Below, in pieces: positions 1-64,000 of a DNA stretch of 64,000 nt. The notes beneath the pieces are model-generated. The model was not told where the DNA came from and did no database searches. It worked only from the letters and a program-made list of their open reading frames with translations. The translations under genes were made by a program, and so were the position numbers. This DNA comes from Christiangramia salexigens (lineage in GTDB: Bacteria; Bacteroidota; Bacteroidia; Flavobacteriales; Flavobacteriaceae), in NCBI RefSeq assembly GCF_001889005.1, contig NZ_CP018153.1, positions 1,274,501 to 1,338,500 on the forward strand. Reading direction: 5' to 3'. The stretch's first letter is position 1. Every line of letters starts with the position of its first letter.

Positions 1-875
1 TTTTCTTCAGGATCACTAAGCCCTTTAAGAGCTTTTAGAAATCTGTCTGAAGCATCTACGCCTTTTACATTAAGCCCCATATGCTTGTACTGATCCAGAA
101 CGCTTTCAAATTCGTTCTTTCTAAGAAGCCCATTGTTAACGAAGATACAATAAAGCCTGTCTCCAATGGCTTTATTAAGTAATACAGCCGCGACAGTAGA
201 ATCCACTCCACCGCTAAGACCAAGTACTACTTTATCATCACCAATCTTTTCCTTTAGCTCAGAAACCGTAAGATCTACAAAAGCCCCTGGTGTCCAGGAT
301 TGTTTTGTTCCTGCAATTCTTACCAGAAAGTTCTCCAATAATTGCTTCCCATCGGTTGAATGATATACTTCCGGATGGAACTGGATCGCATAGGTTTGTT
401 CTCCGTCTATTCTGTAAGCGGCATTTAGTACATCTGAAGTACTAGCCAGCCTAACAGCATTTTCGGGAAGTTCTTTTATCGTATCACTATGACTCATCCA
501 TACCTGGGAATTCTCTTTGATATCAGCGAATAATTCCTCGGCATCTTTGATCACCGTCAGGTTTGCTCTTCCATATTCGCGGGTACCTGATGGCTCCACT
601 CTGCCGCCATTAAAATGGGCAAGGTATTGCGCACCATAACAAACTGCTAAAATTGGCAATTTGCCGCGAATTTGTGAAAGATCAGGATGCGGTGCATCTT
701 CAGCTCTAACCGAAAACGGACTTCCGGAAAGGATAACCGCTTTAAAACCTGATAAATCTTCTGGTATTTTACTATAGGGATAAATTTCGCAGTAAATGTT
801 CAGCTCTCGAACTCTTCGCGCGATAAGCTGGGTGTACTGCGAGCCAAAATCTAGGATGAGTACGTTATTTTGCAT
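1..875 (-). CDS. guaA: GMP synthase (glutamine-hydrolysing), 3' end cut by window edge
   Basis: Converts XMP to GMP with glutamine and ATP, the last step of GMP synthesis, in the cytoplasm. I translated the minus strand from the ATG at 875: the class I glutamine amidotransferase domain comes first, with the nucleophile Cys79 in AVCYGAQ and the His167/Glu169 pair in FHPEV, followed by the ATP-pyrophosphatase P-loop SGGVDS at residues 221-226. About 291 residues are visible of the roughly 510 usual for the family; the rest lies beyond position 1. The start [16 protein letters not shown] fits the family. A -7 promoter box ends three bases before the ATG, so the transcript may have no leader. Identification is secure. 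Confidence 0.97.
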
Positions 876-878
876 GTG

Positions 879-886
879 CAAAAATA
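879..886 (-). promoter_or_regulatory. Putative -7 box (TATTTTTG) of guaA
   Basis: Minus-strand TATTTTTG fits the Bacteroidota sigma-A -7 consensus TAnnTTTG. Only three bases (CAC) separate it from the guaA ATG, which would place the transcription start at or next to the first codon. No clear -33 TTG is seen at normal spacing. Confidence 0.5.
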
Positions 887-1009
887 GGAATTTGGCATAA
901 AAATAAAACCCGGTTCCCGATTAATTTTATGCTTCTATGCGCTTAAAAACCTATCGCACTAAAATAGGCCTGAGAAAATGAAAATTCTCGTTATTAAATT
1001 ATAAAATAA

Positions 1010-1037
1010 TGGCTCCAACAGAAATTCTGTCAAAGCC
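1010..1037 (-). terminator. Weak hairpin after the SnoaL-like gene
   Basis: TGGCT/AGCCA arms enclose an inner ACAGAA/TTCTGT stem. On the minus strand a T-rich but broken tail (ATTATTTT) follows. It lies 30 bases past the stop of the gene at 1067. A plausible but weak intrinsic terminator. Confidence 0.35.
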
Positions 1038-1066
1038 ACTAATTCCTGGTTAGATAGTACGTAAAC

Positions 1067-1516
1067 TTACTTCATTCCTGCAGATGAGCTCACCATATCC
1101 CGATATATTTTCCATTCTCCATCTGCTTTTTTCCATAAGGTGGAATAATGACCATGATCTACTTTCATACCTTCTTTATTATGCATCTCATAATTCCCAA
1201 TTTCATAGGCATAATCCCCAAAGTCCATTACTTCCTCTGTATTAATTACAAGTTTCATTCCCTGTTCTGTCATCGGTTTATGAGCAGCAGTAATGGCTTC
1301 TCTTCCACTCATTGGAGCAAAACCGGATAATTTCAGCATCGCATCCTCAGCAAAATAGCTTCCAAATTCTGCTAGATTACCGGCTTCCATGTGTTTTTGC
1401 ATCTGTTTACTATTCTTTTCAATTTGGGATTTTACATCCGCAGATGCTGTTTCCTGACTGTAACCGGAAATACTTACTGCCAAACAAAGCGACAGGATCA
1501 AAATTACTTTTTTCAT
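1067..1516 (-). CDS. Secreted SnoaL/DUF4440-like protein
   Basis: A 149-residue protein with an N-terminal signal peptide (MKKVILILSLCLAVSISGYSQ, cleavage probably near residue 20). The mature part has the pattern of the NTF2-like SnoaL/DUF4440 fold: an N-terminal helix (about residues 28-50, MQKHMEAGNLAEFGSYFAED), the central G-REAI stretch and a C-terminal beta half ending in STLWKKADGEWKIYRDMV, the usual family closing motif. Such proteins act as small-molecule binding or isomerase-like domains; the substrate cannot be told. The gene stands alone between guaA and the decarboxylase. Fold call good, function unknown. Confidence 0.75.
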   Translation of the reverse strand: MKKVILILSLCLAVSISGYSQETASADVKSQIEKNSKQMQKHMEAGNLAEFGSYFAEDAMLKLSGFAPMSGREAITAAHKPMTEQGMKLVINTEEVMDFGDYAYEIGNYEMHNKEGMKVDHGHYSTLWKKADGEWKIYRDMVSSSAGMK

Positions 1517-1692
1517 GATTATGTTAGTTTATGATTAATAGCTTAACCATAATTCAAGTAAAAAGTTCTTAGATAGATCTGAGTTTGATCATTATCTGGT
1601 AGGGTTCTGCATAGCAGACGCGATAATGCATATGAATTTACAAAAAATTCATATTATGCTGATTTATAATCCAATAGATTTTTTTACAGATC

Positions 1693-3057
1693 CTAATTCA
1701 GGGTTTCCAGGATCATATCTATATCCTTTTCGGTAGTATCGGGATTTATGAAACAGAATCTGATCACACTTTCACCTTTCCAGAGCGAAGGCGTTACAAG
1801 TGCAAATCCCTCCCGATGGTTTTTATAGGTCCAGTCCCTGTAGTCTTCAGCAGACCATCCATTCCGTTTAAATAATACTACAGAAAGACTCGATGGCCTT
1901 ACCAATTCAAGATTTTCATTGCTCTTCACTTTCTGCTCTGCAAGCTTAGCTAACTCTATTCCCCGCTCAATCGCTTCTTTATATTTATTGGTGCCATGCA
2001 TAGCCAGAGAGAACCATAACGGCATCCCGCGCAACCTTCGGGTTAACTGGATCTGATAATCGGCAGGGTTGAATCCCTGCGCTCCTTCATCTTTAAAGAT
2101 CTCCAGATATGCTCCTTTCTGGGAATGTGCTTTTTTAGCAAGTTCCAGATCCTTATATATAACAGCACCACAATCGTATGGGGAAAACAGCCATTTGTGA
2201 GGGTCTATCGTAATACTATCTGCTTGCTCTATACCATTAAACAGATGTCTAACGGAATTGGCCGCCAGGGCTCCACCTCCATATGCACAATCTACATGGA
2301 ACCAGATATTTTCTTTTTTACAAACTTCAGCAATACTATCGAGTTCGTCTATAATCCCGGCGTTGGTAGTTCCTCCGGTGGCTACAACAGCAAACAGCCT
2401 TTTTCTATCTTTTTCATTAAGTTTAGAAATAGCTTCCTGAAGCTCTTTGCCACACATATATTCATTATCCGATTCTATAAGCTGAATATCGGCATCCATA
2501 ACCTTTGCCATGGAAGAAATAGAACTGTGTGCTCCAGTTGAAGCAAGCAGCAACCCTCTTTCTTTGGCGCATTCCGGATAGGTTTCTCTCCATTCTTCCC
2601 TGGCTGTGACCAAAGCAGAAAGATTTGCGGCCGTACCTCCACTGGTAAATACACCAAAGGCTCCTTCAGGTAATTTTGTTAGAGAAACCAACCACTTCAT
2701 TGCCTGATTCTCACAGAATATTCCGCCTGCTCCTTCCATCCAGTAAGCGCCGTGGATACTTGATGCCGAAGTAACAAGGTCAAACATGATTGCCGCCCTG
2801 GTAGGAGCCGCAGGTACAAATGCCAAATGCCTTGGATGGTCTATTGGAACCGTCGCCTTTACCAGTACGTCCCTAAAAAGCTGAAATGCATTCTCTCCGC
2901 CAATACCTTCAGGTGTAATCGTTTCACCTACTATTCTCAGCAGATCTTCCTCTTTTTTAGGTGATCCCAACTCTGGTGTTACATTCGATATTCGGTCTAT
3001 GGTGTACTTCATAACGTCCAGCGTCATTTCCACCAGGTCCATATCTATGGTATGCAT
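1693..3057 (-). CDS. Group II PLP-dependent decarboxylase (aromatic-amino-acid decarboxylase type)
   Basis: A pyridoxal-phosphate enzyme that probably removes the carboxyl group from an amino acid such as an aromatic amino acid, glutamate or diaminobutyrate. Visible motifs: the TSGGTAANLSA phosphate-binding stretch, HVDCAYGGG with the cofactor Asp, and the Schiff-base lysine in TIDPHKWLFSP (about residue 288). Length (454 residues) suits the family. A longer reading from TTG at 3072 would overlap bshC; the ATG at 3057 leaves a single base after the bshC stop and is preferred. It is therefore co-transcribed behind bshC. Substrate cannot be read from sequence; a link to bacillithiol is possible but unproven. 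Confidence 0.88.
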   Translation of the reverse strand: MHTIDMDLVEMTLDVMKYTIDRISNVTPELGSPKKEEDLLRIVGETITPEGIGGENAFQLFRDVLVKATVPIDHPRHLAFVPAAPTRAAIMFDLVTSASSIHGAYWMEGAGGIFCENQAMKWLVSLTKLPEGAFGVFTSGGTAANLSALVTAREEWRETYPECAKERGLLLASTGAHSSISSMAKVMDADIQLIESDNEYMCGKELQEAISKLNEKDRKRLFAVVATGGTTNAGIIDELDSIAEVCKKENIWFHVDCAYGGGALAANSVRHLFNGIEQADSITIDPHKWLFSPYDCGAVIYKDLELAKKAHSQKGAYLEIFKDEGAQGFNPADYQIQLTRRLRGMPLWFSLAMHGTNKYKEAIERGIELAKLAEQKVKSNENLELVRPSSLSVVLFKRNGWSAEDYRDWTYKNHREGFALVTPSLWKGESVIRFCFINPDTTEKDIDMILETLN

Positions 3058-3058
3058 T

Positions 3059-4681
3059 TTATTCTTGTCCAAAGGTCAGAATTTTAAAGTTTGACTCTAA
3101 CGGATCAAGGTTTTGAATCAACTTTTCAATTAAACCCTGTCCGTATTCGGCGTAGTATTCAGAAAAATTATCCTGTCTTTCCTGCAGGCTTTTATTAGGA
3201 AACAACTCATTTTGAAGATTGGCAATGCGCTCTACCTCATCCTTAAGTTTTCGTTTCTGTGCCTTAAGAAGACGTTTTTCGAGATTCTCCAGTCCCTTTA
3301 ATTGTTTTACTTCCTGAGCTTTTACAGCACCAAGAAATGTTGGGTCTGTCTGTTCAGCCAGCTCGTACATCCCTTGAAACTGAGCTACTAAATGTTCTTT
3401 TTGCGGAGAAAAATCTATATCGATATTTGAAATTTTCCTAACCTTTCTATTGATAAGTTCGTGTTGCTTCAGAAAAAGTTCCGGAATTGATATATCAAGT
3501 TTTTCTCTTTTCTTATTCTGCTTTTCAGTCTGAATAAGAGCTGAATTTCGCAGTAATAAAATTGGAAATGTAATCTTTTCAGTATCAAAATAAGATTTCA
3601 GCTCAAGCCAGTACGCCAGCTCTCCACCTCCACCTATATAACACAAATTGGGCAGGATCACCTCTTGATATAATGGACGCAGCATCACATTAGGACTAAA
3701 GCGCTCAGGATGATCTTTTAGCTCCTTTAATATCTCATCTTTTGTCCAGAAAATCTCTTTTTCGTGAACATAGAAATTACCATCTTTTTCAATAATTCGC
3801 TCCCGATAATCATCGGTAAGATAAAAGAGGTTGATCTCTCTGGGGTTTACCTGAATATTATAACCTTTTTCATTTAGCCTCTCTACAGTACCTGAAGTAC
3901 TTTTATGAGAGACCTTTTCAAAAAGTTCATTCTTTACTTGATCGCTAAAATGTTTCTTTAATGATGGATGCTGTGCATCCAGGATCACAAGTCCGTATTT
4001 CCCGAAAAGCTTATCGGCAATAAACCGTGTAGCATCGCTAAGCTTATCATGCTCCAGGTAAGCCTTTTTAAATATCTCTTTTAAATAATCTGCATTCTCA
4101 CCCCCTCCGATCTCTGCCGCGAATAATTTATAGACTTCATCAAGACCTTCTGTAGAAAGGGTTCCAACCGCTCCTTCTCCAGCTCGTTTATCATTACTAT
4201 TCCAATTGAACTTTTTACCATGTAGATTAAAATAGTTGATCTCAGCAAAATCATGGTCTTCGGTGGCCATCCAGTATACCGGCACAAAATTTTTATTGGG
4301 ATATTTGTCCTTTAGCCTGCCTGCAAGATTTATGGTAGAGACGATCTTATATAAAAAGTATAACGGCCCGGTGAACAGGTTTAACTGATGCCCGGTTGTT
4401 ATGGTATATGTATTTTCAGACCTTAAAAGTTCAAAATTCTGTTTAGTAAGATCCGAAACTTCAATATTCGAATACTGCTCCTCTAAAACATTAACCAGAT
4501 CTTTACGAATGGACTGATCATAGTTCTGTTCTTTTTCGGATATCTGCAGTTCGAAGTTTTCCAGACTGGGAAAATGCTGATAAAATTCCCTTAATTCACT
4601 TTTTTGAGAAAGATAGTCCAGTATTAGATTTGAAAAATAATTGGTTTCGGAATACGAAATACAATCGGTTGGCATATACAT
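3059..4681 (-). CDS. bshC: Bacillithiol biosynthesis cysteine-adding enzyme BshC
   Basis: Adds cysteine to glucosaminyl-malate, the last step of bacillithiol synthesis, in the cytoplasm. The protein (540 residues) matches the family in length and in the conserved stretches TTGHQLNLFTGPLYFLYK, VYWMATEDHDFAEI and YIGGGGELAYWLELK, followed by a long charged coiled-coil tail region (about residues 440-500). A TTG at 4696 extends the frame, but it lies inside the -7 promoter box, so the ATG at 4681 (or the one at 4675, MPTDCISY) is the real start. The PLP decarboxylase follows after one base. The bacilliredoxin-like ytxJ gene at 32.1 kb supports a working bacillithiol system. Confidence 0.95.
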   Translation of the reverse strand: MYMPTDCISYSETNYFSNLILDYLSQKSELREFYQHFPSLENFELQISEKEQNYDQSIRKDLVNVLEEQYSNIEVSDLTKQNFELLRSENTYTITTGHQLNLFTGPLYFLYKIVSTINLAGRLKDKYPNKNFVPVYWMATEDHDFAEINYFNLHGKKFNWNSNDKRAGEGAVGTLSTEGLDEVYKLFAAEIGGGENADYLKEIFKKAYLEHDKLSDATRFIADKLFGKYGLVILDAQHPSLKKHFSDQVKNELFEKVSHKSTSGTVERLNEKGYNIQVNPREINLFYLTDDYRERIIEKDGNFYVHEKEIFWTKDEILKELKDHPERFSPNVMLRPLYQEVILPNLCYIGGGGELAYWLELKSYFDTEKITFPILLLRNSALIQTEKQNKKREKLDISIPELFLKQHELINRKVRKISNIDIDFSPQKEHLVAQFQGMYELAEQTDPTFLGAVKAQEVKQLKGLENLEKRLLKAQKRKLKDEVERIANLQNELFPNKSLQERQDNFSEYYAEYGQGLIEKLIQNLDPLESNFKILTFGQE

Positions 4682-4693
4682 TTTTTCTGGTTG

Positions 4694-4701
4694 CAAAGAT
4701 A
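4694..4701 (-). promoter_or_regulatory. Putative -7 box (TATCTTTG) of bshC
   Basis: Minus-strand TATCTTTG is a full match to TAnnTTTG. It overlaps the alternative TTG codon of bshC and so rules that start out. The predicted leader to ATG 4681 is about 9 bases. Confidence 0.6.
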
Positions 4702-4753
4702 CCGAAGATATGGATTTTATTCGCTAATTTTTAGTTAATTCAAGCTTAGGTGC

Positions 4754-4761
4754 TATCTTTA
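4754..4761 (+). promoter_or_regulatory. Putative -7 box (TATCTTTA) of the M14 peptidase gene
   Basis: TATCTTTA differs from TAnnTTTG at the last base. A TTAG lies at the -33 distance. It is divergent from the bshC promoter, within the same 100-base gap. Confidence 0.4.
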
Positions 4762-4789
4762 CTCGGCTTATTCAAATTCACATTGCTAA

Positions 4790-7276
4790 ATGAAACATTA
4801 CATCAGCTTCCTTTCTGTTTTCTTATTCAGCTTTCAGCTGTTAATCTCACAACAATTAAAAGATCCATCTGAGTTTTTAGGTTACGAACTGGGCAGTCAG
4901 TTCACTCGTCATGCAGATGTGGTAAATTACTTTAACCATGTTGAAGAAAATTCAGCTTTGGTTCAGTATCATACCTATGGAAAAACCAACGAACGCAGAC
5001 CCCTAACTTATGCAGTGGTCTCTGCTGAAAATAACCTGAAAAACCTTGAACAGATCAGGAAAAATCATTTGAAGAATGCAGGAATTGGTAAATCTTCAGG
5101 CACTTCTGAAGTTGCTATTGTTTGGCTAAGCTATAATGTACACGGTAATGAAGCCTCAAGTACAGAAGCAGCTATGAAAACAATTTATCATCTTATCACA
5201 GATAAAAAAGACTGGCTGGAAAACACAGTGGTAATTATAGACCCTACCGTGAATCCTGATGGTAGGGACAGATATGCTAACTGGTACAACCAGGTAAAAA
5301 CAACACCTTTCAATACATCTCAATCTGCCAAAGAACACCACGAGCCGTGGCCAGGCGGAAGGCCAAATCACTACCTCTTTGATCTTAACCGCGACTGGGC
5401 GTGGGCTACTCAGGTAGAAAGTCAACAGAGATTAAAAGTCTACAATCAGTGGTTACCTCATATTCATGTAGATTTTCATGAACAGGGAATTAATGAACCT
5501 TATTATTTCGCACCGGCAGCAGAGCCTTTTCACGAAGTGATCACTCCATTCCAGAGAGACTTCCAGACCAAAATAGGCCGTAATCATGCAAGATATTTTG
5601 ACAAGGAAGGTTGGTTATATTTTACCGGTGAGCGTTTTGACCTGCTTTACCCAAGCTACGGAGATACCTATCCCACTTATATGGGAGCCATTGGAATGAC
5701 CTATGAGCAGGCGGGGCATGGAATGGCCGGACTTGGAGTGAAGACTGATGAAGGTTACGTACTTACTTTGAAGGACAGGATAGAGCATCACTTCACCACC
5801 GGACTATCTACTATAGAAGTTGCCAGTGAAAATGCAGCGGAATTGAATAAACAGTTTGAAAATTATTTCAGCTACTCAGATTTTCAGTATAAAAGCTATG
5901 CACTTAATGGAAGCGCTGATAAGATCCACGCATTAAAGGACTTACTGGATAAACATGAGATCCGCTACGCTTTTTCAAATAAAAACAGAATAAACGGATA
6001 TAATTATAGAGACGGCAAAAATGGAAATCTTAACGCAGATCAAAATACTTTGATCGTTTCCACCAATCAGCCAAAATCTAAAATGGTGAAAGTCCTTTTT
6101 GAGCCGAAAGCCAAATTATCGGATTCCCTTACCTATGATATTACAGCATGGAGTCTGCCTTACGCTTACGGTCTGGAGGCAGTCGCCAGTGAAAAATTGA
6201 TCCAGGCTAATTCTACCCAACCAGAAGCAAAGATCGTTAATTCGGCAGATCCGGCCGGGGCAGGTTATATCACTAAATGGAATAGCATGCAGGATGCACG
6301 CTTTTTATCTGAGCTTATAAAAACAGGTTTCAAAGTGAGATTTAGTGAAGTAGCCTTTGAAAGCAACGGCGAAAAATTCGCACCCGGGAGTTTGATTATC
6401 ACCAAGTCTGATAATATAGACCTTGAAGACTTTGATAATAAACTCTTAGCTCTAGCCAATAAATCGCAAAGACAGCTTACCACTGCGGTGACAAGTTTTG
6501 CAGGAAGTGGTCCGGATTTTGGATCTTCAGAAATCAAGATCATCAATAATCACAAGGTCGGCCTTTTAAGAGGAGATCAGGTATCTTCTCTAAATTTCGG
6601 TGAGATCTGGTATTTCTTTGAGCAGGATCTAAATTATCCAGTGACTCCTATCGGCACGGAAGACTTCAGCCGAATTAACCTTAATGAATTCGACGTCCTG
6701 GTTATGCCTTCCGGCTGGTATAAAGATTTTATGGATAAAGATATCACCGAAAGACTTTCCTCATGGCTGAAAAATGGCGGAAAACTGATTGCTATTGGAA
6801 ATGCCGTAGGAAGTTTTGAGGGCAAAGAAGGTTTTGGAATAGTTGAGAACAAAGGGGTCCCAAAAGATTCTACAAAGTCTCAAAACCTGATTCCTTACAA
6901 ACAACGAGAAAGAGAAAGGATAAAAAACCTTATCACAGGAAGCATTATCAAAACTAAAGTAGACAATACACACCCAATGGCTTTTGGATATGATGACACC
7001 TACTTTAGCTTGAAATTAAGCGGTGACAGTTACTCCTTTTTAGATAAGGGTTATAACGTAGCATATATTGAAAAACCACAGGTGGTTTCTGGATTTGCAG
7101 GAAGCGAGGCTATTAAAAACCTGAATAATTCTTTAGTATTTGGGGAGCTCCCAGTTGGCAAAGGAAGTATCATTTATATGGTAGACAACCCGCTATTCCG
7201 AGCTTTCTGGGAAAATGGAAAATTATTCTTTGTAAACGCAGTATTCCTGGCTAATAACACCGGTTATTCATATTAA
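4790..7276 (+). CDS. Secreted M14-family zinc carboxypeptidase with C-terminal amidotransferase-like domain
   Basis: A large exported peptidase of 828 residues. A signal peptide (residues 1-20) precedes an M14 domain with the zinc pair His118/Glu121 in YNVHGNEASSTEA, the PTVNPDGRDRY stretch (about 153-162) and a later ligand in HVDFHEQG (His230). The final third (about residues 590-800) reads like the class I amidotransferase/DJ-1-like fold often fused to flavobacterial M14 proteins: VGLLRGDQ, then FDVLVMPSGWYKDF and NGGKLIAIGNAVGSF. No catalytic cysteine is evident there. The M16 peptidase gene follows after one base, so both are one operon for extracytoplasmic protein or peptide breakdown. 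Confidence 0.9.
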   Translation: MKHYISFLSVFLFSFQLLISQQLKDPSEFLGYELGSQFTRHADVVNYFNHVEENSALVQYHTYGKTNERRPLTYAVVSAENNLKNLEQIRKNHLKNAGIGKSSGTSEVAIVWLSYNVHGNEASSTEAAMKTIYHLITDKKDWLENTVVIIDPTVNPDGRDRYANWYNQVKTTPFNTSQSAKEHHEPWPGGRPNHYLFDLNRDWAWATQVESQQRLKVYNQWLPHIHVDFHEQGINEPYYFAPAAEPFHEVITPFQRDFQTKIGRNHARYFDKEGWLYFTGERFDLLYPSYGDTYPTYMGAIGMTYEQAGHGMAGLGVKTDEGYVLTLKDRIEHHFTTGLSTIEVASENAAELNKQFENYFSYSDFQYKSYALNGSADKIHALKDLLDKHEIRYAFSNKNRINGYNYRDGKNGNLNADQNTLIVSTNQPKSKMVKVLFEPKAKLSDSLTYDITAWSLPYAYGLEAVASEKLIQANSTQPEAKIVNSADPAGAGYITKWNSMQDARFLSELIKTGFKVRFSEVAFESNGEKFAPGSLIITKSDNIDLEDFDNKLLALANKSQRQLTTAVTSFAGSGPDFGSSEIKIINNHKVGLLRGDQVSSLNFGEIWYFFEQDLNYPVTPIGTEDFSRINLNEFDVLVMPSGWYKDFMDKDITERLSSWLKNGGKLIAIGNAVGSFEGKEGFGIVENKGVPKDSTKSQNLIPYKQRERERIKNLITGSIIKTKVDNTHPMAFGYDDTYFSLKLSGDSYSFLDKGYNVAYIEKPQVVSGFAGSEAIKNLNNSLVFGELPVGKGSIIYMVDNPLFRAFWENGKLFFVNAVFLANNTGYSY

Positions 7277-7277
7277 T

Positions 7278-10094
7278 ATGCTTAAAATCAAATTATCTTT
7301 TTTCGCTCTTCTTCTGAATATAATATTCGGATTTTCACAATCGCAGAGCAAAAGTCTTTCCATAGATTTTGAAACCTTTGAGCTTGAGAACGGTCTCAAA
7401 GTCATATTTCATCAGGATCACTCAGATCCTGTTGTAGCCGTTGCCCTTACTGCACACGTTGGCTCTGCCAGAGAAAAAGAAGGCAGAACCGGTTTCGCTC
7501 ATTTGTTCGAACACCTCTTATTTCTCGAGTCGGAAAACCTGGGAAAGGGAGGCCTGGACAAGCTAAGTGCACGAATAGGTGGTTCCGGCGCTAATGGTTC
7601 CACGAGCAGAGACCGGACGAATTATTTCCAGACCGTCCCCAAAGATGCACTGGAAAAAATGATCTGGGCAGAGGCAGATAAACTCGGTTTTTTCATAAAT
7701 ACGGTAACCGAGCCCGTACTTGCTAAAGAAAAGCAGGTTGTAAAAAATGAAAAGCGGCAGGCAGTAGATAATCGTCCATATGGGCACACGATGTTTGTAA
7801 TAGACCGAAACCTATACCCTCAAAACCATCCCTATAACTGGCAAGTCATTGGAAGTCTGGAAGACCTTCAAAATGCAACTTTAAAAGACGTAAAGGAGTT
7901 TTATAAAAAATGGTATGTACCGAATAATGTGATCCTTACTATTGCCGGAGATTTTGACAAGGAACAGGCTCGGGAATGGGTACACAAATATTTTGATGAA
8001 ATAGAACGCGGTCCTAAGGTCACAGAATTAAAAAAACAACCTGTAACTCTAACAGAAACGCAAAAGCTCTATCACGAAGATAATTTCGCCAAACTTCCTG
8101 AATTAACCTTAACCTGGCCTTCGGTTTACTCCTATCATAAAGATTCTTACCCACTGGATATTTTAACCAAATATCTGTCTGAAGGAAAAAATGCTCCTTT
8201 GTACAAACTGCTTGTAGAAGAAAAAAAACTAACAGGGGAGGTTGAAATGTTCAATTACACATCGGAATTGGCAGGACAATTAATGTTGCAGGTAAGAGCC
8301 TATGAGGGAATAAAACTGGATTCAGTAAAGCTTGCTATAGACAGATCATTTAAGGAATTCGAAAAGAACGGAATCCCCGAAAAGGATTTAAAGAGAATAA
8401 AAGCAGGTTTGGAAACCGATTTTTATAATTCGATTTCCAGTGTTCTTGGAAAAGGTTTTCAGCTGGCGCAATATGAGATTTATACCAAGGATCCTAACCA
8501 AATAAACAAACAGGTTGAACAACTTCTTGCGGTGACCACTCAGGATGTAAAACGCGTATATAACGATTACATTAAAGAAAGACATTATATAGCTACCAGT
8601 TTTGTACCTAAAACCAAAGCAGAATTAGCCCTTAGCAATTCAAAGAAAGCTGAAGTAATTGAAGAAGCCATAGTTGAAGGCGCAGAAGAAAAATTCGATG
8701 CCAGCGGGAAATCGGCGTATAAGAAGACTCCATCTAGCTTTGACAGAAGTATTGAACCACCCTATCACGGCAAACCTGAACTTAGCCTTCCCGAAATATG
8801 GGATGCTAATATGCCATCCGGAATGAAAGTAATGGGAATTACCAATAAAGAGGTGCCTCTTGTTCGCTTTAGTTTGGACATAAAGGGCGGACAGTTATTG
8901 GAAAAAACTTCAAAAGCAGGAGTTGCTAATTTACTGGCTGGTCTACTTGAAAAGGGAACGGCTAAAAAAACGCCTGCGCAGCTTGAAGAAGCTATAGAAT
9001 TACTTGGAGCCAATATTAATGTGCGTGCTCAAGATGAAAAGATCAGTATTAGCGGGAATACCCTGGCCAAGAATTATAAAGAAACCATGGATCTTGTGAA
9101 GGAAATGATCCTTGAACCAAGATGGGATGAAAAAGAATTCGAGCTCCTTAAACAGCAAACTTTAAGCGAACTACAACAGCAATCTGGAGATCCTAACAGA
9201 ATTGCACAGAATGAATTCAGGAAGCTTATTTATGGAAGTAATAATATTCTTGCCTATAACATTCTAGGGACCACTGAAAGCGTTAAAAACCTAAGCCTTG
9301 AAGATCTCAAGGTATACTACAACGAAAATTTGTCTCCTATGCTAAGCACTTATCTGATAGTTGGTGAGATAAATAAGGAGGAGGCCGTGAATTCTATAAA
9401 GGCCATTTCGGCTAACTGGCCTCCAAAAAGCGTTGATTTCCCAAAGATCCCGAAGGTTGAATTACCAAAAAAATCCAGAGTATATTTTTATGATGTTCCC
9501 GGAGCCAAACAATCGGTTCTTGCTTTCGGTGCACCAGCATTAACTGCTACGAGCGATGATTTTTATCCGGCTGAAGTCATGAATTACCGACTTGGCGGGG
9601 GTGGCTTTGCTTCACGATTAACTCAGGAATTAAGAGAAGGAAAAGGTTATACTTACGGAATTAGATCAAGATTCACAGATCGGTCTTATATTGGTCCGTT
9701 TATGATAAGCAGTGGAGTTAGAACAAATATTACATTCGAAGCCGCTAAGCTTATAAGAGATATAACAGCAAATTATCCAACAAGCTTTACCGCAGAGGAT
9801 CTTGAGGTCACTAAAAGTTATATGCTAAAAAGCAATGCACGGAAATTCGAGACTCTTCAGGCTAAATTGAATATGCTACAGGAAATTAGCGATTATGGAT
9901 ATAAGTATGACTATATCAAAAAACGCGAAGAGCAGGTAGAAGAATTAAGCCTTCTGGACATTCAGGATCTTGCAGAAAAATATGTAAATCCGGATAGAAT
10001 GTATTATTTGATCGTAGGTGATGCCAAAACTCAATTGAAGAAATTGGAAGATCTGGGTTATGGAAAACCGATACTATTAAATGAAGACAACTAA
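7278..10094 (+). CDS. Secreted M16-family zinc protease (insulinase/pitrilysin type)
   Basis: A 938-residue exported metallopeptidase. After a signal peptide (about residues 1-20) comes a first M16 domain with the inverted zinc motif HLFEH at residues 75-79 and the distal glutamate in VVKNEKRQAVDNRPYG. A second, inactive M16 half begins near residue 510 (MPSGMKVMGITNKEVPLVRF) and includes LGGGGFASRLTQELREGKGYTYG, the typical substrate-binding signature. Two-domain length is normal for periplasmic or lipid-anchored members. It is translationally close to the M14 gene (one base apart) and ends at a strong bidirectional terminator. Confidence 0.93.
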   Translation: MLKIKLSFFALLLNIIFGFSQSQSKSLSIDFETFELENGLKVIFHQDHSDPVVAVALTAHVGSAREKEGRTGFAHLFEHLLFLESENLGKGGLDKLSARIGGSGANGSTSRDRTNYFQTVPKDALEKMIWAEADKLGFFINTVTEPVLAKEKQVVKNEKRQAVDNRPYGHTMFVIDRNLYPQNHPYNWQVIGSLEDLQNATLKDVKEFYKKWYVPNNVILTIAGDFDKEQAREWVHKYFDEIERGPKVTELKKQPVTLTETQKLYHEDNFAKLPELTLTWPSVYSYHKDSYPLDILTKYLSEGKNAPLYKLLVEEKKLTGEVEMFNYTSELAGQLMLQVRAYEGIKLDSVKLAIDRSFKEFEKNGIPEKDLKRIKAGLETDFYNSISSVLGKGFQLAQYEIYTKDPNQINKQVEQLLAVTTQDVKRVYNDYIKERHYIATSFVPKTKAELALSNSKKAEVIEEAIVEGAEEKFDASGKSAYKKTPSSFDRSIEPPYHGKPELSLPEIWDANMPSGMKVMGITNKEVPLVRFSLDIKGGQLLEKTSKAGVANLLAGLLEKGTAKKTPAQLEEAIELLGANINVRAQDEKISISGNTLAKNYKETMDLVKEMILEPRWDEKEFELLKQQTLSELQQQSGDPNRIAQNEFRKLIYGSNNILAYNILGTTESVKNLSLEDLKVYYNENLSPMLSTYLIVGEINKEEAVNSIKAISANWPPKSVDFPKIPKVELPKKSRVYFYDVPGAKQSVLAFGAPALTATSDDFYPAEVMNYRLGGGGFASRLTQELREGKGYTYGIRSRFTDRSYIGPFMISSGVRTNITFEAAKLIRDITANYPTSFTAEDLEVTKSYMLKSNARKFETLQAKLNMLQEISDYGYKYDYIKKREEQVEELSLLDIQDLAEKYVNPDRMYYLIVGDAKTQLKKLEDLGYGKPILLNEDN

Positions 10095-10100
10095 AACAAA

Positions 10101-10131
10101 AAAGGCGGGACAAATTGTCCCGCCTTTTTTT
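10101..10131. terminator. Bidirectional intrinsic terminator
   Basis: GGCGGGAC/GTCCCGCC stem with an AAATT loop, flanked by an A-run and a T-run. It serves the M16 gene (plus) and rimO (minus), which converge here. Confidence 0.88.
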
Positions 10132-10147
10132 ATTGAATTGGTAAAGA

Positions 10148-11500
10148 CTACATGGTCTTTACTTTAATTTCTTTCCTCTTAGGCTTTTCAGCAGTGACAT
10201 TTAATGCTTCACCATATAGATCAAAATCGGCTGCATCGTTTATTTTTACATCATAATAATCGCCGGTTTTAAGGTAAACCGAAGTCGCGTCTATCAACAC
10301 CTCATTATCAACATCCGGTGAATCAAATTCGGTTCTACCAATAAAGTAATTACCTTCTTTGCGGTCTATTACAACTTTAAAAGTCTCACCTATTTTCGCC
10401 TGGTTAAGTTCCCATGAAATCTGTGATTGAATTTCCATGATCTCATTAGCGCGATCCTGCTTTACTTCCTGAGGTACATCATCCTCAAGATTATAGGCAT
10501 GTGTATTTTCTTCATGTGAATAGGTAAAACAACCTAATCTTTCAAAACGCATTTCTTTCACCCATTCTTTAAGTTCCTGGAAATGCTCTTCTGTTTCCCC
10601 CGGATAACCTACGATTAGGGTCGTTCTTATTGCCATTTCAGGCACTGTTTTCCTGAATTCCTTTAATAGATTAGTGGTCTTTTCATGTGTAGTTCCACGC
10701 CTCATGGACTTCAGAAGGTCATCAGAAATATGTTGAAGCGGGATATCCAGATAGTTACAGATCTTTGGTTCACGTTTCATCACCTCCAAAACATCCATTG
10801 GGAATCCGGTTGGAAATGCATAATGCAGTCTTATCCATTCGATACCTTCCACCTTTACCAGGTTTTCAAGTAACTCTGCCAGATTTCGTTTTTTATAAAG
10901 ATCCAGACCATAATAAGTAAGATCCTGAGCAATTAGAATAAGCTCCTTTACCCCATTAGCAGCAAGCTTCCTGGCTTCCTCCACCAGATGCTCTATAGGA
11001 GTTGATTTGTGTCCACCCCTCATTAGAGGTATCGCGCAAAATGAACAAGGCCGGTCGCAACCCTCTGCGATCTTCAGGTAAGCATAATTTTTTGGAGTGG
11101 TTGTAAGTCTTTCCCCTATAAGTTCATGCTTATAATCGGCTTCCAGTGCCTTTAGAAGTCCGGGTAATTCGGTTGTTCCAAAATACTGATCAACGTTGGG
11201 GATCTCTTTTTGAAGATCCGGCTTATATCTTTCGCTTAAACATCCGGTAACAAATACCTTATCTACATCTCCCTGCTCCTTTTTCTCTACAAACTCGAGT
11301 ATTGTATTAACCGACTGTTCTTTTGCATTATCAATAAAACCACAGGTGTTGATAACAACGATATTTCCCTCTCCTTCATGGACCACATCTTTTTCGTTAG
11401 CCTTCAGTTGCCCCATCAACACCTCACTGTCGTAGACATTTTTACTGCAACCAAGGGTTACCACATTAATCCTGTTCTTCTTTAATGACTTCGTCCTCAT
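10148..11500 (-). CDS. rimO: Ribosomal protein S12 methylthiotransferase RimO
   Basis: A radical-SAM methylthiotransferase that modifies the conserved aspartate of ribosomal protein S12. The N-terminal UPF0004 domain carries its cluster cysteines in TLGCSKNVYDSE, NTCGFI and VTGCLSERY; the radical-SAM CxxxCxxC motif is CDRPCSFC; a TRAM domain (GETFKVVIDRKEGNYFIGRTE onward) closes the protein. The family-specific TLGCSKN and RPCSFCAIPLMRGGH stretches separate RimO from MiaB. A TTG at 11515 is open, but ATG 11500 gives the usual flavobacterial start MRTKSLKKNRIN. Length 450 is normal. A -7 box lies 60 bases upstream. Confidence 0.96.
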   Translation of the reverse strand: MRTKSLKKNRINVVTLGCSKNVYDSEVLMGQLKANEKDVVHEGEGNIVVINTCGFIDNAKEQSVNTILEFVEKKEQGDVDKVFVTGCLSERYKPDLQKEIPNVDQYFGTTELPGLLKALEADYKHELIGERLTTTPKNYAYLKIAEGCDRPCSFCAIPLMRGGHKSTPIEHLVEEARKLAANGVKELILIAQDLTYYGLDLYKKRNLAELLENLVKVEGIEWIRLHYAFPTGFPMDVLEVMKREPKICNYLDIPLQHISDDLLKSMRRGTTHEKTTNLLKEFRKTVPEMAIRTTLIVGYPGETEEHFQELKEWVKEMRFERLGCFTYSHEENTHAYNLEDDVPQEVKQDRANEIMEIQSQISWELNQAKIGETFKVVIDRKEGNYFIGRTEFDSPDVDNEVLIDATSVYLKTGDYYDVKINDAADFDLYGEALNVTAEKPKRKEIKVKTM

Positions 11501-11559
11501 AAACTTAGTATTCAAAATTTTCGCCAGATCCTTTAACTAAAGAAAAATCTAAGCGGATG

Positions 11560-11567
11560 CAAAGATA
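11560..11567 (-). promoter_or_regulatory. Putative -7 box (TATCTTTG) of rimO
   Basis: Full match to TAnnTTTG on the minus strand, with a TTG 22 bases upstream as a possible -33 element. The predicted leader to ATG 11500 is about 55 bases. Confidence 0.55.
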
Positions 11568-11646
11568 CAATCTAAAAATTGAATAAGGCCAATTCAAGGC
11601 TAAAGCCTTAAATTGTGAAAAGAGTAATGATCTTTAGGCTTGGATC

Positions 11647-11931
11647 TTAACCGAAATAATTGTGAAGTGCAACTACCCACTCCTGCTCATAATAACGTAC
11701 AACACTAATTAGTAGTGCACCTGCAATCACATATAACCAATTGTAGGTATTCTTTTTTACTATAATTCCCCCCACTATTCCCAGCACAAGATAAGGCAGT
11801 GATAAAATAAGATTCGGAACCAGCCAGGATCCCTGCAAGATCGCCAGGATCTTCATTATTACATAAAAGACGCTATAAAAGAAAATGATCTTTGATATTA
11901 GAACTAAATATCTCTGGGATGCCTTACTCAT
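11647..11931 (-). CDS. Small integral membrane protein, unknown
   Basis: A 94-residue protein with about three hydrophobic segments: residues 8-29 (LVLISKIIFFYSVFYVIMKI), 36-58 (VPNLILSLPYLVLGIVGGIIV) and 64-79 (NWLYVIAGALLISVVR). No known motif is recognised. Its ATG overlaps the last eight bases of the upstream amidase gene, so the two are translationally coupled. The short overlap and the clean membrane pattern support it as a real gene; function unknown. Confidence 0.7.
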   Translation of the reverse strand: MSKASQRYLVLISKIIFFYSVFYVIMKILAILQGSWLVPNLILSLPYLVLGIVGGIIVKKNTYNWLYVIAGALLISVVRYYEQEWVVALHNYFG

Positions 11932-13561
11932 TATAATCTACAGGAGTTTTTCTTCGGTTTGTCGTTTGTTCAAAAGCAAAGGCCCAATTTAGCAGATTTT
12001 GCTCAGAAAATGGCTTGCTGATAAAGGTAAGCCCCATCGGTTTATTATTTTCTTTAGCATACCCCATTGGTACCGTAATGGCAGGATATTTAGCTACTGC
12101 TGCAAAACCGGCATGATAATTATTAATTGAAAGTACCGCATCCAGGTTATATTCCTTCATAGGCTTTTCAAAAAATCTCGTACCGTTTTCTTTTAATGTT
12201 TTCTTTATACCCGCAAATTCTTCTGCTCCCGCAGAATCACGGATTATCCCCAAGAATAATTCCTGTCCATAAGGTGCGCGGTTAACCGAGTCTTTAAGAT
12301 TATAGTCTACAATATCCTTCACATTTTTAAAAGCAACATTCCCTCCGTAATTCTTAAAGTATTCCGGAAGATCCTTTTTCATATCCAGGTTTAGAAGTCT
12401 CAAAAAATCGGATAGTTTGATATCCTCTGCTTCGAATTCCACGATAGTAGCTCCTGCATTTCTCAGATCATTCAGAGCCCTCACATACAAAGTATCTTCC
12501 ATTAAAGCCTTTATGGCTCCAAAACGTTTACCGGTGAGATCTGTATTGGTAAGTTCCTTGAAATAATCTGCAGACTTCTTACCTGCTGCTTTAGATGCCG
12601 GATCGCTTTTATCTAATCCGGTCATAGCCGATAGCAGAATGGCATTATCTATCACATTCTTTGTCATTGGCCCTGGAGTATCCAATGTGCTTGAAATAGG
12701 CACTATTCCACCTCTGCTTAACAGTCCAATGGTAGGTTTTAAGCCAACAATAGAGTTTTGACTTGAAGGTGATAAAATAGATCCTGAAGTTTCAGATCCC
12801 ACAGCAACGGGTGCAAAATTGGCAGCTACGGCAACGCCGCTTCCCGAACTTGAGCCACCTGTATCCAGAATTTTTCTACCATAGGGATTTAAGGTTTGCC
12901 CTCCAATAGCCGAGTAGCCGCTTGGACAGTCTTCACAAAAGAAGTATGCCCATTCACTTAGATTGGCCTTACCTAAAATAAGAGCGCCATTAGCCTTTAA
13001 TCGTTCAACTATAAATGCGTCCTGGGTATTATTGTTCTTAAGAGCTTCGGCACCCGCAGTTGTAGGCATGGCACCGGTATTGATATTATCTTTTAACAGG
13101 ACCGGAATACCAAAAATGGGATGCTGCCCCGGCTTTCTTCCAGCTTTGTCTTTTGCCTGGGCTCCCTTAAGGAGATCGGGATTAAGTGAGATCACAGAAT
13201 TGAGAGACAGATCATTATTGCGATCATATTCCATAATTCTGGTAAGGTAAAAAAGTGCTAAATCTTCGTAGCTTAAATCACCTTTAGCCACAGATTCCTG
13301 AATTTGAGGAATCGATTTTTCAAAGACGAGTGCCTTTACTTCTTCATAGACTTCAGAGCTGAATTCAGCAAGATCTGCCTCAAAAGGAGCCCATAGACTA
13401 TCATTATCAATATACCTGGAATCTACCAGCTTAAAGTCAAGCTCCTGAACTGTATCTGTTGAATCAGCCTGAATTTCGGTTAATTCCTGTTCACTTTTTT
13501 GATCAGATTTGCAACCGATAAACATTATTCCGGTTAATAGAAGTAAGGCTGTTTTTCTCAT
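11924..13561 (-). CDS. Lipoprotein amidase (amidase signature family)
   Basis: A 545-residue amidohydrolase anchored by a lipobox (LLTGIMFIGC, Cys17) at the cell envelope. The Ser-cisSer-Lys triad is visible: Lys157 in GIPVLLKDNINTG, the GGSSSGSG loop (about 235-242) and the nucleophile Ser261 in GSETSGSILSP. Such enzymes cut amide bonds of small amides or peptides; the substrate cannot be told. The gene lies three bases after ftsY in transcription order and overlaps the next small membrane gene, so all three may be one operon. Confidence 0.9.
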   Translation of the reverse strand: MRKTALLLLTGIMFIGCKSDQKSEQELTEIQADSTDTVQELDFKLVDSRYIDNDSLWAPFEADLAEFSSEVYEEVKALVFEKSIPQIQESVAKGDLSYEDLALFYLTRIMEYDRNNDLSLNSVISLNPDLLKGAQAKDKAGRKPGQHPIFGIPVLLKDNINTGAMPTTAGAEALKNNNTQDAFIVERLKANGALILGKANLSEWAYFFCEDCPSGYSAIGGQTLNPYGRKILDTGGSSSGSGVAVAANFAPVAVGSETSGSILSPSSQNSIVGLKPTIGLLSRGGIVPISSTLDTPGPMTKNVIDNAILLSAMTGLDKSDPASKAAGKKSADYFKELTNTDLTGKRFGAIKALMEDTLYVRALNDLRNAGATIVEFEAEDIKLSDFLRLLNLDMKKDLPEYFKNYGGNVAFKNVKDIVDYNLKDSVNRAPYGQELFLGIIRDSAGAEEFAGIKKTLKENGTRFFEKPMKEYNLDAVLSINNYHAGFAAVAKYPAITVPMGYAKENNKPMGLTFISKPFSEQNLLNWAFAFEQTTNRRKTPVDYNE

Positions 13562-13564
13562 GGA

Positions 13565-14518
13565 TTATTTAAAAAAGGAGTCTACAAATTCATATTTATT
13601 AAAAACCTGCAGATCTTCTACGCCTTCACCTACCCCTATATATTTTACAGGAATTTTAAACTGGTCACTAATACCTATTACCACACCTCCTTTTGCCGTT
13701 CCATCAAGTTTGGTTACCGCAAGTGAAGTAACTTCTGTTGCTGCGGTGAATTGCTTGGCCTGTTCAAATGCATTCTGACCCGTTGACCCATCGAGGACTA
13801 AAAGAACTTCATGAGGGGCATCGGGAATGGTCTTTTGCATCACACGCTTCACTTTAGATAATTCTTTCATCAGGTTCACCTTATTATGCAAACGTCCTGC
13901 TGTATCTATAAGTACAACATCGGCATCCATTTTTACCGCACTTTGAACAGTATCAAAGGCGACAGATGCAGGATCACTTCCCATTTTTTGTTTGATGATC
14001 GGGACATCGGTTCGTTCTGCCCAGATCTGTAATTGATCTATCGCAGCAGCTCTGAAAGTATCAGCTGCTCCGAGCACAACTTTTTTACCCGCACTCTTAA
14101 ATTGATGTGCCAGCTTTCCAATGGTCGTGGTCTTTCCTACTCCATTTACACCAACTACCATGATCACATAAGGTTTTTTACCAGATGGAATACCAATCTC
14201 AGAATCTTCTCCCGTATTGGTTTCTGAAAGCAAACCAGCGATCTCTTCACGAAGGATCTTATTCAGCTCATCGGTACCCAGATATTTATCTCTGGCGACC
14301 CTGTCTTCAATTCGGTTTATAATTTTAATAGTGGTAGCAACCCCCACATCACTGCTTACCAGTACATCTTCAAGGTCATCCAGAACTTCATCATCTACCT
14401 TGGACTTACCGGCAACCGCCTTGCTCATTTTATCAAAGAAACTGCTCTTGGTCTTTTCCAGTCCCTTATCAAGGTTTTCCTTTTTTTCCTTTGAAAATAT
14501 CTTCTTAAATAAACTCAT
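13565..14518 (-). CDS. ftsY: Signal recognition particle receptor FtsY
   Basis: The SRP GTPase receptor that docks translating ribosomes at the membrane. The protein (317 residues) has a short charged N-terminus (MSLFKKIFSKEKKENLDK), the NG domain with P-loop GVNGVGKTTTIGK, the insertion-box DTFRAAA, switch DTAGRLHNK and the TKLDGTAKGG guanine motif. The frame stays open upstream to 14578, but ATG 14518 matches the family. It lacks the long acidic A domain of enterobacterial FtsY, as is common in Bacteroidota. Its partner SRP RNA is encoded at 27.7 kb. Confidence 0.96.
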   Translation of the reverse strand: MSLFKKIFSKEKKENLDKGLEKTKSSFFDKMSKAVAGKSKVDDEVLDDLEDVLVSSDVGVATTIKIINRIEDRVARDKYLGTDELNKILREEIAGLLSETNTGEDSEIGIPSGKKPYVIMVVGVNGVGKTTTIGKLAHQFKSAGKKVVLGAADTFRAAAIDQLQIWAERTDVPIIKQKMGSDPASVAFDTVQSAVKMDADVVLIDTAGRLHNKVNLMKELSKVKRVMQKTIPDAPHEVLLVLDGSTGQNAFEQAKQFTAATEVTSLAVTKLDGTAKGGVVIGISDQFKIPVKYIGVGEGVEDLQVFNKYEFVDSFFK

Positions 14519-14590
14519 TTTTATTTGGCAGGTTTTATAAACAAATGGAGCTGTAATAGCCTCCCCTGAATGCGGCAATAAATATACACA

Positions 14591-14627
14591 AAAAGAAAAA
14601 GCCGTCCAGATTAAATCCAGGACGGCT
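14591..14627 (-). terminator. Intrinsic terminator after the L28-L33-DUF4295 cluster
   Basis: GCCGTCC/GGACGGC stem with a 12-base loop; the minus-strand tail is TTTTTCTTTTT. It separates the ribosomal protein cluster from ftsY. Confidence 0.8.
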
Positions 14628-14662
14628 TTCTACAATAACTTAATATCGGTTGTGAACGATTC

Positions 14663-14812
14663 TTACTTTTTCAAAAAGTCGTTTACTTCTTCCGGAGCCA
14701 TGATTTGTTCTACAAATGTGTAGGCACCGGTTTTCTCAGATTTAACCATTTTTATCGCTTTGGTTAATCTTTTCGATCCTGTTTGAATAGATGCTACTGA
14801 TTTCTTTGCCAT
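14663..14812 (-). CDS. DUF4295 small basic protein next to ribosomal genes
   Basis: A 49-residue basic protein read on the minus strand from ATG 14812 (starts MAKKSVASIQTGSKRL, ends APEEVNDFLKK). It matches the flavobacterial DUF4295 family, which is nearly always found just after rpmB and rpmG. It lies seven bases after rpmG and before a strong terminator, so it belongs to the same operon. Its role is not established; location suggests a ribosome-associated function. Confidence 0.85.
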   Translation of the reverse strand: MAKKSVASIQTGSKRLTKAIKMVKSEKTGAYTFVEQIMAPEEVNDFLKK

Positions 14813-14819
14813 GACTCAA

Positions 14820-15002
14820 TTATTTTATTTCTTTATGAACCGTCATTTTCTTAAGAATAGGATTGAATTTTTTCAACTCTATTCTATCCGGTGTATTCTT
14901 CTTATTTTTTGTAGTGATATATCTCGAAGTACCTGGTTGACCAGATGTCTTATGCTCTGTACACTCTAGAATTACCTGAACTCTGTTACCTTTCTTTGCC
15001 AT
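14820..15002 (-). CDS. rpmG: 50S ribosomal protein L33
   Basis: A 60-residue basic protein of the large ribosomal subunit. [18 protein letters not shown], the [20 protein letters not shown] core and the [11 protein letters not shown] end are diagnostic. It lacks the paired zinc cysteines of the C+ type (only one Cys, in ECTEHK), so this is a zinc-free form. Sits between rpmB and the DUF4295 gene in one operon. Confidence 0.97.
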
Positions 15003-15028
15003 TGTGAAATATTTTTAGGTGCTAAGGA

Positions 15029-15268
15029 TTATTTCTGAAGAAATCCTTTTGCTTTAGCTTCCTTAATTACGGCAGAAATGCCTTTTTTATTAATATCTTT
15101 TAATGCAGATGTACACACTTTAAGTGTTACCCATCTATCTTCTTCAGGAAGAAAGAAACGCTTTTTAACTAAATTGGCGTTAAATTTACGCTTAGTCTTA
15201 TTCATGGCGTGAGAAACATTATTCCCAACCATTGCTCTTTTCCCGGTAAGTTCACAAACTCTTGACAT
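15029..15268 (-). CDS. rpmB: 50S ribosomal protein L28
   Basis: A 79-residue large-subunit protein: [29 protein letters not shown] is the conserved start, followed by [26 protein letters not shown]. First gene of the rpmB-rpmG-DUF4295 operon. The 227-base gap upstream (15269-15495) holds its promoter region; a near-match TTAATTTG lies at about 15310 on the minus strand, and I see no other gene there. Confidence 0.97.
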
Positions 15269-15495
15269 TGCTCTATACTTTTCTCGTTATTTCAAAACAG
15301 GCTGCAAATTAACGATTTTTTTACCTAACAGGCAACAAATTCAAAAAAAATATTTGAGAAGAAACAAATTCAAATCAAATACCATCACAGCAGCTGCTAT
15401 TGGTCTATTTTATTGCAAAAATAATGGTTTTAATCCATACCAATCAAACCTTATTCTATTTAATATTTCACTGATTATTAACAACCGACTGAATA

Positions 15496-16755
15496 TCAGT
15501 TATCATCTTTATGCTTCAAAATGGCATCCTGAAGCATTTCCATGGCTTTATTCACCGTTTTCCCCACCACTTTCTCTCTATGGTTCCCAAACATAAATTT
15601 CCTTGAAAACACCTTAGAAGGCGTGGCAATCCCTATAAATACGGTACCAACATCTTCCTGACTATCCCCTTTATCGGGCCCTGCATTTCCAGTGGTAGAG
15701 ATTGCAAAATCCGTATTAAATTTTTTCCGCGCACCGCTTGCCATTGCTTCGGCAACTTCTGCACTAACCACAGATTTCTCTCTGATCAGATCTTCCGGCA
15801 CCTCAAGTAATTTGATCTTGGATTCGGTTGCATAGCAAACCAGACTTCCGTTAAAGAAAGCAGAAGACCCGGGTTCTCTCGTAAAATTAGAAGCCAGTCT
15901 ACCTCCACTGCAACTTTCGGCAGTAGATAAAGTCCACTTATTATCGGCAAGCATTTTCCCTATGATCACCTCTATTTCATCCTCCTCTTCATATCCATAA
16001 ATAATATCCCCTATGATCTCATTTAAAACAGCAACCTGCCTATCTATTTCGTCACGAAGTACAACCTCGTCCACACCTTTTGCAGATAACCGCAATCTTA
16101 CTTTACCCAGATTGGGTAAATACGCAAGTTTTATGTGAGAGGGAAGATCATCTTCCCAGTCTTCTATTTTTTCGGAAAGGGCACTTTCTCCTAAACCATA
16201 GGTTATCACCGTTTTGTGTAAAATTACCGGTCTTGAAAAGTTCTGAATGATTCCCGGGATCACTTCTCGCTCCATAAGGGCCTTCATTTCATAAGGCACC
16301 CCAGGCATCGAAATAAAAGCTTTCCCCTCATGGTCAAACCACATCCCAGGAGCTGTACCATACTCGTTGTGCAGTGCTCTGGCTTTGGAAGGCATTAATG
16401 CCTGATCCCTGTTAAGATCTGAAATTGGCGTTTCTATATATTTTTCAAAAAGCCTTTCTATATGCTTTAAAACCTCCTCATTTCTGACCAAATTATCATC
16501 AAAAAACTCACAAAGACATTTCTTGGTAATATCATCTTTTGTTGGGCCCAGACCTCCGGTGATTATAATAATATCTGCCCTTTCTGAGGCATCCTGAAGT
16601 GATGCGAGGATATGATCGCGCTCATCCTGAATGGATGTGATCTGATGTACGCTTACACCAATCTTATTAAGTTCTTTTGCAATAAATGCTGAATTGGTAT
16701 CTACAATCTGACCAATGAGGATCTCATCGCCAATTGTGATTATTTCGGCTTTCAT
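15496..16755 (-). CDS. cinA: CinA-like protein / nicotinamide-nucleotide amidase
   Basis: A two-domain protein of 419 residues. The N-terminal MoaB/MogA-like domain opens with [21 protein letters not shown] and has [10 protein letters not shown]; in the family it hydrolyses ADP-ribose-type nucleotides. The C-terminal CinA domain (about 258-419: [18 protein letters not shown], then [11 protein letters not shown] and [10 protein letters not shown]) is the NMN deamidase of pyridine nucleotide recycling. Length is normal. Its ATG overlaps the end of the Hpt gene by four bases (ATGA), so the two are coupled. Confidence 0.95.
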
Positions 16756-17093
16756 TCTAAATTGAAGTCCTTTTTTAAGGCTATAGCAGCCTCATTTACC
16801 TTTTTGGATATTTTACCTGCCGCTTCCGGCACTTCGTCTGACCTTTTGCCTTGTTTAGACCAGGCCTCGATAACCTTGATCTGATCCATTAATTCCAGCC
16901 CAAACAGTTGTAGGTTAGGTTTCATTTTATGAGCATACTGGTAAGCCAGAGTTGGATTATCATTATCTATTGCTTCCTGCATTGCTTCCACATCTGGTGG
17001 GATTTCTTCAAGAAACGTTTCAACCACAGTTAACATGAATTCCTCATCGTCCCCTGCCATTTCTTTGACTTCGTCGAGATTATAATCGCTCAT
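16752..17093 (-). CDS. Orphan histidine-phosphotransfer (Hpt) domain protein
   Basis: A 113-residue all-helical protein that consists of one Hpt domain. The phosphoacceptor is probably His55 in [16 protein letters not shown], the usual AHxLK-type motif, preceded by the acidic helix [16 protein letters not shown]. It would carry a phosphoryl group between response-regulator domains. No histidine kinase or response regulator is nearby; it lies between a FAH-family gene (7 bases away) and cinA (4-base overlap). Domain call good, partner unknown. Confidence 0.85.
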
Positions 17094-17100
17094 TAAATGA

Positions 17101-17715
17101 TTATTTTACTTTAATAGAAAACATTTTAGTATCCTCCAAAAAGCCCGTAAGCTGATCTTCAGGACTAACCTTACCTACTCCAGCCGGAGTACCTGTAAAT
17201 ATCACATCCCCAATTTTAAGGGTGAAATACGTCGAAATATAGGCAATTAATTCGTTAATTTTCCAAAGCATATGGGAGGTATTGCTTTCCTGAACCGATT
17301 TTTCATTCTTTTCCAGTCGGAAATTAAGATTATCTAGATCACCCAGATCTTTTTTATTTAACCATTTATTGCCAATAACGGCAGCCCCATCAAAGCCTTT
17401 TGCTTTTTCCCAGGGAAGACCTTTTTCCTTTAACTTCTGCTGAAGGTCTCTTGCCGTAAAATCTATCCCGAGACCGATCTGATCATAGTATTTATGAGCA
17501 AATTTCTCCTGAATATGTTTACCGATCTTATTGATCTTCACCAAAACTTCAACTTCATAATGAACATCATCCGAGAAATCAGGAATAAAAAATGGTTGTT
17601 TCTTAAGAAGAACAGCCGTATCCGGTTTTTGAAAGATAACCGGTTCTTCGGGTTTCTCATTTTCCAGTTCTGCAATATGTTCTGTATAATTTCTACCTAT
17701 ACAAATGATCTTCAT
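17101..17715 (-). CDS. Fumarylacetoacetate-hydrolase family protein (acylpyruvase/isomerase type)
   Basis: A 204-residue single-domain FAH-family enzyme. Metal ligands appear in HYEVEVLVKINK (the Glu-x-Glu pair) and GIDFTARDLQQ (Asp), and the KGFDGAAVIG and IFTGTPAGVGKV stretches are typical. Small members act as acylpyruvate hydrolases, oxaloacetate decarboxylases or tautomerases; the substrate is not readable here. It is distinct from the true fumarylacetoacetase at 30.8 kb. Its ATG shares one base with the stop of the exonuclease gene (TGATG), so translation is coupled. Confidence 0.9.
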   Translation of the reverse strand: MKIICIGRNYTEHIAELENEKPEEPVIFQKPDTAVLLKKQPFFIPDFSDDVHYEVEVLVKINKIGKHIQEKFAHKYYDQIGLGIDFTARDLQQKLKEKGLPWEKAKGFDGAAVIGNKWLNKKDLGDLDNLNFRLEKNEKSVQESNTSHMLWKINELIAYISTYFTLKIGDVIFTGTPAGVGKVSPEDQLTGFLEDTKMFSIKVK

Positions 17716-18491
17716 CAGGACAATTTATTATTGAGCTTTCTTAACTTGATAGCGGTTAGAACTCTCTTGGTATATAATGGAAAATCTGCATTTTGAACCC
17801 AACCAAAATAACCCGGCTCATCTTCTAACACCTGTTCCACGTGCTTCCCTCTATACTTCCCAAAACTAAATACTTCCTTACCTTTTTTATCATATGAGAT
17901 AAATCCGGCAAAATCTGCAAATTTTTTCCTGGAACTATAATTAGACAACCATTTCACATCATTCTCCAGATCTTCATATTTATCCAATTGAGACTTTAAT
18001 ACCTCGTAGGTAGCTTCGGTATCGGCCTCTGCACTATGAGCATCTTCAAGATCTTTTCCGCAGTAGAACTGATAGGCGGCAGAAAGTGTTCTTTGCTCCT
18101 TCTTATGGAATATGGTCTGTACGTCTACAGCGACCACATTCTTCATTTCAAAATCGATCCCAGCTCGTAAGAGTTCTTCTACTAGCAAGGGGATATCAAA
18201 TCTGTTAGAATTGTATCCGGCAAGATCACAACCCTTTATAAGTTCATGCACTTTTGGAGCGAGTTCGTTGAAGGTAGGCTCATTAGCCACTTTTTCATTT
18301 GAAATTCCATGTATCGCGACCACCTCTGCAGGGATATCCCGCTCGGGATTTACAAGCCAGGTGTGACTTTCTTTATTTCCATTTGGGAATACTTTCAAAA
18401 CTGCGATCTCTACTATCCTGTCCTTAGATATATTAGTGCCCGTAGTTTCAAGATCAAAAAAACATATTGGCCTGGTTAGCTTAAGCTCCAT
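17715..18491 (-). CDS. DEDDh 3'-5' exonuclease (DnaQ/epsilon-like)
   Basis: A 258-residue exonuclease. The DEDDh residues are visible: Asp13/Glu15 in FFDLETTGT, the Asp of YNSNRFDIPLLVEELL, and the His/Asp pair of DAHSAEADTEATYEVL. After the exonuclease domain (to about residue 170) a C-terminal segment (KKGKEVFSFGKYRGKHVEQVLEDEPGYFGW) matches the DUF3820-like tail often fused to such flavobacterial nucleases. It may proofread DNA or trim nucleic acids; a role as the polymerase epsilon subunit is possible but unproven. It leads the exonuclease-FAH-Hpt-cinA gene string. Confidence 0.9.
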   Translation of the reverse strand: MELKLTRPICFFDLETTGTNISKDRIVEIAVLKVFPNGNKESHTWLVNPERDIPAEVVAIHGISNEKVANEPTFNELAPKVHELIKGCDLAGYNSNRFDIPLLVEELLRAGIDFEMKNVVAVDVQTIFHKKEQRTLSAAYQFYCGKDLEDAHSAEADTEATYEVLKSQLDKYEDLENDVKWLSNYSSRKKFADFAGFISYDKKGKEVFSFGKYRGKHVEQVLEDEPGYFGWVQNADFPLYTKRVLTAIKLRKLNNKLS

Positions 18492-18581
18492 ATTAGAATT
18501 TTTATGTAAAGTTAGTATAATTTGCCATTTAGACTTCCCCGTAATTTCAGGAAAATCGATAAATAGTAATTTTAAAAAAAG

Positions 18582-18608
18582 AAAAAAGCCACGGTTATCG
18601 TGGCTTTT
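18582..18608. terminator. Intrinsic terminator of the E2 gene
   Basis: GCCACG/CGTGGC stem, extended by A/T pairs, with a GTTAT loop and A- and T-runs on both sides. It lies 25 bases after the E2 stop (minus strand). Confidence 0.8.
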
Positions 18609-18632
18609 AAAAAATTTCAGGTATTCTGAAAA

Positions 18633-19964
18633 TTATATCTCTCTGTCCTTATCAAATCCTTCCAGATATTGAGCTACTCTTTGAACAAACTGGCCTCCAA
18701 GGGCTCCGTTCACCACACGATGGTCATAGCTGTGAGACAGGATCATTTTGTATCTGATTCCTATAAAATCACCTTCAGGAGTTTCGATCACAGAAGGCAT
18801 CTTTCTGATAGCTCCAAGAGCCAGAATACCAACCTGAGGCTGATTAATAATTGGAGTTCCCATAATACTGCCAAATGTCCCAACGTTGGTTACTGTATAA
18901 GTACCTCCCTGGATCTCATCTGGCTTCAGTTTATTTTGTCTTGCACGATTAGCAAGGTCATTCACCGCTTTTGCCATTCCAACCAGGTTCAACCTGTCGG
19001 CATTTTTAATTACCGGCACAATTAGATTACCATCCGGTAAGGCTGCAGCCATACCAAGATTTATATCCTTCTTTTTAATGACTTTAGTTCCCTCGCTATT
19101 TACCGAAATATTGATCATCGGGAAATCACGGATGGCTTTAGCCACTGCTTCCATGAAAATAGGAGTAAACGTAAGCTTCTCACCTTCCCTTTTCTGGAAA
19201 TCATTCTTATGTTTATTTCTCCAGTTCCAGATATTGGTCACATCAACCTCAATGAAAGACTGAACATGAGCAGAAGTTTTTATACTCTCCTGCATATGAT
19301 GAGCGATCATTTTACCCATTCTGCTCATTTCTATGATCTGATCCTCTCCGGTTACAACAGGTTCCTCCTGTTTTGCAACAGAAGACTGCATAGATTTTGC
19401 CGTTTCAGCCTTACCAGTAGCAGAAGGCTGGGCCTGAGGTTTACTACCTCTGTTTTCTACATATTTTAAAATATCATTCTTGGTAACACGATTTTCCTTT
19501 CCGGTCCCTTCGATGCTCTCAAGTTCTTCCAGAGAAATCCCCTCTTCCTTGGCTATATTCTTAACCAGTGGAGAATAAAATCTGGATGAATCAGAATAAT
19601 CATTATCTGAATCGCTGGAAACCGTTTCTTTGGCGGTTTCGATATCTTTTTCAATTTCGGAAGCTGCAGCAGGTTCATCATCAATTTCAACTTCTTCGCT
19701 TGCAGATTCACCCGAATCCTCTCCTTCAGTTTCGATAATAGCTATGGTTTGTCCAACCTTAACAACATCGTCAACTTCAAAGAGTACCTCCACTAATTTA
19801 CCATCTACCTCGCTGGGAACTTCACTATCCACCTTGTCTGTAGCGATCTCAAGAACCGGTTCGTCCATTTCTATAGTATCGCCTACTTCTTTCAACCAAT
19901 TGGTGATCGTTGCTTCTGCAACACTTTCACCCATTTTGGGCAATTTTAATTCAAATTTTGCCAT
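18633..19964 (-). CDS. 2-oxoacid dehydrogenase E2 acyltransferase (branched-chain type likely)
   Basis: The dihydrolipoyl acyltransferase core of a 2-oxoacid dehydrogenase complex. Residues 1-78 form one lipoyl domain with the lipoylated Lys44 in EIATDKVDSEVPS; an acidic, low-complexity linker follows (about 80-135); a peripheral subunit-binding domain sits near 136-170 (YSPLVKNIAKEEGISLEELE); the catalytic domain covers about 210-443. The active-site motif reads SYDHRVVNGALGG (His415), with Asn419 where HxxxDG has Asp. This variant and the LALGAIRKMP stretch suit the branched-chain-type flavobacterial E2 better than OdhB. E1 and E3 genes are not in the window. The 214-base gap upstream holds no gene. 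Confidence 0.9.
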   Translation of the reverse strand: MAKFELKLPKMGESVAEATITNWLKEVGDTIEMDEPVLEIATDKVDSEVPSEVDGKLVEVLFEVDDVVKVGQTIAIIETEGEDSGESASEEVEIDDEPAAASEIEKDIETAKETVSSDSDNDYSDSSRFYSPLVKNIAKEEGISLEELESIEGTGKENRVTKNDILKYVENRGSKPQAQPSATGKAETAKSMQSSVAKQEEPVVTGEDQIIEMSRMGKMIAHHMQESIKTSAHVQSFIEVDVTNIWNWRNKHKNDFQKREGEKLTFTPIFMEAVAKAIRDFPMINISVNSEGTKVIKKKDINLGMAAALPDGNLIVPVIKNADRLNLVGMAKAVNDLANRARQNKLKPDEIQGGTYTVTNVGTFGSIMGTPIINQPQVGILALGAIRKMPSVIETPEGDFIGIRYKMILSHSYDHRVVNGALGGQFVQRVAQYLEGFDKDREI

Positions 19965-20178
19965 ATATTTAAATGAGATGTGATTTTAGTTATCAATGTT
20001 GCGAATTTAATTAAAAAAACGCATATTAAATATTAAAAAATCAATAAATTTAGTTTTTACTGGTTTTTTTATAGTCATCCTAATCGGATAAATTCCAGCT
20101 AAAATTACGATTTCGGTTACGGAAATGAAAAAAATCCGGCTATTTTAAAAATCAGTGGCCGGAAATAACACGAGAATT

Positions 20179-20796
20179 TTAACTTTTCATGGAATTTTCA
20201 AAAGGCACCCTGTTGGTAATACTTCGTCCTAAAGTTACCTCATCGGCATATTCAAGTTCATCACCTACAGAAATTCCACGAGCGATAGTTGAAGTCTTAA
20301 TTCCAGTACCTTCAAGTTGTTTAAAAATGTAGAAGTTGGTGGTGTCTCCCTCTAGTGTGCTACTCAAAGCGAAAATGATCTCCTCTATTTTGCCCGCCTT
20401 TACTTTTTCTATAAGGGGCTTAATACTTAATTGTGAAGGACCAATACCTTCCATCGGGTTGATCTTCCCTCCAAGCACATGGTAATGCCCTCTGTATTGA
20501 CCTGTATTCTCAATAGCCATTACATCCCGAACATCTTCTACCACACAAACGATCTCAGATAATCTCGCCGGGTTTGAACAGATCTCACAAAGTTCAGTAT
20601 CACTAATATTGTAGCAATTATTACAGAGTTTAATATTATTTCTAAGATCCACCAAAGCCTCCGAAAGTCGGGAGGTTTGATCTTCAGGTTGTTTTAATAA
20701 ATGCAGTACCAGTCTTAATGCTGTACGCTTTCCAATCCCCGGCAATTGTGACATTTCATCCACTGCCTGCTCCAGTAATTTTGAAGAAAAATCCAT
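20179..20796 (-). CDS. recR: Recombination mediator protein RecR
   Basis: Works with RecF/RecO to load RecA on gapped DNA. The 205-residue protein shows the helix-hairpin-helix ([19 protein letters not shown]), a four-cysteine zinc finger ([16 protein letters not shown], residues about 57-72) and the Toprim domain ([28 protein letters not shown]). Length and order are standard. Divergent from the symporter gene across a 77-base gap. Confidence 0.97.
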
Positions 20797-20873
20797 ACGC
20801 GAATTTATGATTTTTTTGACGGATGGATTTACTTAAAGCTTAATTTGTAAATTGGCCCGCATAATCTGATTTT

Positions 20874-22319
20874 ATGCAACCTTACCAAGTCCTATTTCTT
20901 ATCGCAGCCTACTTTGGAGTGCTTATTCTAATTTCATATTTCACCGGAAAAGGTGGTAGTAATGCTGAATTTTTTAAGGCTAATCAACAGGCTCCATGGT
21001 ACCTGGTTGCATTTGGAATGATTGGCGCCTCATTGAGCGGGATCACTTTTATCTCCATTCCAGGAACTGTTGAAGCAGATTCCTTCAGTTATTTTCAGGT
21101 TGTGTTGGGTTACACCGTTGGTTACGCTGTAATTGGACAGGTCCTACTACCATTATATTACAGGCTTAACCTGACTTCAATTTACACGTATCTTGACAGT
21201 CGTTTTGGAAATTTCTCCTATAAGACCGGAGCCTCATTCTTCTTGCTATCGCGAGTTGTAGGGGCCAGTTTTAGATTATTCCTTGTCGCAAATGTCCTAC
21301 AGCTAATTGTATTTGATCAGCTTGGTGTTCCTTATTATATCACCGTCTCTATCACTATTTTACTCATCTGGCTGTACACATTTAGAAGCGGAATAAAAAC
21401 CATAATCTGGACAGATACCCTGCAAACCCTTTTTATGCTAGTAGCATTAGGTATAACGATTTATTTTATTTCCGATGACCTGGGGATTTCACTGAACAAT
21501 CTTTTTGGTTATCTGAGTGAAAGCGAGCATTCTAAAATATTCTTTCTTGAGGATTGGAAAAGCAAAGACCATTTTCTGAAACAATTTTTATCTGGAGCTT
21601 TTATTTCCATTGTGATGACTGGTCTTGATCAGGATATGATGCAGAAAAACCTTACCTGTCGCAGTTTAAAGGATGCACAAAAAAATATGTTCTGGTTCAC
21701 GATCGTATTGGTCGTCGTAAATTTCCTATTTCTTACTCTGGGTGTGCTTTTAACCGATTATGCAGACGTCAATTCCATTACAGAACAAAAAGACGATCTC
21801 TTCCCCGCAATCGCCACCAGTGGTAACCTAGGTTTTGCAGTCGCTGTATTTTTTATTCTGGGCCTGATTGCTGCAGCATACTCTAGTGCAGACAGCGCTT
21901 TAACTTCACTAACCACCTCCTTTAGCATAGATATCATGGAGATCGAGAAGAAGTATGAAGAGAAGAAACAGGTAAGAATAAGAAAACAGATCCATATCGC
22001 AATTTCGGTATTGCTAATCCTTGTGATGCTTCTTTTTAAATATGCTATTGCAGATAAAAGTGTGATCAACAAATTATTTCAATTCGCCGGTTACACCTAT
22101 GGCCCTTTACTTGGCTTATATGCTTTCGGGTTATTTACCAAATGGAAAGTGAAAGATAAACTCGTTCCAGTTATCGCAATTGCAGCACCAATCCTGTCTT
22201 ATTTTATTAGTTTAAACAGTCTGGTTTGGTTTGGCTTCGAATTCGGATTCTTTATCCTTATTTTAAACGGATTCCTAACCTTTAGCGGGCTAATATTGAT
22301 TAGAAGAAAGCATCACTAA
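20874..22319 (+). CDS. Sodium/solute symporter (SSS family)
   Basis: A 481-residue polytopic membrane protein with about 13 hydrophobic segments, beginning YQVLFLIAAYFGVLILISYF. Typical SSS stretches are present: APWYLVAFGMIGASLSGITF (sodium site region, transmembrane 1-2), FLLSRVVGASFRLFLVANVL, and ILGLIAAAYSSADSALTSLT in the sodium-binding transmembrane 8 equivalent. The substrate (sugar, amino acid, sialic acid or other) is not readable. The last 30 bases overlap the end of the CoA-binding protein gene on the other strand. Confidence 0.92.
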   Translation: MQPYQVLFLIAAYFGVLILISYFTGKGGSNAEFFKANQQAPWYLVAFGMIGASLSGITFISIPGTVEADSFSYFQVVLGYTVGYAVIGQVLLPLYYRLNLTSIYTYLDSRFGNFSYKTGASFFLLSRVVGASFRLFLVANVLQLIVFDQLGVPYYITVSITILLIWLYTFRSGIKTIIWTDTLQTLFMLVALGITIYFISDDLGISLNNLFGYLSESEHSKIFFLEDWKSKDHFLKQFLSGAFISIVMTGLDQDMMQKNLTCRSLKDAQKNMFWFTIVLVVVNFLFLTLGVLLTDYADVNSITEQKDDLFPAIATSGNLGFAVAVFFILGLIAAAYSSADSALTSLTTSFSIDIMEIEKKYEEKKQVRIRKQIHIAISVLLILVMLLFKYAIADKSVINKLFQFAGYTYGPLLGLYAFGLFTKWKVKDKLVPVIAIAAPILSYFISLNSLVWFGFEFGFFILILNGFLTFSGLILIRRKHH

Positions 22320-22652
22320 TGTACAGGCATTCTCAAACCTGATCCCATTTTCCTTTAACAACCTGTAAAGCTCGGGGTTTTCACTGCCGGGATTAAAGAT
22401 TACCCGGTTGGGATTTAAAGAAAGAATATAATCATAATATTCTTCCTGCCTTTTTGCATTTAAATACAAGGTGATGGTATGAATATCTTCAAAAGGAAAC
22501 TTTTCGGTATAAATTTCAACTCCTTCAACCTCTCCTTTCCTAAGGCCGATAGCCACAGCGGGTTGCCCATGCCGCACCAATCTGTTAATCGCGAGATTAG
22601 AATAACGATTAGGCTTTAATGAGGCTCCTAAAACCAATGTTTTCTTCTTCAT
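22290..22652 (-). CDS. CoA-binding domain protein (YccU-like)
   Basis: A 120-residue Rossmann-type CoA-binding domain: KTLVLGASLKPNRYSNLAI with the conserved SxKPxRxS pattern, GLRKGEVEGVEIY, TLYLNAKRQEEYYDYI, and VIFNPGSENPELYRLLKENG near the end. Small stand-alone members are widespread and of uncertain role. It converges on, and overlaps by 30 bases, the symporter gene. No terminator fits between the two. Confidence 0.9.
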   Translation of the reverse strand: MKKKTLVLGASLKPNRYSNLAINRLVRHGQPAVAIGLRKGEVEGVEIYTEKFPFEDIHTITLYLNAKRQEEYYDYILSLNPNRVIFNPGSENPELYRLLKENGIRFENACTLVMLSSNQY

Positions 22653-22699
22653 ATTTTAAATGTAAAAAAATTTTAGTGTAACAAACCCCACTCTAACCT

Positions 22700-22818
22700 G
22701 TCTTTAACATGTGATCCGGATTCACAACAGATTCCAGCTTTTACAAATGTGATGGTTAGTTTTAAGTTTCCGGAATCTGTAATAGCTCGTATTATTAAGG
22801 ATACGAGCTATTTTTTTG
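22700..22818 (+). ncRNA. Candidate small structured RNA (unconfirmed)
   Basis: Between two minus-strand genes there is a plus-strand unit without any plausible reading frame. A perfect 9-bp stem (22727-22735 with 22772-22780, ACAGATTCC/GGAATCTGT) encloses a 36-base loop and is followed at once by a strong plus-strand terminator hairpin (22782-22817). No gene on the plus strand ends here; the nearest, the symporter, stops 460 bases upstream with an antisense gene between. The 5' end is not defined, and no exact -7 box is seen. I do not recognise the RNA family. Confidence 0.35.
22782..22817 (+). terminator. Strong plus-strand intrinsic terminator without an upstream gene
   Basis: ATAGCTCGTAT/ATACGAGCTAT, a perfect 11-bp stem with an 8-base loop, followed by seven T on the plus strand. 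The minus strand has no T-run after it, so it is directional. Confidence 0.75.
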
Positions 22819-22823
22819 AGCAT

Positions 22824-22855
22824 AAAAAAAGTCCGGAATAAGATCCGGACTTTTA
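22824..22855. terminator. Intrinsic terminator of the ABC-F gene
   Basis: GTCCGGA/TCCGGAC stem with an A-run on the left and T-run on the right; it lies just past the stop of the minus-strand ABC-F gene at 22877. Confidence 0.8.
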
Positions 22856-22876
22856 TAAAAATAGAGTGTATTATGA

Positions 22877-24505
<1,629 letters not shown>

Positions 24506-24524
24506 CTAAATAATTAATTTTTTG

Positions 24525-24532
24525 CAAAAGTA
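24525..24532 (-). promoter_or_regulatory. Putative -7 box (TACTTTTG) of the YbiT-type gene
   Basis: Full TAnnTTTG match on the minus strand, about 23 bases before the ATG at 24502. No clear -33 TTG. Confidence 0.5.
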
Positions 24533-24617
24533 GTTATAATCAGTCTTAATAAGAAGAATTAACGTTTTAAATATTCGTTTTAACGCACACTTAACAGCCT
24601 AAGGTTTTGGACCAATC

Positions 24618-24625
24618 TATATTTG
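24618..24625 (+). promoter_or_regulatory. Putative -7 box (TATATTTG) of the lipoprotein gene
   Basis: Full TAnnTTTG match, 42 bases before the ATG at 24668. No clear -33 element at normal spacing. Confidence 0.45.
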
Positions 24626-24667
24626 TTAAAATTTGAAAATTCTCACCTCGATTTTCCGGAATAATTT

Positions 24668-26080
24668 ATGAAGTACTTTGTTACCCTTAGCCTATGTATT
24701 GGACTTGCATTGACTGGCTGTGTAAAAGATCAGGCAAAGAGTGATAAAATATTCATAGGTGGCCAGATCAATAATCCAGAAACAGATTATGTGGTCATCT
24801 CAAGAGAAAACAAGGTTATAGATACTCTATATCTGGATGAAAAAAATCAGTTTGGTAAAGCTTTTACCAACCTGGAAAGTGGCATCTACACTTTTAAACA
24901 CCCACCTGAACATCAAATTCTATATGCTGAACCCGGGGATAGTTTAGTCATTTATCTGAATACACTTTCATTTGATGAATCACTGAATTTTAATGGGAGT
25001 GGCGCAGAAAAAAGCAACTTCCTTTTGGATATGTTCCTAAAAAACCAAAGGAACAATGATCTCATCCTTTCTTATTATAAAATAGACCCAAAAGAATTCG
25101 CAAGAAAAACCGATTCCATCCGAGAAAGCCGACTACAAGGCCTGGAAATATTAAAAGAAAGAAATGAATTCTCAGACGATTTCCTTGAAATAGCTCAGGC
25201 AAGTATAGATTATGAATTCTATGATCTTAGAGAAAGATATTCGTATCTAATTAAAAAATACTACAGGGATATAGCAGAAAAAATCCCTTCAGATTTTAAC
25301 GATTATCGTCAGGAAATCGACTTCAACAATAAAAAACTAGGTGACTATTATGTTTACACTAATCTTATTGACGACTATTTAAGATCCAGATCTATTGAAT
25401 ACTGCCTAAAAAAAGGAATTAAGACAAAGAGATGCTTAAACCTTAATAGCTTTAGAAATATTAGCAGGAGATTAAAACTCATTGACTCTATTTCTTCGGT
25501 TCCTTCTATTAAAAACGAATTTATAGACCGACTTGCCACTCAGAGCATTGTAATGGCAGAGAACAAGGAACGAATTGACTCCATAATAAGTCTACTAGAG
25601 GATATCGATTATACAAATATTAAGGAAGCAAAAGAGCTAGCAAAAATCCATGAGGCCTATTTCGTAGGTAATTCATTAAAAAATGTTGTGGTCTATAACA
25701 CCGCAGGTGAATTGATCAACTATAGCAGTATTATGAACAGACCCACTCTTACTTATGGCTGGTCTATATATACACCTTCACACCACAGGTGGCAGCACAG
25801 GATCATTAAAAATTTGAGCGAAAAATACCCCGAGATCGACTTTTTGGGTGTTAATATAGACCTTAACGAAAAGGAAGAATGGCTCAGAACTCTTGAGACA
25901 TTTGGATACGATAAAAATAAAGAGGTGCAGATCGCAAAAAGAGAGGCCAGTAAAGATGCCTATTTTAAATACCTTAATAAAGTTCTATTAATAAATTCAG
26001 ATGGTACTATTATAAAGGGAGACCTTCAACTAGATGCTCCCGACCTGGAGGATGAATTACTGGAATTTATTAATAAATAA
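24668..26080 (+). CDS. Lipoprotein with TlpA-like thioredoxin fold lacking the CxxC
   Basis: A 470-residue lipoprotein (lipobox LALTGC, Cys18). The N-terminal 100 residues resemble the beta-rich domain that precedes thioredoxin domains in Bacteroidota TlpA-like proteins (GGQINNPETDYVVISR, then AEPGDSLVIYLN). A helical middle part follows. The C-terminal 130 residues read like a thioredoxin fold (KNVVVYNTAGELI, then IIKNLSEKYPEIDFLGVNID, then KVLLINSDGTIIKG), but where WCxxC should be the sequence is GWSIYTPSHHRW (Trp365 onward), with no cysteine. It is probably a non-catalytic envelope protein. Its role is unknown. Confidence 0.65.
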   Translation: MKYFVTLSLCIGLALTGCVKDQAKSDKIFIGGQINNPETDYVVISRENKVIDTLYLDEKNQFGKAFTNLESGIYTFKHPPEHQILYAEPGDSLVIYLNTLSFDESLNFNGSGAEKSNFLLDMFLKNQRNNDLILSYYKIDPKEFARKTDSIRESRLQGLEILKERNEFSDDFLEIAQASIDYEFYDLRERYSYLIKKYYRDIAEKIPSDFNDYRQEIDFNNKKLGDYYVYTNLIDDYLRSRSIEYCLKKGIKTKRCLNLNSFRNISRRLKLIDSISSVPSIKNEFIDRLATQSIVMAENKERIDSIISLLEDIDYTNIKEAKELAKIHEAYFVGNSLKNVVVYNTAGELINYSSIMNRPTLTYGWSIYTPSHHRWQHRIIKNLSEKYPEIDFLGVNIDLNEKEEWLRTLETFGYDKNKEVQIAKREASKDAYFKYLNKVLLINSDGTIIKGDLQLDAPDLEDELLEFINK

Positions 26081-26109
26081 AAAAGGCTGCCAAATGGCAG
26101 CCTTTTTTT
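26078..26109. terminator. Bidirectional intrinsic terminator
   Basis: GGCTGCC/GGCAGCC stem with an AAAT loop between an A-run and a T-run, serving the converging lipoprotein gene (plus) and the aldolase gene (minus). Its left arm starts at the lipoprotein stop codon. Confidence 0.87.
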
Positions 26110-26126
26110 AAGATTACTATCTAATC

Positions 26127-26783
26127 TTATTTATTACCTTTTTTATAATCGGCAAGGAATTTTTCAAGTCCAATGTCGGTTAAAGGATGTTTCAATAGAC
26201 CTTCAATAGAAGACAGAGGCCCTGTCATCACATCTGCACCAATTTTTGCGCATTCCAATACGTGCATAGTATGTCTTACTGACGCGGCAAGAATTTCGGT
26301 TTCAAAACCGTAGTTATCATAGATCAGTCTTATATCTGCAATTAACTGAAGACCATCAGTTGAAATGTCGTCCAGTCTGCCAATAAATGGAGAAACATAA
26401 GTTGCTCCTGCTTTTGCAGCAAGCAATGCCTGCCCCGCTGAGAACACCAAAGTACAGTTCGTCTTGATTCCTTTGTCGCTAAAATATTTAAGTGCCTTTA
26501 CACCCTCTTTAATCATAGGAACTTTCACAATGATCTGGTCATGTAATTCAGCAAGCTCTTCTCCTTCTCTCACGATACCTTCAAAATCTGTCGCGATAAC
26601 TTCTGCACTTACATCCCCATCTACAAGCTCACAGATCTTTCTGTAATGCTTAAAAATATTATCTTTTCCTGTGATACCTTCTTTCGCCATCAAAGATGGA
26701 TTTGTGGTTACACCATCCAAAACTCCAAGATCCTGAGCTTCTTTAATCTGGTCAAGATTGGCTGTATCAATAAAAAATTTCAT
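26127..26783 (-). CDS. fsa: Transaldolase-like fructose-6-phosphate aldolase
   Basis: A 218-residue TalC/FSA-type Schiff-base aldolase. [20 protein letters not shown] and [13 protein letters not shown] are the family start; the catalytic lysine lies in [11 protein letters not shown] (about residue 86), and [20 protein letters not shown] and SPFIGRLDD follow. It either cleaves fructose 6-phosphate or acts as a short transaldolase of the pentose phosphate pathway; sequence alone does not decide between these. Length is standard. Confidence 0.92.
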
Positions 26784-26823
26784 AGTTGTGTGTTTATTAA
26801 TGTATTAAAATTGGATTCTAAAA

Positions 26824-27645
26824 TTACAATTTATAATGCTTCATCAACATTTTCTCATATACTTTGTCCGGCAGAATTCCTTTAAGCAGAACTGAAAATT
26901 TCTGAAGCCTCTCTCCTACTTTATAATGCACCCTCGGATCTTTTTCCTGAATCACTCTATATACCTCTTCTGCCATCAGGTTTGGGTCCTTACCAGCATC
27001 CACATGATCGTTCATAAGTTTCAGAGTATTCCCATATACTTTTTCGTAAGGAGAACCTTTTGTAACCGGAGCATGGTATCTACCCGAAGCGATATTAGTT
27101 GCAAAGTCACCCGGAGCGATATTAGTCATTTTAATATTGAACTGTTTCAACTCCATTCTATAAGCTTCAGCAGTGATCTCAAGCGCACCTTTTGTCGCAG
27201 AATAAATTCCGCGATAAGGCAATCCCATATAACCGGCTATAGAAGTAATATTAATTATCAAACCTTCTCTGTTCTTCCGCATAACCGGCAAGACAGACTT
27301 GATCACATTTAAGGGGCCAAAATAGTTGGTTTCAAATGCTTTTTTGATCTCAGATTCAGGAGTTTCTTCAATAGGCCCTGTAATTCCAACACCCGCATTA
27401 TTTATTAAAACATCTATTTTACCTTCTCTCGTAGCAACCTCTGCAATAGCTCTTTCAATGCTTGAAGGATCTGTAACGTCCAGTGCGACCAGATCAAATT
27501 CTTTAATAGAACTTTTATCAGGATTCCTGCTGGTACCGTATACTTTAAAATTTCGTTTGCTTAAGTAAGTTGCTATAGATTTTCCGATGCCGGAAGAAGC
27601 GCCGGTGATGAAGACCACCTTTTTCGAAGATTCCCCTTTTTTCAT
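26824..27645 (-). CDS. Short-chain dehydrogenase/reductase
   Basis: A 273-residue NAD(P)-dependent oxidoreductase of the classical SDR family. The cofactor motif is TGASSGIG, the NNAGVG stretch follows, and the catalytic Ser/Tyr/Lys are in NITSIAGYMGLPYRGIYSATKGALE (YSATK). The C-terminal part (HVDAGKDPNLMAEEVYRVIQ) fits SDRs of ketone or steroid type; the substrate is unknown. The frame stays open up to 27711, but those residues (hydrophobic, then a run towards the SRP RNA gene) are unlike the family; ATG 27645 gives MKKGESSKKVVFITGASSG. Confidence 0.92.
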   Translation of the reverse strand: MKKGESSKKVVFITGASSGIGKSIATYLSKRNFKVYGTSRNPDKSSIKEFDLVALDVTDPSSIERAIAEVATREGKIDVLINNAGVGITGPIEETPESEIKKAFETNYFGPLNVIKSVLPVMRKNREGLIINITSIAGYMGLPYRGIYSATKGALEITAEAYRMELKQFNIKMTNIAPGDFATNIASGRYHAPVTKGSPYEKVYGNTLKLMNDHVDAGKDPNLMAEEVYRVIQEKDPRVHYKVGERLQKFSVLLKGILPDKVYEKMLMKHYKL

Positions 27646-27689
27646 ATCGCACAAATATGCAATAAATTTAGGAATTAGTAGAAACAAAA

Positions 27690-27788
27690 AATGGCAAGCG
27701 ACCCACATCACACCGCTACGACCGCCTACCCTTGCTGCGTTCCCGCCCTGGGGGATTCAGCAGGAGCTGGTTGTGTGGGACTTGCCGC
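27690..27788 (-). ncRNA. ffs: Signal recognition particle RNA, small bacterial type (4.5S)
   Basis: The minus strand carries the SRP helix 8 signature: CAGGGCGGGAACGCAGCAAG with GGNA-type tetraloop and the asymmetric loop AGCAAGG that binds Ffh. The two ends pair (GGCAAG-CCCAC with GTGGG-CTTGCC), giving the long hairpin of about 99 bases, and a T-run follows on the minus strand. An open frame crosses this stretch on the plus strand but is not a gene. Ends are estimated from the terminal stem. It works with Ffh and with FtsY (13.6 kb). Confidence 0.93.
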
Positions 27789-27874
27789 TGCAAATATACA
27801 ATCTTTGTAACTTTAGGCAAGCTTTTTTTAATGTGAATTGGTTATTTTAGACCTCGATTCAACCCACTATAACA

Positions 27875-28933
27875 ATGCGAAAATTTAACTTACTGTTACT
27901 CTTTGTTTTAAACTTTTTAATTTTTTCCTGCGGCAGCAATACCGGTTCAAAAAAATCTGATTTTTCTATCCAATTCGGTAATAATAAGACCGATTTTAGC
28001 TTGAAAGAAAGCATTGAAACCTCAATTTTAAACAGCAAAAACAAGCCTATAGATTCAATTAGATATTTTTTAAATGATGAATTCCTGACATCTTCTGCCG
28101 GATCGGATTCCCAAATTATCCCTCTTGAAGACAAAAATCTAGGGAATCACACCTTCAAAGCACTCATTTATACTCCGGAATCCACCGACACCTTAAGCAA
28201 ATCCATTAAAATTTTAAATGATACTCCTCCGGTAGTATATACTTATGAGATCATCAAGTCTTATCCTCACGACCTAACTTCCTATACTCAGGGTCTGGAA
28301 TTCAATAATGGATTTTTATATGAAAGCACGGGTCAATATGGAAGGTCTAAACTAAGAAAGCTAAATTTAGAGACCGGTGAGGTATTAAATGAGATCTCTC
28401 TGGAAGATCAATATTTTGCTGAAGGGATCACCATTTTAAATAATAAGATCTATCAGTTAACCTGGCAGGAAGGTGAAGGTTTTATTTACGATCTTGAGAG
28501 TTTCAAAAAAACAGGAAGCTTTGCATACAACCAAAGTAAGGAAGGCTGGGGTCTTTGTAATAATGGCGAAAAAGTATTTAAAAGCGACGGTACAGAAAAG
28601 ATATGGATACTTGATCCTAATACTTTGGCCGAAAGAGGATATATACAACCGACTCATCATAAATCTGTTTCCACCAAACTCAATGAACTGGAATGGGTGG
28701 ATGGTAAAATCTATGCCAACACCTATCAGAAAGACGGAGTAGCGATTATTAACCCATCTAACGGGGCCATTGAGGGACTTATAAATTTCAGCGGATTAAG
28801 AGATAAAGTGAAACAACATGATAAACTGGATGTCCTTAATGGAATTGCCTATAATCCGGAAACCGAAAAACTTTATGTTACAGGTAAAAACTGGGATAAG
28901 ATCTTTGAGGTTAAGATACTGAAAAAAGAATAG
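27875..28933 (+). CDS. Glutamine cyclotransferase, lipoprotein
   Basis: Glutaminyl-peptide cyclotransferase turns N-terminal glutamine into pyroglutamate. The 352-residue protein has a lipobox (LNFLIFSC, Cys19 region), an N-terminal Ig-like segment (to about 115), and the five-bladed propeller family from about residue 120: YPHDLTSYTQGLEFNNGFLY, GQYGRSKLRKLNLETGEVL, QLTWQEGEGFIYD, WILDPNTL and GIAYNPETEKLYVTGKNWDK. It is probably attached to the cell envelope. The thioesterase gene follows after two bases. Confidence 0.92.
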   Translation: MRKFNLLLLFVLNFLIFSCGSNTGSKKSDFSIQFGNNKTDFSLKESIETSILNSKNKPIDSIRYFLNDEFLTSSAGSDSQIIPLEDKNLGNHTFKALIYTPESTDTLSKSIKILNDTPPVVYTYEIIKSYPHDLTSYTQGLEFNNGFLYESTGQYGRSKLRKLNLETGEVLNEISLEDQYFAEGITILNNKIYQLTWQEGEGFIYDLESFKKTGSFAYNQSKEGWGLCNNGEKVFKSDGTEKIWILDPNTLAERGYIQPTHHKSVSTKLNELEWVDGKIYANTYQKDGVAIINPSNGAIEGLINFSGLRDKVKQHDKLDVLNGIAYNPETEKLYVTGKNWDKIFEVKILKKE

Positions 28934-28935
28934 TA

Positions 28936-29334
28936 ATGCATCCTGATATTTTTGAAAAAAGCATAGTTGTTGAAGCTAAACATCTGGATAAACAAAACCA
29001 TGTGAACAATGTACAATATGTTCAATGGGTTCAGGATATTGCAGAAGAACACTGGGAAACCAAAGCAAATAAAGAACAAAAGTCAAATTATGTCTGGGTT
29101 GTGGTAAGACACGAAATAGACTATAAGAAAGAAGCGGTTTTAAATGATAAGATCTCTCTTAAGACCTATGTTGGTGAAACTACTCACGTAACTTCGGTAA
29201 GACATGTTATTATTAAGAACGAGGCCACAAATAAACTCCTTGTACAAGCTAAAACCACCTGGTGCCTGCTGGATTCAATCACCAAAAAACCAGCTAAGAT
29301 CTCCGGGGAACTGAAAGATCTATTTTTGAGTTAA
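28936..29334 (+). CDS. Hot-dog acyl-CoA thioesterase (4HBT type)
   Basis: A 132-residue hot-dog-fold thioesterase: VEAKHLDKQNHVNNVQYVQW is the 4HBT active-site region with the D-x-x-x-H-V-N-N pattern, followed by the long helix and the strands VVVRHEIDYKKEAVLNDKI and AKTTWCLLDSITKKPAKI. It hydrolyses an acyl-CoA thioester; the substrate is unknown. It forms an operon with the cyclotransferase gene (two-base gap). Confidence 0.9.
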   Translation: MHPDIFEKSIVVEAKHLDKQNHVNNVQYVQWVQDIAEEHWETKANKEQKSNYVWVVVRHEIDYKKEAVLNDKISLKTYVGETTHVTSVRHVIIKNEATNKLLVQAKTTWCLLDSITKKPAKISGELKDLFLS

Positions 29335-29345
29335 AGCAACTATAT

Positions 29346-29378
29346 AAAAAAAGGCCATCCAATTGGATGGCCTTTTTT
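29346..29378. terminator. Bidirectional intrinsic terminator
   Basis: GGCCATCC/GGATGGCC with an AATT loop between A- and T-runs; serves the thioesterase gene (plus) and glyA (minus). Confidence 0.87.
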
Positions 29379-29398
29379 ATGATTTTATGTTTGAATAC

Positions 29399-30673
29399 TT
29401 AAGCCTGAAATAATGGTCTGCCTTGCATTAAAGCATTCACTTCTTTTTTAACAGCTTCAAGTTCCTCTGTATTTTCGGTATTCAAGATCACACGATCAAT
29501 AAGATCTACGATCTTGGACATATCATCTTCTTTTAAACCACGGGTTGTAACCGCAGAAGTTCCAATTCTTATTCCTGAAGTCACAAATGGCGATTTATCA
29601 TCAAATGGTACCATGTTCTTATTCACAGTAATTTCAGCCTTACCAAGTGCTTCTTCAGCCTCTTTCCCGCTTACGTTCTTATTTCGTAAGTCTATAAGCA
29701 TCATATGATTGTCAGTCCCGCCTGAAATCACTCCGTAATCTTTATCCACAAATGCCTGAGCCAATACCTTGGCATTTTTCTTCACCTGAACCATATAATG
29801 AAGGAATTCATCTGTTAATGCCTCTCCAAAAGCCACAGCCTTGGCTGCGATAATATGCTCAAGTGGTCCACCCTGATTTCCTGGAAAAATACCGGAATTT
29901 AGCAAGGATGACATTTTCTTCAGCTTACCATTTTTGAGTTTTTCTCCGAAAGGATTATCAAAATCTTTACCCATAAGAATTATTCCTCCTCTGGGTCCGC
30001 GTAAAGTTTTATGTGTGGTTGAAGTTACAATATGGCAATGCGGTAGAGGATCGCCAATCAGACCTTTCGCAATAAGCCCCGCAGGATGTGCGATATCGGC
30101 AAATAAAATTGCGCCAACGCTATCAGCTATTTCCCTAAATCTTTTATAATCTATTTCTCTTGAATAAGCAGAAGCACCTGCAATGATCATTTTTGGTTTC
30201 TCCCTTTCCGCGATCTCGGCAACCTTATCATAATCTATCAGTCCGGTTTCCTCCTCTACTCCATAAAATACAGGATTATATAATCTACCGGAGAAATTTA
30301 CCGGTGAACCATGAGTAAGGTGACCACCATGTGCAAGATCAAATCCAAGGAATTTATCTCCTGGTTTTAAGCAGGTATGGAAAACAGCTGTATTAGCCTG
30401 AGAACCTGAGTGTGGTTGAACGTTGGCATATTCCGCATTGAACAGTTCCTTCAAACGATCTATAGCAAGCTGTTCTACCTGATCTACTACCTCACATCCG
30501 CCATAATATCTTTTCCCGGGGTAGCCTTCAGCATATTTATTTGTAAGTACAGATCCTGCAGCTTCAAGTACGGCATCACTTACAAAATTTTCACTCGCAA
30601 TAAGTTCCAAACCGTTTATCTGTCGCTCTTTCTCTTTGGCAATTAAATCAAATAGTTGGGTGTCTCGTTGCAT
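29399..30673 (-). CDS. glyA: Serine hydroxymethyltransferase
   Basis: PLP enzyme that interconverts serine and glycine and charges tetrahydrofolate with a one-carbon unit. The 424-residue protein has the conserved [19 protein letters not shown] start, [28 protein letters not shown], the [12 protein letters not shown] stretch and the Schiff-base lysine in [19 protein letters not shown] stands directly before ATG 30673; the ATG is taken. Convergent with the cyclotransferase operon and divergent from fahA. Confidence 0.97.
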
Positions 30674-30739
30674 CACAATTTTTTACGTTAAATATTCGGT
30701 AAAAGTAACAAATACATTCGGTTAATTACAGGAAAATAA

Positions 30740-30747
30740 TATATTTG
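30740..30747 (+). promoter_or_regulatory. Putative -7 box (TATATTTG) of fahA
   Basis: Full TAnnTTTG match with TTCG at the -33 distance (19-base spacer). Its last three bases are the TTG at 30745, which could otherwise be mistaken for a start codon of fahA. Confidence 0.6.
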
Positions 30748-30783
30748 AGTCAACTAGATTTTAACAAAAAACCAACATTTTTT

Positions 30784-32073
30784 ATGCCTATTACTGCTAA
30801 CGATCCAAATAGAAAAACCTGGCTGGATATTCCCGGAGATACAGATTTTCCTATACAAAACATACCATTTGGTGTATTTTTAACAAGAGATGACGTGATC
30901 ACTATAGGAACCAGAATTGGAGATTACGCAATAGACCTTGGAGCATTGCATCAGCTTGGTTACTTTGAGGGAATCCCTCTAACAGATGATATATTTTTAC
31001 AGGATACGCTTAACGACTTTATCTCTGATGGTAAAAAGACCTGGAGACTGGTAAGAAACCGTATCGCTGATATTTTTGATGCCAACAATCCTAAATTAAA
31101 AGACAACCAAAAGCACCGCAATACCGTTCTTTTCACTTTAGATGAAATAGAAATGCAAATGCCGGTACAGGTTGGTGACTATACAGATTTTTATTCCTCT
31201 AAAGAGCATGCCACCAATGTTGGAACTATGTTCAGAGATCCAGATAATGCTTTGCTGCCTAACTGGCTTCACATACCTGTAGGTTACCATGGAAGAAGTT
31301 CTTCTATCATCCCAAGTGGTATTCCGGTTCACCGTCCACAGGGTCAAACGATGCCTGCCGGAGCTGACGAACCAGTATTTGGGCCTTCTAAATTGGTTGA
31401 TTTTGAATTGGAAATGGCATTCATTACTACAGATGCTAATCATATTGGAGAACCTATACCTGTTGATGAAGCCGAAGACTACATCTTTGGAATGGTGATC
31501 TTCAATGACTGGAGTGCACGTGATATTCAAAAATGGGAATATGTGCCACTAGGGCCATTCCTTGCTAAGAATTTCGCATCCTCTATTTCTCCATGGATCG
31601 TAACCATGGATGCTTTGGAACCATACAGAACAAAAGGTCCGGAACCTGAAAAGGAATTACTTCCTTATCTTCAGTTTACCGGCGATAAAAGTTTCGATAT
31701 CAATCTTGAAGTATCCATCCAACCGGAAAATTCTGAAGAGACTACGATCACAAAATCAAACTTTAAGCACATGTACTGGAATATGAGTCAGCAGTTGGCT
31801 CACCATACTGTAAATGGTTGCCCGGTAAATTCAGGAGACATGATGGCCTCGGGAACAATTTCAGGTCCAACACCAGATACTTATGGTAGTATGCTTGAAT
31901 TATCCTGGAGAGGAGAAAAACCTGTAAAACTTAAGGACGGACAGGAACGTAAATTCATTCAGGACAATGATACGGTAATTATGCGCGGATACTGCCAGAA
32001 TGGAAATTCCAGAATTGGTTTCGGAGAAGTAAGATCTAAATTACTTCCTGTGTTTGAACCAAAAAAGAAATAA
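30784..32073 (+). CDS. fahA: Fumarylacetoacetase
   Basis: Splits fumarylacetoacetate into fumarate and acetoacetate, the last step of tyrosine breakdown. The 429-residue protein has the N-terminal beta domain (MPITANDPNRKTWLDIPG), then the catalytic part with DYTDFYSSKEHATNVG (metal Asp and catalytic His), WLHIPVGYHGRSSSI, the FELEMAFI metal glutamates and NDWSARDIQKWEYVPLGPF. A TTG at 30745 opens the frame earlier but is part of the promoter box; ATG 30784 is used. A strong terminator follows. Confidence 0.96.
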   Translation: MPITANDPNRKTWLDIPGDTDFPIQNIPFGVFLTRDDVITIGTRIGDYAIDLGALHQLGYFEGIPLTDDIFLQDTLNDFISDGKKTWRLVRNRIADIFDANNPKLKDNQKHRNTVLFTLDEIEMQMPVQVGDYTDFYSSKEHATNVGTMFRDPDNALLPNWLHIPVGYHGRSSSIIPSGIPVHRPQGQTMPAGADEPVFGPSKLVDFELEMAFITTDANHIGEPIPVDEAEDYIFGMVIFNDWSARDIQKWEYVPLGPFLAKNFASSISPWIVTMDALEPYRTKGPEPEKELLPYLQFTGDKSFDINLEVSIQPENSEETTITKSNFKHMYWNMSQQLAHHTVNGCPVNSGDMMASGTISGPTPDTYGSMLELSWRGEKPVKLKDGQERKFIQDNDTVIMRGYCQNGNSRIGFGEVRSKLLPVFEPKKK

Positions 32074-32091
32074 GTACAGTTCTTAAATAAT

Positions 32092-32120
32092 AAAAAAGCC
32101 CGGAAGATCCGGGCTTTTTT
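32092..32120. terminator. Bidirectional intrinsic terminator
   Basis: GCCCGG/CCGGGC stem with an AAGAT loop between A- and T-runs; between the converging fahA and ytxJ genes. Confidence 0.87.
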
Positions 32121-32140
32121 ATTTTATGATTGTTCGAAAA

Positions 32141-32542
32141 CTATTTCACCAATTGCTCGACTTTTTCGGCAGAAATACTTTGATGTGAAGCATGATGCAC
32201 TACCGCACCATCTTTAAGTACAATGATTTGAGGGCTTTCATGTCTAACCTCAAATCTATTTGCAACCTCGTTGGAAACATCACGATAGGCTTTTAGGTCC
32301 AGGAAATATAATTTCACATCCTCTGATTCACCCAGGCTATAATCTGATTCAAACATTTTCAGCACCATCCGGCTAATCCCGCAGGTAGTGGAATGCTTTA
32401 GAATCACCACATGTTTATCGTAGGATTCCTTCTCCAATTGCTCAAGTTGATCGAGCTTATTCAGGTCATTCCAAGGCACCTGCTTGATCTCTTCTTTAGC
32501 AACTTCTCTTTCACTTTTAAATATCTTATCTAATAATCCCAT
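32141..32542 (-). CDS. ytxJ: Monothiol bacilliredoxin YtxJ
   Basis: A 133-residue thioredoxin-fold protein of the YtxJ family, which reduces bacillithiol-protein mixed disulfides. The active site is a single cysteine, Cys54 in HSTTCGIS, and the C-terminal ESPQIIVLKDGAVVHHASHQ (with the cis-Pro) closes the fold. The N-terminal 25 residues are charged and may be flexible. It is unlinked to bshC (29 kb away), but both belong to the same thiol system. A -7 box and a TTG 21 bases before it lie upstream. Confidence 0.92.
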   Translation of the reverse strand: MGLLDKIFKSEREVAKEEIKQVPWNDLNKLDQLEQLEKESYDKHVVILKHSTTCGISRMVLKMFESDYSLGESEDVKLYFLDLKAYRDVSNEVANRFEVRHESPQIIVLKDGAVVHHASHQSISAEKVEQLVK

Positions 32543-32558
32543 TCGAAATTCTTTTTCG

Positions 32559-32566
32559 CAAAAGTA
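32559..32566 (-). promoter_or_regulatory. Putative promoter of ytxJ (-7 TACTTTTG)
   Basis: Full TAnnTTTG match on the minus strand with a TTG 21 bases upstream as -33 element; the leader to ATG 32542 would be about 12 bases. Confidence 0.6.
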
Positions 32567-32628
32567 ATTCTAAGTAAATTTAATAGTCAATAGATCGCAT
32601 TAAAATTTTAATAAAATCTATTAAAACT

Positions 32629-32671
32629 GTCGTTTTGTCTTTTATTTTTCAATAAAAACCGTCAAATTGTC
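32629..32671 (+). promoter_or_regulatory. Two GWC-N5-GWC sites upstream of clpB
   Basis: GTCGTTTTGTC (32629-32639) and GTCAAATTGTC (32661-32671) lie exactly 32 bp apart, about three helical turns. The same pair at the same spacing stands before hsp20. They are candidate activator or repressor sites for a shared heat-shock regulator. Confidence 0.55.
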
Positions 32672-32683
32672 GGGTTCTTTCAA

Positions 32684-32698
32684 TGGTATGTTAATTGC
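32684..32698 (+). promoter_or_regulatory. Sigma-54-like -24/-12 promoter of clpB
   Basis: TGGTATG-TTAA-TTGC matches TGGYRYRN4TTGC in every specified base, with GG and GC ten bases apart as sigma-54 requires. The expected start of transcription is about 32710, 15 bases before the clpB ATG. No TAnnTTTG box is seen here. Confidence 0.6.
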
Positions 32699-32724
32699 CA
32701 TACTCCACTTAAAAAGTAATACCT

Positions 32725-35331
32725 ATGAATTTCAATAATTTCACAATAAAATCACAAGAGGCTATCCAGCAGGCTCAGCAGCTTGCTCAGGAAATGGGCC
32801 ATCAGCAAATAGAGAATGAGCATATTTTTAAAGCCATCATGATGGTTGATGAGAATGCAACGCCTTTTCTATTAAAAAAACTGAATATCAATGTTAAGTT
32901 GTTCTCTCAGATCCTTGATAAAAGCCTCGAAAGCTTTGCCAAAGTAAGCGGTGGAGATATCATGCTTTCCAGAGAGGCGAGCAAAACGGTTAACGAAGCC
33001 TCAAGCATCGCTAAAAAAATGAAGGATGAGTATGTCTCTATTGAACATCTTATTCTGGCTATTTTTAAGTCCTCGAGTAAAGTAGCTCAGATCCTGAAAG
33101 ATCAGGGCGCTACAGAAAAAGGTCTTAAAGCGGCTATCTCAGAGCTAAGACAGGGCGACCGGGTAACTTCACAAAGTGCAGAAGAAACTTATAACTCTCT
33201 TGATAAATACGCGAGAAACCTTAATCAGCTGGCTAAAGACGGAAAACTTGATCCTGTTATTGGGCGGGATGAAGAGATAAGACGAATTCTTCAAATACTT
33301 TCAAGAAGGACCAAGAACAACCCGATGCTTGTAGGGGAACCGGGTACGGGAAAAACTGCTATAGCAGAAGGTTTGGCTCATAGAATAGTAGATGGTGATA
33401 TCCCGGAAAACTTAAGAGATAAGCGAATATATTCTCTCGATATGGGGGCGCTGATCGCCGGAGCTAAATATAAAGGAGAGTTTGAAGAACGTCTAAAAGC
33501 GGTTATTAAAGAAGTTACTTCCAGTGACGGTAATATCGTATTATTTATAGACGAAATACATACGCTCGTAGGAGCCGGAGGAGGTCAGGGCGCCATAGAT
33601 GCGGCTAATATTTTAAAGCCGGCATTGGCTCGTGGGGAACTTAGAGCGATTGGTGCTACTACCCTGGATGAATATCAAAAGTACTTTGAAAAGGATAAAG
33701 CCCTAGAGCGAAGATTCCAGAAAGTTATAGTAGAAGAACCAGATACCGAAAGTGCGATCTCAATTTTGAGAGGGATAAAGGAAAAATATGAAACCCATCA
33801 TAAGGTGCGAATCAAAGATGAAGCGATCATCGCGGCCGTTGAATTGTCACAGCGCTATATCACCAACAGGTTTTTACCGGATAAGGCGATAGACCTTATG
33901 GATGAGGCTGCGTCTAAACTTCGCATGGAGATCAATTCAAAACCTGAAGAGTTAGATGTTCTGGATAGAAAGATCATGCAGCTTGAGATCGAAATCGAAG
34001 CTATTAAACGGGAAAAAGATGAAATAAAACTTAAGGCATTAAGGGCAGATCTCGCAAATTTAAAAGAAGAAAGAAATGATCTTCATGCAAGATGGATGGG
34101 TGAAAAAGAGATCGTGGACAAAATTCAGAATACTAAATCTGATATAGATAACTATAAACTTGAGGCAGAACGCGCAGAACGTGAAGGAGATTATGGAAAA
34201 GTTGCCGAAATAAGATACGGGAAGATCAAGGAAGCCCAGGAAAAACTGGAAAAGCTTCAGGAGAAAGTAGCCGAAAACCAGGATGAAAAATCACTCATCC
34301 AGGAAGAAGTTACAAATGAAGACATAGCCGAAGTAGTAGCAAAATGGACCGGAATCCCTGTAACTAAGATGCTTCAAAGCGAGCGGGAAAAATTGCTGAG
34401 TCTTGAAGATGACCTTCATAAAAGAGTAGTTGGCCAGGATGAGGCCATCATAGCGGTAAGTGATGCAGTGCGAAGAAGTCGCGCCGGTTTACAGGACCAG
34501 AATAGACCTATAGGATCTTTCTTATTCCTTGGAACCACTGGGGTTGGTAAGACAGAACTCGCAAAGGCTCTGGCAGAATACCTTTTTGATGATGAGGCGG
34601 CGATGACACGAATTGATATGAGCGAATATCAGGAAAGACATGCCGTGAGTAGATTAGTGGGTGCACCTCCGGGATACGTGGGATATGATGAAGGCGGACA
34701 ATTGACTGAAGCGGTAAGAAGAAAGCCATATTCTGTAATCCTGCTGGATGAAATTGAAAAAGCACATCCGGATACCTTCAACATTCTGTTACAGGTATTG
34801 GATGAAGGGCGTTTAACCGACAATAAAGGTCGTCTGGCTGACTTTAAGAACACCATTATTATCATGACCTCAAATATGGGTAGTGATATTATTCAGGAAA
34901 AGTTTGAAAATATCAAAGACCTGGATACCGCAATGGAAACGGCCAAAACTGAAGTTCTTGGAGTACTCAAACAGAATGTTCGTCCAGAGTTTATTAACCG
35001 AATCGATGATATTGTTATGTTCCGTCCGTTAACCCAGCAGGATATTAATAAGATCGTAGCTCTGCAGTTAAAAGGTGTGAAGAAAATGCTGGCTAAGCAA
35101 AATATCGTACTAGATGCCACAGAAGAGGCTGTAAAATATTTGGCTGCAAGAGGGTTTGATCCACAATACGGGGCCAGACCGGTTAAGCGGGTAGTTCAAA
35201 AAGAAGTTTTAAATAAACTATCCAAGGAAATACTTGGTGGAAAGATCACAACGGAAAGTATTATTCTTTTGGATGAATTTAATGATGAACTTGTCTTTAG
35301 AAATCAGGAGGAACTGGCAAGTAAAAATTGA
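32725..35331 (+). CDS. clpB: ATP-dependent disaggregase ClpB
   Basis: Hexameric AAA+ chaperone that, with DnaK, pulls proteins out of aggregates. The 868-residue protein has the double Clp-N domain (1-145), NBD1 with Walker A GEPGTGKTAIAEGL and Walker B LFIDEIHTLVGAGG, the coiled-coil M domain (about 400-530, charged heptads such as LEIEIEAIKREKDEIKLKAL), NBD2 with GTTGVGKTELAKAL and VILLDEIEKAHPD, and the C-terminal D2 small domain. Length and order are standard. It stands alone between a sigma-54-like promoter and a terminator. Confidence 0.98.
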   Translation: MNFNNFTIKSQEAIQQAQQLAQEMGHQQIENEHIFKAIMMVDENATPFLLKKLNINVKLFSQILDKSLESFAKVSGGDIMLSREASKTVNEASSIAKKMKDEYVSIEHLILAIFKSSSKVAQILKDQGATEKGLKAAISELRQGDRVTSQSAEETYNSLDKYARNLNQLAKDGKLDPVIGRDEEIRRILQILSRRTKNNPMLVGEPGTGKTAIAEGLAHRIVDGDIPENLRDKRIYSLDMGALIAGAKYKGEFEERLKAVIKEVTSSDGNIVLFIDEIHTLVGAGGGQGAIDAANILKPALARGELRAIGATTLDEYQKYFEKDKALERRFQKVIVEEPDTESAISILRGIKEKYETHHKVRIKDEAIIAAVELSQRYITNRFLPDKAIDLMDEAASKLRMEINSKPEELDVLDRKIMQLEIEIEAIKREKDEIKLKALRADLANLKEERNDLHARWMGEKEIVDKIQNTKSDIDNYKLEAERAEREGDYGKVAEIRYGKIKEAQEKLEKLQEKVAENQDEKSLIQEEVTNEDIAEVVAKWTGIPVTKMLQSEREKLLSLEDDLHKRVVGQDEAIIAVSDAVRRSRAGLQDQNRPIGSFLFLGTTGVGKTELAKALAEYLFDDEAAMTRIDMSEYQERHAVSRLVGAPPGYVGYDEGGQLTEAVRRKPYSVILLDEIEKAHPDTFNILLQVLDEGRLTDNKGRLADFKNTIIIMTSNMGSDIIQEKFENIKDLDTAMETAKTEVLGVLKQNVRPEFINRIDDIVMFRPLTQQDINKIVALQLKGVKKMLAKQNIVLDATEEAVKYLAARGFDPQYGARPVKRVVQKEVLNKLSKEILGGKITTESIILLDEFNDELVFRNQEELASKN

Positions 35332-35343
35332 ATGTAAAAAACA

Positions 35344-35370
35344 AAAGGCGGTATAATTACCGCCTTTTTT
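35344..35370. terminator. Intrinsic terminator of clpB
   Basis: GGCGGTA/TACCGCC stem with a TAAT loop and a T-run on the plus strand, A-run on the other side. Converging csbD-like gene starts its stop 18 bases later. Confidence 0.83.
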
Positions 35371-35388
35371 CCTTCAACTTCAACAACA

Positions 35389-35574
35389 TCACCACTTATC
35401 TATTTCCTTTTTCAATTCTTCCTTAGACTTGCCGGTTTTCTCTTGCATTCTACCTAGCATTTCATCAAATTTCCCTTCAGAAAAGGTTACATCATCATCG
35501 GTTAGTCTTCCGTATTTCTGTTTGAATTCACCTCTGATTTGTTTCCATTTTCCTTGTAACTGATCTTCATTCAT
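35389..35574 (-). CDS. CsbD-family stress protein
   Basis: A 61-residue acidic/basic alternating protein of the CsbD family: MNEDQLQGKWKQIRGEFKQK is the conserved start, followed by KYGRLTDDDVTFSEGKFDEMLGRMQEKTGKSKEELKKEI. Family members are general-stress proteins without known biochemistry. Single gene, convergent with clpB. Upstream, a GG-N10-GC pair exists but lacks the rest of a sigma-54 element. Confidence 0.9.
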   Translation of the reverse strand: MNEDQLQGKWKQIRGEFKQKYGRLTDDDVTFSEGKFDEMLGRMQEKTGKSKEELKKEIDKW

Positions 35575-35693
35575 AACATATTAGTTTTAGGTGTTAATTA
35601 GTTTAAAGATATTTATTCAGTTATTTTTTGCGTGCTAATAAACTCCCATAATTCTCTTAAACAATTGTTATTTTTGAAACTGAAAATTAATTG

Positions 35694-36794
35694 ATGAAGA
35701 GAATTTTAGTTATCGTAATATCCAGCCTTCTCCTATTAGGCTGTGCCATGACGAACCGGCTTAGTAATGAAAATATCGAGATAGACTTTTTAGACGAGCA
35801 TATTCTACCGGCAGATCTGATCTATGAAAACACCAAAGTAGGTGGACTTTCGGGAATAGATTATTACAATGGGAGCTATTATCTTGTAAGTGATCAAGCT
35901 TCTAACCCGAGGATCTATATCGCCAACATCGATATTAAGAATAAGAAATTTGAGAGCATAGAACTGGAAAAACTGATCACGATCGAGAAAACAGGTCAAT
36001 TCTTTGAAGCCTATCTTGACCTTGAAGCTGTTCGTTATGACAGTGACTCTAAAGAAATTGTGATTGCCAGTGAGGGTATGATAGATCAAAGTAAAGATCC
36101 CGGAATCTACAGACTTAATGAACAAGGTGAATTAAAAAACAAATTCAAACTTCCCTCCTATTTTTCTTCAACCGGAAATAAAAAACCAAGGAATAATGGT
36201 GTATTTGAAGGCCTTACCGAAAGTTTTGATAAAAAAGCTTACTGGACTGCCACCGAACTTCCGCTGGAACACGAAGGTCCAAAACCAAAGATCTATCCAA
36301 CCAAATCGCATATAAGGATCACAAAATTTGATAAGAAAACAGGTGATCCTGTTCATCAGTTTGTGTATAAACTCGATGGGATCTCAAAGTTACCCATCAA
36401 TTATTTTGCTGTGAACGGAGTAACAGAAATCCTGGAATATAAACAAGATAGATTTCTAATCCTTGAAAGAGCTTATTCGGCCGGGTATGGATCACATGGA
36501 AATACAGTGAAAATATTTGAGGTAGATGCTTCAAAAGCTACAAATACGCTGAATTTTGAAAACCTTAAAAATGAAAATTACCTTAAAGCAGAAAAGAAAC
36601 TGATCTTCAATTTCAAGTCGGTTAGAGATAAACTTACAGATGGCATCATAGACAATATTGAGGGAATGACCTTTGGACCAGAGCTTGAAAACGGGAAACG
36701 ATCCCTTATCTTAGTCTCAGATAATAACTTCAACAGTTTCTCTAAACAGCTAAACCAATTCATCCTTCTAGAAATCGATTTTAAAAACTTATAA
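35694..36794 (+). CDS. Lipoprotein, phytase-like esterase family
   Basis: A 366-residue lipoprotein (lipobox LLLLGC, Cys17) that matches the esterase-like-activity-of-phytase family: GGLSGIDYYNGSYYLVSDQ near the start, DLEAVRYDSDSKEIVIASEG in the middle, NGVFEGLTESFDKKAYWTATE, and the closing DNIEGMTFGPELENGKRSLILVSDNNF. Such propeller-like proteins may hydrolyse phosphoesters; the activity here is unproven. A TTG stands just before ATG 35694; the ATG is used. The histidine-phosphatase gene follows after two bases. Confidence 0.87.
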   Translation: MKRILVIVISSLLLLGCAMTNRLSNENIEIDFLDEHILPADLIYENTKVGGLSGIDYYNGSYYLVSDQASNPRIYIANIDIKNKKFESIELEKLITIEKTGQFFEAYLDLEAVRYDSDSKEIVIASEGMIDQSKDPGIYRLNEQGELKNKFKLPSYFSSTGNKKPRNNGVFEGLTESFDKKAYWTATELPLEHEGPKPKIYPTKSHIRITKFDKKTGDPVHQFVYKLDGISKLPINYFAVNGVTEILEYKQDRFLILERAYSAGYGSHGNTVKIFEVDASKATNTLNFENLKNENYLKAEKKLIFNFKSVRDKLTDGIIDNIEGMTFGPELENGKRSLILVSDNNFNSFSKQLNQFILLEIDFKNL

Positions 36795-36796
36795 TT

Positions 36797-37321
36797 ATGC
36801 AAAAAGCTTTAATATTTCTATCCCTATCCTTGCTGACTTTAATTACGCCAAAACTGTCAGAAAAAGACAAAACTCAGGATAAAGCGGTCACGACATATTA
36901 TTTGATTAGACATGCCGAAAAAGACAGATCTGATAAATCCTATAAAAATCCGCATCTCACTGAAGCCGGATTAAAGCGTGCTAATAACTGGGCTCAGGTT
37001 TTAAAAGATATAGATCTTGATGCCGTGTATAGCACAAACTACAACCGAACCAAGGAAACTGCTGCTCCCGTTGCTGAAAATAAAAAACTAGAAATTCAGA
37101 TCTACGATGCTTCAGATCTCTATAATGAGGCATTTAAAAAGGCCACCGCTGGCATGCAGGTACTTGTTGTAGGCCACTCCAACACAACACCCCAGCTAGC
37201 CAATAAGATCATTAAAAGCGAAAAGTATACGGATATCGACGATTCTGAGAATGGAGCACTTTTTATTATACAGGTTTATCCTGACGGAAGCAACATAAGT
37301 AAGGTGCTATATATCAATTAA
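36797..37321 (+). CDS. Histidine phosphatase family protein, exported
   Basis: A 174-residue phosphoglycerate-mutase-like phosphatase. After an N-terminal hydrophobic segment (ALIFLSLSLLTLITP) come the catalytic RHAEKDR (RHG-type motif), STNYNRTKETAAPVA and the second histidine in VLVVGHSNTTP. It probably acts outside the cytoplasmic membrane on a phosphorylated small molecule or peptide. It forms an operon with the phytase-like lipoprotein gene, which makes a phosphate-release role reasonable. Confidence 0.88.
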   Translation: MQKALIFLSLSLLTLITPKLSEKDKTQDKAVTTYYLIRHAEKDRSDKSYKNPHLTEAGLKRANNWAQVLKDIDLDAVYSTNYNRTKETAAPVAENKKLEIQIYDASDLYNEAFKKATAGMQVLVVGHSNTTPQLANKIIKSEKYTDIDDSENGALFIIQVYPDGSNISKVLYIN

Positions 37322-37336
37322 CGTTAAGCTAATTCT

Positions 37337-38083
37337 TTAGTCGTTGATCTTTACCTTAACGTCTTCAGTACGTATGGTAGAAAGATATTCGAGTTCACCT
37401 TTTTGGAACAGGCTATCCAGCTTATGCAAAGGTGTATCCAGGTTTGAATATTTATAATTTTCGTAATCTACAAATCGAATCCCCTCTACTCTTCTGGGAT
37501 TAAATGCTTTTCTAAAGCGGATACCACCTTTATTTACAACAAAATTATAGGCCAGATAATCTACTTGAAAGTCTTTGGTGTCTATCCAGTACATATACTC
37601 ATCTTCATGATCTGTCCCGCCACCATCTTCAGAAAAAGTTACCATAACCTCATAATACTCCTTTCCAGCAATACTGTCTTTCCCAATAAGCTTCTTATTA
37701 GCGGCTTCAGCATTTAATCCAAAGGGTAACTGTACAAAATAGTGTACTGAATTAATTGAATTTCCAATTGGCGCTACCAGAGAATCCGGCAGCGTAGTAG
37801 CTGAATCGTTTACATACCTTCGCAAACCTTCATTATCCAGAATATCGTGAGTTATTTTTCCTGTGGTGTCTGAAGTAATACGTTCTAATTTAAATTCACC
37901 ACCGTTTCTGGTGCTTTTATACTGATGTTTTCTGAAAATAAACTCGATTTCAGCTTTTTTGTATTTCTCACCACCGGCATTAGCAATCGCATTATCCACG
38001 ACTTTCCCGGCAGTAATTTCCTGTTGTTCTTCCCCACAGGATAAAAGAAAAAAAGCAATAATTACAGTGAATAAATATCTCAT
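37337..38083 (-). CDS. DUF6503-type lipoprotein, unknown function
   Basis: A 248-residue lipoprotein (lipobox AFFLLSC, Cys16). It reads like the DUF6503 family of Bacteroidota: DNAIANAGGEKYKKAEIEFIF at the start, DYLAYNFVVNKGGIRFRKAF and RVEGIRFVDYENYKY late in the protein. The beta-rich pattern and lipid anchor suggest an outer-membrane-associated lipoprotein. No catalytic motif is evident. Single gene, convergent with the histidine-phosphatase gene. Confidence 0.75.
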   Translation of the reverse strand: MRYLFTVIIAFFLLSCGEEQQEITAGKVVDNAIANAGGEKYKKAEIEFIFRKHQYKSTRNGGEFKLERITSDTTGKITHDILDNEGLRRYVNDSATTLPDSLVAPIGNSINSVHYFVQLPFGLNAEAANKKLIGKDSIAGKEYYEVMVTFSEDGGGTDHEDEYMYWIDTKDFQVDYLAYNFVVNKGGIRFRKAFNPRRVEGIRFVDYENYKYSNLDTPLHKLDSLFQKGELEYLSTIRTEDVKVKIND

Positions 38084-38181
38084 GATAATTTGGGTTATTG
38101 GCGCGTAAAGATAGTGATTTGTAAAAAAAACAACTTAAGTAAATTTAAAATCCCTTTAGTATGATTTTCCTTTAAAGCTTG

Positions 38182-38189
38182 TATTTTTG
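38182..38189 (+). promoter_or_regulatory. Putative -7 box (TATTTTTG) of smpB
   Basis: Full TAnnTTTG match seven bases before ATG 38197, so the leader would be only a few bases. It follows the alternative TTG at 38179 and rules that start out. Confidence 0.5.
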
Positions 38190-38196
38190 TGCTTAT

Positions 38197-38652
38197 ATGA
38201 AGAATTCCATCAATATAAAGAACCGTAAGGCTAAGTTCAATTATGAGTTTCTGGATAAGTATACCGCAGGTATAAAATTAGCCGGAACAGAGATCAAGGC
38301 AATAAGACAAGGTAAAGCCAGTATCGCTGAAAGTTTTTGCGAATTTCAGGATCACGAACTTTATGTGATCAATATGAATGTTGAGGAATATTCTCATGCT
38401 TCTCACTTTAATCATAACCCTAAAAGTGAGCGTAAACTGCTTTTACAGAAACGAGAATTAAGAAAGCTTGAAAAGGAAGTTACCAATTCAGGGCTTACCA
38501 TAATTCCGCTACGACTTTTTATAAATGATCGCGGACTTGCTAAACTTCAGATCAGTTTGGCTAAGGGTAAGAAATTGTATGATAAGAGGGAAACTATTAA
38601 GGACCGGGAAAGCAAACGCCGTCTTGACCGAATTCAAAAGGAGTATAAATAG
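38197..38652 (+). CDS. smpB: SsrA-binding protein SmpB
   Basis: Binds tmRNA and carries it to stalled ribosomes for trans-translation. The 151-residue protein has INIKNRKAKFNYEFLDKYTAG, the TEIKAIRQGKASIAESFCEF core, RKLLLQKRELRKLEKEV and the basic tail KLYDKRETIKDRESKRRLDR. TTG 38179 opens the frame earlier but lies before the promoter box; ATG 38197 (MKNSINIKNRK) is preferred. A terminator hairpin follows. The tmRNA gene is not in this window. Confidence 0.96.
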   Translation: MKNSINIKNRKAKFNYEFLDKYTAGIKLAGTEIKAIRQGKASIAESFCEFQDHELYVINMNVEEYSHASHFNHNPKSERKLLLQKRELRKLEKEVTNSGLTIIPLRLFINDRGLAKLQISLAKGKKLYDKRETIKDRESKRRLDRIQKEYK

Positions 38653-38664
38653 TTCTTCCACAAA

Positions 38665-38702
38665 ATAAAAAAGCTGAAATCTTTAAATTTCAGCTTTTTT
38701 TA
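38665..38702. terminator. Bidirectional intrinsic terminator
   Basis: AAGCTGAAAT/ATTTCAGCTT stem with a CTTTAA loop, A-run before and T-run after; between the converging smpB and DUF5606 genes. Confidence 0.83.
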
Positions 38703-38719
38703 TGCTTTCGAAAGTTTCT

Positions 38720-39145
38720 CTACTCTTCCTCGTCATTATTTTTTTCAGCTTTCTCTTCTTTCGAAAAGTCGGAAAACCCATTCTGTACAAGAATATTATA
38801 CCACTGAACGATCTTTTTCATATCACTGGCATAAACTCTGTCTTCATCATAATCCGGAAGGATTTCAGAGAAATAGTTTTCAAGTTCCTTCTTAGAAGAT
38901 TTATGGTTAATGGCTTCGCCACCATTCTCCTTTTTTTTAATTTTTTCAAATACTTCGCCCAAAGGTATTTCTTCGGTATAGGTATAAATAGCGATCTCAC
39001 TTAAGATACTCACATTGTGACGCATGTTCACCGCTATTTTCTTATCATCCAGCATCGATTTTGCAATAAACCCACCACGGGTTTGTGCTGTAAGCTCATA
39101 TAAACCCGGTTTTCCTGAAATAGCCAGAATTTTATCTAATCCCAT
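38720..39145 (-). CDS. DUF5606 protein (flavobacterial, unknown)
   Basis: A 141-residue protein of the DUF5606 family, conserved in Flavobacteriia next to def. MGLDKILAISGKPGLYELTAQTRGG reads like a small SH3-like N-terminal domain; YFSEILPDYDEDRVYASDMKKIVQWYNIL is the conserved second half, and the tail is acidic (about 130-141). A TTG at 39151 opens the frame two codons earlier; ATG 39145 is preferred. It is the last gene of the ruvX-def-DUF5606 string. Function unknown. Confidence 0.82.
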   Translation of the reverse strand: MGLDKILAISGKPGLYELTAQTRGGFIAKSMLDDKKIAVNMRHNVSILSEIAIYTYTEEIPLGEVFEKIKKKENGGEAINHKSSKKELENYFSEILPDYDEDRVYASDMKKIVQWYNILVQNGFSDFSKEEKAEKNNDEEE

Positions 39146-39203
39146 ATTCAATTTTTAATTTAGGTTGACAAATATCAATTCCCAGAACTAAATTTCAAAG
39201 CCA

Positions 39204-39794
39204 TTAACGGCCTTTTTTCATATTTGGAAACTTCATTTTATAATCAACGTTGATCTTCCCTTTGGATATGTTAGTTAACTTACTCTTAATCAGTCTTTTC
39301 TTAAGACTTGAAAGTTTATCTGTAAATAAAACTCCCTCGATGTGATCGTATTCATGTTGAATAACCCTTGCCGCAAGACCGGAATAGGTTTCGGTATGCT
39401 TTTCAAAGTTTTCATCATAATATTCAATTGTAATATCGGGTTTTCTAAAAACATCTTCCCGAACCTCAGGAATACTCAAACAACCTTCACTAAAGGACCA
39501 CTCTTCACCTTCTTCTTCCACGATCTGAGGATTAATAAACACCTTTCTTAAATTCTTAAGACTTTCTTTTTCACTTTCTTCAAGATCATCATCTTCTGCA
39601 AAAGGTGCAGGATCTATAAGGAACAAACGAATTGGCAAACCTACTTGTGGCGCGGCCAGCCCAACTCCGTAGGCATTATACATCGTATCCCACATATTAT
39701 CTATCAAGGCATCCAGTTTTGGATAATCTTTACTGATTTCCTTCGCTTTTTTCTTTAATACCGGATCTCCGTAAGCAATTATTGGTAATATCAT
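39204..39794 (-). CDS. def: Peptide deformylase
   Basis: Removes the N-formyl group of new proteins. The 196-residue metalloenzyme shows all three motifs: GVGLAAPQVG (43-52), EGCLSIPE with metal Cys105, and QHEYDHIEG with His147, Glu148 and His151. An acidic insertion (FAEDDDLEESEKESLK, about 65-80) before motif 2 is common in Bacteroidota. Follows ruvX with an 83-base gap. Confidence 0.97.
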   Translation of the reverse strand: MILPIIAYGDPVLKKKAKEISKDYPKLDALIDNMWDTMYNAYGVGLAAPQVGLPIRLFLIDPAPFAEDDDLEESEKESLKNLRKVFINPQIVEEEGEEWSFSEGCLSIPEVREDVFRKPDITIEYYDENFEKHTETYSGLAARVIQHEYDHIEGVLFTDKLSSLKKRLIKSKLTNISKGKINVDYKMKFPNMKKGR

Positions 39795-39877
39795 TTTTTA
39801 TCATTTTCAACGAAACAGTTACTTCGCTGTTTAATTTTTACAATTCATACTGTTCTAATTCAAAAAGAAAAATTGAC

Positions 39878-40285
39878 CTAATCGTAAAGCCATGTTTGAA
39901 GGATAATAGTTGCGCTAATCTCATCTACCAATGCTTTATTTCGCCTTTTTTTCTTTTTTAGCCCACTGTCTAACATAGTTTGAACGGCCATTTTACTGGT
40001 AAAACGCTCATCTACTCTCTCTAGCGGTATCTCCGGAAATTTTTCAGAGAACTTTTTCAGAAATTCCTGAATATGAACTTCACTTTCTGAAGGAGTATCG
40101 TCCATTCGCTTAGGTTCCCCTACCAGAACACGTTCAACCTTTTCAGTTTTGAAATAGTTGGTAAGAAAATCCAGAAGCTCGGTGGTATTCACGGTAGTAA
40201 GGCCGGATGCGATCAACTTCAATTCATCGGTAACAGCTATTCCCGTTCTCTTTGTCCCGTAATCCAGGGCTAAAATTCTGGCCAT
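39878..40285 (-). CDS. ruvX: Pre-16S rRNA nuclease / Holliday junction resolvase-like RuvX (YqgF)
   Basis: A 135-residue RNase H-fold nuclease: the catalytic Asp8 is in LALDYGTKRTGIAVTD, Glu in VLVGEPKRM, DERFTSKMA and the final Asp in LVDEISATIILQTWL. Family members mature 16S rRNA 5' ends and are also called Holliday junction resolvases. First of the ruvX-def-DUF5606 string; a -7 box lies just upstream. Confidence 0.95.
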   Translation of the reverse strand: MARILALDYGTKRTGIAVTDELKLIASGLTTVNTTELLDFLTNYFKTEKVERVLVGEPKRMDDTPSESEVHIQEFLKKFSEKFPEIPLERVDERFTSKMAVQTMLDSGLKKKKRRNKALVDEISATIILQTWLYD

Positions 40286-40299
40286 TTCAAAAATTTACG

Positions 40300-40307
40300 C
40301 AAAGGTA
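40300..40307 (-). promoter_or_regulatory. Putative -7 box (TACCTTTG) of ruvX
   Basis: Full TAnnTTTG match on the minus strand, 14 bases before the ruvX ATG. No clear -33 TTG. Confidence 0.5.
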
Positions 40308-40349
40308 AGGTTTATATTGGTTTGTCCATAAAGTTTGCTTTATAGCTCT

Positions 40350-40357
40350 TATATTTG
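40350..40357 (+). promoter_or_regulatory. Putative -7 box (TATATTTG) of dapD
   Basis: Full TAnnTTTG match 14 bases before the dapD ATG; divergent from the ruvX box in the same 86-base gap. Confidence 0.5.
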
Positions 40358-40371
40358 AAAAAATTTCGAAA

Positions 40372-41187
40372 ATGGATCAGTTAAGAACAAAAATTGAAGA
40401 TGCCTGGAGCGACAGGGACCTATTAAAAAATACGGAAACCACAGATGCTATTAGAAAAGTTGTAGAGCTTTTAGATAAAGGGGACCTGCGTGTAGCAGAG
40501 CCCACAGCAGATGGTTGGCAGGTTAATGAATGGGTAAAAAAAGCAGTTGTGCTATATTTCCCTATCCAGAAAATGGAAACCCTTGAGGCCGGAATTTTTG
40601 AATATCATGATAAGATCCCATTGAAAAAGGGATATAAAGAAAAAGGAATAAGAGTTGTTCCCAATGCAGTAGCAAGACACGGAGCCTATATTTCCAGCGG
40701 TGTGATCATGATGCCAAGTTATGTAAATATTGGAGCTTATGTAGATGAAGGTACTATGGTAGATACATGGGCAACTGTTGGAAGCTGTGCTCAAATAGGC
40801 AAAAATGTACACTTAAGCGGTGGTGTAGGTATTGGCGGAGTTTTAGAACCATTACAGGCTGCACCTGTGATCGTTGAAGACAACGCATTTCTTGGATCAA
40901 GAAGCATCGTGGTAGAAGGGATCAGAATTGAAAAAGAAGCCGTTTTAGGCGCCAATGTTGTACTTACAGCTTCTACCAAAATAATCGATGTTACAGGTGA
41001 TGAGCCTAAGGAATTTAAAGGTTATGTTCCTGCCAGATCTGTAGTGATCCCGGGAAGCTATACTAAAAAGTTTCCGGCAGGTGAATATCAGGTACCTTGT
41101 GCCTTGATAATTGGTAAGCGAAAGGAAAGCACCAACAAAAAGACCTCGCTTAATGATGCGCTTCGTGAATATAACGTAGCGGTATAA
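40372..41187 (+). CDS. dapD: 2,3,4,5-tetrahydropyridine-2,6-dicarboxylate N-succinyltransferase
   Basis: Succinyl-CoA-dependent step of lysine and diaminopimelate synthesis. The 271-residue protein has an N-terminal helical domain (to about 100) and a left-handed hexapeptide-repeat beta helix: GAYISSGVIMMPSYVNIGAY, GTMVDTWATVGSCAQIGKNV, LSGGVGIGGVLEPLQAAPV and IVVEGIRIEKEAVLGANVVL. Length is standard. The heptosyltransferase-like gene follows 15 bases later. Confidence 0.96.
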   Translation: MDQLRTKIEDAWSDRDLLKNTETTDAIRKVVELLDKGDLRVAEPTADGWQVNEWVKKAVVLYFPIQKMETLEAGIFEYHDKIPLKKGYKEKGIRVVPNAVARHGAYISSGVIMMPSYVNIGAYVDEGTMVDTWATVGSCAQIGKNVHLSGGVGIGGVLEPLQAAPVIVEDNAFLGSRSIVVEGIRIEKEAVLGANVVLTASTKIIDVTGDEPKEFKGYVPARSVVIPGSYTKKFPAGEYQVPCALIIGKRKESTNKKTSLNDALREYNVAV

Positions 41188-41202
41188 ACAAGGTTTTAAT
41201 TA

Positions 41203-42276
41203 ATGAAGATTCTTGTAATTCAGCAAAAAATGATTGGGGATGTTCTTACATCCTCAATTTTATTTAAGGCATTAAGGAATAAATTTCCTGATGCCGAATT
41301 ACACTATATGATCTTCCCGCACACCGAACCGGTTATAAGGAATAATCCCTATATAGACCGAATTATTTACTACCAGCCCGATAAACTAAAAAACCCTTTC
41401 AGTTTTGCTGCCTTTGTCAATTCGATAAGAAAGCAGAAGTATAAGGTGATTATAGATGTTTATTCTAAGATCGGGACTGGAATTATAAGTCTTTTTTCCG
41501 GTGCAGAGATAAGAGCAGGATATAAAAAATGGTATACCAATAACAGTTACACCCACAGCTTTAAATATGCCATAAACCCTGAAACCAGGGCTGGTCTCGC
41601 GGTTGAAAACAGGATGTTATTATTGAGTGCGATCTCGGCTGATTTTCCTGAAGAAATAAAACCTGAAATTTATCTCACACAGGAAGAGAAAAAAAATGCT
41701 GAGTTACAAATGCGCCAGGGGGGAATAGATTTTGAAAAGCCCCGCTTTATGATTGGAATTTTGGGTAGTAGCCCGAATAAAACCTATCCGCTTAGGTATA
41801 TGGCAAAATTTCTTGATCATCTGGCAATAACGACCAATGCTCAGTTTCTGTTCAATTATATCCCTTCCCAAAAGAAAGAAATGCAACGGCTATTGGAACT
41901 TTGCACCGCCGATACTCGCAGTAAGATCTTTGAAGAGGTATACGGTAAAAGTCTACGCGAATTTATCGCTATGACCTCTCAGTGTGATGCGCTGATAGGA
42001 AATGAGGGCGGAGCAGTGAATATGGCTAAGGCTGTAAACACCCCCACATTTTCAATTTTCGCTCCCCAGATCGATAAAAATGCCTGGTCCCTCTATGAGG
42101 ATGAAGTAAACATGGCAGTTCATCTTAAGGATTTTCAGCCGGAAATCTTTGAAAATAACACGGAGATAAAGGATAATGTTCAGGAACTTTATCAGGACTT
42201 TAAGAGTGATATGATCATCCCTGAGCTGGATAGATTTATCAAGAACCTTAGCCTGGATAGCAAATATAAAAAGTAA
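41203..42276 (+). CDS. Glycosyltransferase family 9 (heptosyltransferase-like)
   Basis: A 357-residue GT9 enzyme that probably adds a heptose or similar sugar to the lipopolysaccharide core. MKILVIQQKMIGDVLTSSIL is the family start with the GD motif; YKVIIDVYSKIGTGIISLF ends the first half; the nucleotide-sugar half has MIGILGSSPNKTYP (in place of the usual GxxxxxKxWP) and CDALIGNEGGAVNMAKAVN, the GT-B donor motif. Follows dapD closely and opens the envelope-sugar gene group that runs to 46 kb. Confidence 0.9.
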   Translation: MKILVIQQKMIGDVLTSSILFKALRNKFPDAELHYMIFPHTEPVIRNNPYIDRIIYYQPDKLKNPFSFAAFVNSIRKQKYKVIIDVYSKIGTGIISLFSGAEIRAGYKKWYTNNSYTHSFKYAINPETRAGLAVENRMLLLSAISADFPEEIKPEIYLTQEEKKNAELQMRQGGIDFEKPRFMIGILGSSPNKTYPLRYMAKFLDHLAITTNAQFLFNYIPSQKKEMQRLLELCTADTRSKIFEEVYGKSLREFIAMTSQCDALIGNEGGAVNMAKAVNTPTFSIFAPQIDKNAWSLYEDEVNMAVHLKDFQPEIFENNTEIKDNVQELYQDFKSDMIIPELDRFIKNLSLDSKYKK

Positions 42277-42278
42277 GA

Positions 42279-43103
42279 TCAGGAAGATCTCTTAATACCA
42301 AATTCGGTATAACTTAATTTCTCCTTCTTCGTTTTTTCTCTTATTTTCTTATTAATCTGAATGGCCTCCTCATTCACATAACCTCTGGAATGATCCAGAT
42401 GCAAACACACAGCCGAATATCTTATTTGCTTGGACCTGATGCCATAATTAAATAGGCGCTCACCTAACTCACGATCTTCTCCGCCATACTGCATGCGCTC
42501 ATCAAAACCATTAACCGCAAGAATATCGCTTTTCCATCCACTGGAATTATGACCATTCCAGCTGGCATTAGTTGGAGTTAGATTATTAAGTACACGAGCC
42601 TCACGTTTGCCTGCAGTGAGTTTTTTATTTTTGAATGAGGATTTTAATCCGTAATCTTTTAACCAGGTAATATCAAAACAAACCTGGGTTTTTATATCCT
42701 CATCTTTGATGGATTCCGAAATATCCATTGGGAGTTTAAAATACCCTCCGGAAAGGAAATACCCCTTTTCTCTATGCTCAATATGAGTTTGCAGAAAATC
42801 CTTTCGGGGAATACAATCTCCATCGGTCATCAGGATATAATCTGCTTGACAATTTTCTACCGCCTTATTAAGGATCTTTGTTTTCTGAAAGCCATCATCC
42901 GGATGCCAGACATGCTTTAAATTATGCTCTGATTGTTTACTGAAAGCCTCCAGAAATTGCCTTGTCTCCGGGCCTGAGCCATCATCGGCGATCACTATTT
43001 CAAAATCACTGTAAGTCTGATTCTCGAAACCAAGCAATGTTTTTCTAAGCCATTCTACAGAATTATAGGTGCTTATAATGACTGAAACAGAAGGTTTATC
43101 CAT
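42279..43103 (-). CDS. Glycosyltransferase family 2
   Basis: A 275-residue GT-A-fold glycosyltransferase. SVSVIISTYNSVEWLRKTL binds the nucleotide, IVIADDGSG and YILMTDGDCIPRKDF carry the metal-binding acidic residues (DxD-like DGD), and GWKSDILAVNGFDERMQYGG with EDRELGERL is the acceptor-site ED motif typical of the GT2 type with a C-terminal galactosyltransferase-like part. GTG 43109 precedes ATG 43103; the ATG is used and leaves two bases after the kinase stop, so the two minus-strand genes form an operon. Confidence 0.9.
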   Translation of the reverse strand: MDKPSVSVIISTYNSVEWLRKTLLGFENQTYSDFEIVIADDGSGPETRQFLEAFSKQSEHNLKHVWHPDDGFQKTKILNKAVENCQADYILMTDGDCIPRKDFLQTHIEHREKGYFLSGGYFKLPMDISESIKDEDIKTQVCFDITWLKDYGLKSSFKNKKLTAGKREARVLNNLTPTNASWNGHNSSGWKSDILAVNGFDERMQYGGEDRELGERLFNYGIRSKQIRYSAVCLHLDHSRGYVNEEAIQINKKIREKTKKEKLSYTEFGIKRSS

Positions 43104-43105
43104 GA

Positions 43106-43852
43106 TCACTTTTTTAATTTCTGCTTCAGGCGTTGTTTTCTCCAGTACTTCTCCTGAAACTTATTGGTAAAATACCACATCTGTTTATAAACCTCTTTGG
43201 GATCTTTTCCGGTAAGTTTAGCATATTCATCGGCCATAATCTCAACCATCTCCTCTTTTGGTGTTAATCGGGAGAAGTTTTTATAGCGTTCGGTATCAGA
43301 GAGTTCTTTAAATTTCATCCTGTTTAGGTCAACCAGATAATATTTATAGTCTTCACCTCTCTTTTCAATTAGTGTATTTCCAGGGGAGTGATCCAAAAAC
43401 AATACGTTATTTTCATGCAAACCGTAAGTAAACCGGGTAAATCCTCGAAGGATCCTTTCGTGATCAGGATATTCCGAATCCTGAACGAGTTCTCTATAGG
43501 TAAGATCATAATTTACATGAGCACTAACATAATAACTTTTGCCAAAGCTTACCCCAGACTCCTCTTCAAAACAGGCTACCGGCTCGGGTGTCCCGATTCC
43601 TTTACCAATGAGATACGAAGCATAATCAAATGATCTTTCTGCCTTAGATTTTCTGACAAACTTATAGGCAACTTTATTTACCAAATTGGGCACTCTAAAA
43701 GACTTCACATTTAGAATATACTCTCCTATCCTAAAAATTTTAATCTTATTACGCCCGTCATATAAGGTCTCCCCGGTTTCGTCAAAATTTCTTATACAAT
43801 CAAGAATTTCTGATTCCAGAGGTTTATATTTCTCGTTCCAGATCGATTTCAT
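43106..43852 (-). CDS. Lipopolysaccharide kinase-like protein (Kdo/WaaP type)
   Basis: A 248-residue protein of the Kdo-kinase/InaA group that phosphorylates core sugars. Kinase-like motifs: LNVKSFRVPNLVNKVAYKFV (phosphate-binding lysine region), the catalytic loop LHENNVLFLDHSPGNTLIE (D-x-S-x-x-N pattern) and the metal loop YYLVDLNRMKF (DLN for DFG). The C-terminus is strongly basic (KYWRKQRLKQKLKK), suiting membrane contact. First of two minus-strand genes with the GT2. The -7 promoter box ends four bases before the ATG. Confidence 0.85.
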   Translation of the reverse strand: MKSIWNEKYKPLESEILDCIRNFDETGETLYDGRNKIKIFRIGEYILNVKSFRVPNLVNKVAYKFVRKSKAERSFDYASYLIGKGIGTPEPVACFEEESGVSFGKSYYVSAHVNYDLTYRELVQDSEYPDHERILRGFTRFTYGLHENNVLFLDHSPGNTLIEKRGEDYKYYLVDLNRMKFKELSDTERYKNFSRLTPKEEMVEIMADEYAKLTGKDPKEVYKQMWYFTNKFQEKYWRKQRLKQKLKK

Positions 43853-43856
43853 GCAG

Positions 43857-43864
43857 CAAAGGTA
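43857..43864 (-). promoter_or_regulatory. Putative -7 box (TACCTTTG) of the LPS kinase gene
   Basis: Full TAnnTTTG match on the minus strand; only CTGC separates it from the ATG at 43852, so the transcript is probably leaderless. Confidence 0.5.
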
Positions 43865-43913
43865 GAATTTTGGTAAATCTAATGTTACTCAAAAATGTTC
43901 TTTTTAATTAATT

Positions 43914-43921
43914 TACATTTG
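43914..43921 (+). promoter_or_regulatory. Putative -7 box (TACATTTG) of the first GT4 gene
   Basis: Full TAnnTTTG match 26 bases before the ATG at 43948; divergent from the kinase promoter in a 95-base gap. Confidence 0.45.
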
Positions 43922-43947
43922 TAAGCGTTTCACTTTATAAACTTCTT

Positions 43948-45024
43948 ATGCCTAAAAAACCCCGTATTTTTCTGGAATCACATCATTTGAAAAATCAATT
44001 TACAGGTTTTGGACAATTCAATTACTGGCTTATCAAAAAGCTTGCGGAGTTCAATCGGGATTACGAATTGATCATAAACTGTAAGGATCGGTCAATGATC
44101 AAAGATTTTTCGAGGGTAAGTTTTAATCGCTATTACCCTATAACCAGATATAAAGAATTCAGAACCCTGAAAAAATACGACATCTGGCATTCACTTAATC
44201 AAAACTGTAAAACCGAGCCCCGGTTCAATATGCCTTATATCGTTACCATCCATGATGTAATCCTTATGGAAAGGGATGAAGGCAAGGCATCGGAAAAAAT
44301 GTATAAACTTATAGAAGAAAAAATAAAGCGATCTACGGCTATCACCTATATTTCAGAATATGCCAAAAATGCTACTCAAAAGTATTTTGATATTCCGGAA
44401 GGCGTAATTGAACGAGTGATCTATAACGGAAACCCTGTTCTGCCACGTGAAACTGTGAATTGTAAAATCCCTGCAGAACACACCTCCAAACCTTATCTTT
44501 TCAGTATCGGTCAGTTTATGGAACGAAAGAATTTTCACAGCCTTGTACCGATGATGACTGAATTGAAAGATTTTAATTTGATCATCGCAGGCAATAAAGA
44601 CAAAGCCTATGGGGAATTTGTCCAGAATGAGATCGAAAAACATAACTTACAGAATAGGATATTCCTGGTAGGAAAGATCTCTGAAGAAGAAAAACATTAT
44701 TACCTACAGAATTGCTCTGCCTTTGTTTTCCCTTCATTATTTGAAGGATTTGGTCTGCCTCCAATTGAAGCGATGTCCTATGGAAAACCGGTCTTTCTTG
44801 CCAACAAAACCTCTCTACCTGAAATTGGCGGAGATCTTGCTTTTTACTGGAACGAATTTGATGCATCCAATATGACTAAGGTTTTTGAAGAAGGCATGAC
44901 AAAATTTGAATCGGCCAAGTCTGATTATACCACTAAACTTAAAGCACGTGCAGCTTCCTTTGACTGGAATGAAACCGCAAAACAATACCTTGACCTTTAC
45001 GATGAAGTTCTTAACAAGGCTTAA
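43948..45024 (+). CDS. Glycosyltransferase family 4 (GT-B)
   Basis: A 358-residue GT4 enzyme. N-terminal half: HHLKNQFTGFGQFNYWLIKK and PYIVTIHDVILMERDEGKAS (family stretch IVTIHD). C-terminal half: YLFSIGQFMERKNFHSLVPM, the sugar-nucleotide helix NCSAFVFPSLFEGFGLPPIE (the E-x7-E motif) and MSYGKPVFLANKTSLPEIGG. It adds a sugar to an envelope glycan; donor and acceptor are unknown. First of a plus-strand string of four genes. Confidence 0.9.
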   Translation: MPKKPRIFLESHHLKNQFTGFGQFNYWLIKKLAEFNRDYELIINCKDRSMIKDFSRVSFNRYYPITRYKEFRTLKKYDIWHSLNQNCKTEPRFNMPYIVTIHDVILMERDEGKASEKMYKLIEEKIKRSTAITYISEYAKNATQKYFDIPEGVIERVIYNGNPVLPRETVNCKIPAEHTSKPYLFSIGQFMERKNFHSLVPMMTELKDFNLIIAGNKDKAYGEFVQNEIEKHNLQNRIFLVGKISEEEKHYYLQNCSAFVFPSLFEGFGLPPIEAMSYGKPVFLANKTSLPEIGGDLAFYWNEFDASNMTKVFEEGMTKFESAKSDYTTKLKARAASFDWNETAKQYLDLYDEVLNKA

Positions 45025-45037
45025 CTAAAAATGAACT

Positions 45038-46141
45038 ATGAATATTCTTCATTTATCGGCAGTTAAAGCCTGGGGCGGCGGGGAAAATCATATAGAAAAT
45101 CTTTGCAGGGAATTAAAGATCATAGATCCGGAACACAGGAATTATATACTCTGCGCAAAAGATTCAGACTTCCACAGGAAATTAAAAAAAGGAAATATTC
45201 CATTCTTTTCTGCGGCCTTACTGCTAAAATTTGATCTGAGATATGTTTTTAAGATCATTCAGCTCTCAAAAACTCATAAGATAGATCTTATCCATATCCA
45301 TGATTCCACAGCGCTTACCCTGGCGGTTATGGCGACTAAACTAGCAGAACTTCCCCCCTTTATTTTAAGTAAGAAAACATCATTTCCTATTAAGGACCGA
45401 AAAAGAACGCTTTACAAATACAATCATCAGAATATTAAGAGGATACTTTGTGTATCTGAAACCACAAAAAAAATTACTGCCGAAAAAATTGATGACACTA
45501 GTAAACTGGTAACCATCTACCACGGTACTAATTTTAATAAAAGTACAAATACAGCTTTTCAAATTAGAGAACGATTTCAGATACCTAAAGGAAAAATTTT
45601 GGTTGGAATGGTCGCCAATCACATACGGGCAAAAAATCTTGAAAGCTTTGTTGAACTTATAGAAGAAGTAGTCCATAACAGAGGACAGAAACATTTTCAT
45701 TTTATTCAGATAGGAAAGTTTACCAACAGGACACAGAAATACCTGGAAATGGTTAAAAATAAAAGTTTACAAGACCATGTAGAATTTTTAGATTTCCTAC
45801 CCCAGGCCTCCAACTATATAAAGCAATTCGATATTTCTATTTTGACATCCCAAAGTGAGGGAATTCCACAATTTATCTATGAAAGTTTTTATCACAAAGT
45901 GCCGGTTGTTAGCACTAATGTTGGCGGAATACCCGAAATAATTAAAGATGGGGAAAATGCATTATTAAGCAATTCATTTGATGTGCCCGGTTTAGCCGAT
46001 AAATTGATAGCTTTGCAAAAGGATAAGGAATTGCAAAAAAAATTCGCAGAGCTTTCATTCAGGATCCTTGAAAATGGTTTCACCACAAGGATCATGGCCG
46101 AAAAAACCTTATCTGAATATAAAAAAGTAGTTTATGGATAA
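45038..46141 (+). CDS. Glycosyltransferase family 4 (GT-B), second
   Basis: A 367-residue GT4 enzyme: MNILHLSAVKAWGGGENHIE is the glycine-rich acceptor-side start, KIDLIHIHDSTALTLAVMA follows, and the donor half has ILVGMVANHIRAKNLESFVE, ISILTSQSEGIPQFIYESF (E-x7-E) and KVPVVSTNVGGIPEIIKDGE. Related to Kanosamine/LPS-core GT4 enzymes in general shape only. 13 bases after the first GT4; its last eight bases overlap tsaC. Confidence 0.9.
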   Translation: MNILHLSAVKAWGGGENHIENLCRELKIIDPEHRNYILCAKDSDFHRKLKKGNIPFFSAALLLKFDLRYVFKIIQLSKTHKIDLIHIHDSTALTLAVMATKLAELPPFILSKKTSFPIKDRKRTLYKYNHQNIKRILCVSETTKKITAEKIDDTSKLVTIYHGTNFNKSTNTAFQIRERFQIPKGKILVGMVANHIRAKNLESFVELIEEVVHNRGQKHFHFIQIGKFTNRTQKYLEMVKNKSLQDHVEFLDFLPQASNYIKQFDISILTSQSEGIPQFIYESFYHKVPVVSTNVGGIPEIIKDGENALLSNSFDVPGLADKLIALQKDKELQKKFAELSFRILENGFTTRIMAEKTLSEYKKVVYG

Positions 46142-46703
46142 ATTAGATCAGGAAGTAAGAAATTGCCTGGAAGTAATAAAAAAAGGTGGAATAATCCTCT
46201 ACCCTACAGATACCGTATGGGGGATTGGATGTGATGCTACCAATGCAGATGCTATTGATAAGGTTTACCAATTAAAGAAACGGGAGGAATCCAAGGCCTT
46301 GATCTGTCTTGTTTCCAACTTTAAAATGTTGGAACAATATGTAGAGGAAGTACCGGAAATGGCCTACGACATCCTGAAGTACACTAAAAAACCTACAACG
46401 GTGATCTATGATAAACCCATTAGAATTGCCGAAAACCTGATAGGAAAAGATGACACCCTTGGAATAAGAGTGGTAAGAGACACATTTTGTTCTGAATTGA
46501 TCAAGAAAATGAGAAGACCTCTGGTTTCTACCTCAGCCAATATAAGTGGAGAACCCACACCTCAATCCTTTGATCAAATATCCCCTCAAATTTTAAAAGG
46601 TGTGGACTATGTAGTAAATTTGCAGCGTTCAAAAAAATCACCAAAACCATCAGCTATTATCAGATTGAGCAACGATGGACAGGTGAGTGTGATACGTAAG
46701 TAA
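46134..46703 (+). CDS. tsaC: Threonylcarbamoyl-AMP synthase (TsaC/YrdC family)
   Basis: Makes threonylcarbamoyl-AMP from threonine, bicarbonate and ATP for the t6A base of tRNA. The 189-residue YrdC domain shows GGIILYPTDTVWGIGCDATN, the QLKKREESKALICLVSN KRxxxKP-like motif, DTLGIRVVRDTFCSELIKKM and RPLVSTSANISGEPTPQSF. It lacks the extra Sua5 C-terminal domain. It overlaps the end of the GT4 gene by eight bases and is followed after three bases by the CCA enzyme gene. Confidence 0.93.
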   Translation: MDKLDQEVRNCLEVIKKGGIILYPTDTVWGIGCDATNADAIDKVYQLKKREESKALICLVSNFKMLEQYVEEVPEMAYDILKYTKKPTTVIYDKPIRIAENLIGKDDTLGIRVVRDTFCSELIKKMRRPLVSTSANISGEPTPQSFDQISPQILKGVDYVVNLQRSKKSPKPSAIIRLSNDGQVSVIRK

Positions 46704-46706
46704 CAG

Positions 46707-48140
46707 ATGCCGAGATACCACAATTACAGTAAAGCTTTACATCATAAAATTTTCAATATTATTTCAGAAGCTGCAGACGAATTATCTGTTGAGGCTTATG
46801 TAATTGGTGGTTTTGTACGCGACCATATTCTGGAGCGCGGCGAACCAAAAGATATCGATATTGTAGCCGTGGGCAGCGGAATCGAACTCGCTAAAAAAGT
46901 TTCAGAAAAACTTCCTCATCAACCTAAAGTACAGGTGTTCAAGAATTTTGGAACCGCGATGTTGCGGGCTTTTGATATGGAGATCGAATTTGTGGGCGCC
47001 AGAAAAGAAAGCTACCGAAGTGATAGCCGAAAGCCTATTGTAGAAAATGGAAGCCTGGAAGATGATCAGAACAGACGGGATTTTACGATAAACGCGCTGG
47101 CTCTAAGATTGAATAAAGAAGGATTCGGTGATCTATTGGATCCATTTAATGGCTTTCAGGACCTAAGTGATAAGATCATAAGGACACCATTAGACCCTGA
47201 TATTACTTATTCTGATGATCCTTTGCGGATGTATCGCGCCATACGTTTTGCCTCCCAGCTAAATTTTATGATCGAAGCCGAATCTTTGAAGGCGATCAAA
47301 AGAAACAGAGACAGGATCAAGATCATTTCTAAAGAGAGAATAGTTGATGAGCTGAATAAGATCCTTCTAAGCCAAAAACCTTCAAAAGGTTTAGCTCTTC
47401 TTTATAAGGCCGGCTTGCTAAAGAAAATATTACCAGAATTAACCGCGCTTCAGGGTATCGATGAAGTAGAAGGTCAAAAACATAAAGACAACTTCTGGCA
47501 TACATTAGAGGTCGTAGATAATATTTCAGAAAATACAGATGACCTCTGGCTAAGATGGGCTGCCTTACTTCATGATATAGGGAAGGCACCTACAAAAAAG
47601 TTCAGTAAAAAAGTAGGCTGGACCTTCCATGGACACGAGTTTATTGGTGCAAAGATGGTCTTTAAACTTTTCAAAAGGATTCGTCTTCCATTAAATGAGA
47701 AGATGAAATTTGTTCAGAAAATGGTTCTGATGAGTTCAAGACCAATTGCCATCGCCGATGACAGCGTAACCGATTCTGCAGTACGAAGACTGATCTTTGA
47801 TGCCGGAGAGAACATCGAAGACCTGATGACCCTGTGTGAAGCAGATATCACCACCAAGAATCCAAAAAGATTTAAAAAATACCACAATAATTTCAAGCTG
47901 GTTAGACAGAAGATCCAGGAGGTAGAAGAGCGCGATCAGATTAGAAACTTCCAACCTCCGGTGAGCGGAGAAGAGATTATGGAGACCTTTGGGATCAAAC
48001 CGAGTCGTGAAGTAGGAATAATCAAAGACGCGATAAAGGAAGCCATCCTTGAAGGAGATATTCCTAATCAATATGAAGAGGCACGAGAATTTATGCTCAA
48101 AAAAGGTAAAAAGTTGGGATTACAGGAAGTTAGTCAATAA
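46707..48140 (+). CDS. cca: tRNA nucleotidyltransferase / poly(A) polymerase family with HD domain (CCA-adding)
   Basis: A class II nucleotidyltransferase of 477 residues that builds or repairs the CCA end of tRNA. Catalytic loop: YVIGGFVRDHILERGEPKDIDIVAVG (GG then DxD); NRRDFTINALALRLNKEG and DPLRMYRAIRFASQLNF are the conserved RRD and ERxxxE-like regions; an HD domain follows (WAALLHDIGKAPTKKF, about residue 287). The HD-containing arrangement is the usual Bacteroidota form. Coupled to tsaC, so the pair serves tRNA maturation. Confidence 0.95.
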   Translation: MPRYHNYSKALHHKIFNIISEAADELSVEAYVIGGFVRDHILERGEPKDIDIVAVGSGIELAKKVSEKLPHQPKVQVFKNFGTAMLRAFDMEIEFVGARKESYRSDSRKPIVENGSLEDDQNRRDFTINALALRLNKEGFGDLLDPFNGFQDLSDKIIRTPLDPDITYSDDPLRMYRAIRFASQLNFMIEAESLKAIKRNRDRIKIISKERIVDELNKILLSQKPSKGLALLYKAGLLKKILPELTALQGIDEVEGQKHKDNFWHTLEVVDNISENTDDLWLRWAALLHDIGKAPTKKFSKKVGWTFHGHEFIGAKMVFKLFKRIRLPLNEKMKFVQKMVLMSSRPIAIADDSVTDSAVRRLIFDAGENIEDLMTLCEADITTKNPKRFKKYHNNFKLVRQKIQEVEERDQIRNFQPPVSGEEIMETFGIKPSREVGIIKDAIKEAILEGDIPNQYEEAREFMLKKGKKLGLQEVSQ

Positions 48141-48175
48141 TTAAGCGCTACTATAGTACAAGCTAAGTATATATC

Positions 48176-49201
48176 ATGTATCGAAATTCTGTAAAAATCT
48201 CCCTCATCCTGGTCTATCTGGTTATAGTCGCGGGAGCGGTAGTAAGAATGACAGGATCTGGAATGGGATGCCCGGACTGGCCTAAATGTTTTGGATACTA
48301 CATCCCTCCTACTGAAATTACTGAACTGGAGTTTAAACCCAACCATCAGTACAAAAAGGAACAGGTTATCATCCTTGATGAAACACTTAAAGTTTCGATT
48401 AAAGATTTCACCTCTTCCGATAATTACGATCCGGAAAACTGGAAAGCCTATACAAAACACGACTACGCTGTCTTTAATCCCACGCACACCTGGGTAGAGT
48501 ACATCAATCGTCTTTTAGGTGCCTTGGCTGGTTTAGCTGTGTTGATAATGGCATTCCTTTCACTAAAAAAGTTCAGGAATAAAAAGAGAATCACTTTATT
48601 ATCCTGGTTAAGTGTCTTTTTAATGGGCTTCCAGGCATGGCTTGGTGCCACAGTGGTTTATTCGGTTCTCGCACCGGCCAAGATCACGGTACATATGGTA
48701 ATGGCACTTGTTATCGTAGCCGTATTGCTATATCTGCTTTATGTCTCTTCTGAAAAGGTAAAAGATCAATTCAAAACCAGGACCTTTCAAAATCTAATGC
48801 TCATCGCAGTGATCTTAAGCCTTGTTCAGGTGGTCATGGGAACACAGGTGCGCCAATTTGTAGATGAGCAGGTACGAGCACTGGGTTATAATGCAGAAGA
48901 ATTATGGCTTGCAGATCCTAATATCACCTTTTATGTACACAGATCCTTTTCTATCATCGTACTACTTTTAAACCTGTTCTTATGGTGGAAAAACAAAAAA
49001 CTGCAGCTTCATCTTTCTAAGATCAACCTTGTAATTGCTTTAATAATCCTGGAAGTCATCACCGGTGTGGCCATGTATAATTTTGATTTTCCCTTCCTTT
49101 CCCAACCTTTGCATTTGGTAATTGCATCTCTTCTTTTTGGAGTCCAATTCTACCTGTTATTGGAGTGCATTTTTGCTCCTGAGAAAATTAAAAAATTGTA
49201 A
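48176..49201 (+). CDS. ctaA: Heme A synthase (CtaA/COX15)
   Basis: Membrane enzyme that oxidises heme O to heme A for cytochrome oxidase. The 341-residue protein has about eight membrane segments, the RMTGSGMGCPDWPKCFGYY loop after helix 1, and the heme-ligand histidines in THTWVEYINRLLGALAG, KITVHMVMALVIV, FYVHRSFSIIVLLL and QPLHLVIASLLFGV. The two-half symmetry is clear. Its stop codon overlaps a candidate -7 box for the next gene. Confidence 0.95.
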   Translation: MYRNSVKISLILVYLVIVAGAVVRMTGSGMGCPDWPKCFGYYIPPTEITELEFKPNHQYKKEQVIILDETLKVSIKDFTSSDNYDPENWKAYTKHDYAVFNPTHTWVEYINRLLGALAGLAVLIMAFLSLKKFRNKKRITLLSWLSVFLMGFQAWLGATVVYSVLAPAKITVHMVMALVIVAVLLYLLYVSSEKVKDQFKTRTFQNLMLIAVILSLVQVVMGTQVRQFVDEQVRALGYNAEELWLADPNITFYVHRSFSIIVLLLNLFLWWKNKKLQLHLSKINLVIALIILEVITGVAMYNFDFPFLSQPLHLVIASLLFGVQFYLLLECIFAPEKIKKL

Positions 49202-49206
49202 CTTTG
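49199..49206 (+). promoter_or_regulatory. Putative promoter of the PRiA4_ORF3-type gene (-7 TAACTTTG)
   Basis: Full TAnnTTTG match that includes the ctaA stop codon; a TTTTG ends 23 bases upstream as a possible -33 element. ATG follows at 49226. Confidence 0.5.
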
Positions 49207-49225
49207 ACCTCCAAAATTTTTAGTT

Positions 49226-49738
49226 ATGGTTTATAGATTCAGAGTGATTCTCGATGCCGAAGAGGATGTTTTTAGAGATATTGAAATGTTGCAGGAAAGC
49301 ACCCTGGAAGATTTACATAATACCATTGTACAATCCTTTGGATTTGATGGGACAGAAATGGCTTCATTTTATGTTAGTGATGATGAATGGAATCAGGGTG
49401 AAGAGATCCACCAGTTCGATATGAGCGGGAATGATGACAGCATTAAACTGATGAATGAGACTACTCTGGACAGTATTCTCTCTGAAGACCAGACCAAACT
49501 TATTTATGTGTATGATTTCCTTAAAATGTGGACTTTCCTTGTAGAACTTGGACAGATCGCTGAAATTGAAGAGGGAAGAGATTACCCCAACCTGATGTTC
49601 GTACATGGACAGATCCCTGAAAATGCACCGGACAAGGAATTCGTTGGAGAAGATGAAGGCATGCTTAACGGGGATTACGATGATGGTTATGACACAGATG
49701 ATTATGATGATCTGTCTTTTGACGAAAACTGGAATTAA
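49226..49738 (+). CDS. PRiA4_ORF3-like protein with acidic tail
   Basis: A 170-residue protein of the plasmid-pRiA4b-ORF-3-like fold: VYRFRVILDAEEDVFRDIEM, STLEDLHNTIVQSFGFDGTEMASFYV and KLIYVYDFLKMWTFLVELGQI are the family strands and helices. Residues from about 133 to the end are very acidic (GDYDDGYDTDDYDDLSFDE), suggesting a disordered tail or a DNA-mimic-like segment. Family members occur in transposons and genomes without known function. Single gene before the nucleoid-associated protein. Confidence 0.83.
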   Translation: MVYRFRVILDAEEDVFRDIEMLQESTLEDLHNTIVQSFGFDGTEMASFYVSDDEWNQGEEIHQFDMSGNDDSIKLMNETTLDSILSEDQTKLIYVYDFLKMWTFLVELGQIAEIEEGRDYPNLMFVHGQIPENAPDKEFVGEDEGMLNGDYDDGYDTDDYDDLSFDENWN

Positions 49739-49791
49739 TCAGCAGGTTTTTGCCACTTTTATTTGTTAACCTTTTTACTCTAACCAATTAG

Positions 49792-50850
49792 ATGATCAAC
49801 TTATTTAATGCTCAAATTGAGTCGCTATCCATACATCGTGTTGGAAACAAAAGCCGCGGCGAGAATATTTTCATTTCAGGATCCACTTATCACCTGAACG
49901 ATGAGATTAAACCACTTATCAAGGAATATTTCTTAAAACCCTTCCGGGAAAAGGAAGAATCTTATTACAGATTTCATCACGAAAGTGGTATTGAATTGAA
50001 TGAGTTATATAACCTGACAAATTCAATATTTGACGACCCTTTGAATTCCCACGAATATTCAAAGAAAATTGCAACTCTTTTATACGAACAATCCAGCCAT
50101 CCTCACATTAAGAGCGGTGAAGTATATGTGGTATACTTTGAAAATCTTCAGATCGATAATGAAAAGGTTTCAGGTGTAGGGATCTTTAAATCTGAATTAA
50201 AACATGATTTTCTTCAGTTCGAACAAAAGGCAAGCAATCTTGAAATGATCGTTCAGCAGGGAGTTAATTTAAACAAACTGGACAAAGGAGCTATCATCTT
50301 CAATAAAAATCGTGCGGAAGGCTACAAAATACTATCTGTAGACTCCAACCGTTATGATACAAAATACTGGCTTGAGAACTTCTTAGGCGTAGATGTACTG
50401 GCAGATGAAAACTACTTCACCAAGAACTACCTGAATTTCTGCAAGAACTTCGCTAAAGATGTTGTACTTCCAGCCGAAGATAAAAAACAGGAAGTTATGT
50501 TCATGAATAAGAGTATGGACTACTTCGCCAAAAATGATGATTTCGAGGAATCCAACTTTGTGAACTCTGTTATCGACAATCCGGATCTTATCCCCGAATT
50601 TCAGAATTATAAAGTTGAAAAGGCTCCAAAATATAAGGTAGAGGATCTAACTAACTTCCCTATTGCCAATAAGGCGGTGACAGATGCGCGTAAAAAGATC
50701 AAGAATGTGATCACCCTGGATACCAATATCCAGATCAAAATGGACTTTGTAAGTGCAGACTCTGCCGATAAATTCGTTGAAAAGGGCTGGGATGAAGAAA
50801 AACAGATGTACTACTATCTGGTTTACTTCAATAAAGAAGAGAAGAAATAA
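49792..50850 (+). CDS. Nucleoid-associated protein (NdpA/YejK family)
   Basis: A 352-residue protein of the 37-kDa nucleoid-associated family. INLFNAQIESLSIHRVGNKS is the usual start; YVVYFENLQIDNEKVSGVGIFKSE and LDKGAIIFNKNRAEGYKIL are the conserved core strands; FPIANKAVTDARKKIKNVITLDTNIQIKM and the GWDEEKQMYYYLVYFNKE end match the Bacteroidota branch. It probably binds DNA in the nucleoid. It lies 53 bases after the acidic PRiA4_ORF3-type gene. Confidence 0.9.
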   Translation: MINLFNAQIESLSIHRVGNKSRGENIFISGSTYHLNDEIKPLIKEYFLKPFREKEESYYRFHHESGIELNELYNLTNSIFDDPLNSHEYSKKIATLLYEQSSHPHIKSGEVYVVYFENLQIDNEKVSGVGIFKSELKHDFLQFEQKASNLEMIVQQGVNLNKLDKGAIIFNKNRAEGYKILSVDSNRYDTKYWLENFLGVDVLADENYFTKNYLNFCKNFAKDVVLPAEDKKQEVMFMNKSMDYFAKNDDFEESNFVNSVIDNPDLIPEFQNYKVEKAPKYKVEDLTNFPIANKAVTDARKKIKNVITLDTNIQIKMDFVSADSADKFVEKGWDEEKQMYYYLVYFNKEEKK

Positions 50851-50861
50851 AAGTAAAAATA

Positions 50862-50899
50862 AAAATCCCGGGTAACACATTGCCCGGGATTTTTTTGCT
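50862..50899. terminator. Bidirectional intrinsic terminator
   Basis: ATCCCGGG/CCCGGGAT stem with an A-run on the left and a T-run on the right; between the converging nucleoid-protein gene and the kinase-like gene. Confidence 0.87.
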
Positions 50900-50906
50900 T
50901 TAAAAA

Positions 50907-51971
50907 CTAATCCAGCATTCGCTGCATATTGATATTTTCATAATTACGCTTTACAAAATCAAGAGCAGTTCTTAATATCTGCCCCATAGTACTCGCCCGC
51001 TTAAACTTCATATCCTTGGAGAAAGCATAGAGACCATTTCTCAACTCCTTCACATTATCCTTTGTAGACACATGATCATTGATCATACATCTTATCAATT
51101 CCTTATATCTGCTTTTAGTATTTATCATTCTTTTTGCCAAAAGGGATCGTTCCTCTTTACGATACTGCTCTATAGATGAATCTTCAAGTTTATCTGAAAC
51201 CAGTTTTACCATCTTATAGTTCTCCTTAAAAAACTGAGGTCTGTAAACCTTTAGATTCCCTTCAAAACATTGCTGATCAAAATCTATTGCCCTTATTTGA
51301 TATTCCACATGATCAAAATCATGGGTTGGGATCACGACATAATTATAGGATCTCATATCCCCAAGCAACCTGACCGTACAGCGTTCGTTGAATTTCACGA
51401 ATTGCTTTGCGATCTGTGTTTGAGCCCGAAGATCACACTTTGGCAAATGCTCTTCTATGAAAACATCACCGGGAATTCCAGCTATATGTTCCTCGATCAA
51501 AGTATCCTTATATACAAGAAAGTTGATCCTGTGAGGTGACAATAGATGCTCGAATTCCAGGCCATACAACCGGGAGGCATCTGCTTTTTTCACATAGAAA
51601 TAAGTAAAACTATCATTCAGGATATTTCTAACCTTAATTCTAAAAGGTTTAGAATTTCCAAATGTGCAATAGTCAATAGCATCTACATTGAGGTAATCCA
51701 GCGAATCATCACTACCATCGGAGTGCAGGATCGTATACACCTTCTTCAAACTATTATCAATCTCCAAACGTTCATGATCGGGATAATAACAACGCACCCA
51801 AAAAGTATCTTCCTCATGCTGATCATAGACTACAATAGATCCGGAAAACCTTAACAGGTCATCATAAAAAACAGGGATTTTGGTATTTCGGTTATATTTG
51901 GCCAGATATCTATTGAAGCGTTCATTTACAGGAAATGCAGGCTTCTTCTTGGACATCAGTTTTTCATTCAT
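50907..51971 (-). CDS. Conserved unknown with kinase-like motifs
   Basis: A 354-residue cytoplasmic protein that I do not recognise as a named family. In order it shows FYVKKADASRLYGLEFEHLL (about 126-143; a lysine and a later glutamate spaced like the ATP-binding pair of kinases), LIEEHIAGIPGDVFIEE (hinge-like), LLGDMRSYNYVV (202-213; like HGDxxxxN of the aminoglycoside/choline kinase fold) and IRAIDFDQQCFEG (like DFG). The C-terminal 90 residues are helical and basic. No signal peptide. ATG 51971 is preferred to TTG 51992; ATG 51956 (MSKKKPAF) is also possible. Kinase assignment is an inference. Confidence 0.6.
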   Translation of the reverse strand: MNEKLMSKKKPAFPVNERFNRYLAKYNRNTKIPVFYDDLLRFSGSIVVYDQHEEDTFWVRCYYPDHERLEIDNSLKKVYTILHSDGSDDSLDYLNVDAIDYCTFGNSKPFRIKVRNILNDSFTYFYVKKADASRLYGLEFEHLLSPHRINFLVYKDTLIEEHIAGIPGDVFIEEHLPKCDLRAQTQIAKQFVKFNERCTVRLLGDMRSYNYVVIPTHDFDHVEYQIRAIDFDQQCFEGNLKVYRPQFFKENYKMVKLVSDKLEDSSIEQYRKEERSLLAKRMINTKSRYKELIRCMINDHVSTKDNVKELRNGLYAFSKDMKFKRASTMGQILRTALDFVKRNYENINMQRMLD

Positions 51972-52065
51972 AATTATACCGCATTTCCCCAAAAATAAGG
52001 TTAATATGCCGAAACTTGTAATAAAAACTTAACTTCGTAATCATATCTTAAAGCAATTATAACTT

Positions 52066-52971
52066 TTGGAAACTATTCTAAGTTTAAATAATCTCACCAA
52101 GAAATTTGGCAAAAATACCGCTGTAGATCACCTGAGTTTCAGGATCGAAAAAGGCAATGTATATGGCATTCTGGGTCCTAACGGAAGCGGAAAATCTACA
52201 ACACTGGGGATGATCCTTAATGTGGTAAATAAAACTTCCGGAGAGTTCACCTGGTTTGATGGCAATCTTTCCACGCATCAGGCACTTAAGAAAGTAGGCG
52301 CGATAATAGAGCACCCCAATTTCTACCCCTATATGACGGCCGGACAAAATCTTGAACTGGTATGTAAGATCAAGGGAACCGGCACACATCGTATTGATGA
52401 AACATTGGAAATCGTGGGTTTGCTGGATAGAAAAAAGTCAAAGTTCAAAACTTTTTCGCTTGGAATGAAACAACGGCTAGCTATCGCCTCTGCCCTTCTT
52501 AATGATCCGGAAATCCTGATCCTTGATGAGCCTACTAATGGATTGGATCCCCAGGGAATTCATCAGATAAGGGAGATCATAAGGCAGATCGCCGCAGGAG
52601 GCACCACAATTCTTTTGGCATCGCATTTATTAGATGAAGTTGAAAAGGTTTGCTCTCATGTGGTCATCATTCGAAAAGGTAAAAAGTTGTATAGCGGACC
52701 GGTAGATGAGATCGTGAACAGCCATGGATTTTTTGAACTACAAAGTTCTGATCTAGGTTTACTTAAACAGCTTATTCAAAATCACCCGAAGATCTCTAAG
52801 GTAACTGAAGATAACGGGATAATAAAGGCTTTTCTCAGTGACCCTATGGAAGCTGAAGAGATCAACAGGTATTTATTCGAAAAAGGCCTATGCCTTTCCT
52901 ACCTCGTTAAGCGAAAAGAAAGTCTTGAAGAACAATTCCTGAAATTAACTAACCAAACAAGCCTGACGTAA
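52066..52971 (+). CDS. ABC transporter ATP-binding protein
   Basis: The ATPase of an ABC-2-type exporter, 301 residues. Walker A GPNGSGKST (42-50), Q-loop GAIIEHPNFYPYMT, signature FSLGMKQRLAIASALL, Walker B ILILDEPTNGLDPQG and switch ASHLLDEVEKV are all intact. The only start that keeps the conserved first strand (ILSLNNLTKKFGKNTAVDHL) is TTG 52066; the next in-frame ATG is past Walker A. It is thus a true TTG start. Its stop overlaps the permease ATG by one base (TAATG). Confidence 0.93.
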   Translation: METILSLNNLTKKFGKNTAVDHLSFRIEKGNVYGILGPNGSGKSTTLGMILNVVNKTSGEFTWFDGNLSTHQALKKVGAIIEHPNFYPYMTAGQNLELVCKIKGTGTHRIDETLEIVGLLDRKKSKFKTFSLGMKQRLAIASALLNDPEILILDEPTNGLDPQGIHQIREIIRQIAAGGTTILLASHLLDEVEKVCSHVVIIRKGKKLYSGPVDEIVNSHGFFELQSSDLGLLKQLIQNHPKISKVTEDNGIIKAFLSDPMEAEEINRYLFEKGLCLSYLVKRKESLEEQFLKLTNQTSLT

Positions 52972-53807
52972 TGTTAAGACTGTTGGAAATAGAATATTAC
53001 AAATTGAAGAATAATCGCTCAGCGCGAATATTGATCATCACCTACTTCATCCTAATTAGTTTTATAGCGCTTATCGCTTCCATAGAATTTAATCTTGGAG
53101 CCATAGAATTCAGGGTAGCCGATCAGGGAATTTTTAATTTCCCTTATATCTGGCACTTTAACAGCTATATTGCCTCTCTGCTCAAATTATTCCTGGCCAT
53201 CGTGATCGTTTCAATGATGTCTAACGAATATAGTAACCGTACTATAAAACAAAATTTGATCGATGGTATGAGCAAAAAAGAATTTGTGCTTTCAAAATTC
53301 CTTACTGTGCTTGCGTTTTCAGGAATTTCAACTTTTTTCCTTATTATCGTCTCTCTCATTTTAGGCTATAGCTTTTCAGACTTTACCGAAATTTCCATAG
53401 TATTTTCAGATCTTGAATATTTACTGGCCTATTTTATAAAATTGACCGGATTTTTCTCTTTCTGTATGTTTCTGGGTATCCTGGTTAAACGCTCTGCCTT
53501 TGCACTGGGATTTTTAGTGATCTGGTTCATTTTTGAAAATATCCTGTATGGTATCCTGAATTTCAGCTTTTTTAAAGGAACAGAAATTGCCACGGGAATT
53601 ATACAGTTCTTCCCTCTGGAATCGATGAGCAACCTTATCGTTGAGCCATTTTCACGACTTAATGCGGTTCAAACCGCCGCAAGCCAGATCGGTTCGGAGC
53701 TAGACAAGGATTATGGAATACACTGGTACCAGCTTCTCATTGTTTGTATTTGGATAGTTCTGTTTTTCTATATGTCCCTTGAATTATTACAAAAAAGGGA
53801 TCTATAA
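52971..53807 (+). CDS. ABC-2-type transporter permease
   Basis: A 278-residue membrane protein with about six hydrophobic segments: ILIITYFILISFIALIASI, YIASLLKLFLAIVIVSMMS, FLTVLAFSGISTFFLIIVSLI, a segment near 155-175, FALGFLVIWFIFENILYGIL, and QLLIVCIWIVLFFYMSLELL. NEYSNRTIKQNLIDGMSKKEF after segment 2 is the conserved ABC-2 permease stretch. It pairs with the preceding ATPase. The substrate is unknown. Confidence 0.88.
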   Translation: MLRLLEIEYYKLKNNRSARILIITYFILISFIALIASIEFNLGAIEFRVADQGIFNFPYIWHFNSYIASLLKLFLAIVIVSMMSNEYSNRTIKQNLIDGMSKKEFVLSKFLTVLAFSGISTFFLIIVSLILGYSFSDFTEISIVFSDLEYLLAYFIKLTGFFSFCMFLGILVKRSAFALGFLVIWFIFENILYGILNFSFFKGTEIATGIIQFFPLESMSNLIVEPFSRLNAVQTAASQIGSELDKDYGIHWYQLLIVCIWIVLFFYMSLELLQKRDL

Positions 53808-53938
53808 TAAATCATTTACCAGCATTACCTACGGGCTTATGAAAGGCTTAACACAATACTCATGGAATCTCTTAAAAAATTGATTTAGGCCTGATAATTG
53901 CTTAATTTCGTGAGGCTACGAAAAAGAAAATCAGCTGA

Positions 53939-55942
53939 ATGAAATTCAAAATAAAATCAGATTACAAACCTACCGGTGATCAACCTCGGGCAATAGACCA
54001 ACTAGTAACCGGGATCAAAAATAATGAACCTTTCCAGACCTTACTTGGTGTAACCGGTTCCGGAAAGACTTTTAGTGTCGCCAATGTGATGGAAAGGGTT
54101 CAAAAGCCCACGTTGGTGCTTGCACATAATAAGACCCTTGCAGCCCAGCTATATTCTGAGTTCAAGGAATTCTTCCCGGATAATGCGGTGGAATACTTTG
54201 TAAGTTATTATGATTACTATCAACCTGAAGCCTTTATTCCATCTTCGGGAACCTATATAGAAAAAGATCTTTCAATTAACGAAGAGATCGAGAAATTAAG
54301 GCTTAGTACCACTTCTTCCCTGTTAAGCGGAAGAAGAGATGTGATCGTTGTCGCTTCGGTTTCATGTTTATATGGTATTGGTAATCCTGTTGAATTTCAG
54401 AAAAACGTAGTTTCTATTGAAAGGGATATGGAGATCTCGAGAACTAAGTTTTTACACAGACTGGTTCAAAGTCTTTATTCCAGAACTGAAGCTGAATTTA
54501 CCCATGGGAATTTCAGGATCAAAGGAGATACCGTAGATGTATTTCCAAGTTATGCTGATAACGCGTTTAGAATACATTTTTTTGGGGACGAGATAGAAGA
54601 AATTGAAGCTTTTGATCCAGGCACCAACGATATTTTGGAAAAATATGACAGATTGAATATCTATCCTGCGAATATGTTCGTTACATCGCCCGATGTATTG
54701 CAAAATGCTATACATGACATTCAGGACGATCTTACAAAACAGGTAAGTTATTTTCAGGATATTGGAAAAACTCTGGAAGCAAAAAGGCTGGATGAACGCA
54801 CCAATTTTGATCTTGAAATGATACGGGAGCTTGGTTACTGCTCTGGTATTGAGAATTATTCAAGATATCTGGATGGGCGTAAACCAGGAACAAGACCCTT
54901 CTGCCTTCTGGATTATTTTCCTGAAGATTACCTCATGGTTGTAGATGAAAGTCACGTAACCATACCACAGGTGCATGCTATGTACGGTGGAGACCGTAGT
55001 CGTAAGGAAACACTTGTAGATTATGGTTTCAGATTACCGGCTGCGATGGATAACAGACCACTGAAATTCGAAGAATTCGAGGCTCTGCAGAATCAGGTGA
55101 TCTACGTAAGTGCGACTCCTGCTGATTATGAACTTCAAAAAAGTGAAGGTATTTATGTAGAACAGGTTATCAGACCTACGGGGCTTCTGGATCCAGTTAT
55201 AGAAGTTAGACCAAGTTTAAATCAGATAGATGACCTCATTGAAGAGATACATGTAAGAGTTGAAAAGGATGAAAGAATCTTGGTTACCACACTTACAAAG
55301 CGAATGGCAGAAGAACTTACAAAGTATTTAACGCGTATAGACGTGCGTTGCCGTTATATACATTCAGATATTGATACACTGGAAAGGGTTGAGATCATGC
55401 AGGATCTTAGAAAAGGTCTTTTTGATGTATTAGTTGGAGTAAACCTGCTAAGGGAAGGTCTTGACCTGCCTGAAGTTTCACTTGTTGCCATTATAGATGC
55501 AGACAAAGAAGGTTTCCTTAGAAGCAACAGATCCCTTACGCAAACCATTGGGCGTGCTGCAAGACATGTTAATGGAAAAGCGATTATGTATGCGGATAAG
55601 ATCACAGATAGTATGCAGAAAACTATTGATGAAACCGAATATCGCAGAGAGAAGCAGATCGCGTATAACAAAGAGAACAACATCACCCCTACCGCGCTTG
55701 TGAAGAAGTTTAATAGTGCTCTGGTGAAGCAAAAGCTTGATATCTACGAACATGAAAAGCGTCCGGACCTAAAAGCTGCGGAAGAGGAAGCAGAATATCT
55801 AACTAAACCTCAGATAGAGAAAAAGATCAGAGAAAAACGCAAAGAAATGGAAGCTGCTGCAAAAGAACTGGATTTCATGCAGGCTGCTAAACTAAGGGAT
55901 GAAATTAAAGTCCTTCAGGAGAAGGTAAGTGAAATGGCATAG
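53939..55942 (+). CDS. uvrB: Excinuclease ABC subunit B
   Basis: Damage-verifying helicase of nucleotide excision repair. The 667-residue protein shows [12 protein letters not shown], Walker [35 protein letters not shown], the beta-hairpin region [37 protein letters not shown], helicase motif [16 protein letters not shown] and QTIGRAARH, and a C-terminal UVR motif ([19 protein letters not shown]) for UvrC contact. Length is standard. Single gene. Confidence 0.98.
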
Positions 55943-56037
55943 GCTAATTGGGGATTTAATATAATTTGTTTTATATTTAGCTCACCCTAAGGCACTTATC
56001 GTTTCCCTGCAATGATAGACTTTTAAATTTTCTGTCT

Positions 56038-57255
56038 ATGAGACTCCTATGCAGTATTGCCATTTTAATGCTTACATTCTTTGTAAATGCACAGGTTGGG
56101 ATTGGAACCAGTGATCCAAAAGCTCAGCTTGATATTATCGCCACAGATAAAATTAATCCATTAAAGATCGATGGACTGTTAATTCCCAGGCTTGAAAAAT
56201 TTCCTTCAGATAGCCCCGGTGCAGATCAGCATGGTATGCTCATATTTTTAAGCAAAAACATTACCGGTTTCAATCAGGGATTCTATTACTGGCACGCTCA
56301 GGAAGCTAAATGGAAATCAATAGTTTCAGATGCTACCTCAGCAAATTTCTATAAGCCAGGAACCAACCTAAGCCCAAATAATATAACGGAATCGATTTAC
56401 AGGGATGCAAGTGTAGGTATAGGAACCGATCAAATTACTTCTCGACTCCAGGTAGCTATTGGTGCGGGAAAGGACCTAAGTCTCAAGAAGGGACTTGAAG
56501 TTGATAATGCCAATTCAGCCACAGATAACCTCACTACTTACGGAATTATTAGTGATAACCGTAGTACTACAAATGGTAATAAATACGGAATTAAAACCAA
56601 TGTTGGTGGCGTGGGCATAGGCATACATTATGGCATTTTCAATGAAACCTACCAGAATAGCGGGACGAATGATATCTATGGCATTTTTAACCGGGTAGGA
56701 AGAACATTCGGTGCAAAAAGCAATAATTATGGAATATACAGCGAGATAGGTAGCATACAAGGCGTGGGAAACATTTATGGCATCTATAGCACTGCAACCG
56801 GGGATGCAAACAGTAATGTTTTCGCCGGTTACTTTGCCGGAAGAGTGGGAATTGGAACCAGTCAAGACACAGACTATATTCTACCTGTAGCCAGAGGTAC
56901 AGAAGGACAGGTTATGGCGATCAATGCAACGGGCCAGGTCTCGTGGTCTAACGCAGGTTTTCAGAATTATTCATCTACAACAAGCAGCACAGCAGACTTT
57001 CTGATCACCGATGAGATCGGAACCCTCAGAATAAATAATCAGATCACCGGACTTATATTTCCTTTGGCCTCTGCCAATAAGGGAAGGATTCTAAGGCTGA
57101 TCTCCTGGGTAGGGAATTCAGAAAAGCCATTCATATTCCAGGGAGGAGATGATCTTTTTGATGTAAGAACAAATTCAAAAGTTACCAGTATTAAACCTCA
57201 ACAGGTCTTTACCATTCAAAGCGCAGGAAACCGATGGATACTTCTAGATTATTAA
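56038..57255 (+). CDS. Secreted fibre-like protein with VGIGT and YGI repeats
   Basis: A 405-residue exported protein (signal peptide, residues 1-18, ending VNAQ). It carries three VGIGT motifs (about 20, 126 and 270), common in flavobacterial surface proteins and phage-tail-like fibres. Between them six YGI motifs occur at residues 168, 183, 198, 214, 231 and 247, that is every 15-17 residues, suggesting a beta-helical or trimeric fibre shaft. The C-terminal part (about 300-405) resembles a small knob domain. No catalytic motif or secretion-sorting domain is evident. Function unknown; adhesin-like is a guess. Confidence 0.65.
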   Translation: MRLLCSIAILMLTFFVNAQVGIGTSDPKAQLDIIATDKINPLKIDGLLIPRLEKFPSDSPGADQHGMLIFLSKNITGFNQGFYYWHAQEAKWKSIVSDATSANFYKPGTNLSPNNITESIYRDASVGIGTDQITSRLQVAIGAGKDLSLKKGLEVDNANSATDNLTTYGIISDNRSTTNGNKYGIKTNVGGVGIGIHYGIFNETYQNSGTNDIYGIFNRVGRTFGAKSNNYGIYSEIGSIQGVGNIYGIYSTATGDANSNVFAGYFAGRVGIGTSQDTDYILPVARGTEGQVMAINATGQVSWSNAGFQNYSSTTSSTADFLITDEIGTLRINNQITGLIFPLASANKGRILRLISWVGNSEKPFIFQGGDDLFDVRTNSKVTSIKPQQVFTIQSAGNRWILLDY

Positions 57256-57277
57256 AAAAGCGCCCCTAAGGGCGCTT
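57254..57277 (-). terminator. Intrinsic terminator of hsp20
   Basis: AAGCGCCC/GGGCGCTT stem with a CTAA loop. The T-run stands on the minus strand and runs into the stop codon of the converging fibre-like gene; on the plus strand there is no T-run. Confidence 0.72.
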
Positions 57278-57309
57278 CCAACTTTAACTAATCAACTTTA
57301 AACTCAAGC

Positions 57310-57753
57310 TTAAGAGATCTCTATAAGTCTCTTAGACTGTACCTTCGCTTCTTCTTTCTTCGGAAGCGAAATCTCTAACACTCCATTTTTATATGAAGCT
57401 GAAATTTTAGTGGTCTCCACAGATTCAGGCAAACTAAAAGCACGCTTAAAACTGCTATAACTAAATTCTCTTCGCGTAAATCTTCCCTTTTCATCGGTAG
57501 ATTCATTTTCCTTTTTAGATTCAGATGAGATAGTGAGAACATCATTATCCAGCTCTATATTAAAATCCTCTTTTGCTTTGCCTGGTGCGGCAACTTCTAC
57601 ATTAAAACCTTCGTCGGTTTCTTTAATGTTCACAGCAGGAATACTGGTTCCTATAGTGTTTACATTTGTAGTTCCTCCCATCCAGTCGGTTTTAAACATA
57701 TCATCGAAAACCGATGGCAACCAATTTTTTTCATTGCTTTTAATTAAACTCAT
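57310..57753 (-). CDS. Small heat shock protein, Hsp20/alpha-crystallin
   Basis: A 147-residue chaperone that holds unfolding proteins. N-terminal stretch MSLIKSNEKNWLPSVFDDMF is typical of the bacterial class; the alpha-crystallin domain (about 45-135) has VNIKETDEGFNVEVAAPGKA, EDFNIELDNDVLTISSE and YKNGVLEISLPK (the GVL motif); the tail KVQSKRLIEIS bears the I-x-I anchor. Single gene. Its promoter region shares a sigma-54-like element and a pair of GWC-N5-GWC sites with clpB. Confidence 0.96.
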   Translation of the reverse strand: MSLIKSNEKNWLPSVFDDMFKTDWMGGTTNVNTIGTSIPAVNIKETDEGFNVEVAAPGKAKEDFNIELDNDVLTISSESKKENESTDEKGRFTRREFSYSSFKRAFSLPESVETTKISASYKNGVLEISLPKKEEAKVQSKRLIEIS

Positions 57754-57802
57754 GACTTTATTTTTTTAAGGTTATTATTCGATTATTTTCACTAATGAAT
57801 TA

Positions 57803-57817
57803 GCAAATTAGGAACCA
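57803..57817 (-). promoter_or_regulatory. Sigma-54-like -24/-12 promoter of hsp20
   Basis: Minus-strand TGGTTCC-TAAT-TTGC (followed by T) keeps the essential GG and GC ten bases apart and the TTGCW end; two inner bases of TGGYRYR differ. The expected start is about 57791, some 38 bases before the ATG. Confidence 0.5.
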
Positions 57818-57830
57818 ATCGAAAAAACAT

Positions 57831-57873
57831 GACTTTTTGTCGCGTTTTAATTTATTTTAAATGTCATCTTGTC
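57831..57873 (-). promoter_or_regulatory. Two GWC-N5-GWC sites upstream of hsp20
   Basis: On the coding strand GACAAGATGAC (57873-57863, distal) and GACAAAAAGTC (57841-57831, proximal) lie 32 bp apart, the same distance as in the clpB promoter. The proximal copy ends 13 bases before the -24 box (12 in clpB). Confidence 0.55.
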
Positions 57874-57944
57874 ATTTTGGTAAATCTTTATTAAAATCTT
57901 AGCTCTTTCCAAGGTTTGCTTAACTTTAACTGAAATCTAACCTG

Positions 57945-59234
57945 ATGAAACAAGTCTTTAACCGCACCATTTCGTTTTTTAATGTAATAGAGAGTAAAAT
58001 CGCATTCTACCCTACTCTATTGGCCTTAATGGGCTTCTGTTTTGCGGTTTTTATGTTATATCTGGAAAATCTGGGCATCTCCAGATACCTGGTAGAACAT
58101 TCGCCAATTCTGGTGGTAGACAATGGAGATACCGCTATGACGATCTTAAGCTCTCTAATATCCGGACTTATATCTGTAGTAGTTTTTAGCTTTTCCATGG
58201 TTATGCTTTTGCTTAGTCAGGCATCCAGCAACTATTCACCGAGATTATTACCAGGTCTGATAAGCGACAGGCGTCACCAGATCATTTTAGGAGTTTACCT
58301 TTTCACGATACTCTACTGTATTTTTATTCTTTTTTCCATTCAGCCCACAGGAGATAAATATCAGATTCCGGGATTCTCGGTTCTTATCGGAATATTAGAA
58401 ACCGTTTTTTGCATCTATGCTTTTATCTATTTTATTCATAATATCTCTCAAAGCATACAGATCAGCAATATCCTTCAAGGTATTTATAAAACAGCCAAGC
58501 TAAGATTGAATGATCTGGTGGAAAAAGAAGAGGAAGAAGTCGAGGAGTTTCCGGATAGTTCTGACTGGTATGAATACCATTCAGAAAAAAGCGGTTATCT
58601 CCAGAATATCTCCTATCCTAACCTCGTGGATATTTGCAAGGAGCAAGAAAATTTACTACATATACTCCCTGTAAAAGGAATGTTCGTTCTTAATGGAATC
58701 CCTATTATTCGATCCAAAAAGGAACTTGATGAGATATCTGTAAAAAGAATATTGTCAAATTTCAATTTTGCGAGAGAAGAGCTGGTTTCAGATAACTATG
58801 TCCTGGCTTTTAAACAGATCACAGAGATCATTGTAAAGGCTATGTCCCCGGGAATTAATGATCCGGGCACGGCAATTAATGGTATTGATTATTTAACCGA
58901 ACTTCTAGCCATCAGAATGAAAAAAAAGGATTCCAATAGAATTACAAAGGACGGCCATGTATTTATTAAAATTAATACTATTAGCTTTGGCGATCTGCTT
59001 TTCAATATAATGGCGAGCATAAGAACATACAGTAAACACGATATTATTCTGGTTCAAAAATTACTTTTGATGTTTCATTATTTGAAGAAACAACGTTCTC
59101 ATAATAATTCCTATTATGATAATATAGATCAGGAAGCAGCGAATTTATTACGTGATGCTGAAGATGCAATAACCAATAAGAAGGATTTTGAAAGGGCGAA
59201 AAACCTCGCAATTAAACTAAAATTAAATTTCTAA
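57945..59234 (+). CDS. DUF2254 membrane protein
   Basis: A 429-residue protein of the DUF2254 family. Four hydrophobic segments lie in the first 180 residues (LALMGFCFAVFMLYLENLG, ILSSLISGLISVVVFSFSMV, ILGVYLFTILYCIFILFSI, GILETVFCIYAFIYFIHNI); the rest is soluble and contains the signature AMSPGINDPGTAINGIDYL (about 303-321). Conserved but uncharacterised; likely an inner-membrane protein. The DUF1456 gene follows 15 bases later. Confidence 0.87.
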   Translation: MKQVFNRTISFFNVIESKIAFYPTLLALMGFCFAVFMLYLENLGISRYLVEHSPILVVDNGDTAMTILSSLISGLISVVVFSFSMVMLLLSQASSNYSPRLLPGLISDRRHQIILGVYLFTILYCIFILFSIQPTGDKYQIPGFSVLIGILETVFCIYAFIYFIHNISQSIQISNILQGIYKTAKLRLNDLVEKEEEEVEEFPDSSDWYEYHSEKSGYLQNISYPNLVDICKEQENLLHILPVKGMFVLNGIPIIRSKKELDEISVKRILSNFNFAREELVSDNYVLAFKQITEIIVKAMSPGINDPGTAINGIDYLTELLAIRMKKKDSNRITKDGHVFIKINTISFGDLLFNIMASIRTYSKHDIILVQKLLLMFHYLKKQRSHNNSYYDNIDQEAANLLRDAEDAITNKKDFERAKNLAIKLKLNF

Positions 59235-59249
59235 CACCCTATATATTTT

Positions 59250-59483
59250 ATGGCTTTAACTAATAATGATATTTTCAAAAAACTACGAGTAGCACACAAA
59301 TTAACCAACGATGATATTGTAAAAATTTGCGAACTGGTGGATTTCAAAGTTTCTAAAAGTGAGCTTGGAGCGATCTTCAGAAAAGAAGGTCATGAAAAAT
59401 ATGTAGAATGCGGAGACCAGTTCCTTCGAAATTTTTTAGACGGACTAATCATTCACCTGCGAGGACCTATGCCTAAGAAATAA
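59250..59483 (+). CDS. DUF1456 protein (YehS-like)
   Basis: A 77-residue helical protein that matches one DUF1456 domain: LTNNDIFKKLRVAHKLTNDD, EICELVDF-type turn (ICELVDFKVSKSELGAIFRK) and QFLRNFLDGLIIHLRGPMP. Other bacteria have two such domains in tandem (YehS); this is a single-domain form. Function unknown. Probably in one operon with the DUF2254 gene, ending at a strong terminator. Confidence 0.85.
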   Translation: MALTNNDIFKKLRVAHKLTNDDIVKICELVDFKVSKSELGAIFRKEGHEKYVECGDQFLRNFLDGLIIHLRGPMPKK

Positions 59484-59499
59484 GGTTCTAACTAAGCAT

Positions 59500-59537
59500 A
59501 AAAAAAGGAGCAGATCTCATCGAAATCTGCTCCTTTT
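59500..59537. terminator. Bidirectional intrinsic terminator
   Basis: GGAGCAGAT/ATCTGCTCC stem between A- and T-runs; between the converging DUF1456 gene and ettA. Confidence 0.87.
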
Positions 59538-59557
59538 CTATTTTAAAAAGAGATAAG

Positions 59558-61249
59558 CTATCTCACAAGTTTCTTGTATTTGATCCTCTTAGGCATCATA
59601 TCACCACCAAGACGTTTCTTCTTGTTCTCCTCATAATCTGAGAAGCTACCTTCAAAGAAATATACCTGAGAATCTCCTTCAAATGCAAGTATATGCGTAC
59701 ATATCCTATCCAGGAACCAACGGTCGTGAGATATCACTACCGCACATCCTGCAAAGTTTTCAAGACCTTCTTCCAGTGCTCTTAATGTATTTACATCAAG
59801 ATCGTTTGTAGGCTCATCAAGCAATAGTACGTTTCCTTCTTCCTTTAAGGTCATCGCAAGGTGAAGTCTGTTTCTTTCCCCACCAGAAAGCATGTTCACT
59901 TTCTTATTCTGCTCGCTCCCACTAAAGTTAAAGCGACTTAAATAAGCTCTGGAATTCACCTGACGTCCCCCCATCATAATTAGCTCCTGCTCATCGCTGA
60001 AGTTTTGCCAGATGGTCTTTTCAGGATCTATATTCGAGTGACTTTGATCTACATAAGCGATCTTAGCGGTTTCCCCAACTTCAAAACTTCCTTTATCCGG
60101 CTCCTCTTCTCCCATGATCATTTTAAAGATCGTAGTCTTACCTGCACCGTTGGGACCAATAATTCCAACAATACCCGCCTGCGGAAGATTAAAATTAAGA
60201 TCTTCATAAAGCAATTTGTCTCCAAATGCCTTACTCACACCTTTAGCATCGATCACATTTGTACCAAGACGAGGTCCATTAGGAATATAGATCTCCAGCT
60301 TTTCATCCATCTGCTTCTCATCCTGACTCAATAATTTATCATAATTCTTAAGTCTGGCTTTCTGCTTGGTCTGTCTTCCTTTAGGACTCATTTTAGCCCA
60401 TTCAAGCTCTCGCTCTAATGTTTTCTGACGTTTGCTGGCTTGTTTCTGTTCCTGTACAAGTCTCTTTGATTTTTGATCCAGCCAAGACGAATAATTTCCT
60501 TTCCATGGAATTCCTTCTCCCCTGTCAAGTTCCAGGATCCAGCCTGCCACGTTATCAAGAAAGTAACGGTCGTGAGTAACTGCGATCACAGTACCTTTAT
60601 ATTGTTGTAAATGATGCTCCAGCCAGTGTACAGATTCTGCATCCAGGTGGTTGGTAGGCTCATCCAGTAAAAGTACATCCGGTTCCTGTAACAGAAGACG
60701 ACATAATGCTACTCTTCTTCGTTCCCCTCCAGATAATATAGAAATCTTTTTATCTGGCTCCGGAGTTCTTAAGGCATCCATCGCAATCTCCAACTTGGTA
60801 TCAAGTTCCCAGGCATTGCTTGCATCGATTTTATCCTGAAGCTCAGCCTGTTTATCCATAAGCTTTTGCATCTTATCTGCATCTTCATAAACTTCGGGAA
60901 GACCAAACATATCATTGATCTTATTATATTCATCGAGAATACCCACAGTTTCAGAAACACCCTCCTTTACGATCTCCAGTACCGTCTTATCATCATCAAG
61001 CTCAGGTTCCTGCTCCAAGATTCCAACACTATAATTAGGTGAGAAGACAACATCTCCCTGAAAATTCTGATCCTTCCCTGCTATAATATTAAGCAAGGTG
61101 GATTTACCAGAACCGTTTAATCCTAAAATTCCAATCTTAGCTCCGTAGAAAAAGCTTAAATAGATGTTCTTCAAAACCGGAGTATTCGCCCTTGGAAAGG
61201 TTTTTGTCACTCCGGACATTGAGAAAATCACTTTTTTATCGTCTGACAT
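59558..61249 (-). CDS. ettA: Energy-dependent translational throttle protein EttA (ABC-F)
   Basis: A cytoplasmic ABC-F ATPase of 563 residues that binds the ribosomal E site and gates the first peptide bond according to ATP level. First domain: GLNGSGKSTLL, arm region DKTVLEIVKEGVSETVGILD, ILSGGERRRVALCRLLLQEP and [14 protein letters not shown]; linker with KQKARLKNYDKLLSQDEKQ; second domain: GPNGAGKTTIFKMI, MLSGGERNRLHLAM and [14 protein letters not shown]. The HSNIDPEKTIWQNFSDEQELIM stretch is typical of EttA. Second ABC-F gene in this window, after the YbiT type at 22.9 kb. Confidence 0.96.
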   Translation of the reverse strand: MSDDKKVIFSMSGVTKTFPRANTPVLKNIYLSFFYGAKIGILGLNGSGKSTLLNIIAGKDQNFQGDVVFSPNYSVGILEQEPELDDDKTVLEIVKEGVSETVGILDEYNKINDMFGLPEVYEDADKMQKLMDKQAELQDKIDASNAWELDTKLEIAMDALRTPEPDKKISILSGGERRRVALCRLLLQEPDVLLLDEPTNHLDAESVHWLEHHLQQYKGTVIAVTHDRYFLDNVAGWILELDRGEGIPWKGNYSSWLDQKSKRLVQEQKQASKRQKTLERELEWAKMSPKGRQTKQKARLKNYDKLLSQDEKQMDEKLEIYIPNGPRLGTNVIDAKGVSKAFGDKLLYEDLNFNLPQAGIVGIIGPNGAGKTTIFKMIMGEEEPDKGSFEVGETAKIAYVDQSHSNIDPEKTIWQNFSDEQELIMMGGRQVNSRAYLSRFNFSGSEQNKKVNMLSGGERNRLHLAMTLKEEGNVLLLDEPTNDLDVNTLRALEEGLENFAGCAVVISHDRWFLDRICTHILAFEGDSQVYFFEGSFSDYEENKKKRLGGDMMPKRIKYKKLVR

Positions 61250-61311
61250 ATATTTTATTAAAATTTAGTGTTCAGTTAATGAATGCAAATATCCTATAAT
61301 TTTCAGAATTT

Positions 61312-61794
61312 TCAATTATCATATACACCCAGTAATCTTTGAATTATAACCAATTGCCCTGTATGATAGGCTGTATGCTCAATTACAAGCAAAAATTCCC
61401 GTAAAAGGCTATTCTCTTTAGAATTCACCACCCCTTTATTAAGGTCGTTATTGGGATCCCGTATAAAATCTTTCAACAATCTTCTGTCTTCAAAATAATC
61501 TGCCATCATACTTTCCCATTCCTTTTGATCGGCGGGAGCCTGCTTGGACGGCCAGTAATCATCGGGCCAATCCCGGGTTTGGTAATCACCAGAAATAGTA
61601 TATTCAAGAATATCCTTTTGAGCAAAGCAGATATGGAAAAACACCTCATAAAAAGAATATGGCAAGCCTTCAGGTCTTATATCAAGCTTTTCAAATGGAA
61701 TCTTATCCAGCAAACTATCTATGGATGCAAAGGCAAGGCCTCCTTCAAGATGTTTTATAAGCTGAGCTCTCTGTGCATTATCTTCAGTCATCAT
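61312..61794 (-). CDS. DinB-family protein
   Basis: A 160-residue four-helix-bundle protein of the DinB/YfiT superfamily. Metal-binding histidines appear in SFYEVFFHICFAQKDILEY and VIEHTAYHTGQLVIIQRL (two His), and the WPSKQAPADQKEWESMMADY stretch is typical. Members act as thiol-dependent (bacillithiol or mycothiol) transferases or are uncharacterised; because bshC and ytxJ are in this genome, a bacillithiol S-transferase role is a reasonable guess only. Follows the small membrane gene after seven bases. Confidence 0.85.
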   Translation of the reverse strand: MMTEDNAQRAQLIKHLEGGLAFASIDSLLDKIPFEKLDIRPEGLPYSFYEVFFHICFAQKDILEYTISGDYQTRDWPDDYWPSKQAPADQKEWESMMADYFEDRRLLKDFIRDPNNDLNKGVVNSKENSLLREFLLVIEHTAYHTGQLVIIQRLLGVYDN

Positions 61795-61801
61795 ATTTAA
61801 T

Positions 61802-61981
61802 TTAAATTCTGCCTTTTAAAGCATTGAACACCCATGAAATAAAGAAAAAGCCTATTCCTGTAGTAGAAAAGCCGATTGCATATTCAGGATACTTCAGGAC
61901 TCCCAAAAGCACAAGTGCTGCACCTACAATAAACATTAAAAAAGATGCCCAGCCAAATATGGTATTTTTATTCATTCCCAT
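61802..61981 (-). CDS. Small two-helix membrane protein
   Basis: A 59-residue frame read on the minus strand (starts MGMNKNTIFGWASFLMFIVG). Two hydrophobic segments are clear: about residues 10-29 and 36-53, with a short KYPEYA turn between and a basic end (NALKGRI). ATG 61981 or the third codon ATG 61975 could be the start. It lies seven bases before the DinB gene and so is probably co-transcribed with it. No family is recognised. The spacing and the membrane pattern support it as a gene. Confidence 0.62.
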   Translation of the reverse strand: MGMNKNTIFGWASFLMFIVGAALVLLGVLKYPEYAIGFSTTGIGFFFISWVFNALKGRI

Positions 61982-62167
61982 TTTGTATCCTATTTATTAC
62001 AAATATCAGCTAATTTTTAATGACTCATTTAAACCGAAGAATTCTGGTGTTTTTGTATTTTAGCCAAAAGCCTTTTCTGAATCAGAATTCTTAAAATTCC
62101 TTCAGAAAAAAGATTAATTTAAAATTAATCACATTAAATCATTGAAATTATTGTAAAAAATTCAAAA

Positions 62168-63796
62168 ATGGATATCAACTTCAATAAAAATGAAGACTAC
62201 AATAAGCTTTTGGTTTCTACTTTAAAACAAAAGCTGGGAAAAGTTAAACTTGGCGGTGGCGAAAAACGTATCGAAAAGCATCATTCCAAAGGAAAGATGA
62301 CTGCCAGAGAACGAATTGATTTTCTTCTGGATAACCCAGAAAATTCTATAGAGATCGGAGCCTTTGCAGGTGACGGAATGTACGAGGAGCACGGAGGCTG
62401 CCCTAGTGGTGGTGTTGTGGTTAAGATTGGATATGTCTCAGGCAAACAATGTATCGTTGTTGCAAATGATGCAACGGTTAAAGCCGGTGCCTGGTTCCCA
62501 ATTACAGGGAAAAAGAATCTTAGAGCTCAGGAGATCGCAATAGAAAACCGTCTACCTATCATTTACCTTGTTGATAGTGCGGGTGTATATCTGCCAATGC
62601 AAGACGAAATTTTCCCCGACAAAGAACATTTTGGAAGAATTTTCCGAAACAATGCGGTAATGAGCAGCATGGGAATCACCCAAATTGCTGCAGTAATGGG
62701 AAGTTGCGTGGCCGGTGGCGCTTACCTGCCTATCATGAGCGATGAGGCGCTCATCGTAGAAAAGACAGGGAGTATATTTCTTGCCGGGAGTTACCTTGTA
62801 AAAGCTGCTATTGGTGAATCTATAGATAATGAAACCCTTGGTGGAGCAACCACACATAGTGAAATAAGTGGTGTTACAGACTACAAAGCCAAAGATGATA
62901 AGGATGCTCTTACGCGTATCCAGAAAATCATGGATAAGATTGGTGACTTCGATAAGGCAGGTTATAGTCACACTAAACCAGTGAAGCCAAAGGAAAAACA
63001 GGAGGATATCTATGGAATTCTTCCTAAAAAACGAAGCGATCAATACGATATGCACGAGATCATTAATCGCCTTGTGGATGGATCTGAATTTGAAGAATAT
63101 AAAGAGGGTTATGGTCAGTCTATTATAACCGGATATGCCCGCATAGATGGTTGGGCCGTTGGTATCGTTGCGAATCAGCGAAAGATCGTGAAGACTAAAA
63201 AAGGTGAGATGCAGTTTGGAGGAGTGATCTATTCAGATTCAGCAGATAAGGCCACACGATTTATTGCAAATTGTAATCAGAAGAAAATTCCTCTGGTGTT
63301 CTTGCAGGATGTAACAGGTTTCATGGTAGGAAGCAAAAGCGAGCATGGCGGAATTATTAAGGATGGTGCAAAGATGGTTAATGCGGTAAGCAATTCTGTA
63401 GTGCCAAAATTTACTGTCATCATAGGTAACAGCTACGGTGCGGGTAACTACGCGATGTGTGGAAAAGCTTATGACCCTAGACTTATAGTTGCTTGGCCAA
63501 GTGCTGAGCTTGCAGTAATGGGTGGAACACAGGCGGCAAAAGTTCTTGCTCAGATTGAAACCGCTGCCCTGGAAAAGAAAGGCGAAAAAGTTGACGAGAA
63601 AAAGGAGAAAGAGGTCTTTGAAAAATTAAAGGCAAAATACGATGAGCAAACCTCAGCTTATTATGCTGCTGCGAGATTATGGACCGATGCCATAATTGAC
63701 CCGCTGGATACCAGAAAATGGATCTCCATGGGTATTGAAGCGGCTAACCATGCTCCAATCGAAAAAGACTTCAATTTAGGAGTTATCCAAACCTGA
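62168..63796 (+). CDS. Acyl-CoA carboxylase beta subunit (methylcrotonyl-CoA type likely)
   Basis: The carboxyltransferase subunit of a biotin-dependent acyl-CoA carboxylase, 542 residues. N-terminal half: GKMTARERIDFLLDNP, GGCPSGGVVVKIGYVSG, and IYLVDSAGVYLPMQDEIFPD with HFGRIFRNNAVMSSMGI; C-terminal half: FLQDVTGFMVGSKSEHGGII, NSYGAGNYAMCGKAYDPR and AVMGGTQAAKVLAQIE. The PMQDEIFPDKEHFGRIF stretch is closest to methylcrotonyl-CoA carboxylase beta, pointing to leucine breakdown; propionyl- or geranyl-CoA carboxylase cannot be excluded. The biotin subunit is not in the window. The 186-base gap before it contains no gene. Confidence 0.92.
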   Translation: MDINFNKNEDYNKLLVSTLKQKLGKVKLGGGEKRIEKHHSKGKMTARERIDFLLDNPENSIEIGAFAGDGMYEEHGGCPSGGVVVKIGYVSGKQCIVVANDATVKAGAWFPITGKKNLRAQEIAIENRLPIIYLVDSAGVYLPMQDEIFPDKEHFGRIFRNNAVMSSMGITQIAAVMGSCVAGGAYLPIMSDEALIVEKTGSIFLAGSYLVKAAIGESIDNETLGGATTHSEISGVTDYKAKDDKDALTRIQKIMDKIGDFDKAGYSHTKPVKPKEKQEDIYGILPKKRSDQYDMHEIINRLVDGSEFEEYKEGYGQSIITGYARIDGWAVGIVANQRKIVKTKKGEMQFGGVIYSDSADKATRFIANCNQKKIPLVFLQDVTGFMVGSKSEHGGIIKDGAKMVNAVSNSVVPKFTVIIGNSYGAGNYAMCGKAYDPRLIVAWPSAELAVMGGTQAAKVLAQIETAALEKKGEKVDEKKEKEVFEKLKAKYDEQTSAYYAAARLWTDAIIDPLDTRKWISMGIEAANHAPIEKDFNLGVIQT

Positions 63797-63804
63797 TAAT
63801 CTAT

Positions 63805-64000
63805 ATGAATAAATATATCTTATTATTAATTGCGCTTTTGAGCAGCACTGCTCAGTTTGCTCAGGTTGTTGGATCGAATCATACAGAGTACACCAGGGCC
63901 GATACCTTACGAGGTAGTTTAAGGCCGGAACGCAGCAATTTCGATGTTTTAAAGTATCATTTAAAACTGAAGGTCGAACCTGAAGATCAATATATTTCGG
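63805..64000 (+). CDS. M1-family aminopeptidase, N-terminal part (cut by window edge)
   Basis: The frame opens at ATG 63805, eight bases after the carboxylase stop, and runs off the window. It has a signal peptide (MNKYILLLIALLSSTAQFAQ) and then FDVLKYHLKLKVEPEDQYIS, which is the first strand pair of the M1 zinc aminopeptidase N-domain. About 65 residues are visible; the zinc motif lies outside. It would be an exported peptidase. Confidence 0.75.
   Translation, partial: MNKYILLLIALLSSTAQFAQVVGSNHTEYTRADTLRGSLRPERSNFDVLKYHLKLKVEPEDQYIS

Follow-up and report, generated by a model that had tools for sequence, protein, structure and literature searches.

The genes hsp20 and clpB of Christiangramia salexigens very probably belong to one chaperone regulon, which also takes in dnaK, grpE-dnaJ, htpG and, more weakly, groES-groEL, and which would be transcribed with sigma-54 and activated by an enhancer-binding protein (EBP), here called EBP2, through predicted operators set in phase with the DNA helix. 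Membership in this regulon would explain why both genes carry the same sites upstream of a sigma-54 promoter. The preliminary description of this DNA had already proposed a single regulon with a dedicated EBP, and this proposal is now supported by comparative evidence: the operators, their boxes, their phasing and conservation, the fact that operators, rpoN and EBP2 are missing together, and 13 genomes in which EBP2, the candidate gene, encodes the sole EBP. Both hsp20 and clpB lie in the window, by which we mean the whole stretch of 64,000 nucleotides that was analysed (contig NZ_CP018153.1, positions 1,274,501 to 1,338,500).

The hsp20 and clpB promoters

Upstream of both genes lies the GG-N10-GC pair (-24/-12) of a sigma-54-dependent promoter, preceded by two sites of 11 bp (Table 1). 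The preliminary description had stated that the two sites are 32 bp apart at hsp20 as they are at clpB, and the rechecked coordinates give a spacing of 32 in both. Its figure of 13 bp between the hsp20 sites and the -24 element is correct with the T of TGG as end point; with the GG as end point the distance is 14 nt, one base more than the 13 nt found at clpB. The full composite of two sites and a box occurs at two places in the window, exactly hsp20 and clpB, and 60 dinucleotide-preserving shuffles produced no example; a single site with a box is also found twice, where the shuffles average 0.15. Divergent from hsp20 lies a gene (57945-59234) for a DUF2254 membrane protein, and the intergenic gap between the two holds both hsp20 operators.

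From the pooled sites and from the cleaner sites of other genes, the operator is best written TGWCA-N3-TGWCA, a consensus to which the clpB sites show more mismatches. An exact TGWCANNNTGWCA is present at 57862-57874 in the plus-strand reading; this is the distal hsp20 site, and it is the sole match in the window at one mismatch or fewer. Such matches are scarcer in the window than shuffles lead one to expect (1 versus 6.0), as if stray operators were avoided.

Table 1. Positions of the genes, sigma-54 boxes and predicted operators discussed in the text
Feature	Position	Strand	Basis or remark
hsp20 (small heat-shock protein, 147 aa)	57310..57753	minus	Pfam HSP20 PF00011, E 1.7e-24
hsp20 sigma-54 -24/-12 box TGGTTCCTAATTTGC	57803..57817	minus	sequence, genus alignment
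hsp20 proximal operator (predicted) GACAAAAAGTC	57831..57841	minus	14 nt from GG
hsp20 distal operator (predicted) GACAAGATGAC	57863..57873	minus	32 bp upstream of proximal
clpB	32725..35331	plus	NCBIfam TIGR03346, 1303 bits, above cut-off
clpB sigma-54 -24/-12 box TGGTATGTTAATTGC	32684..32698	plus	sequence, genus alignment
clpB proximal operator (predicted) GTCAAATTGTC	32661..32671	plus	13 nt from GG
clpB distal operator (predicted) GTCGTTTTGTC	32629..32639	plus	sequence, genus promoters
EBP2	C1:2032780-2034042 (L013:2781-4043)		after miaB, before LptE-like, TPR-like, secG, groES

Conservation of the double site

The search for relatives covered 39 genomes: besides the organism's own, 23 belong to its genus and 15 to other families of the order. 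At clpB both sites and the box are present in all 24 genus genomes, with a spacing of 32 in 21 and of 33 in three. At hsp20 the sites and box are found at spacing 32 in 23 of 23 genus orthologues, 20 of them by script and three by eye; among the latter, L066 is intact and L055 and L067 each have one half-site changed. In these genus promoters the distance to the -24 GG is 14 or 13 nt. No hsp20 orthologue was counted in G010 (73% complete) because the best match there is just 41% identical. The sigma-54 boxes are retained across the genus with GC or GA/GT at -12. The preliminary description had considered that hsp20 orthologues might lose the spacing and the GG-N10-GC pair; within the genus, both the spacing and the GG-N10-G pair are retained. 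Alignment A1 holds 41 of the 45 clpB and hsp20 promoters found, those left out being L017, L020 and L022, with a spacing of 33, and L068, which is from another family.

Inspection by eye of clpB in other families showed site-like sequences whose spacing differs, as in L041 (about 41 bp) and L039 (20 bp), and no such site pair at clpB of L040 and L044. An exact 32-bp spacing as the rule is ruled out by the 33 bp at clpB of three species and by the phased distances of other genes.

Other genes of the regulon

Sigma-54 boxes with an operator upstream are found also at htpG, dnaK and grpE-dnaJ, and more weakly at groES. At htpG and dnaK the operator lies 14 nt from the GG in seven of the seven genus genomes examined for each. 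In other families of the order, an operator with one mismatch or fewer is present within 110 nt of a box at htpG in 7/11, at dnaK in 12/15 and at groES in 6/14, the last count including one 8-nt case (G026) that is apparently spurious.

The preliminary description had allowed that a genome-wide scan might find the composite pattern at random frequency. We scanned the organism's own genome with a profile (R2) made from clpB, hsp20, htpG and dnaK promoters; of 31 promoters found, 30 are in alignment A3, grpE being left out as a test. The four chaperone genes used in training came first (dnaK, htpG, clpB and hsp20, E 2.6e-7 to 1e-4), followed in fifth place by grpE-dnaJ, from outside the training set, at E 0.12, and then by seven weaker partial matches, the last of which is groES at E 4.9. 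An earlier profile made from clpB and hsp20 only (R1) returned htpG (E 2e-4), an implausible place in L080 (E 0.0011), grpE (E 1.25) and a further seven weak matches; dnaK and groES were not among its matches in this genome. The L080 match lies in a terminator-like stretch from which no gene runs outward on that strand; it was taken as chance, as were the other non-chaperone matches (E 0.09 or worse with R1, and six partial matches at E 0.6-3.3 with R2).

As a perfect member of the regulon in the genus, groES was rejected. Its site, TGACAAGCTGGCA, is weak (8.5 bits), lies 34 nt from the GG and falls inside a terminator-like hairpin of secG; it is retained in 7/7 genus members. The hairpin of which TGACAAGCTGGCA is a part, in the secG-groES gap (L013:960-1035), is strong (-22 kcal/mol, z -5.8), and operator-in-hairpin sequences like that of groES were seen by eye in L219 and L224 as well. 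At lon in the genus (L190-L196) the sigma-54 box is conserved and a standard operator is lacking upstream of it; the upstream element there is a different, TTGTTACA-like one, and a conserved GACAGTTTGAC begins 24-25 nt before the ATG in 7/7 genus members. The second hsp20 of the genome (C1:287082) has, by eye, neither operator nor sigma-54 box.

The wider phylum and HrcA

Over the phylum, dnaK was found in 40 of 41 genomes, and 30 loci were taken, of which 29 were examined (no start was found in L392). An operator is present upstream of dnaK in 10 of these 29, with a box in range in eight. For groES, 19 of the 80 best relatives mentioned below were viewed; with two in which none was found and a spurious match (L211) set aside, 16 were usable, and an operator with one mismatch or fewer is in range of a box in 8/16, one of the eight (Dyadobacter, 8 nt) having been measured to an apparently wrong box. 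At dnaK of G060, G065 and G085 the operators lie 14-15 nt from a box in upstream DNA with a GC content of 0.57-0.64. The motif is short and the DNA AT-rich, as one would want for a chance resemblance among AT-rich promoters; these three GC-rich upstream regions, the conservation across the genus and the lack of any composite in 60 shuffles make such a resemblance hardly credible.

Elsewhere groESL and dnaK are controlled by HrcA/CIRCE and by sigma-32. Matches to HrcA numbered 0 in the organism's own genome (G000) and were found in 0/32 genomes of the order, which sets the present system apart from an HrcA/CIRCE regulon. In the wider phylum HrcA is present in 6/6 genomes chosen for carrying the operator, so that both systems coexist there, and 7/14 control genomes were positive.

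Helical phase of the operators

We collected 58 operator-box pairs at groES, dnaK, htpG and clpB, 39 of them distinct by lineage, gene and distance, leaving out the symbionts without rpoN. The distances from operator to GG cluster at 14, 24-25, 34, 44-46, 65-69 and 76-79 nt; one or a few cases each fall at 8, 13, 15, 17, 53 and 87. Among nine periods tried, 10.5 bp gave the largest vector (R 0.77; this and the phase statistics that follow are inflated to some degree by relatedness). The 22 distinct distances above 20 nt gave R 0.76, a value reached by none of 20,000 uniform draws, and the 16 unique gene-by-distance values above 20 gave R 0.72 (p 1e-4). A held-out set of 14 values, taken from groES of named species and dnaK over the phylum, gave R 0.59 (p 0.005) and V 0.59 (p 7e-4), and its 10 values above 20 nt gave R 0.63 (p 0.016; V p 0.002); this set includes the dnaK of G027 (14), which is shared with the discovery set, and 14 recurs in other held-out genomes. 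When the boxes were shuffled among promoters, the observed value was reached in 0 of 5000 trials.

As far as the sequences allow us to judge, the rule is one of helical phase, with distances of 14 plus multiples of 10.5, and not one of exact spacing. Phase-locking at 10.5 bp makes the 32-bp pair about three helical turns and would place the binder on one face of the helix relative to the promoter. It is also possible to imagine a repressor, or an accessory protein that bends the DNA, as the binder of the sites at sigma-54 chaperone promoters, with EBP2 making no specific DNA contact, and the position of the proximal site, 13-15 nt from the -24 box, is one where a repressor could block polymerase. 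We consider this very unlikely, since phase-locking out to 87 nt fits activator contact better, the HTH of EBP2 hardly varies, and the sites, EBP2 and rpoN are absent together from the symbionts described below.

EBP2 and other enhancer-binding proteins

The organism's own genome encodes three strong PF00158 proteins, EBP1, EBP2 and EBP3; another eight proteins match only weakly (E 1e-8 or worse), the clpB region itself being among them. EBP1 has a receiver and an AAA+ domain, with no HTH found by Pfam (L012:3023-4189), and EBP3 has a receiver and an HTH. Likely orthologues of EBP1 are present in several other families, and not in the EBP2-only genomes. EBP2, of 420 aa, has an AAA+ domain and an HTH and no receiver. 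Its Sigma54_activat AAA+ domain (PF00158, 223 bits) contains the GAFTGA loop and places it among the NtrC-type EBPs, and its Fis-type HTH scores 47 bits against a cut-off of 22 (PF02954). The AAA+ match begins at residue 13 and Pfam gave no match to the N-terminal receiver expected of a two-component NtrC protein. A structure model of moderate confidence (pLDDT 71, pTM 0.46) has a long helix at 275-308 and 312-327, a disordered stretch at 328-376 and then the HTH, and no sensor domain is recognisable in either the domain search or the model.

PspF, the phage-shock activator, is an AAA+ activator of sigma-54 that lacks an N-terminal domain and carries a C-terminal HTH. EBP2 shares this architecture but differs in the long helix and disordered linker before its HTH, and it scores 266.5 bits against a cut-off of 443.55 with the PspF model (NCBIfam TIGR02974).

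EBP2 is present in 15/15 other families of the order sampled, in 14 by BLAST and in G027 by architecture. Its HTH is nearly invariant. ISERTLYRK is identical in the 15 proteins aligned and present in 14/15 other families, and G027 has ISQRTLYRK. EBP2-like proteins are spread over Bacteroidota, and more distant ones are found in other phyla (among the best 80 of at least 587 confirmed relatives, 56 of the 80 having been viewed for context). Of the neighbours in Table 1, MiaB, SecG and GroES were named by NCBIfam and LptE and TPR by eye alone. Table 2 of a study of Flavobacterium psychrophilum (PMC9723704) lists a sigma-54 regulator and LptE (locus tags 0733-0732) close above groES (0729), and we take this regulator to be EBP2.

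At the thresholds used, EBP2 is the single PF00158 protein in 13 genomes (G030, G033, G034 and ten symbionts), and in 12 of these, all except G044, one or more of groES, dnaK, htpG and clpB are preceded by an operator. Sigma-54 polymerase depends on an EBP, and in those 13 genomes EBP2 should therefore be the one that acts at the chaperone promoters. The same genomes argue against binding of the operator by the response regulator EBP3, an alternative that can be put together with the use of different activators for each chaperone gene. EBP3 does exist in the organism's own genome and has an HTH, and clpB belongs to a separate co-expression cluster in F. psychrophilum (PMC9723704); given the EBP2-only genomes, we regard this alternative as very unlikely and EBP2 as the better candidate.

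Reduced insect-symbiont genomes

The symbiont family comprises 19 genomes, some of them incomplete, with rpoN in 10 and not found in nine. EBP2 is present in 10/10 of the rpoN-plus symbionts, and no EBP was found in 8/9 of the rpoN-minus ones; the ninth, G042, has a 280-aa open frame lacking the Walker A motif and the HTH that the other genomes' proteins have. Counting operators with one mismatch or fewer within 200 bp, we found one at groES in 7/10 genomes with rpoN and EBP2 versus 0/9 without, at dnaK likewise in 7/10 versus 0/9, at htpG in 3/8 rpoN-plus versus 0/5 rpoN-minus genomes and at clpB in 1/7 versus 0/2, counts that are not independent because of shared ancestry; shuffles predict 0.14 or fewer per class. 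The rpoN-plus G044 has no operator at the genes examined. With a looser weight matrix (7 bits), matches appear in two rpoN-minus genomes, at htpG of G048 (-146, 11.3 bits) and groES of G042 (-253, 9.7 bits). Sigma-54 boxes before groES and dnaK are, by eye, present in the rpoN-plus genomes, except at groES of G040, and missing in the rpoN-minus ones. Because upstream DNA is more AT-rich in the rpoN-minus group (GC 0.14 at groES and 0.11 at dnaK, versus 0.20 and 0.18), loss of the operator there may partly be drift. That Walczuchella monophlebidarum retains RpoN has been described as unusual, with nitrogen put forward as a tentative reason (PMC3971599); we think that control of chaperones explains rpoN retention in the symbionts better than nitrogen does.

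Relation to published work

Sigma-54 promoters at flavobacterial chaperone genes are already in print (PMC9723704, PMC12316311). In F. psychrophilum, sigma-54 boxes lie at the mapped starts of groES, lon, dnaK, grpE, htpG and clpB, with clpB in co-expression cluster B415 and the other five in B254 (PMC9723704). These separate clusters speak against a single uniform regulon, and the study itself raises the possibility of distinct activators for such clusters (PMC9723704). Heat is not among the inducing conditions given, which are blood agar, high osmotic pressure, plasma and freshwater, and many genes outside the chaperone group are likewise served by sigma-54 promoters (PMC9723704). The SM4 (sigma-54) promoters of that study are like ours in their chaperone boxes, in the three PF00158 proteins and in the regulator with LptE near groES; they are unlike ours in that the portions of the paper drawn on here describe no operator, assign no activator and show a selection from which hsp20 is absent (PMC9723704). 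A survey of predicted sigma-54 regulons in 1,628 organisms reports enrichment of GroEL, IbpA, GroES, GrpE, DnaJ and DnaK, highest in Flavobacteriia, and describes the promoters of GrpE and GroES as sigma-54-dependent in species that it names (PMC12316311). It differs from the present analysis in working from promoter matrices, and EBP-promoter specificity was not available for all its organisms (PMC12316311). In a literature search outside which most subscription papers lay, none of the titles and abstract openings among the matches listed assigns an operator or activator.

A possible mechanism and its meaning

In the mechanism that we propose, RNA polymerase with sigma-54 would transcribe hsp20, clpB, dnaK, grpE-dnaJ, htpG and groES-groEL. 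EBP2 would bind TGWCA-N3-TGWCA operators that share one helical face, with a proximal operator 13-15 nt from the -24 GG and others about whole helical turns further upstream, and an EBP2 hexamer would then remodel the sigma-54 closed complex. The input could be heat or misfolded protein; the preliminary description had suggested that the EBP senses protein damage, though the candidate shows no recognisable sensor domain. As EBP2 has no sensor domain, it may be held off by a partner, for which DnaK or GroEL would be natural candidates because the symbionts have so few genes. Feedback loops are known for other heat-shock regulators, and an EBP2 held by DnaK or GroEL would give a similar loop. 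It is conceivable, though less likely than not, that this is a phylum-wide sigma-54 heat-shock system with one sensor-less activator, in which EBP2 is checked by free DnaK or GroEL and released when the chaperones are busy, and that rpoN has been kept on this account in some insect symbionts whose genomes measure about 0.3 Mb.

EBP2 is thus a testable candidate for the master regulator of the chaperone response in an order whose sampled genomes lack HrcA (0/32), and its likely DNA code and geometry are given here. The enhancer layout would be an unusual one, with the nearest site just 13-15 nt from the -24 box. The same regulator may offer a simple explanation for the retention of rpoN in minimal symbiont genomes.
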